Positions 1 through 37,886 of a stretch of DNA of 37,886 bases are shown in pieces; the first letter of the stretch is position 1, and each line of letters opens with the position of its first letter. The notes under the pieces were generated by a model that was not told where the DNA came from, did not search any database, and saw nothing but the letters and a program-made list of their open reading frames with translations. The stretch spans positions 1-37,886 of the IMG/VR virus record IMGVR_UViG_3300038405_000055. The stretch is one strand, 5' to 3'. The stretch comes from a virus. The position numbers were made by a program, and so were the translations under genes.

Positions 1-147
1 ACCAATCCCGGGGCAGGATATCAATTCGAACAAAGTCCGATTACTGTTTCTATTGTGGATGGGACCGGCGTAGGAGCGTCTATCCAGTTTGGGTGTATCT
101 CCGTAAATACCTTAGATATTCTGCAAATAAACTTAATCTGGACTACC
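1..147. repeat. Terminal overlap, identical to the right end (circular contig)
   Basis: Bases 1-147 are identical to 37740-37886, and the reading frame of the adaptor gene continues unchanged through both copies. The simplest reading is a circular or circularly permuted genome whose contig was opened inside this gene, which gives a unit length of 37,739 bp. A 147-bp physical terminal repeat is unlikely because it would lie inside a coding sequence. Confidence 0.95.
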
Positions 148-540
148 ACTCGTGTCACTTTGGACTGGCGCCCTTGGAGTGAGTTTTCTACCGAAATGCG
201 CGTATGGACTAATTGGCAGCAACGTCCGGCTATGTGGTCTCAATATGGTGAACAGTCTATTTACATAGGCCCTTTACCTGATCAGTCGTATCAGTGTGAA
301 GTAGATACCATCTTAGTTCCAGTAGATTTAACAAATACCACTTCTATTGATCCTATCTCCGTGGCGTACCAAGCTCCAATTAAATTTTATGCCGCATATA
401 TTCTAAAAATGAAGGAACAGTCTTTTGGAGAGGCAGATTGGTTTAAGCAGCAGTACCAAATAAGAGTTAGTGAGGTAAGGTCGCAAGTAGCTTCCCGGCG
501 TATTCCTTCTATGTATGAAGTTTATGGAGTACAGTGGTAA
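1..540 (+). CDS. Head-tail adaptor (P22 gp4-like), 3' part of gene crossing the join
   Basis: This is the C-terminal part of the 289-residue protein that starts at 37410; codon frame 1 is open from base 1 to the TAA at 538-540. The visible part starts in a Gly-rich beta-repeat (about residues 60-130 of the full protein), followed by a W/Q-rich segment and a helical C-terminus. Position after coat and a small connector gene, and immediately before the gp10-like hub, is that of the P22 gp4 / T7 gp11-type adaptor that seals the portal. The assignment rests mainly on synteny and size. The stop overlaps the next start (TAATG), so translation is probably coupled. Confidence 0.7.
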   Translation, partial: TNPGAGYQFEQSPITVSIVDGTGVGASIQFGCISVNTLDILQINLIWTTTRVTLDWRPWSEFSTEMRVWTNWQQRPAMWSQYGEQSIYIGPLPDQSYQCEVDTILVPVDLTNTTSIDPISVAYQAPIKFYAAYILKMKEQSFGEADWFKQQYQIRVSEVRSQVASRRIPSMYEVYGVQW

Positions 541-2297
541 TGGGTGCACCTTTTAATAAGGCTAAAGGGGAACGAGAAAAGAAAGAAATCTCTATTTCTC
601 AGTTCTCTGGCGTTAATGTCCAAGCTAAGAGATACTCCATCAAGGATACAGAGTTTTCTTGGCTGGAAAATGTTATGCCTGTTGGAGATGGTAATCTACA
701 AGTATGCCCTATAGCTTCAGCAGCTCTTTCCACTTTACCGGGACAAACTGTATCGTCTTCCTATGCCTTTAATATAATGGGGACAGATTATATTGCTGCT
801 TTTACTTCGAGTGGTACATTGTTTGTAGCCCCAAATCCTTTCTCTTCTTTTACTCAATATGGAAATGTTGGTCAGTTTTCTGCCTCTGGGGTAACTGCTG
901 CGCAATGGAAAAACGAGAGGCTTCTTATTGGCGATCCCGCGAATGGTTATTTTTCTTGGGACAACAATGCTGGTATTATATCCAGTGGCGGAGTTGCTTA
1001 TGTAGCAATTACGGCGGGGGGCAGTGGTTATTCTAATTCCTTTTCTGTTACTTTTACTGGTGGCGGTGGTAGTGGCGCTCAGGGGACAGCTATTGCCGTC
1101 AATGGGGTAGTTACTTCTGTAACCATTACAAATCCGGGAAATAACTATACTTCCGCGCCTACTCCTGTCTTTAGCGCTGGCGGAGGTTCCAGTGCAGCGG
1201 GTACGGCTAATCTGATGGCCGGTCCTTCTAAGTGCACTTCCATTGCGACTTTTTCAGGTCGAGTGTGGGTAGGTTATCAGAGAACTATCAGTTATACGGA
1301 TATTTCTCAAGCAAACAATTTTTATTCCTTCGCCGGAGGGTCATCAGGGTCTCTTACTATATCCGACAGTACTTTACATGACTACATCACATCTCTAATA
1401 GCCGCTAATAATTTTCTTTATATTTTTGGTGACGACAGTATTGATGTGATTGGCGATGTCCAAGTGGTTTCTGGGTCTACTACTTTTACGCGCACGAACA
1501 TTACTGCTTCTATCGGCACAAATCAGATGTATTCAGTATTTTCTTACTACCGTTCTCTGATGTTCGCCGGTAATGTAGGTTTTTACAGTCTTCCTGGTGC
1601 TGTTCCCGAGAAACTGTCCGATAATCTAGACACTTTTTATGCTCAGATTAACTTTGCTACTCCCATTAGTGGGGGGCAAGTATCGGTAAATAACACATTA
1701 TGTGCTGCTTTTTTGTGCTCTTTTAATGATATTTTTACCGGGTCTAATTCTTCTAGGAATATTATCGCTCTATACTTTAATAAAAAATGGTGGTTCTCTT
1801 CCCAAGGCCCAACTATTAATTTAATTATCTCAGCTACAATAAATGGTTCTCCGTTTCTATACGGTTGGGCTGGCGGAACATTGTATCAACTTTTTTCTAA
1901 TTCTTCGACAAGTGTCAATACTCGTATCCAAACTAAGCTTTATGACGGAAAAGCGCCTGTCATGGATAAAGCTTCTTTAAAATTTGGTATCGGGATAACT
2001 TTCGGGACGGCCGGTAATCAAGCTATTAATGTCACTATAGATAACGAAAAAACCACTATGCCGGTATTTACTAATTTGGGGAATACTCTTCAATGGATAA
2101 ACAATTCCGGCTCTAATATATATTTTACTAATAACTCAGGTAATCCATTGACTTGGATTACAGCGGGATATGCCTTTGATTATCGAGATGCCGCTATTTC
2201 TGGCGGTAAATATCTTGGAGTCACTGTTTATGGGAATTCTTTACCGTACACAGTAAATCAGATTCTTATAGAGTACGAAGAAGGGGCGCGTTGGTGA
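540..2297 (+). CDS. Tail hub / DNA-stabilisation protein (P22 gp10-like)
   Basis: 585 residues, beta-rich, with repeated hydrophobic strands and motifs such as SLIAANNFLYIFGDDSIDVI, typical of the gp10-like stabilisation proteins that follow the adaptor in podoviruses. Such proteins close the portal channel after packaging. Residues about 150-225 hold two copies of a Gly-rich repeat (GGSGYS...VTFTGGGG, then NPGNNYTSAPTPVF) that looks inserted into the family body, which would explain the extra length over P22 gp10 (472 residues). I chose the ATG at 540, which overlaps the previous stop, over a GTG at 534; GGAG lies 10 bases upstream. The C-terminal stop overlaps the next start. Confidence 0.7.
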   Translation: MGAPFNKAKGEREKKEISISQFSGVNVQAKRYSIKDTEFSWLENVMPVGDGNLQVCPIASAALSTLPGQTVSSSYAFNIMGTDYIAAFTSSGTLFVAPNPFSSFTQYGNVGQFSASGVTAAQWKNERLLIGDPANGYFSWDNNAGIISSGGVAYVAITAGGSGYSNSFSVTFTGGGGSGAQGTAIAVNGVVTSVTITNPGNNYTSAPTPVFSAGGGSSAAGTANLMAGPSKCTSIATFSGRVWVGYQRTISYTDISQANNFYSFAGGSSGSLTISDSTLHDYITSLIAANNFLYIFGDDSIDVIGDVQVVSGSTTFTRTNITASIGTNQMYSVFSYYRSLMFAGNVGFYSLPGAVPEKLSDNLDTFYAQINFATPISGGQVSVNNTLCAAFLCSFNDIFTGSNSSRNIIALYFNKKWWFSSQGPTINLIISATINGSPFLYGWAGGTLYQLFSNSSTSVNTRIQTKLYDGKAPVMDKASLKFGIGITFGTAGNQAINVTIDNEKTTMPVFTNLGNTLQWINNSGSNIYFTNNSGNPLTWITAGYAFDYRDAAISGGKYLGVTVYGNSLPYTVNQILIEYEEGARW

Positions 2298-2629
2298 ATA
2301 TTGATCTCCAAAGTTACTTTGATCATATGGACGATATGGCCTGGAAAATTTGGCTTGGGGATCATTCTTTTTCTCACTCTACTATTAATAGAAAAGTAGC
2401 TTCTTTATACAGTAGGAATGTTTTATCTTACCCCATTACAAATATAGATGACGTAAAAGCTTGGTTAATTTGCCATAACGACATGCATCAATCAATTAAT
2501 GCTGTGATGGGCTTAGGAACTCCCCCAGATCTAACGCAAGTTGACTTTTCGAATAAAGATGAATTTTATTCTTGGATGTATGATCATTTATCCCTTCATG
2601 ATCAAATAACTCAGGTTATAGGTATATGA
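2294..2629 (+). CDS. Hypothetical tail-associated protein
   Basis: 111 residues, acidic and rich in His/Asp/Trp (MDDMAWKIWLGDHSFSHS...; DLQ, HDQITQVIGI). It contains a repeated 'W..WLGDH / SWMYDHLSLHDQ' flavour seen in small proteins between tail hub and ejection proteins of podoviruses. The GTG at 2294 overlaps the previous TGA (GTGA) with AAGGGG upstream; a TTG at 2291 is the alternative. The gene overlaps the acetyltransferase gene downstream by 4 bases. No function recognised. Confidence 0.75.
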   Translation: MNIDLQSYFDHMDDMAWKIWLGDHSFSHSTINRKVASLYSRNVLSYPITNIDDVKAWLICHNDMHQSINAVMGLGTPPDLTQVDFSNKDEFYSWMYDHLSLHDQITQVIGI

Positions 2630-3084
2630 TTATTATACAAAGAGAAAAAATAAGCGATATATGGGAAGAATTATTTCCATTACTAATAAACCATTGGGAA
2701 GAAGTGGAAGATCCTTTTATAAAAGAGAAGGAAGTACCAGCTCCGAAGCTTGAGCGTTATGATTCTCTTGAGCAAAAGAATATGTTTATTATAATTACTG
2801 CTAGAGATGAGGGTAAACTAATAGGATATTGTGGCTTTTATTTGTATTCGCACATGCATTACCCAGATCAGTTATATGCCATGAATGACGTTATTTTTGT
2901 GCTCCCTTTACACAGAGTAAAAAACATTGGTGTTAGGTTAATGAAATATGCGGAAAAATATGTAAAGGGCTTAGGAGCTAATTGTATTTTGTGGGAAGTT
3001 AGAGATTTTAGAAATTTTAGTCCGATTCTGCTAAGAATGGGTTATCATAAACAAGGCACTGTGTATATGCAGAGATTTGATTGA
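2626..3084 (+). CDS. GNAT-family N-acetyltransferase
   Basis: 152 residues with the GNAT fold order: an N-terminal helix, the strand IIITARDEGKLIGYCGF (beta4-like), NDVIFVLPLHRVKNIGVRLMKYAEKYVK (the acetyl-CoA pyrophosphate loop and alpha3), then a late strand/helix CILWEVRDF...LLRMGYHKQGTVYMQ. The loop reads H-R-V-K-N-I-G rather than the classical Q/R-x-x-G-x-G/A. GNAT enzymes transfer acetyl from acetyl-CoA to amines on proteins or small molecules. The gene sits inside the late virion cluster, between hub and ejection proteins, with 4-base overlap upstream, so it is expressed late. Its substrate could be a virion or a host protein; the sequence does not say. Confidence 0.85.
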   Translation: MIIIQREKISDIWEELFPLLINHWEEVEDPFIKEKEVPAPKLERYDSLEQKNMFIIITARDEGKLIGYCGFYLYSHMHYPDQLYAMNDVIFVLPLHRVKNIGVRLMKYAEKYVKGLGANCILWEVRDFRNFSPILLRMGYHKQGTVYMQRFD

Positions 3085-3094
3085 GGAGAAAATT

Positions 3095-4492
3095 ATGTCT
3101 GGTGGCGGAGCTGGTGGGATTATCGAGGATGTCGCTTTGGCGGTAGCGGCTGTATACGCGCCGGAGATTGTTGGAGCGCTTGGGACGGCAGGCGAAGTGG
3201 CCGAAGGTGCGGCTACTGCTGCTGATGTTTATCGAGCAGGTAAAGATATTGGCCAGGGTAATTATATTGGGGCGGCTGGTAATGCCCTTGGGGCTTATGG
3301 GTCTGGTACGGCGGCCTTGGGAGGTACGGGGGCGGCTGGTACCGGAGCAGGCCAGGCCGCTATGGGGCAAAACGCAGCTCCTTTGGCTTCTGCTGGGCAG
3401 GCTAGTGGATTTAGTCCTACAGGATCTGTTGCGAATGTAGGCGGCGCCGGGGCAGGATCGGCCGTAGAAGCGAGTTCAGCCCCTAGCCAGTATACCAGCT
3501 CGGTTCTCGGCCAAACCTCCGCTACAGGCGCTAGCGGCCTTGGAAGTGGTATCGGTACTTCTAGTACTGCTACTCCTGATGTATATAGTTCTTTGGGGCA
3601 AGGAACTTCGCAAGGGGCAGCTCAGCAATCTAACCTTTACTCCAATCTCGGCCAAGCTACTAATACCTCTTCTACCTCTTTTCCGGCAGGGAACAGTTCC
3701 GCTCTGGGGGGTACTGGAAATACTGTGGCCGCCACAACTCCTTCTACTACTGACTTCTCCGGGCTTACTGGTGCTTCTACAGGTTCCAGTATTTCTGGTA
3801 GCGCCGGCACTCTTTCTGGCAGTACAGGGCAAGGATTAGTGCCCCCGTCTTCTTTCGGTAGCGCACCTTCGGCCACACAGAGCCCTTCAGCCTGGCAAAA
3901 TCTTACAGCAATGGTTCCGCAATCTTTGCAGGGTCCTATGCAGACCATCGGCAATGTCGCTTCTGATGTAGCCGGTATCCTCCCTTCTGCCAAAAGTACA
4001 GAGCTTGGACTATCAGCCTTAGGGGCATATGGCAATTACCAAGCTCAGAAACAACAACAGCAATATATGAATCAATTGCAACAACAAGGATCGGTAGCGC
4101 AAAATTATGCTTCCCCTATTCTGCAAAATAACGGTCAACTTAACTCCACCCAACAGTCTACTGTAGATCAGACTATTGCCCAGCAACGACAACAACAAAT
4201 TGCTCAGATTTACCAAAATGCCGTTAATAGCGGCCTAGACCCCAATTCCTTAATGGTCCAGCAGCAAGTGGCGCAGATGGATTCTAATCTACAAACGCAA
4301 AAAAATCAGCTTATCCAGCAATATACCCAGCAAAATATCTCTAATGCCATGTCTGCTTTGGGATTATCTGGAAGTACTTATGGAACATTGACTTCAGCCA
4401 ATAATCCAAACATTCAAAGAACCTCGGCAGCTTCTCAGGGTATTAATGCTACCTTGGCGCAGCTTAATGCAATGGGTAATGGAGGTATCTAG
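3095..4492 (+). CDS. Internal virion (ejection) protein, low complexity
   Basis: 465 residues. Residues 1-60 are Ala/Gly-rich and hydrophobic; 60-270 are a Ser/Thr/Gly/Ala low-complexity stretch (GTGNTVAATTPS..., GSISGSAGT...); 300-465 are Gln/Asn-rich and helical (QKQQQQYMNQLQQQ). This pattern of a hydrophobic start, flexible linker and Q-rich helical end is common for phage DNA-ejection proteins. It is the first of three consecutive large genes of that class. The ATG at 3095 has GAGGAG 6-11 bases upstream; an in-frame start at 3077 lacks one. Confidence 0.65.
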   Translation: MSGGGAGGIIEDVALAVAAVYAPEIVGALGTAGEVAEGAATAADVYRAGKDIGQGNYIGAAGNALGAYGSGTAALGGTGAAGTGAGQAAMGQNAAPLASAGQASGFSPTGSVANVGGAGAGSAVEASSAPSQYTSSVLGQTSATGASGLGSGIGTSSTATPDVYSSLGQGTSQGAAQQSNLYSNLGQATNTSSTSFPAGNSSALGGTGNTVAATTPSTTDFSGLTGASTGSSISGSAGTLSGSTGQGLVPPSSFGSAPSATQSPSAWQNLTAMVPQSLQGPMQTIGNVASDVAGILPSAKSTELGLSALGAYGNYQAQKQQQQYMNQLQQQGSVAQNYASPILQNNGQLNSTQQSTVDQTIAQQRQQQIAQIYQNAVNSGLDPNSLMVQQQVAQMDSNLQTQKNQLIQQYTQQNISNAMSALGLSGSTYGTLTSANNPNIQRTSAASQGINATLAQLNAMGNGGI

Positions 4493-4494
4493 TT

Positions 4495-6153
4495 ATGGCT
4501 GATTTAAGTGCTTTGATTCCTCAAATTTTGCAGGCTATTATCCCCAAAGAGAGTGGAGGAAATCCGAACGCGTACAACTCTCAGACTCAAGCCAAAGGAC
4601 TAACTCAGATCACTCCTGCGCTAGCTTCCGATATTAAAAGATCCACTGGAAAATCTCCTGATCTTTCCAATCCCCAAGGGCAATTAACGGCTACTAAAGA
4701 GGGCTTAAAAGTTTTGGCGCAACAGCTACAAGCTAAGGGAATCCCAGTCAATGCCGACTCTTTGAAGTCAGCTTGGCTGCAAGGCGCTGGCGGGGTAAGT
4801 AAAAATGGAGTATATGCCAATAATGTAGCAGATTCTAATGGTATGACTCCTGTCGCTTATGTGGGGAATCAACCGCAAGGTCAGACGCCTAATTATGTAA
4901 ACCAACTTGATGCTTTAACCAAGGAACGTCAACAAAATGCCGCCAATCGAGTCGCAGAAGAGAAAGGATTACTAGAAATAACTCAAAGAGAGACGCAAAA
5001 TCTTCCTCAATACGAACCAGAGGATATGCCTGTTTGGAAGCCTTTGACCTCTCCGGTATCTACAAAGGAATATCAACAATTTACATCTGGTTTATTGGCT
5101 ATGGGGCTAATCTTTGGTGCGCGTGGAGGCACAGCTGGATTTCAAGCCGCCGCAGAGTCTATTAACGGAGCTATGCAAGGATACCTTCAAGGTAATCTAG
5201 AGTTAGCCAAGCAGAAACAACAAGAATTCGACAATCATTTTAAAACGGCAATGGAAAAGGCTCGACAAAGCCAGGAAAGAATTAAAAGTATTCTCGATAA
5301 TAAGCAGTTAACACTGAGCATGCTCGCCAATCAGCTTAGTGTTCTTGGTCATGAATACGACCGTCAAGACCTTATTATCGACGGCCAAGAACGTAATGTA
5401 ATCCAAGCCATGAATCATTACGATCAAATGCAGATGGCCTTAGAAAGACTGCAAGATCAACGGGATTTTCATAAAGGTATACTTGCAGAGAAGGAAATTG
5501 AGAGAGCACAAAGGCAGAAAGAGTTTGAAGATAAACTTAGAAATTCCGGAGTATTTCCGGCAACTGTAAGTAAACAATTGTCTGTATCTCTCGACGCCGT
5601 GCAAACTCTATCCGACCTCAAGAAGAGAGCTTTAGAAGACCCTAGGGTTCTTCAAGTAACAACTAAAGTTCCTGGTTTTTCTAATGCAGAGGATTTTATT
5701 AAAGACGTAAAAGCGGGAGACTATCCTGTACCTTTGCGTACAACTCAGGATCAAGAATTATACGATAAACAAGTAGAATATTGGAAAGATGTGTCCTTTG
5801 CCGTGGAAAAACTAGCAGCTGCTCAAGGCGGGTCCAGGGCTTTTAGCTTTATTCGGTTCATGCTTTCTATTAAGCCAGGATCGAGCGATGATCCCCATCT
5901 AGCTCTACATCAATTAGACTCTTTTATTGGGGATTCTAAGAAAGCTTTTGATACTACCCTTAAACCTTATGAGGCTACACCCAAATATTCTTGGACTATT
6001 CAATCATTACGACAAGATATGGAGGGTATAGATACTGGCCCGTCTGTTCCAGACTACGGAACAGAAGTTCCGCCTTCTATCGAGGCTCCAACGGTAAAAG
6101 AACTAAACGGGAAAAAGTACATTAAGCGCGATGGGAAATGGTACGAGGAGTAA
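4495..6153 (+). CDS. Internal virion protein with lytic transglycosylase domain
   Basis: 552 residues. The N-terminal ~95 residues form an SLT-like lytic transglycosylase: IIPKESGGNPNAYNSQT with catalytic Glu19, then AKGLTQITPALASDI matching the family's GLMQI-P-TA block. The rest is long amphipathic helix (about 210-340, K/Q/E-rich, coiled coil) and a charged C-terminus. The enzyme would cleave peptidoglycan glycan strands locally during DNA entry, as P22/T7 internal proteins do. It starts 2 bases after the previous stop. The order of ejection proteins around it supports a virion role rather than lysis. Confidence 0.85.
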   Translation: MADLSALIPQILQAIIPKESGGNPNAYNSQTQAKGLTQITPALASDIKRSTGKSPDLSNPQGQLTATKEGLKVLAQQLQAKGIPVNADSLKSAWLQGAGGVSKNGVYANNVADSNGMTPVAYVGNQPQGQTPNYVNQLDALTKERQQNAANRVAEEKGLLEITQRETQNLPQYEPEDMPVWKPLTSPVSTKEYQQFTSGLLAMGLIFGARGGTAGFQAAAESINGAMQGYLQGNLELAKQKQQEFDNHFKTAMEKARQSQERIKSILDNKQLTLSMLANQLSVLGHEYDRQDLIIDGQERNVIQAMNHYDQMQMALERLQDQRDFHKGILAEKEIERAQRQKEFEDKLRNSGVFPATVSKQLSVSLDAVQTLSDLKKRALEDPRVLQVTTKVPGFSNAEDFIKDVKAGDYPVPLRTTQDQELYDKQVEYWKDVSFAVEKLAAAQGGSRAFSFIRFMLSIKPGSSDDPHLALHQLDSFIGDSKKAFDTTLKPYEATPKYSWTIQSLRQDMEGIDTGPSVPDYGTEVPPSIEAPTVKELNGKKYIKRDGKWYEE

Positions 6154-6155
6154 AT

Positions 6156-7808
6156 ATGAAAGAAGTTACAGATCCGGGACTATTAAGTCAACTAAATGGC
6201 TCAGGAGGTAAAGAAGTAACTGATCCTTCCATTATCTCTAAATTGAATAGTGTAGTGCCGTCTCAGCCTAGCGGAGCTCAGAAAGAGTATAAGTACTGGG
6301 AAGATTATGTTCCTGGTGTACCTCCCGTTGGGGAATTTATGCACGGCATCCATCATGAAGCGGGGAGTGTTATTAACGCTATTAGGGAAATGATTTCTTC
6401 CCCGGAAAGCCGCAAAGCACTTCAGGAAGAGATTAATAAGCAAGAAGAGCTATATAAACAATCCTCCGCCATGTCAGGAGGAAATGCGGAGAAAGCCGGC
6501 GAAATCGGAGCACAGCTAGGGGAGGCGGCTTTTCCTATTGGAGGTGCAGAAGGTTCTATCGGGAAACAATTGCTTAAAGCAGCTTCTCTTGGAGGAGGTT
6601 TAGGTGCTCTCCATCCTACTGGCCAGGTGCAAACTTCTGATTTTCTTAAAGCTAAAACAGAGCAAGCGGGTCTTGGGGCGGCGGCGGGTGTAGCAGGTCA
6701 AGGGCTTGGAGCAGGTCTATCTAAATTTCTATCTCCGGTAGAAGGAAAAGTAGCCCCTCAAATAGAGAAATTTGCCGATATAGCTAAGAATAAATTCGGA
6801 TTTCATATCTCAGCCGGAAATCAAATAGAGGGTAAAGCTGGGGAGACTATTCGAAATTTAGAGAATGCTGGTAAATTTGCCGCAGCTAATCAACAAAAAG
6901 CTCAACAAGCTATCGCCAGAGAACTTGGTGTTAATTCGAATCGGCTTGATGAGATAACTCTTAGTGCAGCCTATCGACAAGCCAATTCTGCCTACAATAA
7001 ACTTACGTCCGATAAACCTGTTAAATTCGACAAAGAGTTCTTTAAAGGGATGTCTGATGTACTCAACTCAGAGAAAAGCAATATAACCTCTTTGAGGAAT
7101 AAGCAATTAGAGCAGACAATTGATGAATTAAAGAGGATAGCTACGACTTCTAGAGGTGGGAAAGTAGGAGAACTATCTCCTCGACAGTATCAAGATCTTC
7201 GATCTAAATTAAATGATAAAGCCCAAGCGGCATTCGCAGCTCGCGAAGGTGGCCTGGGGAAACGTTATAAAGAGCTCATCGAGAAAATAGACGATTCTGT
7301 TGAACGTAGTATCCCTCCGCAACAGAAATCCGCGTGGGAAGATGCTAGAAATAAATGGCGTGCGTGGTCTGTAGTGCGAGAACTTGCTGGCAAAGGAGAA
7401 ATAGAATCAGGTACAGGGCAGATTAATATGAAGTCCCTAGCCGACCATATGCGACAAGAATATCCTGACCAGTGGGGAGGACATACCGGTGGTGGGTCTA
7501 CATTTATGGACCTGGCTAAAGTGGCGGATTCGTTTCCAGATGCTTTTCAAAGCACTTTGAAACCTAAAAATTTGTCTCCTCAGGAAGAAATGGCTAGAAT
7601 GCTTAAAGGGGTGTCTCCGTCTACTTTGGCCGAGAAAGCTGCTGGCAAAGTAACTCAGTACGGAGCTAATACGCCTTGGGGGCAAAAAAACCTCCTACAG
7701 GGTACCCCAGGTGGGCAAAGTCTCGGGACCGTAGTTAAAAAATACCCAGGCCTTGTTCCCACAATTTTACGGTCTCTCGGGATTACCTCTACGGAGAAAA
7801 AAGACTAA
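6156..7808 (+). CDS. Internal virion (ejection) protein
   Basis: 550 residues. The N-terminus repeats a short motif, EVTDPGLLSQLN then EVTDPSIISKLN (residues 3-30), which occurs in phage ejection-type proteins. A Gly/Ala-rich hydrophobic stretch (about 105-195: GEIGAQLGEAAFPIGG..., GLGAAAGVAGQGLGAGL) could insert in a membrane. A long helical region follows (220-430). The start at 6156 has GAGGAG just upstream and follows the previous stop by 2 bases; an in-frame GTG-type start at 6138 would overlap the previous gene. It is the third of the internal-protein genes. Confidence 0.7.
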   Translation: MKEVTDPGLLSQLNGSGGKEVTDPSIISKLNSVVPSQPSGAQKEYKYWEDYVPGVPPVGEFMHGIHHEAGSVINAIREMISSPESRKALQEEINKQEELYKQSSAMSGGNAEKAGEIGAQLGEAAFPIGGAEGSIGKQLLKAASLGGGLGALHPTGQVQTSDFLKAKTEQAGLGAAAGVAGQGLGAGLSKFLSPVEGKVAPQIEKFADIAKNKFGFHISAGNQIEGKAGETIRNLENAGKFAAANQQKAQQAIARELGVNSNRLDEITLSAAYRQANSAYNKLTSDKPVKFDKEFFKGMSDVLNSEKSNITSLRNKQLEQTIDELKRIATTSRGGKVGELSPRQYQDLRSKLNDKAQAAFAAREGGLGKRYKELIEKIDDSVERSIPPQQKSAWEDARNKWRAWSVVRELAGKGEIESGTGQINMKSLADHMRQEYPDQWGGHTGGGSTFMDLAKVADSFPDAFQSTLKPKNLSPQEEMARMLKGVSPSTLAEKAAGKVTQYGANTPWGQKNLLQGTPGGQSLGTVVKKYPGLVPTILRSLGITSTEKKD

Positions 7809-8062
7809 TGGAAGAATCAGCAAAGAATAAAGGCGGTAGGCCTAAAAAAGATCCAAATGCCGTCAATCCTGCTATTGATACTCTAGTAAATAAAGCCCTG
7901 TCTAAAGCTAGATTGGATGATTGCCCTCTGAAAGATATGCTAGAGGTTATTAAAGTGGCGGCAGCTTGGGAAAAGGTCAAGCATGTTGTTAAAGAATCGG
8001 AAGAAGGTGAATTTTTTAAATTTCCTGTTATCGATGTGGAAGAGGAAGATAATGGAGAATGA
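7808..8062 (+). CDS. Small basic/acidic protein with AT-hook-like GRPKK motif; possible TerS
   Basis: 84 residues: a basic N-terminus with GGRPKKDP (AT-hook-like, minor-groove binding), a helical middle (TLVNKALSKARL...LEVIKVAAAWEKV) and an acidic tail. Small-terminase or DNA-binding proteins of podoviruses often have this profile, and no other TerS candidate sits directly before TerL. That makes TerS possible, but it is a guess. The start overlaps the previous stop (TAATG), and the 3' end overlaps the next gene by 11 bases. Confidence 0.6.
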   Translation: MEESAKNKGGRPKKDPNAVNPAIDTLVNKALSKARLDDCPLKDMLEVIKVAAAWEKVKHVVKESEEGEFFKFPVIDVEEEDNGE

Positions 8063-8363
8063 CGCTACTGAAGCGACGAAGGTCAAGGATCTGGTTACTC
8101 AGGAAATGGCTCTTGAGGCCGAAAGGAGATTGCGCGAACAACAAACTCAGCAATTAAATTTAATGGGACAGGTGATTAATCTGGGTATCAAGTTACTATC
8201 CGAAAAGAGTTTAGTGTTTTTTGCTGTTTTTTGCGTTCTTTTTTTGTTTGGCTGGGTTATGGCCGCTCCGGATGTTTTAAGGGTCATTAGCGCATCCTTG
8301 GCTTCGGTAGGTATTTGGTTTATTGTTAAAGTAGACTGCAAAGGAACTGACCATGAAAAATGA
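8052..8363 (+). CDS. Two-TM membrane protein, holin-like
   Basis: 103 residues: an N-terminal charged helix, then two hydrophobic segments (about 56-72 LVFFAVFCVLFLFGWVMAA and 76-94 VLRVISASLASVGIWFIV), then a short basic tail. Size and topology fit a class II holin or another late membrane protein, but the muramidase and a better holin candidate lie 3.5 kb away. AGAGGAAG precedes the ATG at 8052; the ORF is open further upstream, but without a ribosome site. It overlaps genes on both sides. Confidence 0.65.
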   Translation: MENDATEATKVKDLVTQEMALEAERRLREQQTQQLNLMGQVINLGIKLLSEKSLVFFAVFCVLFLFGWVMAAPDVLRVISASLASVGIWFIVKVDCKGTDHEK

Positions 8364-8586
8364 CTGGAACAAGCCGAAAATTACAAACACTTTTCACTAC
8401 AAAGAAAAAACAACCCCGTTGGGCCAAAAAATTGACACTCAAACTGTCCTGCCAATGCCGAAGAATCCCGTTACCGGAGGTGGGCGAACTGGCGGTATTG
8501 ATGGTTACAGGGGCAACGGCATTTGGGAATGGGAATACTGTAATACTCCCCGGTCTGGTATCTCTTCTCCCAGCAAAAGGAAATAA
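8353..8586 (+). CDS. Hypothetical protein
   Basis: 77 residues, basic, with a Gly-rich centre (PVTGGGRTGGIDGYRGNGIWEWEY). It overlaps the previous gene by 11 bases and is followed after 2 bases by the next. No family recognised; a late virion-associated role is inferred only from position. Confidence 0.6.
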   Translation: MKNDWNKPKITNTFHYKEKTTPLGQKIDTQTVLPMPKNPVTGGGRTGGIDGYRGNGIWEWEYCNTPRSGISSPSKRK

Positions 8587-8588
8587 TT

Positions 8589-8924
8589 ATGGGCTTTCAT
8601 GGAAATTTCTCCTCTCAGGGAAATACAGTGTGCCTTTCTGTAACTTCTTCTGCCCATACCGCAGTTCAAGTTACTTCTAACTCTAATGGCTCTTTTGAGT
8701 ATTTGATCACGAATACGTCAAGTAATCCCGTGTTTATTGCTGTAGGGACGACCTCTTCTGTAACAGCTACTCTCCCAGTAGACGGAACTCCTGGCAACTC
8801 ATTCCCGCTTCCGCCTAATTGGACTTCCAGTATCGCTGGCCCGCCGAATGCTTATTTCTCGGCTATCTGCGCTGCAAGTCAAACAGCCACAGTATATATT
8901 ACCCCAGGCGACGGCGGTATTTAG
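8589..8924 (+). CDS. Small beta-rich virion protein (tail/fibre-associated)
   Basis: 111 residues, Ser/Thr/Asn-rich with alternating hydrophobic residues (VTSSAHTAVQVTSNSNGSFEYLITNTSSNPVFIAVG...), a typical short beta-sandwich. Proteins of this kind lie beside tail fibre genes in many betaproteobacterial phages. The start has GGAAATAATT upstream. No enzymatic motif is present. Confidence 0.7.
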   Translation: MGFHGNFSSQGNTVCLSVTSSAHTAVQVTSNSNGSFEYLITNTSSNPVFIAVGTTSSVTATLPVDGTPGNSFPLPPNWTSSIAGPPNAYFSAICAASQTATVYITPGDGGI

Positions 8925-8933
8925 GAAATAACT

Positions 8934-10781
8934 ATGACATGGTCTACTCCAAATACATTCGCTACGCAGTCGGGTAATGTCCCGGCGAGTCAGCTGGACA
9001 CTAATTTTTCTTATGTCCCTACGGCGATTCAGCAAAATTCAGCTGTCTATGCGGTAGACACAGGTATTACGAATGCCTACGCTATTTCTTTAACTCCTTC
9101 CCCAACTATTCAAGATGGTGTAGGGGTTAAATTTAGGGCTTCCAGCACTAATACAAGTCAACCTACATTATCTATCAATGGTGGAACGGCCTATAATATC
9201 TATTTGGCTAACGGTGGTGCCTGCCCTGCAAGCGCTATTCCTTCGGGGGCTACCGTAGACGTTGTGTTCAATGGTACCTTCAACAATGGCGCCGGTGGGT
9301 GGGAATTGCTCTATCTCCCTAGTGCGGGCGGTGTTACGGCCTCGGGTCTCCCAGCGTCGATTAGGCAAACAGTACAGAGCGGACCTGTTAATTCTAGCGG
9401 GCAGCCTTCTCACGTAACTACTGGATCTGGACTTCTGCCAGGGTTTAATGCCTCCTCTACTAGCCCTGTTGTTATTACATATGCCAATAATTCAGGGGCT
9501 TCAGGACAAGTAGACATTTACACCTACTCTACTTCGGCAGCATCTTGGTCCGCTGTTCCGTCTAATAATACTTCTTTTCTTTACGGTGTTTATGCTAGCC
9601 CGACTCTTGTCTCTTTGGGGAGTACTTTAGCTCCCCCTCAATATGGATATACCTACAACCAAACCGCTCAATCGTCTCTTACTTTGAATAATATCAGTAC
9701 AGATGATTTTGGTAATACTTGGACCAACAGCGGCGTAACGTTCACCAACAGTTCGCCAATGTACCCTGGCACCTACATGGGGGTGTTCAACGGTGCGGCT
9801 TACCTGAAGAACACGTCTATCACGTCGCTCTATGCGGCTGGCAACAGTGGCTTCACACTGCGAGTACAGAGCAAGGCAGGCTCGTTGACGGCGGCAGAAT
9901 TTGCATTTACGGCACAGAACGCAGCGAACTATGGCACCGCCGTTGGTGTGAATACTTCAGGCAAAACTACGCTATTTCTTTCATCAACCGGTACTAGTTG
10001 GGATGTTGCGAACGGAACAACCGGCACGGCAACGCTAGCCGCGAACACCGCGTACAACCTAGAGCTAACCCAGGATCCCGTAGCAGGGAAATACTATTTA
10101 TATGTCAACGGAGTTTTAGACCAAACCGTCGTCAGCACGGCAAAAATATGCTCGTTTACGATGCTTTTGGTTGGTACATCCTGGAACGGATCTACGTATG
10201 CAGCGTATTGGACCGGCAACCTTCAGGGCTTCGAGTTCCTGCCTTACTGCCTGCACCCGGCCGGTGTGACCTTCACCCCACAAACCTCGCTGTCTAATGT
10301 GGCCGCACCTGGATATTCTTCGGACTGGTTTAATACCGAAACATATGTAATGTATACAGTTTCCGGGGCTTCTTCTGCGGCTGGAACTAATCCGTCTTTT
10401 ACTCAGGTCTATAGATGTTATCTGGGAGAGTGTATCACTGGTTCTTCATCTGTTACCAGTGTTTCTCCTTACGCTTACAACGGCCGTTATGACTCCGGAT
10501 TATTCCCTGTCTCGGCCAACGGCCTTTACAGCAAAAACCATAATTTGGGGTCGGCAGCATTCAACATGGATAACACCATGGCTGACGATGCTAACGGGCT
10601 GAACGAAAGGTGGGGTCTTCAGTATTACTACGTGTCCGCAAGCGTTGGTTGGTACCCGAACACTCCGCTTAACCGAAACACTATCACGCTTCAATATGCG
10701 ACCTACGTAGGTGCAGCGGCCTCCGGTGGCTCCACTATTACGTCCGCTTATGCGCGGATTCGTGTTCGGAGGGCTTTCTAA
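8934..10781 (+). CDS. Tail fibre / receptor-binding protein with inserted lectin-like module
   Basis: 615 residues. The N-terminal ~140 residues (TWSTPNTFATQSGNVPASQ...) match the virion-attachment style of many phage fibres. Residues about 260-460 (9717-10310) form a concanavalin/LamG-like module: MGVFNGAAYLKN, FTLRVQSKAG, YLYVNGVLDQTVVSTA are the usual strands. Its DNA is clearly more GC-rich than the flanks. The C-terminal ~150 residues are Ser/Gly/Tyr-rich and end in basic RIRVRRAF. This gene probably sets host range. The start ATG follows GGAAATAACT. Confidence 0.85.
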   Translation: MTWSTPNTFATQSGNVPASQLDTNFSYVPTAIQQNSAVYAVDTGITNAYAISLTPSPTIQDGVGVKFRASSTNTSQPTLSINGGTAYNIYLANGGACPASAIPSGATVDVVFNGTFNNGAGGWELLYLPSAGGVTASGLPASIRQTVQSGPVNSSGQPSHVTTGSGLLPGFNASSTSPVVITYANNSGASGQVDIYTYSTSAASWSAVPSNNTSFLYGVYASPTLVSLGSTLAPPQYGYTYNQTAQSSLTLNNISTDDFGNTWTNSGVTFTNSSPMYPGTYMGVFNGAAYLKNTSITSLYAAGNSGFTLRVQSKAGSLTAAEFAFTAQNAANYGTAVGVNTSGKTTLFLSSTGTSWDVANGTTGTATLAANTAYNLELTQDPVAGKYYLYVNGVLDQTVVSTAKICSFTMLLVGTSWNGSTYAAYWTGNLQGFEFLPYCLHPAGVTFTPQTSLSNVAAPGYSSDWFNTETYVMYTVSGASSAAGTNPSFTQVYRCYLGECITGSSSVTSVSPYAYNGRYDSGLFPVSANGLYSKNHNLGSAAFNMDNTMADDANGLNERWGLQYYYVSASVGWYPNTPLNRNTITLQYATYVGAAASGGSTITSAYARIRVRRAF

Positions 10782-10783
10782 TC

Positions 10784-11071
10784 ATGTGGATCAACGCGCA
10801 GGGGCAAATCTACGACGGTGACTGCCAGCCAGGGGATCAGCTTGCTACCTCAGCACAAATACAAGCTTATTTATATAAGCAAGCGCTCTCTGCCCTAGCG
10901 GACGCTTATTTGTCCGATATCCAAACTTTGAACCTAAATTGGCTATCAGCATCTGTATCAGATGGCACAACAGAAGCCGTAAAGCAAACAGCTATTACAC
11001 AAGCTATATCAGCCAGAAAAACGCAGTATTTGAATGACTTGGCCGCACTTAAAACGCAGTATTCCAACTAG
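10784..11071 (+). CDS. Fibre-linked small protein (possible fibre chaperone)
   Basis: 95 residues beginning MWINAQGQIYDGDCQPGDQ, then a helical region (IQAYLYKQALSALADAYLSD, ISARKTQYLNDLAALKTQY). It follows the fibre stop by 2 bases. A short W-x-D-x-x-G head with a helical tail is seen in fibre-assembly or fibre-tip partners downstream of fibre genes; the chaperone role is inference. Confidence 0.65.
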   Translation: MWINAQGQIYDGDCQPGDQLATSAQIQAYLYKQALSALADAYLSDIQTLNLNWLSASVSDGTTEAVKQTAITQAISARKTQYLNDLAALKTQYSN

Positions 11072-11080
11072 GAGATTATT

Positions 11081-11227
11081 ATGTCCGAAAGTCAGACTTC
11101 CCAAGCTGTACAGCCCGATAACATACCTCAATTTTGTCCTATTTGTGGAGCATTAATGCAGCAGCAGGCAGTGGACGGTTTACTGTGCTGGGTTTGTCCT
11201 GAGTGTGGATTTACTGAACCCGTCTAA
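11081..11227 (+). CDS. 48-aa zinc-ribbon protein
   Basis: A short ORF with TAGGAGATTATT directly before ATG. It encodes FCPICGALMQQQAV and WVCPECGFTEPV: two CPxC knuckles 16 residues apart, the signature of a zinc ribbon. Such mini zinc ribbons bind nucleic acid or partner proteins. It lies between the fibre genes and the lysis genes. No specific function. Confidence 0.8.
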   Translation: MSESQTSQAVQPDNIPQFCPICGALMQQQAVDGLLCWVCPECGFTEPV

Positions 11228-11247
11228 ATACTACAAGGAAAATAAAA

Positions 11248-11436
11248 ATGCCACAGATAACTCCCGAAGAACAAAAAGAAATCATAAAGCAAGCATTTAG
11301 AGAGGCTATACAGGAATGGCTGGATAAACAATTTGCCGCTTTTGGGCGATGGACGTTTTACGGGATATTGTCTGTGGCATTGTCTATAGTAGCGTATGTG
11401 TGGTTTCATCTAGGTTTTTGGAAGAACGTTAGATGA
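11248..11436 (+). CDS. Small single-TM protein, lysis-associated
   Basis: 62 residues: an amphipathic charged N-terminal helix (EEQKEIIKQAFREAIQEWLDKQF) and one hydrophobic segment (about 38-56, FYGILSVALSIVAYVWFHLGF) with a basic end. It precedes the muramidase and could be a pinholin, antiholin or other lysis accessory. AAGGAAAATAAA precedes ATG; the 3' end overlaps the next gene by 4 bases (ATGA). Confidence 0.7.
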   Translation: MPQITPEEQKEIIKQAFREAIQEWLDKQFAAFGRWTFYGILSVALSIVAYVWFHLGFWKNVR

Positions 11437-11774
11437 CGAACACTCTTTTCGAGAAACTCCACAGAGTAGTAAGTACCTTAGAAGAAGAAGTGTTTACTTT
11501 GCCCGAGGAAGATATCATTCCTATAATCGAAACCGCTGTCGGTGAAATTCCGCACAATACCCAATTGGAGATAACTATTATGAGTACTTTTGACCAAATT
11601 AAATCTCGCGCTCAAGCTGACCTAGAGACTCTTAAAACCGATGCCCAGGATGTAGGCGCAAAAGTAGAAGCCGCATTTAAACTGGCCTTCGTGCATCAGC
11701 AAATTGACACAATTATTAACGATGCCTCTAGTGTCGAAGAGAAAGTGCTGGCCGCTTTTCGACTTGGTCAGTGA
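11433..11774 (+). CDS. Hypothetical helical protein in lysis block
   Basis: 113 residues, acidic and helical (KLHRVVSTLEEEVFTLPEEDI; RAQADLETLKTDAQDVGAKVEAAFKLA). An internal ATG at 11580 is preceded by GGAGATAACTATT, the same leader used by many late genes here, so a shorter 64-residue product (MSTFDQIKSRAQ...) may also be made. The second half repeats a short motif: KVEAAFKLAFVHQQ / KVLAAFRLGQ. Function unknown. Confidence 0.65.
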   Translation: MTNTLFEKLHRVVSTLEEEVFTLPEEDIIPIIETAVGEIPHNTQLEITIMSTFDQIKSRAQADLETLKTDAQDVGAKVEAAFKLAFVHQQIDTIINDASSVEEKVLAAFRLGQ

Positions 11775-11784
11775 GGGGTATAAG

Positions 11785-12270
11785 GTGCCTACTTTTGATG
11801 ATGCCTTTAAATCGCTGATCGGAAATGAGGGAGGATACGTAGATAATCCCTCTGACCCTGGTGGCGAGACTATGTACGGTGTAACCAAACGTGTGGCTTC
11901 ACAATATGGATATACCGGTTCCATGAAAAATCTTCCACTGGAAACAGCCAAGAGCATAGCAAAAAAGGAATATTGGGATGCACATCGCTGTGATGAGGTA
12001 CCTTACCAGATTGCGTTTCAAATTTTCGATACTGCTTATAATGGCGGCTATCCAGATAAATGGACACAAATGGCGATCGGGAGTAGAGCCTCGGGAAAAC
12101 TTTCTGACGAGGATATTCAAAAAATTAATTCTATGGATATTTACAAGGTTGTAATGCTGTTTAATGCTTACAGATTGATGTATTATACATCACTTAAGAA
12201 ATCTTTTAAGGTATTTGGTGGAGGTTGGGCAAATCGGATTGCTCATAATATGTTACTGGGGAGTAAATAA
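11785..12270 (+). CDS. Endolysin, GH108 N-acetylmuramidase
   Basis: 161 residues. The start of the mature protein reads FDDAFKSLIGNEGGYVDNPSDPGGETMYGVT; the E-G-G-Y with D/G/E neighbours and the DPGG-x-T-x-x-G block are the GH108 (DUF847) signature, with the Glu of NEGGY as the expected catalytic acid. The C-terminal part (YQIAFQIFDTAYNGG...) resembles the family's peptidoglycan-binding_3 region. It cleaves the glycan backbone at lysis. I chose the GTG at 11785 (GAGGGG 5-10 bases upstream, 10 bases after the previous stop); an in-frame ATG at 11704 lies inside the previous gene. No signal peptide, so it needs a holin. Confidence 0.9.
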   Translation: MPTFDDAFKSLIGNEGGYVDNPSDPGGETMYGVTKRVASQYGYTGSMKNLPLETAKSIAKKEYWDAHRCDEVPYQIAFQIFDTAYNGGYPDKWTQMAIGSRASGKLSDEDIQKINSMDIYKVVMLFNAYRLMYYTSLKKSFKVFGGGWANRIAHNMLLGSK

Positions 12271-12818
12271 TGGACCCTATTACTATTGCACTTGGTTTAG
12301 CCCAACTAGTACCTAGTATCGCTTCCTGGTTTGGGGCTAGCCAAAATAGCGTTCAAACCGCACAGAAAGTGGTAGACATTGCTAAGCAAGTCACGGGAGC
12401 TAGCGATGGAGACTCGGCCCTAGAAGCCGTTAAAAATAATCCTCAATACGCTATCCAGCTCGAACAAGAGATTGATCGAAACAAAGAAGCTTTGGCGAAT
12501 ATTGGCCAAGCTGTTCCGTTGGCATTGATTCAGGCAGATAACCAAACCATCCAGGCAGTTAATCAGACAATGCAAGCAGAGGATAAAAGCGACCATTGGC
12601 CAACATATTCTTGGAGACCTTTTATTGGATTTATTTTTGGCCTAATGGTCTTTGGCGATTACTTTATTATCCCCATCCTAAATGGATGGTGGAAAATCCC
12701 ACAACCTGCTATTCCGTCTGAGGCTTGGGTAGCTATCGGTGGTATCCTCGGCGTAGCCAGTTATTTTCGAGGAAAAATGCAATCTGACCCTACTGTATCT
12801 AGCGACAATAGGGGCTAG
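12270..12818 (+). CDS. Holin of the 3-TM GTA/phage type
   Basis: 182 residues. N-terminal hydrophobic segment (about 4-22), a long helical/Gln-Asn-rich middle (EIDRNKEALANIGQ...QTIQAVNQTMQAED), then TSWRPF-like YSWRPFIGFIFGLMVFGDYF and a final hydrophobic segment AWVAIGGILGVASYF before a charged tail. SWRP followed by two TM segments is characteristic of the 'Holin of 3TMs' family (PF11351 type) described for gene-transfer agents and phages. Start overlaps the muramidase stop (TAATGG), consistent with paired lysis genes. It is the last rightward gene. Confidence 0.8.
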   Translation: MDPITIALGLAQLVPSIASWFGASQNSVQTAQKVVDIAKQVTGASDGDSALEAVKNNPQYAIQLEQEIDRNKEALANIGQAVPLALIQADNQTIQAVNQTMQAEDKSDHWPTYSWRPFIGFIFGLMVFGDYFIIPILNGWWKIPQPAIPSEAWVAIGGILGVASYFRGKMQSDPTVSSDNRG

Positions 12819-12821
12819 TTT

Positions 12822-14015
12822 TTATTTCTTTCCCTCAATGGCGTGAAAACAAAACACGCCATTTTTATTTTCTTTTTCCACGAGCTTTGCCCGAATAAGA
12901 GCTAAAAGTAATTGTTCAAATTCAGCGGTTTTAGGGATGTCCTTACGTAGGGCTTTATAAAGATCCGTAAGAGCGATATTTGGCCTACTTCTAATCTTAT
13001 TAAGGATGAGATCTGATTTAATCGAATCCTGAGACCGGCCAATCTTATCAAACACCATAGCTCTATGGGCTTCGATTGAGTTCAAATGGGTAGAGGCTTC
13101 AGATAAAATTTTATCGGTTATGATGTACTGGCCTTTGTGGATAGAAGAGGAAGAGGCAGCAAGGATCATAGCTACTTTATGGAGCTGTACTTGTTTGCGA
13201 GCAAGAATGTCTGTGTCTAGACTCTTTTCTTGCTGGTCACAAAGCTGGTCATACCATTCTGTTCCCCAAGCGATCGCGTCAGAAGACATTAGGACAGGAC
13301 CGGAGATAGTGGCCATATCTTGCAGATCCTCGACAAGTTTTTGGCGTACTTCAGCAGCGTTTTCAGCAGCAGTCTGGGATGGATAAGCTACTCTCCGTTC
13401 TCGCTTATCGGCGTAGATAAAAAGCATACGTGAAAACAGACCCCCTTCCGCTAGATAAGCCGGGACACTTCCCATAATCCATGAAGGAGTGGTACACCCC
13501 ATAAGATTAAGGAGGGTATTATCCATAAATTCTTTGCCATTGTTTTTAGTGGATTTTACAATTCTCCCTCCATCCCATAGGGTTACAAGAGCATCAATAG
13601 CTTTTTTATCTGTTGGATCTAAAAAATTACCCAACTCACTAGATACAATAGACATTGCGTTGATTATTTGCTGATCCCCGTTAGGTAAATCAAGGTAGTC
13701 TACATTCTCGTTTAGATCGGCAATAAGAGCTTGCCAGGAAGCAATAGTAGGGCCAAATTTTACACACTCAACTTCTCGCATCATTTTTTCGGCAATACCT
13801 GTAGTTGTTGTTTTGCGCACAATATCTGGAGGGCCGACAAATATAATATAAAAATTAGGAAACCATTGGAACTCCACCATATCAATCCAGGATCGACGGC
13901 CAAGAACCGACGCCACCGCACCAACCCCTGCCCAGTAATGCATCACTTTCGGAGATTCTGTGAAAGACGAATAATCTGTGTAGGCGTCTAACCAATTCGG
14001 AAAGTTTCTCGACAT
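12822..14015 (-). CDS. DUF3987-like replicative helicase/ATPase
   Basis: 397 residues. The N-terminus (PKVMHYWAGVGAVASVLGRR) and the P-loop region FYIIFVGPPDIVRKTTTTG match the DUF3987 group of phage replication proteins, which combine with or replace primase-helicases. The Walker A is atypical: Arg stands where Gly precedes the Lys. A Walker B-like segment is AMSIVSSELGNFL, and GGLFSRMLFIYADKRER is the arginine-finger block. C-terminal winged-helix-like part (LILNKIRSRPNIALTDLYKALR). ATG at 14015 has GAGAG 8 bases upstream; ATG 14021 and TTG 14030 are in frame. With the polymerase gene upstream it completes the replication module. Confidence 0.75.
   Translation of the reverse strand: MSRNFPNWLDAYTDYSSFTESPKVMHYWAGVGAVASVLGRRSWIDMVEFQWFPNFYIIFVGPPDIVRKTTTTGIAEKMMREVECVKFGPTIASWQALIADLNENVDYLDLPNGDQQIINAMSIVSSELGNFLDPTDKKAIDALVTLWDGGRIVKSTKNNGKEFMDNTLLNLMGCTTPSWIMGSVPAYLAEGGLFSRMLFIYADKRERRVAYPSQTAAENAAEVRQKLVEDLQDMATISGPVLMSSDAIAWGTEWYDQLCDQQEKSLDTDILARKQVQLHKVAMILAASSSSIHKGQYIITDKILSEASTHLNSIEAHRAMVFDKIGRSQDSIKSDLILNKIRSRPNIALTDLYKALRKDIPKTAEFEQLLLALIRAKLVEKENKNGVFCFHAIEGKK
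12837..12863 (+). terminator. Intrinsic terminator of the late transcription unit
   Basis: Perfect 9-bp stem AATGGCGTG / CACGCCATT with a 9-base loop (aaaacaaaa), followed on the + strand by TTTATTTTC. It lies 19 bases after the holin stop. It is embedded in the last codons of the convergent helicase gene. On the minus strand no U-run follows, so it should act mainly on rightward transcripts. Confidence 0.85.
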
Positions 14016-14026
14016 AGTCATGTCTC

Positions 14027-14179
14027 TCAATAGTGCTTTTTCATCTTTTTAACTTTAATTCTCTTCGAATACGATTGTTTGCCGATTATTTCTTTCTCGT
14101 ATTCTTTTTTAAGGGAAAAAGGAAGAGGAAGCCCATCTTCCTCCTTCTCTTCCGACCGTGGAAGGTTATTTCTTTGCAT
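14027..14179 (-). CDS. Possible 50-aa basic protein
   Basis: A small ORF between polymerase and helicase genes, ending one to a few bases before the helicase start. The product is charged (PRSEEKEEDGLPLP...SKRIKVKKMKKHY). The ribosome site is weak (AAGAGAAAG). A hairpin followed by T's lies within it, so this stretch may instead be untranslated. Confidence 0.4.
   Translation of the reverse strand: MQRNNLPRSEEKEEDGLPLPFSLKKEYEKEIIGKQSYSKRIKVKKMKKHY
14125..14143 (-). terminator. Possible attenuator/terminator between polymerase and helicase genes
   Basis: Stem GAGGAAG / CTTCCTC (7 bp, perfect) with loop ATGGG, followed on the minus strand by TTCCTTTTTCCC. The stem is only moderately GC-rich and the T-run is interrupted, so partial termination is the most that can be suggested. 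Confidence 0.35.
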
Positions 14180-14221
14180 ATACTTTCTCTTTCTTATTCC
14201 ATCCGTATGCTGTGTGGGTAA

Positions 14222-14335
14222 TCACAAAGATTTTATGTATACTCTCTTTTTTGTAACTTCTACCACCCCAGCATTGCCATTTTTCTTGATAAGTTCTTCG
14301 ATTGTTTCTATTCCTGGAAGGTTAAGTTGAGCCAT
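14222..14335 (-). CDS. 37-aa hypothetical protein
   Basis: Starts just after the polymerase stop with GGGGAG nine bases upstream of ATG. Product: AQLNLPGIETIEELIKKNG, then GVVEVTKKRVYIKSL. It reads like a small folded helix-strand protein. Position between polymerase and helicase suggests a replication accessory, but there is no direct evidence. Confidence 0.6.
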   Translation of the reverse strand: MAQLNLPGIETIEELIKKNGNAGVVEVTKKRVYIKSL

Positions 14336-14336
14336 T

Positions 14337-16757
14337 CTAGCAATCTCCCCATGAAATATCACTTGTCTTTACCCCCATTGGAATAATAAGAGGTTTTTCG
14401 TACGGGACAACAATTTGGCTTTGTTTATACAATTCTTTCAGTGTTTCTTCTTTCCCTTCGCGTGGGAATTGTCCCACTAAAGAATCGTGAACTTGATTTA
14501 ATAGCTGTACATTAGGGCAGTTTAGGTCGATGTTGACAAGGGCATGATCAATTACATTAGCGACTGTGCTTTGAGGAATCCAAGCTACTGCCTCTTTAAA
14601 TGTTTTTTCTGTAATGCGCCCTAAAAAATAGCAACGAAAACCGAAAGCATTTTCTACGTAACGACGGGACTCTACAGAGTGCTTAACTCTATTTTGCCAT
14701 TTTTGGATTCCTTTGAACTTACCAAAATACCATTGTTGAATGCGCTCAAGTTCCTGCACTAGAAGGCCAAGTCTTCGTGCTAGTTCTCGGCTTGATCCAA
14801 GATAATTAGTTCCATGGCACAAAGACTTAAACATTTTATAGGCTGGATGGTGTTTGGTGATCGAAGAATCATGATAATACTCTTTAGCTATTTCTACGTA
14901 TGGTTTTAATCCAGCCTCGAACATACTTCGAAGCTCATCTTCATCCGCTTCCCACGCGACAGTTCTAAGGTCCGCACTATCGAGGTCGGTATCAAAAATA
15001 ATGAATCCTGGATCAGGAATACAAAGTGATCGGATGTTTGGCATTTCCAAGCTTTGTGGGTCAATTGCGTGAATCGGTCCTCCTTTAGGAACATTTCCCA
15101 AATTTGTCCCTTCTCCAAATTGATTTGTAGAGTGAGCAAATCTAAACGTCTTTGTGCCAGTAATATCAAAATTAGTTCGAAGTCGTCCGGATTCATCCAA
15201 AGGTGCCTCTAAAAAATTATGGAGAAATACGCTTAAGGAACGGATTTCTTGAATAGCTGTGACGATAGGTTGAATCAATGGCTCATCGAGGGCTAATTTA
15301 TTCAATGCATTATCGTCGCAAGTAATGCTTGACCCTTTTTTAGTCCTTTTTTTAACCGGAGGCAAGGACAGATCAGCATAAAAAAGAGCTTTCATTTGTA
15401 CTGGCGATCCAATATTAAAATCGTGCCCCAAAACTTTCCGCAGCCATGATTCGCGAGCCGCAATAGCCCCTGCAAGCTCCTTGCGAAGTTCTGCTCGCCG
15501 AGCAGTATCAACCTTAAATCCTCTCGCTTCCATGCGCCTTACTGGCCAAAAGAGGGATTGTTGGAAATCGGATACGTATTTTTGCTTAGAGTGTCGAAGA
15601 GGGATTAATCTAGCTTCTTCTTCGGCAATTTCAAATGTGCGAACCGTATCTCGACAATTATATCGCCAACGGTCTAAATCACTGTCCGAATTAATTTCCT
15701 CTTTCCAATAAACATGATTACGGCAATAAATAGAAGAAAGAAATCCCAAGTTCTTTTTTACAGCCCCAACGTTTCCTTTCTTACCTTTATCCGTCTCAGA
15801 TAGAATAGAACCACCAGACGGAAGCATAGAATGGTGTGCCACCATAGTGTCAAAAGAAAGATTAGGCCAGTACATCCACTTTCGGTAGATAAAAGCGGCA
15901 TCATAAGCGAAGTTTTGACCAATTACATAGGCATTGTGATGAGTCAAACAATGATAGATTCTAATTAAAATATTAACTTCTTCTTCTTCTCCCCAGTAAT
16001 TACCGCTTCCACCAAAAAACGGAATACAAATGGCTTGATATTTTGATACAGCGAATCCTATACAATCAATCTCTCCAGCTTTAGTCTCTATATCTACACT
16101 AATCTTCACCTCTTTCTGCTCCAATTCCATAGCTAGATTGGAAAGAAATAGAATAGCTTCATTATATTCTGGGCGTAACGAAAAATCTTCCACCACTACC
16201 GGCATTTCTTTTTCTGCCATCTCTCGCCGAATCCGTTTAAAGTCCTCTAAAACAATTGGATTCCATTCATATTGCCGTATCACTTGAATCGGATGCATTG
16301 TAGGGATTACTTTATATTTGCCATATTGGCACAACGATCCTCTCCACTGCTCGATTCCAGTATTACCTGTTAACGCCCACAGCGCTGTATTCCCCAAAGC
16401 TACAATAAGATTGGGATTGACTTTTTCTACTTCTTCGTACAGTTCTTGGACTCCCTCGGCGAGTATAGGACTAACCCACCAACCATTGATAAGTACGTGC
16501 TGGTCTGTTTTATCTTTTCTTGCTACGGCTACCCATTTATTAATATCGCCTCCGTAAGGACGATACTTAACCACGTGGGTTAAATAGCACTGATCTTTAC
16601 GAACACCAATTCCCCGTAGCCATTCCTCGATAATGTTTCCACTGTAACCAACAAACGGCTTCCCCAGCTTGACGTCATCCTCCCCAGGAGCTTCGCCAAC
16701 AATCATAATCTTAGCGTTGAGGGGCCCAGTACCCTTAATTTTTCTTACGAGGGACAT
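14337..16757 (-). CDS. DNA polymerase, family A, with N-terminal uracil-DNA-glycosylase-like domain
   Basis: 806 residues. Residues 1-195 are family-4 UDG-like: VGEAPGEDDVKLGKPFVGYSG (21-40) and TMHP (153-156). The N-terminal CxxC and the Cys of VKCRP (here VKYRP) are missing, so the Fe-S cluster is presumably lost. About 215-400 is a 3'-5' exonuclease (VDIETKAG; GQNFAYDAAF; YNCRDTVRTFEIA). The polymerase follows: motif A DTDLDSADLR (~590), motif B KMFKSLCHGTNY (~640), motif C QVHDSLVGQF (~758), where the usual HDE reads HDS. It replicates the phage genome. UDG-PolA fusions are known in some phages (SPO1 type). SD AAAGGA precedes ATG. Confidence 0.93.
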   Translation of the reverse strand: MSLVRKIKGTGPLNAKIMIVGEAPGEDDVKLGKPFVGYSGNIIEEWLRGIGVRKDQCYLTHVVKYRPYGGDINKWVAVARKDKTDQHVLINGWWVSPILAEGVQELYEEVEKVNPNLIVALGNTALWALTGNTGIEQWRGSLCQYGKYKVIPTMHPIQVIRQYEWNPIVLEDFKRIRREMAEKEMPVVVEDFSLRPEYNEAILFLSNLAMELEQKEVKISVDIETKAGEIDCIGFAVSKYQAICIPFFGGSGNYWGEEEEVNILIRIYHCLTHHNAYVIGQNFAYDAAFIYRKWMYWPNLSFDTMVAHHSMLPSGGSILSETDKGKKGNVGAVKKNLGFLSSIYCRNHVYWKEEINSDSDLDRWRYNCRDTVRTFEIAEEEARLIPLRHSKQKYVSDFQQSLFWPVRRMEARGFKVDTARRAELRKELAGAIAARESWLRKVLGHDFNIGSPVQMKALFYADLSLPPVKKRTKKGSSITCDDNALNKLALDEPLIQPIVTAIQEIRSLSVFLHNFLEAPLDESGRLRTNFDITGTKTFRFAHSTNQFGEGTNLGNVPKGGPIHAIDPQSLEMPNIRSLCIPDPGFIIFDTDLDSADLRTVAWEADEDELRSMFEAGLKPYVEIAKEYYHDSSITKHHPAYKMFKSLCHGTNYLGSSRELARRLGLLVQELERIQQWYFGKFKGIQKWQNRVKHSVESRRYVENAFGFRCYFLGRITEKTFKEAVAWIPQSTVANVIDHALVNIDLNCPNVQLLNQVHDSLVGQFPREGKEETLKELYKQSQIVVPYEKPLIIPMGVKTSDISWGDC

Positions 16758-16814
16758 AATTAAAATCCTTTAGGTCTGAAAGAGAAAACTATCCCGTATA
16801 CCATTGTATCCACA

Positions 16815-17048
16815 CTATTCTCCGTTAATTCGCCTATTAACATAACACTCTCTAGTGTCTTCAGGCACATAATCTCTATGGTAAAAATAAGAATCCGTAA
16901 TAGTAGCTTCGGGGTATATTTTAAAAAATTCCGTTTGAGCGGTAATTTTATCTAAATCTCCTTTAAAAACTACTTTTCTATTGCCGATCCTCCCTTCAAT
17001 AGCATAATAGTTTTCAGAATATCCCTTAAAGACTAATGTCGAAGTCAT
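16815..17048 (-). CDS. Hypothetical protein
   Basis: 77 residues (TSTLVFKGYSENYYAIEGRIGNRKVVF...ECYVNRRINGE), mixed beta/charged. I chose ATG 17048, which overlaps the upstream gene's end by 23 bases; the longer open frame upstream runs through that gene and looks like its shadow. No family recognised. It lies directly upstream of the polymerase gene. Confidence 0.6.
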   Translation of the reverse strand: MTSTLVFKGYSENYYAIEGRIGNRKVVFKGDLDKITAQTEFFKIYPEATITDSYFYHRDYVPEDTRECYVNRRINGE

Positions 17049-17286
17049 TTCCAATATCCTCAATCCGAGCACCATCGACATCACGCAAATCGGAAAATAG
17101 ATCTTCTTCCATATGTTGTTTATTTTCCGCTTCGATTTTTGCTTTCTTATTCTTTGCCCCTTTCGAAGCAAAACAAGCAGAAATTCTATCCCCCCGCAAT
17201 CCCTGTACAATTTCCCGCATATCCTCCAAAGTCAATCCTTCTTCGATTGATTTCTTGCGTAAAAATGTGGCTCTGCTTTTGTCCAT
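17026..17286 (-). CDS. Hypothetical charged protein
   Basis: 86 residues, helical and charged (DKSRATFLRKKSIEEGLTLEDMREIVQGL; KGAKNKKAKIEAENKQ), with an acidic C-terminus (DLRDVDGARIEDIGNDFD). A basic middle and acidic tail hint at nucleic-acid mimicry or protein binding, but no family is recognised. Starts one base after the upstream gene's stop codon. Confidence 0.65.
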   Translation of the reverse strand: MDKSRATFLRKKSIEEGLTLEDMREIVQGLRGDRISACFASKGAKNKKAKIEAENKQHMEEDLFSDLRDVDGARIEDIGNDFDISL

Positions 17287-17287
17287 A

Positions 17288-17482
17288 TCAAAAATCCTTT
17301 AGTCTATTCCAAGCTTTCCAGATTAATTGCTCTTTAATACTATAAAAATCCTTAGCTTGATGTTCGGTAAAAGTCCTGAAATCGGGATGACCTCTTTCCA
17401 AAAATTCCTCAATATTTTTTAGGGCAATGTTTATATCTCTTTTTAGGCGAGTTGATTCTAAATTATCGAGTTTATTCATCAT
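17288..17482 (-). CDS. Hypothetical helical protein
   Basis: 64 residues (MNKLDNLESTRLKRDINIALKNIEEFLERG...). Start chosen at ATG 17482: GGAG lies eight bases upstream and the gene then follows the previous stop by 11 bases, whereas ATG 17518 would overlap it by 25. Coiled-coil-like. Function unknown. Confidence 0.65.
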   Translation of the reverse strand: MMNKLDNLESTRLKRDINIALKNIEEFLERGHPDFRTFTEHQAKDFYSIKEQLIWKAWNRLKDF

Positions 17483-17493
17483 TTGGGTAACTC

Positions 17494-17709
17494 CTACGGT
17501 TTGGGTAGTGGCATCCATTTATCCGGCGGCCTGTCTTCCCGAAACGCATTCAAAGAAGACTGCAATCCATGAACTTCCTGCACCGTACATTCATCAATAA
17601 AATACCATAGTCCATTTCCTACTCGCCATCCAGTATATGTTGTACCATTCTTAGAAAAGATAGCAATAGTACCGTCGTTAGGGTATGTTGAAATTTGGCG
17701 CCATTTCAT
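17494..17709 (-). CDS. DUF551-like small protein
   Basis: 71 residues. It begins WRQISTYPNDGTIAIFSKN and ends PPDKWMPLPKP. The W-x-x-I start and WMPLP-x-P end are the marks of the DUF551 family of small phage/prophage proteins. Function of the family is unknown. First gene after the recombination-module terminator. Confidence 0.75.
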   Translation of the reverse strand: MKWRQISTYPNDGTIAIFSKNGTTYTGWRVGNGLWYFIDECTVQEVHGLQSSLNAFREDRPPDKWMPLPKP

Positions 17710-17724
17710 GTTAATTTCCTAGGT

Positions 17725-17749
17725 AAAAAGGGCCGAGTTTCCCCGGCCC
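17725..17749 (-). terminator. Intrinsic terminator after the ssDNA-binding-like gene
   Basis: On the minus strand, GGGCCG...CGGCCC (6-bp GC-only stem, loop GGGAAACT) is followed directly by TTTTT. It lies 11 bases after the stop of the 17761-18393 gene. Leaky termination here would make recombination proteins more abundant than the polymerase and helicase downstream. Confidence 0.85.
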
Positions 17750-17760
17750 GTGATTATAGA

Positions 17761-18393
17761 TTACAAACCAATACTTTCGTCATCGACGGAAGGATTATCG
17801 AAAATACTTCCAGCCATACCGGTATTTTTAATTTTACGGGAGTCTTTATCTTTAAGACCTTTAAGTACTTTAGCCACCTTCTTCGGGGTAGTATCTCCAT
17901 TTGCTTTTTCTGAGTAAGAAAGATGTGTCTTAGGGTCAAAAACCATTACCAATTCCTTCTGGGTAAAAGTGCCTCCCTTTAGACCGTCAACAAGTTCGTT
18001 TTGGTTGATAACCCCAATTTTCTTTCCCAGCAATGCCGGATATACTACCCCTTCCACTTCTTTTTGCTCCCCTTCAATACGACGATTTACAGCCCCTTTT
18101 TGTCCTTTAAGACTCCCAAGGCCAAACAAACCCATAATAGCATTGATGCGAGCGACACCCCCTTCTACCGGCTTATTACCTTTCTTGTCACCGGATTTAT
18201 ACCAAATACTATAAGTAGCCTGTCCTCCTTCATCAGCCCGGAAAACAAGCTCCAATGCCTTAGCACCTCCTTCGGATTCTAGTAAAGAAGCGGCTACAAA
18301 CTCCCCAATGTAAGCAGCACTTTCAAGGGTATTAGCGGCACGATCGGCTTGTACAGCAGATGAGGAATCAAACTCAAAATCAAAATCGGACAT
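17761..18393 (-). CDS. ssDNA-binding / DUF669-like recombination accessory protein
   Basis: 210 residues. N-terminus SDFDFEFDSSSAVQADRAAN, middle AKALELVFRADEGGQATYSIWYKSGDKKGN and GLFGLGSLKGQKGAVNRRIEG, then a Lys-rich end and an acidic tail with IDN. Size, beta-strand pattern and position next to a Sak4-like ATPase and a PD-(D/E)XK nuclease match DUF669/SSB-like proteins of phage recombination cassettes. The SSB role is inferred from context. Good SD (AGAAAGG). Terminator directly downstream. Confidence 0.65.
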   Translation of the reverse strand: MSDFDFEFDSSSAVQADRAANTLESAAYIGEFVAASLLESEGGAKALELVFRADEGGQATYSIWYKSGDKKGNKPVEGGVARINAIMGLFGLGSLKGQKGAVNRRIEGEQKEVEGVVYPALLGKKIGVINQNELVDGLKGGTFTQKELVMVFDPKTHLSYSEKANGDTTPKKVAKVLKGLKDKDSRKIKNTGMAGSIFDNPSVDDESIGL

Positions 18394-18413
18394 GGTGTTA
18401 CCTTTCTACGTGG

Positions 18414-19103
18414 TTATGCCTTTTCAGGCTTGGAAAGTTCGTAATATTCAACAATAGCGTCGTCAACAATTTTAAGATCATTCTCAATAGTATCTCGATC
18501 AAACATGCCCATAGGTGCTTTGCATGGGTCAGAACCATTGCTCTGTGTCTGAAACCAATACCCCCCATCGTTTTTAAAAGCACGCAAGCAAATAGACACC
18601 ATCCCTTCGGGAACAATCTTTTCATTAAGCATCTTACCGATCGTCTTAGTCCGAATTTGCCCAAAATCATCTTGATCTTCGTGCCACATAAAATAGACAC
18701 GTTTATCTGCGTCAAGATTTGTAGCTTGTTGCAATAGCTGCCAGGCGTTACGACCGATTTCTGTAAATTTATTAAACCCTACTTCACTCGACCGGCGCAT
18801 AAATTCATTAGCCATAATGTATTGAAAATCATCAATAATAATGATATTTCGTTTTTTGGTCCCAGCTAGAATCTGTAGGATCGTAGCTGTATTGTCGGTA
18901 ACAAACCTTGAACCATCTGGATTTTTATCTTTACTCCACAGTTTCCAATCCTTCCCGTTGTAAGCTGCCTTTCCTTCAATTTGGATAAAAGGCAATTGTT
19001 TGTCAATTGCTTGGATTAGTACACAATCCATAGGATTTAGATTCCGCAGTGAGGTTGATTTACCTCGACCCGAACCCCCAAGAATGATAACTGGCGTCCC
19101 CAT
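18414..19103 (-). CDS. Sak4-like RecA-fold recombination ATPase
   Basis: 229 residues. Walker A is GGSGRGKST (about residues 9-17). Walker B is NIIIIDDFQYIM (about 90-100). The block KFTEIGRNAWQLLQQATNL and late MLNEKIVPEGMVSICLRA follow the AAA_24/Sak4 family used by phages for single-strand annealing and exchange with SSB. It starts 5 bases after the nuclease stop, and its partner SSB-like gene follows. Confidence 0.85.
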   Translation of the reverse strand: MGTPVIILGGSGRGKSTSLRNLNPMDCVLIQAIDKQLPFIQIEGKAAYNGKDWKLWSKDKNPDGSRFVTDNTATILQILAGTKKRNIIIIDDFQYIMANEFMRRSSEVGFNKFTEIGRNAWQLLQQATNLDADKRVYFMWHEDQDDFGQIRTKTIGKMLNEKIVPEGMVSICLRAFKNDGGYWFQTQSNGSDPCKAPMGMFDRDTIENDLKIVDDAIVEYYELSKPEKA

Positions 19104-19108
19104 CTAAT

Positions 19109-20050
19109 TTATTTCCTTTCTAGTGGATTCCACCGGATAATTTGATATTCTGGCAGAGTATGAAAATAAGAGCAAATTGGCTTATATGCGCAAGACCTGG
19201 CATAATCAGAACATGCATTGCCGAACGCTTGAGGGAAGCTATCCTCTCCTTTATTTTTGGTATAAAAATCCAACATCTGGTTTGCTGTAAATAACAGCTC
19301 ACTAAACCAATCGGAAATGATATTTTCATTATACAACACCACAGTTTCTTTGTAATCTTGAGTAATATCAATTTCTTTTCGATTTGTAAGACCAATTCCC
19401 CGTACTTTAATCCCTTGAAGCTCCAATCCGAGTTGGCGATATGCCCAATGGTATCCAAGCATTTGCCAGTCTAAATCATACTTAGTAAAAAAAGTAGAAT
19501 TAATAGAGCCAGTAGTCTTCTCGTCTACTCCGTAAAGTCCTCCAGAACTTTCATCGTATCCGAGCAGGCCTATCTCGGATTTTTGTTCCCCAAGCATATC
19601 AATACGGCCAGCATAGTGGAGAGGCTCATCAGTGTCGGGATGAAAAAGCCCAGGAATAGGAATAGAAAAAGATTTCTCTACTCCATCTTCTACTGGCACA
19701 ATACCGCTATTTTTATCTAGAGGCCATATATCGAAATATTTTGTAAAAGCATTGCGTACTCGCGGAAGATTTTTCTTTTCGCCTGAGCGGTCTGGACCGT
19801 ATTCCATCCCTAAGGCTATTTGGCCTTCGTCGATTGCGTTTGAGGCGGACATACTTCCGAAGTAAAAAGCTTTTCGGGCAGTCTCTAAACCTTTTGCAAA
19901 AGCTTTCCCTGCCACGAGATCAGTAGACATATTCGGATCTTGTTCACGAAGACCACAAAAATGCTCATAATAGCATTTTCGGGGGCATGACTTCCACGCT
20001 TTGATAATAGTGCTGTCCAAAACGGCAGGAAATTGGGGATATAAGTTCAT
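19109..20050 (-). CDS. Cas4-like PD-(D/E)XK exonuclease with probable Fe-S cluster
   Basis: 313 residues. Motifs: KAWKSCPRKCYYEHFCGL (Cys22, Cys26), YAGRIDMLGE (catalytic Asp), GVDEKTTG (D/E-x-K), and WQMLGYHWAY (the Q-x-x-x-Y helix). At the end, CSDYARSCAYKPIC supplies Cys280, Cys287 and Cys293. An early Cys plus three late Cys is the Cas4/AddB-type Fe-S arrangement. The enzyme would resect DNA ends for the Sak4/SSB pair. Good context for recombination-linked replication. Confidence 0.87.
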   Translation of the reverse strand: MNLYPQFPAVLDSTIIKAWKSCPRKCYYEHFCGLREQDPNMSTDLVAGKAFAKGLETARKAFYFGSMSASNAIDEGQIALGMEYGPDRSGEKKNLPRVRNAFTKYFDIWPLDKNSGIVPVEDGVEKSFSIPIPGLFHPDTDEPLHYAGRIDMLGEQKSEIGLLGYDESSGGLYGVDEKTTGSINSTFFTKYDLDWQMLGYHWAYRQLGLELQGIKVRGIGLTNRKEIDITQDYKETVVLYNENIISDWFSELLFTANQMLDFYTKNKGEDSFPQAFGNACSDYARSCAYKPICSYFHTLPEYQIIRWNPLERK

Positions 20051-20054
20051 TTAT

Positions 20055-20286
20055 TTATTCCTTTCCTGGTAGCCTCGCCGGTTGCTCTTCTGCTTTCGCT
20101 TTACGATACCCGTCGTGGAACCCGTCGCCGTACCTGACATCGCAGTTGATGCATTTGACGTTTATGTCGTATGGGTCCTGCGCCGGTTGTCCCGCATTCT
20201 GAACTGCTGCTGTAGCAACTACGCGCCAAAGATACACACTTGTCCCGCACGGCCTCCGCAATCTTCAAATCACGCTCTGTGGTCAT
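20055..20286 (-). pseudogene. Small accessory gene, probably frameshifted
   Basis: Starts at ATG 20286, overlapping the previous stop (ATGA). The product begins TTERDLKIAEAVRDKCVSLA, a common start of small betaproteobacterial-phage proteins, but it then degenerates and stops at 20101. A second open frame, shifted by one base, continues to 20055 with protein-like sequence (AQDPYDINVKCINCDVRYG, DGFHDGYRKAK). An indel near 20210-20260 would fuse the two. It is either a recent frameshift or a sequencing indel. Confidence 0.55.
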
Positions 20287-20519
20287 TTTGAACCGCCTTT
20301 CGTCAAGGTGTTTGATACTTGAGTCATAGCCCAATCAAGTTGGGCTGCTGGCATGGCATCAACGACATCATCAATTTCCATGGCTTCCGCGTCTGCGACA
20401 CTGCGACGGCCGTTATCGCGGCCATACAGCAACTTGAAGAGGCGTTGGTTCGATTCCGGCAGAGTTGCCAGATTAGCTTTTAGCTGGCTTCGTGCGAAGT
20501 CTTGTAATTGATTGTTCAT
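20283..20519 (-). CDS. Small hypothetical phage protein
   Basis: 78 residues (NNQLQDFARSQLKANLATLPESNQRLFKLLYGRD...). Helical, acidic; contains a P-E-S-N-Q-R-L-F-K-L-x-Y-G segment typical of short conserved phage proteins. Tightly packed between coupled genes: start 3 bases after one stop, stop overlapping the next ATG. Function unknown. Confidence 0.75.
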   Translation of the reverse strand: MNNQLQDFARSQLKANLATLPESNQRLFKLLYGRDNGRRSVADAEAMEIDDVVDAMPAAQLDWAMTQVSNTLTKGGSK

Positions 20520-20522
20520 AAT

Positions 20523-20699
20523 TTATCCTCTATACGGGTACGCAGGGTCAAATTTGCCATATGCCCAATAACCAACGGCCTTCCCGTAATGGTCGATATA
20601 CTCAATTTCACTAGCAACGTCACCATCAATGGACCGTATTACGCTGTGAATCTTTCCAAAACGAATCCACAAATATGCCTTATGCAATTTGCGTAGCAT
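20523..20699 (-). CDS. 58-aa small phage protein
   Basis: Starts inside the upstream stop (TGATG). Product LRKLHKAYLWIRFGKIHSV...VASEIEYIDHYGKAVGYWAYGKFDPAYPYRG. The ending G-Y-W-A-Y-G-x-F-D-P-x-x-P-Y-x-G recurs in small proteins of Burkholderia-type phages, as I recall them. Translational coupling on both sides supports a real gene. Confidence 0.75.
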   Translation of the reverse strand: MLRKLHKAYLWIRFGKIHSVIRSIDGDVASEIEYIDHYGKAVGYWAYGKFDPAYPYRG

Positions 20700-20929
20700 C
20701 ACTTACCCTCCCTCAGCGTGGCGCGCTGCTTAAATGCTTCGGTGAATTCGATGCCTGCGTCCGGGATAAATGTGAGGAGATCTTTCAGGGCCAACGTCGT
20801 CTTCTCCGTCTCCCCGTGGCAGAACGCGGTGAATACGATAACGCGAGAGAGATAATCGTCGCGGCGCTCGATCCTTTCTACTGGCTTCCCGCACTTAGCG
20901 CATATCGGCCGCCCTTTGACGTTGTTCAT
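20699..20929 (-). CDS. Small zinc-finger-like protein
   Basis: 76 residues. CAKCGKPVERIERRDDY with a later Cys-His (AFCHGETEK) can form a zinc site. The rest is helical (LALKDLLTFIPDAGIEFTEAFKQRA). It overlaps the upstream gene by 4 bases (ATGA) and the downstream gene by one. GC-rich DNA unlike the phage core. Confidence 0.75.
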   Translation of the reverse strand: MNNVKGRPICAKCGKPVERIERRDDYLSRVIVFTAFCHGETEKTTLALKDLLTFIPDAGIEFTEAFKQRATLREGK

Positions 20930-21420
20930 GGCTTGGCCTTTCCGATCTCAGCGGCGGTGAGGCGGTCGCGCTCGGCCAGCATGGCATCGGCCATCCTGTA
21001 GGCAGCCATCGCCAATCCTGTTTGCCAATGCTCGTCTGGGAATTCCGTCATTGTTGTCAGCAGGGAATACATAGCTTTCGCCGCGAAGTAATCACGCAGT
21101 GACATATTTGTAAAATAATCACGCGGTAACATATTTGCAAACGTTGCAGTAGCCTCCGCCACCTCTCCGATGTATTCTAGCGTGTCTCTCCAATTTCTTA
21201 CTCCTACATCCGACACACTAGAGGTTTGACGCTGTCTGAGTACCATCCCAAACCTATCATTATTATCTTTCCACCAGGGAAAATCCTGCATAGGACTCGG
21301 CTTCAGATAAAACAAGCGCACACTTCCGTCTCCGTTCGTGGCAATCCAATTATACCCTGGATACTCTTTAGGTATGGTTAATAGCTGCCCTCGATACTCT
21401 ACTTTACGCTCGTTACTCAT
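20926..21420 (-). CDS. Chimeric accessory protein
   Basis: 164 residues. The N-terminal half (KVEYRGQLLTIPKEYPGYNWIATNGDGS...) is encoded by AT-rich DNA like the phage core; the C-terminal half (LRDYFAAKAMYSLL...YRMADAMLAERDR) is GC-rich and resembles a widespread small-phage-protein tail. A nine-residue tandem duplication sits at the junction (ANMLPRDYF / TNMSLRDYF). The protein therefore looks like a fusion of two genes. Function unknown. Confidence 0.75.
   Translation of the reverse strand: MSNERKVEYRGQLLTIPKEYPGYNWIATNGDGSVRLFYLKPSPMQDFPWWKDNNDRFGMVLRQRQTSSVSDVGVRNWRDTLEYIGEVAEATATFANMLPRDYFTNMSLRDYFAAKAMYSLLTTMTEFPDEHWQTGLAMAAYRMADAMLAERDRLTAAEIGKAKP
21089..21142. repeat. 27-bp tandem duplication
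   Basis: Two adjacent 27-bp units (21089-21115 and 21116-21142), each beginning taatcacgc, differing at four positions. They preserve the reading frame and duplicate nine residues at the composition junction of the chimeric gene. Confidence 0.85.
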
Positions 21421-21437
21421 TATATTTTACTCTCCAC

Positions 21438-21677
21438 TCAACTTTCTTCCATATCAAACGGCTCGATTTCTGCCAGCATCTGATTACATTCCGCTATATC
21501 TTTTTGGCGTTGCACTTCCCGTAACTCGGAAACCATGTAAGCGATTACTCCAGGTACATATTCTTCCGTAACACACTCTTTGAGAATTTCTTTCATATCC
21601 CCACACCAAATTTCCACGATCAGCCGATCAGTATCCTCTACCGGTACTACTGTAACCATATAAGTCACTTTAGACAT
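21438..21677 (-). CDS. Hypothetical protein
   Basis: 79 residues: N-terminal strand pair (SKVTYMVTVVPVEDTDRLIVEIWCGD) and an acidic helical end (ELREVQRQKDIAECNQMLAEIEP). Starts one base after the upstream membrane-protein stop. No family recognised. Confidence 0.65.
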   Translation of the reverse strand: MSKVTYMVTVVPVEDTDRLIVEIWCGDMKEILKECVTEEYVPGVIAYMVSELREVQRQKDIAECNQMLAEIEPFDMEES

Positions 21678-21678
21678 C

Positions 21679-21840
21679 TCAATCTCCAGATAAAAAGAAA
21701 AGAAATACTAGAAACACAAATAACCACGGAACTTGCTCTAAAAGAAGCGCGATAAACAGGAAAATAGCTATACACACTATTCCTCCCGTGAGCATCGCCG
21801 CAACAAGCCAAAGTATATCTTTCCAGCTAACCTCTTCCAT
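21679..21840 (-). CDS. Small membrane protein (two hydrophobic segments)
   Basis: 53 residues. EEVSWKDILWLVAAML then GIVCIAIFLFIALLLEQVPW and LFVFLVFLFFLSGD: nearly entirely hydrophobic. I chose ATG 21840 (AGGAG eight bases upstream). An in-frame ATG at 21873 lies upstream of the expected transcription start of the promoter at 21865-21892. An early inner-membrane peptide such as an exclusion factor is possible, not shown. Confidence 0.65.
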   Translation of the reverse strand: MEEVSWKDILWLVAAMLTGGIVCIAIFLFIALLLEQVPWLFVFLVFLFFLSGD

Positions 21841-21864
21841 GCTTTCATCTCCTGTGTTTTTCTT

Positions 21865-21892
21865 AGTATACATATTACATGTTGAAAAGCAA
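21865..21892 (-). promoter_or_regulatory. Sigma70-type promoter for the 21.8 kb operon
   Basis: Minus strand: TTGCTT (21892-21887), 16-base spacer, TATACT (21870-21865). The predicted start near 21858 leaves an 18-base leader with AGGAG before ATG 21840. Confidence 0.55.
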
Positions 21893-21944
21893 GAAAAATT
21901 TTATGCTTCTTCTTTATCTGTTGTACCGAAGGCAATATAAATAA

Positions 21945-21974
21945 AAAAGCCCGCCAATTTCTTGGTAGGCTTTT
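21945..21974 (-). terminator. Intrinsic terminator
   Basis: AAAAGCC...CCAA / TTGG...GGCTTTT with a C-A mismatch and a G-U pair; tetraloop region TTTC/GAAA. Minus strand is followed by TTTTTAT. It lies about 20 bases downstream of the 21992-22420 gene and could also act on the opposite strand. Confidence 0.8.
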
Positions 21975-21991
21975 ATGTGTGCGTCTTTTCC

Positions 21992-22420
21992 TTAGATCAA
22001 TTCGTCTAGCAGACCAGTTGTATTACCTTCATTTGCTGCGCGGCGAGCCAGAATTACCATGATTGCCGGCTCTTTGCGTACTCGATTTTTGAAACCGCGC
22101 TGGGCGATTTCCTTCGAATCAAGCCATTCCTTAGCTCGTTCGTACGAAATATTTTGGTACTCTGCAACAGCGTGTGCTAGCTCATCTTCTTTTACACTAG
22201 ACGCACGGCCCCGAGAAGCTACAGTAGCCCCAAGCGGTTCCAGCTTTGCCACAACTTCTTTCAGATCTTTCTCAGTACCCGTCTCTACACGCAATTTGGC
22301 TACGCCGAAATTTAACGTGAGACGAAAAACCGGTGCTTTTACTGCTTCCTGCTCCTTACCATGCTCTACTTCAGTAGCCTCTACCGTTTCTGCCGTAACT
22401 TCCTTCTTACTTTTAGTCAT
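21992..22420 (-). CDS. Hypothetical nucleic-acid-binding-like protein
   Basis: 142 residues: Lys/Glu-rich start (TKSKKEVTAETVEATEVEHGKEQEAV), a strand-rich core (FRLTLNFGVAKLRVETGTEKDLKEVVAKLEPLG), then a basic helical part (SRGRASSVKEDELAHAVAEYQ...RGFKNRVRKEP). GGAG eight bases before ATG 22420 decides the start over 22471. It is a monocistronic unit with its own promoter and terminator, which suggests independent early expression; possibly a regulator. Confidence 0.7.
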   Translation of the reverse strand: MTKSKKEVTAETVEATEVEHGKEQEAVKAPVFRLTLNFGVAKLRVETGTEKDLKEVVAKLEPLGATVASRGRASSVKEDELAHAVAEYQNISYERAKEWLDSKEIAQRGFKNRVRKEPAIMVILARRAANEGNTTGLLDELI

Positions 22421-22469
22421 GTCCAAATCTCCAAAATTTAAGGGTATTTTCAAAAGTATTCCCATATCC

Positions 22470-22497
22470 ATACTATCACAGTCAATCTAAAATACAA
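22470..22497 (-). promoter_or_regulatory. Sigma70-type promoter upstream of 22420 gene
   Basis: Minus strand: TTGTAT (22497-22492), 16-base spacer, TAGTAT (22475-22470) with TGA just before it (extended -10, TGnTAGTAT). Expected start is near 22463, ahead of ATG 22420. The rest of the 22421-22621 gap holds only this element and a terminator. Confidence 0.5.
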
Positions 22498-22600
22498 CAT
22501 TTTTATTTTTACCTGTTGACGGATTTAACTCATAATGGTACTCTTGACAGGCTCCCTATGCTGGGCTACATCTATACATTATATATAAATTCAATAAGAA

Positions 22601-22622
22601 AAGCCGCTTTAATAGCCGGCTT
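22601..22622 (-). terminator. Intrinsic terminator of the lipoprotein operon
   Basis: Minus strand AAGCCG...CGGCTT (6-bp stem, 10-base loop) followed by TTCTTATT. It overlaps the last base of the 22622 gene's stop codon. It closes the operon that starts at 24 kb. Confidence 0.7.
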
Positions 22623-22819
22623 CAAATTTCTGGATTCTTAAGCCCTACGTACATATATACTACAGATGTATTACTCCAATTCCAATCCAGTTTTCGGTAG
22701 AAATGATCTATAGGCTCTTTTCCGATATATTTTATAGTTATAACTAATCCTGCCCAATCTTCCTCTGCCGTGGAATAAAGTCTATCTCTAGGACCCCCTA
22801 AAAATTTAACTGGAATCAT
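22622..22819 (-). CDS. Hypothetical protein
   Basis: 65 residues (IPVKFLGGPRDRLYSTAEEDWAGL...KYIGKEPIDHFYRKLDWNWS...). The pattern 'F-L-G-G-P-R-D, then Y-x-x' resembles a frequent short phage protein type (VxFxGGPxDG). Function unknown. Last gene of its operon. Confidence 0.65.
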   Translation of the reverse strand: MIPVKFLGGPRDRLYSTAEEDWAGLVITIKYIGKEPIDHFYRKLDWNWSNTSVVYMYVGLKNPEI

Positions 22820-22831
22820 CTTCTATTACCT

Positions 22832-23140
22832 TTATTTCATATACTTCACTACAACACCCTCTGCATCGATATAACCCCAAAAAGAAGATTTGTCGTATCG
22901 AGGATCAATAATAGTATCTCCTCCTGCAGCTTTAGCCTCTGCCACGAGAGCATTATAGGCATCGTCGTCTGTAGGATCAGCATCAAAAATAGTGACTTTA
23001 TGGATTCTCAAGTGTACGTGTCCTACAACCGTGTAGGGGTGAGTCAAAGGCGGAGAGGGGGTACTTTCTACACCGTGTATTTGCAGTGTAGAGCACCCAG
23101 CCAACGCCAAGGCTATAATAGCTAAGATAATTTTTTTCAT
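22832..23140 (-). CDS. Outer-membrane lipoprotein
   Basis: 102 residues. KKIILAIIALALAGCSTLQ is a type-II signal peptide with lipobox LAGC; Cys16 is the lipidated residue, and Ser at +2 favours the outer membrane. The mature part is about 87 residues with HPYTVVGHVHLRIHKV and a DDDAYNALVAEAKAAGGD segment, similar in style to small host-like lipoproteins. Phage lipoproteins expressed early commonly block receptors (superinfection exclusion, e.g. T5 Llp). That role is plausible here but not shown. Confidence 0.85.
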   Translation of the reverse strand: MKKIILAIIALALAGCSTLQIHGVESTPSPPLTHPYTVVGHVHLRIHKVTIFDADPTDDDAYNALVAEAKAAGGDTIIDPRYDKSSFWGYIDAEGVVVKYMK

Positions 23141-23142
23141 GG

Positions 23143-23592
23143 TTAAACCTTTTTAATGGGGATTAGGCGGACGGCGACCGCGAACGCCTCGATGCCCTTG
23201 TAGGTGCTGTTCTGGCCGCCATTGCCGAAATCCTGAGTCCAGGCATACCCAGCGGAGTACTCTGGGTCGAGCCAGTACCAGGCGTCTTTGAACAGGTGCT
23301 TGAGGTTGGCGAACAGCAGCGCGCTATCCTGATGATCAGGCAGCTTGCCGCCGACACTGGCCGCCCATTCCTTCTGCTCCTTCCAGGGGCACCACTTGTC
23401 AGCGATGGCCATCAGGACAACATGCGCCACCGGCTTCCCGGTGTCGGCGTCGAGCTTTAGTCCGGCATAAAGTTCCCCAGGGTATACTTGAGGGATTTTA
23501 AACTCGGTCTTACGGGCCTTATCGTCTTTAAGGTTCTCTAATTCTAATTGCTTTTTAATATCTTCAATAGTATACCCAGTTATCGTAATCAT
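23143..23592 (-). CDS. DUF1566 (Lcl C-terminal-like) protein
   Basis: 149 residues. The GC-rich half encodes KWCPWKEQKEWAASVGGKLPDHQDSALL...YWLDPEYSAGYAWTQDFGNGGQNSTYKGIEAFAVAVRLIP, which has the W-x-E/W-T-Q...A/V-R-L order of DUF1566. Such domains appear in phage fibres and cargo proteins and can bind glycans. Here it is encoded among early genes, so a virion role is doubtful. N-terminal 45 residues (IEDIKKQLELENLKDDK) are from AT-rich DNA. Confidence 0.7.
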   Translation of the reverse strand: MITITGYTIEDIKKQLELENLKDDKARKTEFKIPQVYPGELYAGLKLDADTGKPVAHVVLMAIADKWCPWKEQKEWAASVGGKLPDHQDSALLFANLKHLFKDAWYWLDPEYSAGYAWTQDFGNGGQNSTYKGIEAFAVAVRLIPIKKV

Positions 23593-23765
23593 TTATATTT
23601 CCTCTTAAAAACAGTTGGGATTCTAGGATATGCATTTCCGATTGGTACTTTCGGGGAAATTCCTTTTGCCTTGGCTTCTTTCCAAGCCGCTTCCCACCAT
23701 GCCGGACTCTCTACCTTTATGCACCAAGTCCTGTCCGCATGGTCAGTGATATAGCCTTTACTCAT
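23589..23765 (-). CDS. 58-aa hypothetical protein
   Basis: SKGYITDHADRTWCIKVESP, then WWEAAWKEAKAKGISPKVPIGNAYPRIPTVFKRKYK. Trp-rich with a basic end. ATGA overlap with the next gene, 8-base overlap with the previous. Coupling supports a real gene. Function unknown. Confidence 0.7.
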   Translation of the reverse strand: MSKGYITDHADRTWCIKVESPAWWEAAWKEAKAKGISPKVPIGNAYPRIPTVFKRKYK

Positions 23766-23994
23766 TTATATTACTCCAATATTCAAGGTCCAGAAGCGTT
23801 GCATGTTCTTTTAGTGCTTCCCGACTCACTAAAAGTGCCCATCCTCTCCAACCTTCATCCATTTCTACCTCTGTTCCGCAGTCTGTCACCTTATCTGGTA
23901 CAAATTCTCCTTCCCAATACTCTCCTTCAATCGCAAAACCAGAGTCCGTTTTAATCTTAAACCTTCCCTCGGGTGTTACTGTAATTTTGCTCAT
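23758..23994 (-). CDS. Hypothetical protein
   Basis: 78 residues: strand-rich SKITVTPEGRFKIKTDSGFAIEGEYWEGEFVPDKVTDCG and a helical end (REALKEHATLLDLEYWS). One base after the upstream gene's stop codon. No family recognised. Confidence 0.65.
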   Translation of the reverse strand: MSKITVTPEGRFKIKTDSGFAIEGEYWEGEFVPDKVTDCGTEVEMDEGWRGWALLVSREALKEHATLLDLEYWSNINE

Positions 23995-23995
23995 C

Positions 23996-24334
23996 TTAGT
24001 CTCCTAAATCAGAAATATCTTGAGACAGCATAAACTCTTCTACTTCCTTTTCCAGCATTTGGAGATTATTTTCTACTTGTGCATCTAATCCTGCCTCAGG
24101 CATACTCACCTTTAAAAATCCTCTTCGTTGCCCTATTCGGGCTTTGACCGCGTAGTCATATAAGATACCATGCCTATTTCTCCCTTCTCGCTCGACGGCT
24201 TTGCAAAAACTCTGCATTCTCCCTCTAACTCTTTTTAAAGTTAGCTCGTCTGCCATAGGCACTAGTTCTTCTCCTTTTTGCCCTGCTCGGCGCAGAATCT
24301 GTTCCCACACATGCCCATAACTAGTTACTTTCAT
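23996..24334 (-). CDS. Hypothetical protein
   Basis: 112 residues. Basic helical N-terminal half (VWEQILRRAGQKGEELV...LKRVRGRMQSFCKAVEREGRNRHG) and acidic C-terminus (LQMLEKEVEEFMLSQDISDLGD). Start overlaps the previous stop (ATGA). Function unknown. Confidence 0.65.
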   Translation of the reverse strand: MKVTSYGHVWEQILRRAGQKGEELVPMADELTLKRVRGRMQSFCKAVEREGRNRHGILYDYAVKARIGQRRGFLKVSMPEAGLDAQVENNLQMLEKEVEEFMLSQDISDLGD

Positions 24335-24489
24335 TTCAGTACACCCAGAGAATCAACATAATAGGCAAAAGAGATAATGACCATCACGAGAATCCATAAA
24401 ATAGTTTCAATAACCTCATTCTCTTTTTCTATAAGAATCATAAATAGTTTATGCCAGAAATTACTTTTTTGCTTATTCTCGCTTTTCAT
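24331..24489 (-). CDS. 52-aa single-TM membrane protein
   Basis: Cytoplasmic charged start (KSENKQKSNFWHKLFMILIEKENE) followed by one TM helix (about 29-46, TILWILVMVIISFAYYV). AGGAG eight bases before ATG, ATGA overlap with the next gene. First well-supported gene of the 24.5-22.6 kb block. Confidence 0.75.
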   Translation of the reverse strand: MKSENKQKSNFWHKLFMILIEKENEVIETILWILVMVIISFAYYVDSLGVLK

Positions 24490-24516
24490 GTCTTTATCTC
24501 CTATTACGGGTATATG

Positions 24517-24615
24517 CTAGCACCAAACGAGCTTATTACACGTATATAAAATGTATTGACACCAGCAATATTCCTTGTGCAGTGCTAGATACTCATACTC
24601 GGCGGAAATGTCCAT
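24517..24615 (-). CDS. Possible 32-aa Cys-rich peptide
   Basis: ATG 24615, GAG eight bases upstream, one base after the preceding tiny ORF. Product DISAEYEYLALHKEYCWCQY, then ILYTCNKLVWC, with five Cys. It fills part of a 214-base gap that has no larger ORF. Coding status uncertain; the DNA could instead be leader sequence. Confidence 0.35.
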   Translation of the reverse strand: MDISAEYEYLALHKEYCWCQYILYTCNKLVWC

Positions 24616-24616
24616 A

Positions 24617-24697
24617 TTATCTACTCTTTTTATGGCAAAGAACTAGACTCACTACTACGCCCATTCGAAATAACAGATTTCCCAGAATAGTAGGCAT
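24617..24697 (-). CDS. Possible 26-aa hydrophobic peptide
   Basis: ATG 24697, GGAG eleven bases upstream. Product PTILGNLLFRMGVVVSLVLC followed by a basic end (HKKSR): one short membrane segment. It starts 6 bases after the stop of the Ala/Trp-repeat gene. Supported only by spacing and hydrophobic pattern. Confidence 0.35.
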   Translation of the reverse strand: MPTILGNLLFRMGVVVSLVLCHKKSR

Positions 24698-24703
24698 AAT
24701 TGT

Positions 24704-25420
24704 TTACTCTCCACAAAACATTTCAATGAATTTTTGTTTTTGGGTGACGCCAAGGTCGCGCTCAGTAGCCCAAGCGGGGGCCTCAGCAGCCCAAACAACG
24801 GTCTCAGCATCCCAGGCGAGGGTCCCAGCAGCGGCCCAGGCGGCAGCCCTGGTGACCCTGACGACAGCTCCAGCAGCCCAAGCGTCGGCTTTGTCGTTAT
24901 CGGTGACCCAAACAGCCTTGGCGGCTCTAAAGTCGGCACCAGCAGCGGCCCAGGCGGCAGCCCAAGCATTCCTGGCGGCTTCCGCGTCTCCGCTGATGGC
25001 TCTAGCGGCATCGTTGGCAATCCAAGCGGCAGCCTCAGCAGCCTTCTCAGCAGCAAGTAACTCTTCATCCGTGGCTTCACCGTTTACATGACGTTCAGTT
25101 ACATCCAGTGTCGCAACACTGCGCGGATCTCTCATGAGATGCTGCACCTGCCGTGCGCACCACACAGTATATAACCGTTCTGCACGTCGCAATTCCGGCG
25201 TCTGCTCGCAGGCACGAAGCGCCCACAGCGCATCATCTAGTCCATTGCTATCCAGAATAAATTTCAGAGAAATCGGTTCGTCGTGTGAGAAATGAATGTA
25301 CGAATCTCGGATTTCGTCTTCGTTATCAAATTTCTTACCCTGCAACGCACGAACAACCCTGTTGTAGCCTTCGTAACAAGCGCCGTTTTCTCGCAGCGCC
25401 TTAAGCGTAACTGTATACAT
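24704..25420 (-). CDS. Ala/Trp-repeat accessory protein
   Basis: 238 residues. Residues 1-125 are a conserved-looking domain (YTVTLKALRENGACYEGYNRVVRALQG; ISLKFILDSNGLDDALWALRACEQ; RLYTVWCARQVQHLMRDPRS). Residues 125-225 are an Ala-rich repeat with Trp every few residues (AAAWAAAGADF, AWAAGAVV, AAAWAAAGTLAWDAETVVWAA), then TQKQKFIEMFC. This two-part family is common in phages and prophages of proteobacteria. The repeat length varies between members. GGAG six bases before ATG 25420 decides the start. GC-rich DNA. Confidence 0.8.
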   Translation of the reverse strand: MYTVTLKALRENGACYEGYNRVVRALQGKKFDNEDEIRDSYIHFSHDEPISLKFILDSNGLDDALWALRACEQTPELRRAERLYTVWCARQVQHLMRDPRSVATLDVTERHVNGEATDEELLAAEKAAEAAAWIANDAARAISGDAEAARNAWAAAWAAAGADFRAAKAVWVTDNDKADAWAAGAVVRVTRAAAWAAAGTLAWDAETVVWAAEAPAWATERDLGVTQKQKFIEMFCGE

Positions 25421-25436
25421 AATCATCTCCGATATA

Positions 25437-26705
25437 TTAACGATTACTCTTCCCACTCGATGCATACGCAAATAAGTCTCTCGGTCTTAGGGTAGCGCCT
25501 AACTTCTTCTCTTGCCGAGCTATACGGGCATTCAGATCATTGACTTTGGAGCGCATCCCATAGACGCTATCATTCCATCCTCGTTCGCGCATGCGATTGT
25601 CTCTCCAGCCTTCGATCAGAGCACGCTTGCGTTCTTCGTTGATCGTGTTGCCGCCCTCCATCTGCCTTACGCGACTATCTCCCATGGCCCACCATTTTTC
25701 ATCGGTGCGCTCAATGGCCGGCAGCGGCAAAGCGTCAACCTCTGCTTGATCGCATTCGCGAGCAGCAAGCAATTGCTGCCCTTCTTCTAGTTGCATGCGC
25801 AACTTGGCCAGTGTCTTCGCGCCGCTTGCGGTTGCTTTGAACTCCGACGATCCGCCATTGAATCCAAGCAGCTTGATCGCGCTTTCCGCGCTGACGGTCT
25901 TGCTCGTGTCGTCAGGCATTTGAACGGTGAACTGATGCACGATGTCGCGCCCCGTATCGTGCGACGACTCCGCCTTCTCCCAATCAGAAATACGGGCCGT
26001 GCGTTCCTCTCCGTATTTATCGATGTACTCGAATGGTTGCCATTGCCATTCATAGGCGACCAGGCGAGCGCCAGATGGGCCGACGAGAGGTTTGCCGAAC
26101 ACTATGGCCTCGCGCGGACGAACGCGAGAAGCTGCATTAGAAATATTTGATGGAACGGCTGCGTCCGGCTGTTGCGTTTCTTGTCCTGCGTTACCAATGG
26201 CATCTAGAGGGATTGCATTCTCAGGAATTGGAGTTGCGAGGCGAATTTGAGAAGGGCTAAACACTGCTATCTCTAACGCGTCTGCAATGCTATCCCCTTT
26301 GCCGTGCGTGCGATATACAGCGTCATATCCGTCAGGAATCTTTGATAGCGGCCCCTCATGGCGAAGTGCATTATTGATCGTCAAAATGAACTTTACGGGT
26401 TGTCCGTACTTCAACGCGAATTTCTCGTCCGGCGAAAACCATGCGCCAGGTTCTATTTTTCCGGTTGTGTCGAATTCTCCGAACTTCGGCGCGAAAAGCA
26501 CCTTGCCATCGGCTATGTATGCGTTAGGGTCTTTCACGCCGTGCCATGCCTCTATTTCGATAGGGCTGGTATAGGTCGCTTCGCCTTGCAACGACGGCGC
26601 GCGCTCAGGGGCTTCGATAATGGCGCGCAGCTCGGCGGATTTGGTCTGAAACTCAACCTTCAGCACATCCAGCGCCTCCAATGCTCGTTTTTGCTTCTCG
26701 TTCAT
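25437..26705 (-). CDS. Polyvalent-type protein with probable ADP-ribosyltransferase domain
   Basis: 422 residues. After a helical N-terminus, residues about 50-160 follow the ART-PolyVal pattern: IEAWHGVKD (His55), GKIEPGAWFSPDEKFALKYG (Phe90/Tyr100), VKFILTINNAL, IPDGYDAV and ADALEIAVFSPSQIR (Glu145). That is the H-Y/F-E triad of the DT/PARP-like group. The middle (VFGKPLVGPSGARLVAYEWQW...) and C-terminus (EKWWAMGDSRVRQMEGG...) are unfamiliar and charged. If active it would modify host proteins with ADP-ribose early in infection, as T4 Alt/Mod enzymes do. The start at 26705 is chosen over a GTG at 26759 by the natural MNEKQKRAL beginning; the SD is weak. Confidence 0.7.
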   Translation of the reverse strand: MNEKQKRALEALDVLKVEFQTKSAELRAIIEAPERAPSLQGEATYTSPIEIEAWHGVKDPNAYIADGKVLFAPKFGEFDTTGKIEPGAWFSPDEKFALKYGQPVKFILTINNALRHEGPLSKIPDGYDAVYRTHGKGDSIADALEIAVFSPSQIRLATPIPENAIPLDAIGNAGQETQQPDAAVPSNISNAASRVRPREAIVFGKPLVGPSGARLVAYEWQWQPFEYIDKYGEERTARISDWEKAESSHDTGRDIVHQFTVQMPDDTSKTVSAESAIKLLGFNGGSSEFKATASGAKTLAKLRMQLEEGQQLLAARECDQAEVDALPLPAIERTDEKWWAMGDSRVRQMEGGNTINEERKRALIEGWRDNRMRERGWNDSVYGMRSKVNDLNARIARQEKKLGATLRPRDLFAYASSGKSNR

Positions 26706-26777
26706 CTTATTCGCTTTCTTGTCGGATCTGGCAACATCGCCACACATGCCGCCTGTCACGAGGTTGGCATTGCGGGG

Positions 26778-26942
26778 TTACTTGGCTGCAGATTTAGCCG
26801 TAATTTCGTCCACCTCGAAGAGAGTAGCTGCGACAGTCATGTAAGTGAGGTCACCGTTTTCATCAAAAGCTTCGATTGTGAAACGGCTAAGATGATATAC
26901 ATTTCCGTCCTTCTCTTCATTATCAGTGATGATTACTTGCAT
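26778..26942 (-). CDS. 54-aa hypothetical protein
   Basis: QVIITDNEEKDGNVYHLSRF then TIEAFDENGDLTYMTVAATLFEVDEITAKSAAK. All-beta-looking, acidic. AGGAG six bases before ATG. Too short for a family call; real by SD and strand pattern. Confidence 0.7.
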   Translation of the reverse strand: MQVIITDNEEKDGNVYHLSRFTIEAFDENGDLTYMTVAATLFEVDEITAKSAAK

Positions 26943-26975
26943 GATGCTCTCCTGACTTGAGTTGTGGGGCGGGGC

Positions 26976-27428
26976 TTACTTGCGAGGTTTGGTGGCAGAT
27001 ACCACAAATTCGATGCCCCGTTCATCATTGCGATAGATGGATAGCCAGCCGTATGTTGTATGTGGCTCCACATTGCGTTCTAAAACCCAGTGCTCACCCC
27101 TTGCGGTAGAAGTGCGCTTAGACCAAAGCTTGAGCTGAGCGTTTTTTGCCTGGCGGAGGACGACTTCGCGCCAACTCGCGTATCCTGAAATCACAGCTTG
27201 TTCGCCATCCTCACATCCGTACTTATTGACACCTAGCAGTGCAAGCGCTACACGAGCCTTTGCAGCGCGAGCATATAGGCGTGCCCCGGAGTACGAAGAG
27301 TGAGAACTAAAGGTAGTCGCCCCATTCGGCTCATCGTCATGAAGCGGAGATACAACTAGATATCGATCACCAAACGGTTGGATACGTACTGCCGCATTTG
27401 CAATGCGAATTGCTTGCGCATAAGTCAT
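26976..27428 (-). CDS. Hypothetical accessory protein
   Basis: 150 residues (TYAQAIRIANAAVRIQPFGDRYLVVSP, RLYARAAKARVALALLGVNK, WREVVLRQAKNAQLKLWSKR). Mixed, basic, GC-rich DNA. Start at 27428 (AAAGGA upstream), not 27458. Follows the small 27430 gene by one base. No family recognised. Confidence 0.7.
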   Translation of the reverse strand: MTYAQAIRIANAAVRIQPFGDRYLVVSPLHDDEPNGATTFSSHSSYSGARLYARAAKARVALALLGVNKYGCEDGEQAVISGYASWREVVLRQAKNAQLKLWSKRTSTARGEHWVLERNVEPHTTYGWLSIYRNDERGIEFVVSATKPRK

Positions 27429-27429
27429 T

Positions 27430-27642
27430 TTATTTCCTTTCTGTATCGTGAATTTCAACGCCTACACTATCCGAGATATGAAACTGTTCAACAACACAAG
27501 GATACCCAGCGCCGTGCTGTTTATCAGCGAATTCTACGGCGAGCTTTTGTGCTCGTTGGCGGTCATTCTTGTCTGTATATTCGTGGTGAAAAACACGTAT
27601 TTGCCGGTTCGTGGTCTTTATATAAACGGAAAAACACGACAT
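27430..27642 (-). CDS. 70-aa hypothetical protein
   Basis: SCFSVYIKTTNRQIRVFHHEYTDKNDRQRAQKLAVEFADKQHGAG...: strand, helix, strand order, basic. TAGGAG seven bases before ATG. Function unknown. Confidence 0.7.
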   Translation of the reverse strand: MSCFSVYIKTTNRQIRVFHHEYTDKNDRQRAQKLAVEFADKQHGAGYPCVVEQFHISDSVGVEIHDTERK

Positions 27643-27717
27643 GTTAGCTCCTAGAGTTATGCCCGAGCCTCAAGCCTAGCGAGCTTGCGGCCGCTGAGCG
27701 CGGCATGGATTGCGAAG

Positions 27718-27912
27718 TTAAACGTTGGCGCGATGTTGAAGGATGAGATTTTTCAGCCGCTCAACCTCACTACGAATATGACGATTTTGACGTTCCGCAA
27801 TGTCAGCAAGACGGCCGTCACCATCACGCAATTGAGCGATCATTTCATTCGGAGTGATTGTGGCTTCCAGCTCGCGAATAAGGCCTTTAACGCGGGATTC
27901 GTAGTTCATCAT
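27718..27912 (-). CDS. First leftward gene: small coiled-coil protein
   Basis: 64 residues (NYESRVKGLIRELEATITPNEMIAQLRDGDGRLADIAERQNRHIRSEVERLKNLI). Helical throughout, amphipathic. AGGAG lies seven bases before ATG 27912; an ATG at 27918 is too close to it. The nearest gene to the promoter at 27951-27979, so likely the earliest product. A DNA- or polymerase-binding regulator is possible. Between its stop and 27643 lies a short stretch (NFAIHAALSGRKLARLEARA in another frame) that looks like the tail of a lost gene. Confidence 0.7.
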   Translation of the reverse strand: MMNYESRVKGLIRELEATITPNEMIAQLRDGDGRLADIAERQNRHIRSEVERLKNLILQHRANV

Positions 27913-27950
27913 GATCATTCTCCTGATATGTGCGTTGTTTCCATACGCAA

Positions 27951-27979
27951 ACTATACATGTTTATTTCTACAGACGCAA
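27951..27979 (-). promoter_or_regulatory. Early leftward sigma70-type promoter
   Basis: Minus strand: TTGCGT (27979-27974), 17-base spacer, TATAGT (27956-27951, 5/6 match). Expected start near 27943, about 31 bases ahead of ATG 27912. Confidence 0.6.
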
Positions 27980-28061
27980 GAAATTTTTCCATTTTTATGT
28001 TTTTTCCTGGTTCCATTTTACCAAAAATACCTCTCAAATCCTTGCCCTGCTTACTTTTCCT

Positions 28062-28087
28062 GTTCCGAAATCCGGAATTTTTGGAAC
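28062..28087. promoter_or_regulatory. 26-bp dyad element A (GTTCC-N16-GGAAC)
   Basis: GTTCC at one end and GGAAC at the other, with an inner TTCCG...CGGAA. The partner element B (28222-28247) has the same length and outer sequence. Two matching dyads in the control region suggest operator or initiator binding sites. Confidence 0.5.
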
Positions 28088-28135
28088 GATTTCTTTACCC
28101 TGGCACTCACCTGCCTGCCCTTGTTCTTCCTTGTA

Positions 28136-28167
28136 TATCTATATATAAATATATACTTATATAGATA
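28136..28167. promoter_or_regulatory. AT-rich inverted repeat, possible origin unwinding element
   Basis: tatctatata and tatatagata (perfect 10-bp arms) flank a 12-base AT-rich spacer. Only three G/C bases in 32. It lies between the two GTTCC dyads. It could be a DNA-unwinding element or an operator. Confidence 0.5.
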
Positions 28168-28221
28168 AGACTAGAGAGGTAGGGGCAGATACAGACACGA
28201 GTGAGCCACCCCTGAAACATC

Positions 28222-28247
28222 GTTCCAGAAATTCTGAAATTCAGAAC
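28222..28247. promoter_or_regulatory. 26-bp dyad element B
   Basis: Starts GTTCC and ends GAAC, 26 bp, containing the perfect inner palindrome TTCTGAA-A-TTCAGAA (28232-28246). Same spacing and outer bases as element A 160 bp away. Confidence 0.5.
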
Positions 28248-28575
28248 AAAGAAGCTAATACTGACGCGGGTTTCAGGCCTATTATTGGAAAAATGGAAGT
28301 CGGAATTTTCTGAATATTTTAGCCCCTCTAAACTACCCTCTCTCATAGGCGCCCAAAATCCTCTGAAAAACTTTCAAAAATCGTGCCAGATATGCCCTTT
28401 CGTGCATTAAATTTTCTAATGGAATCAACCCTAGACATTCAATATAGTAATGTTGCTATTTAGGTCTGCCAGACAGGTATCCCGCCCTCTATTTATCTTC
28501 ACGTGAAAACTTCTGTCCTGATGAAGGGAGAAATGGCGGAAATAAGCCCGGGACAAGGAGATGGACGCTCCTATT

Positions 28576-28619
28576 TGGCGCGGCTATAGACCTGTTTCTT
28601 ATATACACCTCCCGCGCCA
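28576..28619. repeat. Hairpin with 8-bp GC stem
   Basis: TGGCGCGG (28576-28583) and CCGCGCCA (28612-28619) pair perfectly across a 28-base loop. No T-run follows, so it is not a terminator. It may be a packaging or replication signal. Confidence 0.5.
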
Positions 28620-28691
28620 GCCGATATGCGCCCTTGTCTGGCCTCATCAGCATAAAAGTAATGCTGCTTACTCCACTCCCTGCCTTTACTA

Positions 28692-28707
28692 GAAAACGTA
28701 CGTTTTC
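28692..28707. promoter_or_regulatory. 16-bp perfect palindrome GAAAACGTACGTTTTC
   Basis: Even-length, symmetric, flanked by unrelated bases. Length and sequence are those of a dimeric repressor or activator operator. No repressor gene is obvious nearby, so a host regulator or one of the small early proteins might bind it. Confidence 0.55.
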
Positions 28708-28862
28708 AAACCTGTAAGCAATAAGTATGCCAGGTATCTCATAGTCACATAAGCCTGCGCAAAAATGGCCAGGAGGAGGGAGAAGGAGGGGGCACCTCAC
28801 CTGCCACCCCAAAAAAAATTTCGTCGCTCCAGGCTATAGGCTCCATATTCCGGGCATAAATA

Positions 28863-28891
28863 TTGCCTAACACAAAATGTTGATGTAGAAT
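28863..28891 (+). promoter_or_regulatory. Late rightward promoter upstream of TerL
   Basis: TTGCCT (28863-28868), 17-base spacer, TAGAAT (28886-28891). The start near 28898 leaves about 23 bases before the TerL ATG, with GAGGG in it. A second arrangement, TTGATG-16-TACAAT (28880-28907), would leave almost no leader. Confidence 0.55.
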
Positions 28892-28920
28892 ATAAAGAGG
28901 CTACAATATTTTGAGGGATA

Positions 28921-30741
28921 ATGATGACTATCGCGGGGAAGCAAGAAAAAGAAATGAAACTTATGAGGTCAAAGTCATTTGATCCATACCATTTCATTAA
29001 ATTCTGTGAGAATCTTGTTATTGATACAAAAGAAAAAGGAAAGCAACCATTAAAGCTACTAGGAACACAGAAGTATTATATCCAAGAGATCGCTAAAGGA
29101 TTAGCCGAAGGGCAACATTGGTTTGTCGTTCTTAAGGGACGGCAATTGGGGTTGTCAACAATCTCTCTCGCTCTTGATCTTTATTGGAATTTTCTTAACC
29201 CCGGTACACAGGGCTCTCTTGTTACAGATACAGACGAAAACCGTAATAACTTTCGCACAATGCTTTCTATGTACATAGAAGGATTACCAAAGTCTTTTAA
29301 AGTTCCGGCTATTCGGCATAATCGAATGGAACTTACTTTTAAAAACACCTCTCGCCTCGCTTATCTTGTTGCAGGGACAAAAAAGAATAGCGGTCTGGGT
29401 ACTGGTAAATCTATTAACTTTCTTCATGCCACTGAGTGTTCTTCCTGGGGAGATGAAGAAGGTTTACGTAACCTTATGGCGACTCTTGCTGAAAATAATC
29501 CTAGTCGTTTTTATGTATTTGAGAGTACCGCCAGAGGTTATAATCTTTTTCACGATATGTGGGAAACCGCAAAGGATTCCCAATTTCAGAGGGCTATTTT
29601 TATTGGCTGGTGGAGAAATGAAATATATCGTAAAGAGAGAGGGACGCCAGAGTTTGCCGCTTACTGGGACGGGCATTTAACTAGGAACGAGGCTTCTTGG
29701 GTATCAGATATTAAAGAGCTCTATGGATTTGAAATCGAGCCGGAACAAATTGCTTGGTGGAGGTTTAAACTTTCAGAAGAAATTAAAGATGAGAATCAAA
29801 TGTATCAGGAATACCCTCCAACAGAGGAATATGCTTTCCAGATGACAGGATCTAAGTTCTTTTCTTCTGAGTCATTGGGGTTGGCCAAGAAAGTGACTTT
29901 AGATACTATTCCTTCCTATTTTCGATATCATACTGGTCAGTACGTGGAGCACTTGCGCATTTATGAAACAAGCGAACGTGATGCACAATTAGAGGTATAT
30001 GCGTCTCCCGAGCCTGGGGGGGTTTATGTTATTGGCGCTGATCCTGCTTATGGGTCAAGCGAGGATTCAGATAACTACGTTGCTTCTGTATGGAGATGCT
30101 ATGCCGACTGTATAGAACAAGTAGCTCAGTTTGTAGATAATGGAATAACAACCCACCAATTTGCTTGGATTTTGGCTCATCTTTGTGGCGTGTATTCTGG
30201 GGCACTGCTTAACCTAGAAATGACAGGTCCAGGAGGAGCGGTATTTACAGAGCTACAATCTCTAGCCCGTATGCCAGCTAATGCTCGTCATGGAGATATT
30301 TACGATGTAGCTAGTGGTATTCGACACTATCTTTATCGTCGCCAAGATACTATGGGCGGAGGATTCGCTTATCAATGGATGACAAATCAACGAGAAAAAG
30401 AGCGTATGCTTAATACATATCGTGATTATTTTGAACGGCGAATTGTTATTATTCGGTCTTCTTCTCTTGTAGATGAGATGAAGGGAATTGTACGGGATGG
30501 AGGTTGGATTGGTGGGGAAGGAGCACTGAGAGATGACCGAGTAATGGCGGCAGGTCTAGGTATTATTGGATACCATGATTGGCTTATACATGATCTTGTA
30601 TCTTTAGGCATTACCTATCTTGGGGAGAAAGCAAAGAAGGAATTAGACTCTTCTATGACTACTCTTCAAAAACTTTATATGAATTTTATGTCTGAAGCTT
30701 TAGCAGAACCAGACGGAGGAACATTTTATGATGCAGGTTGA
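28921..30741 (+). CDS. terL: Terminase large subunit
   Basis: 606 residues. ATPase: WFVVLKGRQLGLST (~68-80), a Walker A variant with Leu in the usual Lys position, as in many TerL proteins where an upstream Lys serves; NFLHATECSSWGDEEGL is Walker B with catalytic Glu. Nuclease: YVIGADPAYG (Asp ~374), LNLEMTGPGG (Glu), and RDDRVMAAGLG (~537), the RNase H-like metal site. It drives DNA into the prohead and cuts it. GAGGG lies 3 bases before ATG 28921 and 6 before ATG 28924, so either may be the start. Confidence 0.92.
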   Translation: MMTIAGKQEKEMKLMRSKSFDPYHFIKFCENLVIDTKEKGKQPLKLLGTQKYYIQEIAKGLAEGQHWFVVLKGRQLGLSTISLALDLYWNFLNPGTQGSLVTDTDENRNNFRTMLSMYIEGLPKSFKVPAIRHNRMELTFKNTSRLAYLVAGTKKNSGLGTGKSINFLHATECSSWGDEEGLRNLMATLAENNPSRFYVFESTARGYNLFHDMWETAKDSQFQRAIFIGWWRNEIYRKERGTPEFAAYWDGHLTRNEASWVSDIKELYGFEIEPEQIAWWRFKLSEEIKDENQMYQEYPPTEEYAFQMTGSKFFSSESLGLAKKVTLDTIPSYFRYHTGQYVEHLRIYETSERDAQLEVYASPEPGGVYVIGADPAYGSSEDSDNYVASVWRCYADCIEQVAQFVDNGITTHQFAWILAHLCGVYSGALLNLEMTGPGGAVFTELQSLARMPANARHGDIYDVASGIRHYLYRRQDTMGGGFAYQWMTNQREKERMLNTYRDYFERRIVIIRSSSLVDEMKGIVRDGGWIGGEGALRDDRVMAAGLGIIGYHDWLIHDLVSLGITYLGEKAKKELDSSMTTLQKLYMNFMSEALAEPDGGTFYDAG

Positions 30742-31102
30742 TTATTCTCTCTTTTCTAAAGAAGAAATTAAGCAAAAAATGTGTGCTCTTAAATTGGATA
30801 AAGGGCGTAAACCTGGGGAGGGGGATGTACTTACTCTTCTTCAAATTGCTAAGTATCTTCATTTTTCTAATTACACTACTTCACAAGCCTCCTATGGGAT
30901 TATGTCGGATAAGACCCAGATTATCCTTTCTCGATTTTTCCGTATGTGGGAAGAAGGAAGGATTAGGTTTACGTATAGTCAGCGTGGCGGATGGAGAATT
31001 GACTACCCGGAAAATCCCGTACCCCGGCAACAGTCGCGAGTAGGACTACATGTCACCCTTGGGGAATCTGGCCCGCGACTTGGGTATAGGAGGGAGGACT
31101 AA
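30728..31102 (+). CDS. Hypothetical protein with possible winged-helix fold
   Basis: 124 residues. LFSKEEIKQKMCALK, LTLLQIAKYLHFSNYTTSQA, ILSRFFRMWEEGRIRFTYSQRGGWRIDY: three helices then strands, as in a winged helix, so DNA binding is possible. Overlaps TerL by 14 bases. A TerS or packaging accessory role is possible by position. Confidence 0.65.
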   Translation: MMQVDYSLFSKEEIKQKMCALKLDKGRKPGEGDVLTLLQIAKYLHFSNYTTSQASYGIMSDKTQIILSRFFRMWEEGRIRFTYSQRGGWRIDYPENPVPRQQSRVGLHVTLGESGPRLGYRRED

Positions 31103-31105
31103 GAA

Positions 31106-31591
31106 ATGATTATTAAAGAATGGCGTTGTGCCGATCATGGTCCTTTTGAAGGATCTCATCCTATTTGTCCCGCGATGGGGTGTAGTTCCGAGAATGTATC
31201 CCGTGAGTTTCGAACGGCTCCCGGGTTTAAATCGGATATGACAAAAGCTACTGATGGTGGATTCGACCGTATGGCTCAAAACTATGGTATGTCTGACATG
31301 TCTAATGCACATGGCCGTACCGTAAAAGGAGGTAATGTCGATCCTACAGCAGCTATCTGGGGTAAAGAAGCTATTGGCAGTCAATTTGATTCTATGCTTA
31401 ATCAAGCTTCTACCCCTACTAAATTTACCGCTAAAAACGGTAAAGAATTGTATGCAGATAATATGGGAATGCGTGCAGCATGCAAAGCCTCGGGTCTTGA
31501 TCAAAAACCGTTACCCCCCGCCACTATCGTAGGGGCTAAGTCGGATGCACGAGATCGAGCGACTGTAGTCAAGGAAGGGAAAACACGATGA
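31106..31591 (+). CDS. Zinc-ribbon-headed head protein
   Basis: 161 residues. WRCADHGPFEGSHPICPAMGC has C, H, C, C spaced for a zinc site; the remainder is helical and charged (KFTAKNGKELYADNMGMRAACK). Such proteins are common between TerL and portal in these podoviruses. Overlaps the portal start by 4 bases. Confidence 0.7.
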   Translation: MIIKEWRCADHGPFEGSHPICPAMGCSSENVSREFRTAPGFKSDMTKATDGGFDRMAQNYGMSDMSNAHGRTVKGGNVDPTAAIWGKEAIGSQFDSMLNQASTPTKFTAKNGKELYADNMGMRAACKASGLDQKPLPPATIVGAKSDARDRATVVKEGKTR

Positions 31592-33285
31592 AAATTCCAT
31601 CCGATGCTGCCGAAAAACTAGAACTATACCAACAAGTAATTCGCCAATGCTTACTTTCTCGCGAAGCTCGTATGGCTACCTACCGAGAGCTTAGATCGTA
31701 TTATCTTTTTGGTGCTGCAGAAGGAGCGATTGCGCCTTTTAATAAAATCCAGCCTACGGTCCAATTACTGCAATCATTCATCTATGCGGCAGAGACTACC
31801 AAGTTCAATATTAAACTAGGAACCTCTGTAGATGACTCGGAGTTGCAAAAAGTAGGTATTTTATCGGAAGAAATTAACGATCTTTGGCATGAATCGGACA
31901 CTGATCTTATTATGGCTGATGTAGTGGCCTGGTCTTTTGTATTTAATACCGTTCATGTTAAAACTATCTGGAATAATGGTATTAGGAACTACCTTGTAGA
32001 ACCGGATAATTTTGGCGTTTATCGTGAAGATGAGCCATTCCTTCAGCGCCAAGAAGCTGTGGTACATACCTATGCTATTGCTCGCGTAGAGTTGTTACGT
32101 ATGTTAAAAGATCATCCAAGAAAAAATGAGATCGAAGTACAACTGGAATCTGCTAATAAAGCACAGACAGATGACGGTTTTCCGTCCGGACTGCAGAATC
32201 TTATAATTACAGCCACAACCCCAAAAATGACTGGCCAACCAGCCGGAGGTATTATCGGCAATCAGGTACAATACTCTTATGTGCCTAATGTAGATGCTGA
32301 CCTTATCGAAATGTACGAATTATACTTATGGGATGATGAAGAATCTGATTATCGAATTGTTACTTTAGCTTCTCCCGGGATTATTATCTACGACCGTAAG
32401 AATTTTATTGTGCCCGGTACTCTTCCTTTCACTAAAATATGCCCTGAACCTTTGCCTTATTACTATTGGGGTCAGTCTTTTGCGGCCAAGCTTGTCCCTC
32501 TACAGGACTGGCGTACCCAACGTACAGAGCAAATCCGAAAACTTCTAGAACTTCAAGTAAAGCCTCCTAAATTTGTTAAAGGGCTTTCTGGCATTCCAGA
32601 AGAAAAACTCCAAGCCCTTTATCGGGCTGGCGGTATGGTTACTTCTTCTACTCCTACTGCTCAAGTAGAGAATTTTAAACCTGATATTCCTCAGGATATT
32701 TTTAAAGAGATCAGTCAAATTGATGCTATGTTTGAGGAGATGGCGGGTATTACATCTGTTATGCAAGGGAAATCAGAATCCGGAGTCAGGGCACGAGGAC
32801 ATGCGAATCTCCTCGCGCGTTTAGCTTCTTCTCGTCCAAAGCAATATGCTATGAAGCTAGAAGATGCCCTAGAAGGTATTGCCTATCGTATGCTTCGCTT
32901 ATTCCAGATAAACTCAGATAAAACATATAATCTTCCCGGCGTTGACGGAAATCTCACCGACGCAGTATTTATTGCTAACCAATTCACTAAAGATTTTTCA
33001 GTGAAAGTAGACGCTCATTCTTCTTCTCCTATATTTGCTGAGGATCATAAATCTGATATGATCGAACTGTTTAAAGCTCAGGCAGTGGATAGAGAAACGC
33101 TTCTGTCGGCATTTGACCCGCCCAACTTGCAAGTCTTGAAAAAGCAGCTTAGAATTAGAGAGGAAAAAGAAGCGCAAACGCAACAGCAAATGCAGATGGC
33201 GGCAGCTTCGCAAAAAGAATCTGGCGATAAAAAAGGCGCAAATGATCTAGCCAATCGCCGTGCTCTAGATCAATCAGGCAGTTGA
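31588..33285 (+). CDS. Portal protein
   Basis: 565 residues. The N-terminus (LYQQVIRQCLLSREARMATYRELRSYY) and the stem/wing pattern (VKTIWNNGIRNYLVEPDNFGVYRED; PYYYWGQSFAAKLVPLQDWRTQRTEQIRKLL) match podovirus portals. The C-terminus is a Q-rich helix (EEKEAQTQQQMQMAAAS) like a portal barrel. Dodecameric channel for DNA. It overlaps the previous gene by 4 bases (ATGA). Confidence 0.88.
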   Translation: MKIPSDAAEKLELYQQVIRQCLLSREARMATYRELRSYYLFGAAEGAIAPFNKIQPTVQLLQSFIYAAETTKFNIKLGTSVDDSELQKVGILSEEINDLWHESDTDLIMADVVAWSFVFNTVHVKTIWNNGIRNYLVEPDNFGVYREDEPFLQRQEAVVHTYAIARVELLRMLKDHPRKNEIEVQLESANKAQTDDGFPSGLQNLIITATTPKMTGQPAGGIIGNQVQYSYVPNVDADLIEMYELYLWDDEESDYRIVTLASPGIIIYDRKNFIVPGTLPFTKICPEPLPYYYWGQSFAAKLVPLQDWRTQRTEQIRKLLELQVKPPKFVKGLSGIPEEKLQALYRAGGMVTSSTPTAQVENFKPDIPQDIFKEISQIDAMFEEMAGITSVMQGKSESGVRARGHANLLARLASSRPKQYAMKLEDALEGIAYRMLRLFQINSDKTYNLPGVDGNLTDAVFIANQFTKDFSVKVDAHSSSPIFAEDHKSDMIELFKAQAVDRETLLSAFDPPNLQVLKKQLRIREEKEAQTQQQMQMAAASQKESGDKKGANDLANRRALDQSGS

Positions 33286-33336
33286 TGGTGATGCCGTCAC
33301 ACCCCGTTAGGCGGCAAGCAAAAGGAGGCCCAAAAA

Positions 33337-33372
33337 ATGGCTCGTAAGCATCGCAAGACCCATCGTAAGTAA
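33337..33372 (+). CDS. Micro-ORF 1: MARKHRKTHRK
   Basis: 11 codons with a perfect AAAGGAGG eight bases before ATG. Eight of eleven residues are Arg, Lys or His; none is acidic. It ends just before the terminator at 33402. Such a strong ribosome site on so short an ORF argues for translation. See the linked micro-ORFs. Confidence 0.6.
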   Translation: MARKHRKTHRK

Positions 33373-33401
33373 GCTGGCCCTCTACGGGGTATACTAATCA
33401 C

Positions 33402-33429
33402 AGAGGGGCATTAATTTGCCCCTCTTTTT
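33402..33429 (+). terminator. Strong intrinsic terminator inside the head cluster
   Basis: Perfect 8-bp stem AGAGGGGC / GCCCCTCT, loop ATTAATTT, then TTTTC. It lies between micro-ORF 1 and micro-ORF 2, so portal and capsid transcripts are separated. Confidence 0.88.
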
Positions 33430-33444
33430 CTAGGGGTATATAAT
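33416..33444 (+). promoter_or_regulatory. Near-consensus sigma70 promoter for scaffold/coat genes
   Basis: TTGCCC (33416-33421), 17-base spacer, TATAAT (33439-33444). The -35 sits in the terminator stem and the -10 overlaps the ATG of micro-ORF 2 (33443). It would restart transcription for micro-ORFs 3-6, scaffold and coat. Confidence 0.65.
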
Positions 33445-33499
33445 GGCATCAGGACATACTGGATATAGACATAATAAAAAACGAAAGGGGAGAAAATAA
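33443..33499 (+). CDS. Micro-ORF 2: MASGHTGYRHNKKRKGRK
   Basis: 18 residues, net +7, no acidic residue. AGGGG six bases before ATG. Because the ATG overlaps the promoter's -10, it can be translated only from readthrough transcripts. Confidence 0.5.
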   Translation: MASGHTGYRHNKKRKGRK

Positions 33500-33501
33500 T
33501 C

Positions 33502-33555
33502 ATGGCTGTAGGACACGCAAAAGGTCGAGCTAAAATCCGACGTCAGAGGTCTTAA
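33502..33555 (+). CDS. Micro-ORF 3: MAVGHAKGRAKIRRQRS
   Basis: 17 residues, net +6, no acidic residue. GGGGAG nine bases before ATG. Shares the G-H-A/T start with ORFs 2 and 4. Confidence 0.6.
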   Translation: MAVGHAKGRAKIRRQRS

Positions 33556-33557
33556 TT

Positions 33558-33617
33558 ATGGCTTCTTCCGGACATGCTGGTAAATCCAGAGGTAAAGCGC
33601 GATACAAGAGGAAATAG
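33558..33617 (+). CDS. Micro-ORF 4: MASSGHAGKSRGKARYKRK
   Basis: 19 residues, net +7, no acidic residue. AGAGG eight bases before ATG, two bases after ORF 3's stop. Confidence 0.6.
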   Translation: MASSGHAGKSRGKARYKRK

Positions 33618-33621
33618 TTAT

Positions 33622-33672
33622 ATGGCTCAAGGAAAAGCTAAGCGAGGCAAGGCCCGCCGAACTCGTAACTAG
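33622..33672 (+). CDS. Micro-ORF 5: MAQGKAKRGKARRTRN
   Basis: 16 residues, net +7, no acidic residue. GAGG ten bases before ATG, 4 bases after ORF 4's stop. Resembles ORF 3 without His. Confidence 0.6.
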   Translation: MAQGKAKRGKARRTRN

Positions 33673-33681
33673 GAGATAATT

Positions 33682-33759
33682 ATGTTTGTTACTGGAAAGC
33701 ATGGGTACGTAAAAAAGCGTAAACATACCCGTAAAATCGAGCAAGAGCAAAATGGCTGA
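33682..33759 (+). CDS. Micro-ORF 6: basic 25-aa peptide
   Basis: Begins MFVTGKHGYVKKRKHTRK, then IEQEQNG; net +5. TAGGAGATAATT precedes ATG, the leader used by full-length late genes here. Its last 8 bases overlap the next gene's start, so coupling is likely. Confidence 0.65.
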   Translation: MFVTGKHGYVKKRKHTRKIEQEQNG

Positions 33760-34162
33760 TATGGATAAAATGGTGGAGCTTTTTAAGGGAGCGGGAAATA
33801 ATACCGTAACCTCTCTGCCTACTGACTCTTCAGATATCCTCTCAGCCGGAGATGATTCTGCTCCTCTTTCCTCTGGGATGGCCATTCCTACGAATAAAGA
33901 TGGTATGCGAGCCTCCGCTCGTATCCAAGTCCATCTTGCTTTAAACGTTCTTGGCAAGGCTCTTACCTCATTTGATAACAATGAAGATGAAGACGCTAAA
34001 GCTATTCTTTCTGTAATGAATAGTCTTGTTAGTAAATTTGGTAATACGCAAGAAAAAGAACTAGTTCCAGCTCAGATTATGGAGCTTGTAAAATCGGAGC
34101 CGTCGTTACGTGGCATGTCGGCTCAACAGCCCCAACAGCCTCAACCGCCGCAAGGAGTCTAA
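33752..34162 (+). CDS. Hypothetical head-assembly protein
   Basis: 136 residues. ADMDKMVELFKGAGNN, acidic middle, helical part (RIQVHLALNVLGKALTSFDNNEDEDAKAILSVMNSL), and a Gln/Pro-rich end (QQPQQPQPPQGV). Position between portal and scaffold; no family recognised. Confidence 0.7.
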   Translation: MADMDKMVELFKGAGNNTVTSLPTDSSDILSAGDDSAPLSSGMAIPTNKDGMRASARIQVHLALNVLGKALTSFDNNEDEDAKAILSVMNSLVSKFGNTQEKELVPAQIMELVKSEPSLRGMSAQQPQQPQPPQGV

Positions 34163-34165
34163 ATT

Positions 34166-34342
34166 ATGTCTGATTTGTTTAAACCTTCATCGACTGGCCG
34201 ACGTGGTGTTACTGATAATGCCCGCGAGAACGGTAATATCATTAATCCTCCGCGTTTCCCTGAAATTGGTGGATTTACCTCCACCAAACCTGTCCAACAA
34301 AATGGTATTCGTATCCGTAAGCCTGGTGGAGGTGCTAAATAA
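34166..34342 (+). CDS. 58-aa basic Gly-rich protein
   Basis: SDLFKPSSTGRRGVTDNARE then PPRFPEIGGFTSTKPVQQNG and a basic end IRIRKPGGGAK. AAGGAGTCTAAATT precedes ATG; its stop overlaps the scaffold start (TAATG). Extended, probably disordered until assembled. Could also be a head component. Confidence 0.7.
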   Translation: MSDLFKPSSTGRRGVTDNARENGNIINPPRFPEIGGFTSTKPVQQNGIRIRKPGGGAK

Positions 34343-34890
34343 TGTCCGGGTCTATTGAAGGTCTGACCGTAGATCAGGTATACGGCCTTGCGCAGTTGAC
34401 TCATACCTTGGCTAATGATCCTCGAACTCGCGAGTCTTTTCTATCTCTAGTAAAACAAGGTAATCCGAATATCTCTATTCCGGAAATTGATGCTAAAAAC
34501 CAAGTGCTGGCTCAATTGGAGCAGGAGCGTCAAGCGCGGGTAGCTTTGGAAGCGCGTATCCAAGAAAAAGAGATTCGAGAAAATCTGGAGCGGAAAAAAG
34601 CAGATGTGCAATCCCGCTTTAAATTTTCTACGGAGGATATGGCCTCAGTGGAGAAGATTATGCTGGATGAACAAATTCCTAGCTACGAGACTGCTGCTAA
34701 GTATTTTCAAGCTTCTCGCCAAGTCGCTGCTGCAAGTTTTAATCCTTCCTCCATGGAATCACACCAAGTTTCTTTGCCTGATGCAAGCGTATGGAAAAAT
34801 GGATTTGGTAATCAAGCAGCTCTAAATAAAATCGCTCAGGATGAAGCCTATAAGGCTCTGAATGAGATTAGTAGTAATAACTTCCAATAA
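34342..34890 (+). CDS. Scaffolding-like protein
   Basis: 182 residues, mostly helical with a long coiled coil (IPEIDAKNQVLAQLEQERQARVALEARIQEKEIRENLERKK). Immediately upstream of the coat gene, as scaffolds usually are. Acidic and basic patches alternate. No protease gene seen, so this is not a fusion. Confidence 0.75.
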   Translation: MSGSIEGLTVDQVYGLAQLTHTLANDPRTRESFLSLVKQGNPNISIPEIDAKNQVLAQLEQERQARVALEARIQEKEIRENLERKKADVQSRFKFSTEDMASVEKIMLDEQIPSYETAAKYFQASRQVAAASFNPSSMESHQVSLPDASVWKNGFGNQAALNKIAQDEAYKALNEISSNNFQ

Positions 34891-34902
34891 GGAGATTAGA
34901 TT

Positions 34903-35910
34903 ATGCCAGTTCTCGGCACAGGTATTATGCCCTCGGGGGCAATCGGTACGGAGGCCCAATATGTCACCCGTCGGGCATTTGTGCCGAAGATGGTGGTACA
35001 AATTTATAATTCTTCTCCGCTTGCTGCCGCTTTTCTAGGTAATGCACAACCCGCCTCCGGTGGTGTTTCTTCTGTTACTGTTCCTGTGCAAGGTAATAGT
35101 TTTGTTAATGCTCAGTGGACTGATTATACAGGTACATTTGCCCAACCTTCTGTACAGCAAGGTGCGATTAACTCTGAATTTAATCTAAAGGCTCTTGTTA
35201 TTCCGATTCCATTTCTCGGGATGGAAGCTGCAGTACAGCAAAACCATGCGATTATCAAACTTATTGAAGCTCGTATGAACGACTCCACTAATGTTGCCGT
35301 AGACGCAATCTCCACTGCTTTGTATGGCAATGTTTCTAATAACCAGCAGATTATCGGGCTTCCTGGTGCTGTGGATGACGGTACTAACCTAACTACGTAT
35401 GGCAATATTAACCGCAATACCAGTACTTTCTGGAAAGCTAAACGATATGCGGCAGGTTCAGTTAATCCTACTCGCGCTTTGGTAATGCAATATATTACGG
35501 GTGTTGTTAAATCGGCAGGTGAGCTTCCTTCATTCGGCGTTATGGGTCCAGGAACCTGGCAACAACTTGCTAACGATTACCTCGGTCAGGAAGTTTATAA
35601 CGTCTCTCCGGGTTCTTCGTTCGATACTCACAGTGAAGGCGTTCGGGCTGGTTTTCAGGCTATTATGGTTGCGGGTGTTCCTATCTATATGGATGCTTAT
35701 TGTCCAGAAGGAACGTTATACCTTCTTAATAATAACTACGGTGCATTTTATATTCACGAGAATGCCGCATTCGCTTTTACTGGTTTTGAATCTACTCTCT
35801 CCAACTTCCAGATCGGTTATATTGGCGCAGTCATGGCATTGATGGAATTGGTGCTTGTAAAACCAAAAGCAACAGCTGTTATTACTGGCTTTAACTACAT
35901 TTCCCTCTAA
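34903..35910 (+). CDS. Major capsid protein
   Basis: 335 residues. The order ALVIPIPFLGMEAAVQQNHAII, then ARMNDSTNVAVDAISTALYG, VMQYITGVVKSAG...FGVMGPGTWQQLANDYLG, AIMVAGVPIYMDAYCPEGTLYLLN fits HK97-fold coats of this podovirus type. TAAGGAGATTAGATT precedes ATG, the strongest ribosome site of the cluster, as expected for the most abundant product. The next gene follows after 12 bases. Confidence 0.88.
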   Translation: MPVLGTGIMPSGAIGTEAQYVTRRAFVPKMVVQIYNSSPLAAAFLGNAQPASGGVSSVTVPVQGNSFVNAQWTDYTGTFAQPSVQQGAINSEFNLKALVIPIPFLGMEAAVQQNHAIIKLIEARMNDSTNVAVDAISTALYGNVSNNQQIIGLPGAVDDGTNLTTYGNINRNTSTFWKAKRYAAGSVNPTRALVMQYITGVVKSAGELPSFGVMGPGTWQQLANDYLGQEVYNVSPGSSFDTHSEGVRAGFQAIMVAGVPIYMDAYCPEGTLYLLNNNYGAFYIHENAAFAFTGFESTLSNFQIGYIGAVMALMELVLVKPKATAVITGFNYISL

Positions 35911-35922
35911 GGAGACACACAC

Positions 35923-37125
35923 GTGGCTATTAACAAAATTGGGGCTCTGGGTTATGCTCAAACATTGCCCGCGTTGCAAATGTCTCTTGCTGCGGGGGAA
36001 GTTTTTCTTCTTCCGGCTGGGCAAGGGGTTGTTGGGACTTTTAATTCCTCGTCTAACCTCTCTCTTACGGGATGGACGCTGGATGGTCAATATATTGTTG
36101 AGCTTGGTAAATATACCATTATCCAATATTTTGACCCTAACCTTCAAGTATGGCGATCTTTTGGGGCGGCTGGTCAAACCGCTACCTTTACCAGTGATGG
36201 TACAAACTACCGTATTGCCAATTTGACTGGCTGCCCGGTAGGAGCAATTATTACCACTGCTAGTTCTAGCCTTATTAATGGTTTTTATGGCTATAATCAA
36301 GCTGGACAGGCAGTGACTATCCAAAACGGCGTTACTACTCTTGGTAATACCACTTTGACGGTTACTCCGTCCGCTGGTGGTTCCACTTGGAATGCTATTG
36401 TGGGCGGTGCAATTAACACTACTGTAACGATTACGTCGGGGGGCGCAAGCTACACTAAAGCTCCTTTGTTGGTGTTTAATCCTCCGGCAAGTCAAGGTAG
36501 TCAACCGTATATTTTGCCGACCGCAATTTGTACGATCTCAGGTGGTGCAATTAATGCTGTGACCGTAGTTAATCAAGGTGCAGGTCTTGTCGCAGCTCCT
36601 ACGATTACTGTAATCCCTCAGCCGGGTGATACGACGGGTGGGGGTGGTATCTTGACTGTCAATGCTACTTTGGTTGGTTCTGGTACGTTGTTGTGGCTTC
36701 AACCGGCTACTCCTGGTACATCTCAAACTTCGACACCTACTTTGACTTTTTCCCCGTCAGGTGCAGCAGCAACCGTCATCATGGACTACACCGTAACCGG
36801 TTTGACTGTTACCGCAGCGGGCGTGGCTTATACATCTGGTATTACCTACAGTGTTGTAGTAGGCGCAGCCCAAATCGCAGGCTCGGCAGCAAATACTAAT
36901 CCAATGTTTGATGTTCAGCTTCTACAGCCTCGCCCCGCACAGCTTACTGTTACCACAGCCGGCACGACTTTTGCTAGTAATACTACTGTCGTGGTAGACG
37001 CAGGTCATGGTTTTCCGGCTGTTCCTCCGGCTTACTATCCGTTCTATGTCGGCGCTAGTACTCAAGCTGTTCTTACCCCGACTGTGGGTGGGCAGACCGA
37101 TACCTTTAAGCTGTATAACCTATAA
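35923..37125 (+). CDS. Beta-repeat head-decoration protein
   Basis: 400 residues, nearly all strand. Three or more repeats of the form V-T-I/V-x-x-G-G-x-x-Y-x-x-x-P (VTITSGGASYTKAPLLVF; VTVVNQGAGLVAAPTITV; LTVTAAGVAYTSGITYSV). The same repeat occurs in the adaptor and the gp10-like hub. Directly after the coat gene, the usual place of a decoration or head-fibre protein. Function inferred. Confidence 0.7.
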   Translation: MAINKIGALGYAQTLPALQMSLAAGEVFLLPAGQGVVGTFNSSSNLSLTGWTLDGQYIVELGKYTIIQYFDPNLQVWRSFGAAGQTATFTSDGTNYRIANLTGCPVGAIITTASSSLINGFYGYNQAGQAVTIQNGVTTLGNTTLTVTPSAGGSTWNAIVGGAINTTVTITSGGASYTKAPLLVFNPPASQGSQPYILPTAICTISGGAINAVTVVNQGAGLVAAPTITVIPQPGDTTGGGGILTVNATLVGSGTLLWLQPATPGTSQTSTPTLTFSPSGAAATVIMDYTVTGLTVTAAGVAYTSGITYSVVVGAAQIAGSAANTNPMFDVQLLQPRPAQLTVTTAGTTFASNTTVVVDAGHGFPAVPPAYYPFYVGASTQAVLTPTVGGQTDTFKLYNL

Positions 37126-37136
37126 GGGGTTTTGCG

Positions 37137-37394
37137 ATGATCTTCGTTACAAATAAAAACGAGTTTGAGCATCAAGATCGTTACAATGGAGTAGATTATT
37201 ATTGGAGTCCGGGAGAGAAAGTAGCAGTTCCAGAAGAAGCAGCAGCTCATATGTTTGGTTACGGGCGAAAAGAGAAGACGGAAAACTTGGTTCGACTCGG
37301 CTGGAATTGGAACGAAGAGGAAGGGGTAAAAAAACTAGCCAAATTTGTATTTAGCCAAGCCCAGGTTGTGGAAGTATCGGAAGAAGCCGCATAA
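37137..37394 (+). CDS. Small head-tail connector-region protein
   Basis: 85 residues (FVTNKNEFEHQDRYNGVDYYWSPGEKVAVPEEAAAHMFGYG...). The phrase W-S-P-G-E-K-x-x-V-P-E-x-A-A-x-H-x-F-G is widespread in small proteins behind phage coat genes. Function not known; probably structural. Confidence 0.75.
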   Translation: MIFVTNKNEFEHQDRYNGVDYYWSPGEKVAVPEEAAAHMFGYGRKEKTENLVRLGWNWNEEEGVKKLAKFVFSQAQVVEVSEEAA

Positions 37395-37409
37395 ATGAAA
37401 GGATAGAAA

Positions 37410-37886
37410 ATGGCCACATTGGCGACGTATCAAGCGGATGTGCTACGGATTTTGCATGATCCTAACTTGAATACTTATACTGCTGCCGATGTACAAAGTG
37501 CCGTTAATGAAGCTCGGAGGCAGCTAGTAGCAGATACTGGCTGTCTTCGTTCTTTGCAACCTTTGTATATCAGCCAAGGTATAGAGCAATATCCTTTTGG
37601 GCAGATTAACGGCTATTTTATTGTTAGCGGGGGGAGCGGGTATACTAATCCCACCATTACTATTAGCGGCGGCAACCCCACAACACAGGCCACGGCTACA
37701 GCTTCCTTGACCGGAGGAGTTATTACGGGAATTACAATAACCAATCCCGGGGCAGGATATCAATTCGAACAAAGTCCGATTACTGTTTCTATTGTGGATG
37801 GGACCGGCGTAGGAGCGTCTATCCAGTTTGGGTGTATCTCCGTAAATACCTTAGATATTCTGCAAATAAACTTAATCTGGACTACC
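37410..37886 (+). CDS. Head-tail adaptor (P22 gp4-like), 5' part of gene crossing the join
   Basis: Start ATG 37410 with AAAGGA upstream. ATLATYQADVLRILHDPNLNTYTAADVQSAVNEARRQLVADTG is the helical N-terminus typical of adaptors. Then a Gly-rich beta-repeat (GGSGYTNPTITISGGN; ITITNPGAGYQ) that looks inserted. It continues at bases 1-540; full length 289 residues. P22 gp4 is 166, so the repeat accounts for much of the excess. Confidence 0.75.
   Translation, partial: MATLATYQADVLRILHDPNLNTYTAADVQSAVNEARRQLVADTGCLRSLQPLYISQGIEQYPFGQINGYFIVSGGSGYTNPTITISGGNPTTQATATASLTGGVITGITITNPGAGYQFEQSPITVSIVDGTGVGASIQFGCISVNTLDILQINLIWTT
37740..37886. repeat. Right copy of the terminal overlap
   Basis: Identical to 1-147; see that entry. 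Removing one copy gives the circular genome. Confidence 0.95.

Follow-up and report, generated by a model that had tools for sequence, protein, structure and literature searches.

The window analyzed here, by which we mean the whole stretch of 37,886 bases, is a virus record with the gene set of a tailed phage, in which terminase, portal, major head protein, family A DNA polymerase, primase, and a Sak4-like annealing protein were identified. Between the stop of the portal protein gene (33285) and the start of the next gene (33752), the interval is occupied by six micro-ORFs (Table 1). The next gene, which we call the scaffold candidate, is kept in relatives; PHROG and Pfam searches with it gave no match. 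All six ORFs that the first-pass annotation had placed between portal and scaffold are present with the charges it gave (11-25 codons, +5 to +7), and it was right that the first five lack acidic residues (there is no D or E in ORF1-5), that most have a good Shine-Dalgarno (SD) sequence, ORF2 being the weak one, and that three of them, ORF2, ORF3, and ORF4, share a start, M-A-x-(x)-G-H-A/T. Coding sequence accounts for 336 of the 423 nt of the array, the gaps between ORF2 and ORF6 are 2-9 nt, and ORF6 overlaps the next gene. Beyond the scaffold candidate, at 34166-34342, a 58-aa gene (MSDLFKPSSTGRRGV...IRKPGGGAK) separates it from the following gene and is kept in the relatives L002 and L003; a family search with it found no match.

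Table 1. Features of the window from the portal gene to the scaffold candidate, with micro-ORF counterparts in close relatives (SD match, longest match to the anti-SD complement; pS and pN, comparison with L002)
Feature	Position	Strand	Description	Counterpart in relatives
Portal protein gene (upstream anchor)	31588..33285	+	phrog_1216, E 3.8e-10	Homologues in all anchoring loci
H-type RNA pseudoknot	33287..33316	+	P1 GGTG 33287-33290 / CACC 33300-33303; P2 TGCCGTC 33292-33298 / GGCGGCA 33310-33316	
ORF1 MARKHRKTHRK	33337-33372	+	11 aa, +6; SD match 7 nt	MARKHRKSKRK (L002), MARKHRKAKRK (L003); pS 0.92, pN 0.13
Intrinsic terminator AGAGGGGC-ATTAATTT-GCCCCTCT + T-run	33402..33430	+	9-pair stem 33402-33425, T tail; folds	
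Promoter-like TTGCCC-17-TATAAT	33416..33444	+	Overlaps terminator and ORF2 start; 10/12 consensus matches; weak evidence	
ORF2 MASGHTGYRHNKKRKGRK	33443-33499	+	18 aa, +7; SD match 3 nt (weak)	MAGHGQMKRKTKRHGRK (L002, by position); pS 0.73, pN 0.36
ORF3 MAVGHAKGRAKIRRQRS	33502-33555	+	17 aa, +6; SD match 4 nt	GHAKGKAKQRRLKRS (L002; TTG start); third micro-ORF of L002, TTG start, in the collinear list: LGHAKGKAKQRRLKRS; pS saturated, pN 0.22
ORF4 MASSGHAGKSRGKARYKRK	33558-33617	+	19 aa, +7; SD match 5 nt	MAASGHGRAKSGKSKNRQGRK (L002); pS 0.71, pN 0.23
ORF5 MAQGKAKRGKARRTRN	33622-33672	+	16 aa, +7; SD match 4 nt	MTGRGKKGGKARKHSRK (L002); pS 0.95, pN 0.25
ORF6 MFVTGKHGYVKKRKHTRKIEQEQNG	33682-33759	+	25 aa, +5; SD match 5 nt	MFIIQKRHGESMKRRGGGHKGTKNRKGRL (L095, possible); none in L002, L003
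Next gene, scaffold candidate (downstream anchor)	33752..34162	+	136 aa, acidic (-6); named by position only	

Under a strict ORF filter (ATG start, SD of at least 3 nt, K+R of at least 35%, net charge of at least +4), five window ORFs pass, while dinucleotide shuffles of the same stretch yield a mean of 0.096 and a maximum of 2, with 0 of 2000 reaching five. With an SD of at least 4 nt required, the + strand of the whole window holds one further match and the - strand none. Profile searches need at least 20 residues, a limit below which peptides of 11-19 residues fall, and the sole scannable peptides (ORF6, an L002 ORF of 21 aa, and an L095 ORF of 32 aa) had no match in Pfam; ORF6 hit one PHROG family of unknown function at E 0.047. 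The nearest relative, L002, with a portal 77% identical, has five micro-ORFs in the same order as window ORF1-5, and a codon comparison of these counts about 43 synonymous changes over 50 sites and 41 nonsynonymous changes over 163. Pooled, this gives a pS of 0.87, a pN of 0.25, and a pN/pS of 0.29, against 0.19 for the portal and 0.31 for the scaffold candidate under the same treatment, where the array ratio is only indicative because its synonymous sites are saturated and protein-based alignment lowers pN somewhat. By these values ORF1-5 are under protein-level selection similar to that on the adjoining head genes. The first-pass annotation had pointed to related phages as the place where its proposal could fail, and there the ATG, frame, SD, and K/R content are conserved. 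We consider the six ORFs very probably genuine genes overlooked by ordinary callers, as it had also supposed. ORF6 is the least supported of the six, because L002 and L003 have no counterpart, and ORF2 is also among the weakest, because it combines the weakest SD with the highest pN.

The phage group that carries such micro-genes is large and uncultured. Portal homologues collected from IMG/VR, GenBank phages, and genome bins mostly share about 40-45% identity with the window portal, and behind the portal nearly all loci of sufficient length carry between one and three basic micro-ORFs. Two types are seen repeatedly, ORF-A and ORF-B, with MYKxxKRGRKTRR and MARKARKGRKGRK as their respective typical forms; both are made of x-(K/R)-(K/R) triplets. 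By its position, MARK start, triplets, and pseudoknot, ORF1 is the window's counterpart of ORF-B, a match of features at 11 residues rather than a homology score. The strict automatic filter finds a micro-ORF in 72 of the 85 loci that extend at least 500 nt past the portal, against a background elsewhere of 20 in 639 kb (+ strand) and 6 in 727 kb (- strand). Inspection shows ORF-A or ORF-B in seven loci dropped by the filter (L045, L046, L051, L055, L060, L076, and L094) and a divergent micro-ORF form in L056 and L099, bringing the total to about 80 of 85. The module is not universal, since L004, L005, L093, and L105, among these 85 loci, are without it. In L099 (5837 onward), L056, and L040, a Met/Pro/Lys-rich variant micro-ORF (MYGKMPKPMKKPPMRDGKRS in L099) replaces ORF-A, and no ORF-B was seen there.

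A search of IMG/VR independent of the portal, with a degenerate DNA pattern for MARKxRKGRKxRK, added at least 115 new loci. Among the matches listed, all 115 lie at the same place in the head genes: in 105 a portal homologue lies 213-467 nt upstream, and in the remaining 10, almost all of them on contigs starting immediately before the gene, a scaffold homologue lies 138-237 nt downstream. In the 13-residue set (20 distinct ORF-B and 38 distinct ORF-A peptides), Arg9 never changes and Lys10 hardly ever does, while codons vary at their third positions and CGN/AGR switches are present. The expectation that gene callers would skip such ORFs is borne out by the GenBank relatives MW202753 and MW202825, in which the micro-ORFs are unannotated. 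Annotated across the micro-genes and pseudoknot in these two records (L011 4740-5038 in MW202753; L012 5779-6039 in MW202825) are reverse-strand 'hypothetical proteins', which are probably spurious. A conserved gene of 51-54 aa directly behind the portal (L011 4573-4737, L012 5638-5793, and many loci of the group) is absent from the window; Pfam gave for it a very weak lead to T7 gp6.7 (PF17570, E 0.2, below the cut-off).

Among annotated phages searched at the DNA level, no relative was found. As better-known phages with the same arrangement we considered Mx8, Mx9, BUCT555, and a TM7 phage, which are relatives by capsid protein, and rejected them, their gene order behind the portal being another one. 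Further members close to the window clade were sought with the scaffold candidate and with a portal alignment of the clade; these searches returned only contigs already in the set and one ending inside the portal. The L095 contig, binned with a Paludibacterium genome, and the IMG/VR viral contig L227 have the same length and 100% identical portals, a match that gives a hint, short of proof, of a betaproteobacterial host for the window clade.

One base past the portal stop, the window has an H-type pseudoknot, GGTG-A-TGCCGTC-A-CACC-CCGTTA-GGCGGCA, equaled by 1 of 1000 dinucleotide shuffles. The same topology, in different letters, lies ahead of the first micro-ORF in L095 (AGGTG-AT-ACAAGG-CACCT-CAGTT-CCTTGT; 8 of 1000 shuffles as good), in L002 (TTGCG-AA-GATAGGG-CGCAA-TGTC-CCGTATC; 3 of 1000), and, more weakly, in L003 (51 of 1000). 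In the larger group a pseudoknot precedes ORF-B, for example AGGG-TGT-GGCTGCC-TT-CCCT-(A-rich 4-8 nt)-GGTGACC; its 3' end mostly lies 18-24 nt before the ORF-B ATG, just upstream of the SD, and about 20 nt before the ATG in the window. Covariation was examined in a sequence-only MAFFT alignment of 86 distinct rows with the structure taken from L011 and with the window, L002, L003, and L095 left out. Standard pairs fill 93.6% of cells, and both sides of a pair have changed in 97 cells, compared with 24 on average after column shuffling (none of 500 shuffles reaching 97) and 2-21 in slid registers; these shuffle counts should not be read as probabilities, because the alignment rows are related. 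Each helix passes alone (44 double-change cells versus 8 in shuffles for P1, 53 versus 16 for P2), with C-A or T-C mismatches frequent in the mid-P2 pairs. The variants are diverse in both P1 (AGGG/CCCT, ATGG/CCAT, TAAG/CTTA, CCGG/CCGG) and P2 (GGCTGC/GTGGCC, GGCTGA/TTGGCC, GCTGCTC/GAGTAGC). Four diverged loci (L006, L007, L025, and L091) have no convincing pseudoknot, and in L093 and L105, which have no micro-ORF, none was seen by eye in the short spacer.

Rfam had no family at gathering score in the window stretch (best E 0.59, at chance level) or in ten relatives. A tmRNA, in which a pseudoknot is followed by a short ORF, was rejected: ARAGORN finds none in the window or five relatives, and the element has no tRNA-like domain. 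A fusion of portal and ORF1 by frameshifting or readthrough over the pseudoknot would be possible as a one-frame continuation in L003 only; we rejected it because the window has a TAG in the relevant frame ahead of ORF1, and a ribosome reading through the portal TGA would meet another TGA one codon on. In contigs L100 and L104, binned with Saccharibacteria and Nitrosomonadales genomes, the pseudoknot and ORF-B stand before a different gene; the module is thus not tied to that scaffold, and it may move independently.

The order in the window is portal, pseudoknot, ORF1, terminator, ORF2-6, and next gene, and L002, L003, and L095 likewise have ORF1, then a terminator-like hairpin and, behind it, a set of basic ORFs that varies. 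ORF1 is set apart from ORF2-6 by the intervening terminator, and on this sequence architecture the array is two parts: a widely conserved ORF1, preceded by a pseudoknot leader and followed by a terminator, and a clade-specific expansion, ORF2-6. Of the first-pass description as one array of six, then, the six ORFs were real, but the division, the pseudoknot, and the ORF1/ORF2 terminator had been overlooked; its proposal of duplication and divergence fits ORF2-4 and the varying number of ORFs in relatives, and is a fit only. Promoter-like sites number 4, against 1.8 expected. Loci of the larger group run portal, 51/54-aa gene, ORF-A, pseudoknot, ORF-B, hairpin, promoter-like TTGACA, and scaffold candidate, and in 49 of 70 loci a TTGAC stands after the last micro-ORF and ahead of the next gene. 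Between ORF-B and the scaffold candidate in L011, L017, L035, and L075, a G-rich stretch with a conserved AAATATA-like loop, directly before the promoter-like TTGACA, can pair either with a C-rich stretch just upstream or with one just downstream; this element is possibly a bistable terminator.

We read the locus tentatively, with a probability of a little under two in five, as a micro-gene module of the head operon that encodes cationic nucleic-acid-binding peptides, the conserved one limited by a pseudoknot leader. Judging from their composition and setting, the peptides probably bind phage DNA or RNA while the particle is built. They would be unstructured cationic binders, made together with terminase and portal, that engage DNA (or mRNA) as the head is assembled and the genome packaged, in much the manner of protein J in phiX174. 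Co-production with terminase and portal suggests the role in packaging or assembly, and a pseudoknot just before the SD suggests translational control, for which the product is the simplest controller: the leader would limit synthesis of the conserved peptide, most simply if the pseudoknot were bound by the peptide itself, as the T4 gene 32 operator is by gp32. Of the roles that the first-pass annotation had proposed, packaging or DNA condensation is plausible for these peptides, and coating of the capsid is a conjecture. By our own arithmetic, neutralizing a 38-kb genome (about 76,000 phosphates, at +6 to +8 per peptide) would take thousands of copies, which makes a local or nucleating role no less plausible than protamine-like condensation. 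Across much of the group, the micro-genes lie upstream of the hairpin and promoter-like site of the capsid unit, so that their amounts may fall short of what bulk DNA condensation needs.

Known systems resemble parts of this module. The adenovirus core peptide mu, of about 20 residues, is rich in basic residues, has no acidic ones, and is made by proteolysis; it and protamine-like viral peptides are similar in size and charge to the micro-ORF peptides but come from an unrelated virus. Protein J of phiX174, which is small and binds DNA, coats it ahead of packaging at about 120 copies per RF molecule (PMC13386984). Like the micro-ORF products, the microvirus protein is very small, highly basic, and encoded among head genes, but J belongs to an ssDNA phage and is longer, DNA binding and packaging are putative for the micro-peptides, and we claim no homology. 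To our knowledge, phiX174 J has no pseudoknot leader. In T4, a pseudoknot of about 28 nt at the 5' end of the gene 32 mRNA is the site where gp32 nucleates on its own message (PMC535899). The T4/RB69 operator resembles the window leader (30 nt) in size and in lying 5' of an SD, ahead of a gene whose product is here presumed to bind nucleic acid; it differs in having a long unstructured A/U-rich stretch downstream that gp32 coats, and in serving a gene for an ssDNA-binding protein of about 300 aa. No UUAAA/UAAA repeats of the T4 type occur in the roughly 20 nt between the window pseudoknot and the ATG, and since these and the long unstructured stretch are missing, the window leader is not a member of the T4 gene 32 type and at most works alike.

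Other accounts of the same features have to be weighed. That the ORFs arose by chance in a K/R-biased spacer and are no genes is very improbable: such short ORFs are usually noise, but the shuffles, codon conservation, fixed location, pN/pS, and low background of the filter contradict it, firmly for ORF1 and ORF-B, less completely for ORF2-5, and least for ORF6. The peptides might instead be assembly factors that do not bind the genome but bridge the acidic scaffold candidate with the portal or head protein, or nucleate procapsids. Their fixed location, from the portal to a scaffold candidate of opposite charge (-6), fits this account, which we nonetheless think unlikely, given that L100 and L104 retain the pseudoknot and ORF-B before another gene. 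Short K/R-rich peptides are typical RNA binders, and the compact unit of pseudoknot, ORF, and terminator (about 140 nt in the window) would also suit a dual-function RNA, either as a stable small RNA or through a peptide that acts on host or phage mRNA or on ribosomes; with known RNA families unmatched and the location tied to head genes, we regard such a regulator as rather improbable.

Under leader-peptide attenuation, the main purpose of translating ORF1 would be control of the terminator that follows. The sequence CCCTCT at 33378-33383 is able to pair with the 5' arm of the terminator: a ribosome at the ORF1 stop would cover it and let the terminator form, whereas without translation CCCTCT would pair with AGAGGG and polymerase would continue into ORF2-6, scaffold, and capsid, the pseudoknot setting how often ORF1 is translated. 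The terminator adjoins the 3' side of ORF1, folds of truncated transcripts give the alternative pairing in the window (-12.8 kcal/mol), L002 (-14.1), and L003 (-12.8), and its 5' arm is within reach of the terminating ribosome in the window and L002. However, the fold of the full stretch favors the terminator in all four loci, L095 has no alternative pairing, and the frequent promoter-like TTGAC before the next gene in the larger group also speaks against it. Trp-type attenuators share with ORF1 a short ORF with an SD before an intrinsic terminator and a possible alternative pairing, but the micro-gene has no run of a single control codon, sits inside a head operon, and conserves its residues while its Arg/Lys codons vary freely, unlike control codons. 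We hold attenuation to be improbable as the main purpose of ORF1.

Returning to nucleic-acid-binding peptides under a pseudoknot leader, a fuller version can be framed in which a widespread lineage of tailed phages assembles its heads with self-regulated proteins of 11-17 residues: the peptide would bind the genome in packaging, the mRNA pseudoknot would sense free peptide and so match supply to DNA, and the window clade would have six such genes. This version we regard as doubtful. Small basic nucleic-acid-binding phage proteins are already known, as are pseudoknot leaders, and a literature search found no title or abstract describing these peptides; their combination, in genes this small and within the head operon of a tailed phage, appears to be new, overlap with small-phage-gene families (Fremin et al. 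2022) aside. Genes of 11-13 codons lie below every standard gene-calling limit, and a gene this small that encodes a protein conserved among highly diverged phages, in a fixed place and usually with its own RNA leader, makes the minimum size of a functional gene directly testable, with the pseudoknot as an added new RNA element. The module suggests that tailed phages, generally thought to package near-naked DNA, may use protamine-like or J-like peptides, and if their heads are indeed built with self-regulated proteins of 11-17 residues, these would be among the shortest conserved protein-coding genes known.
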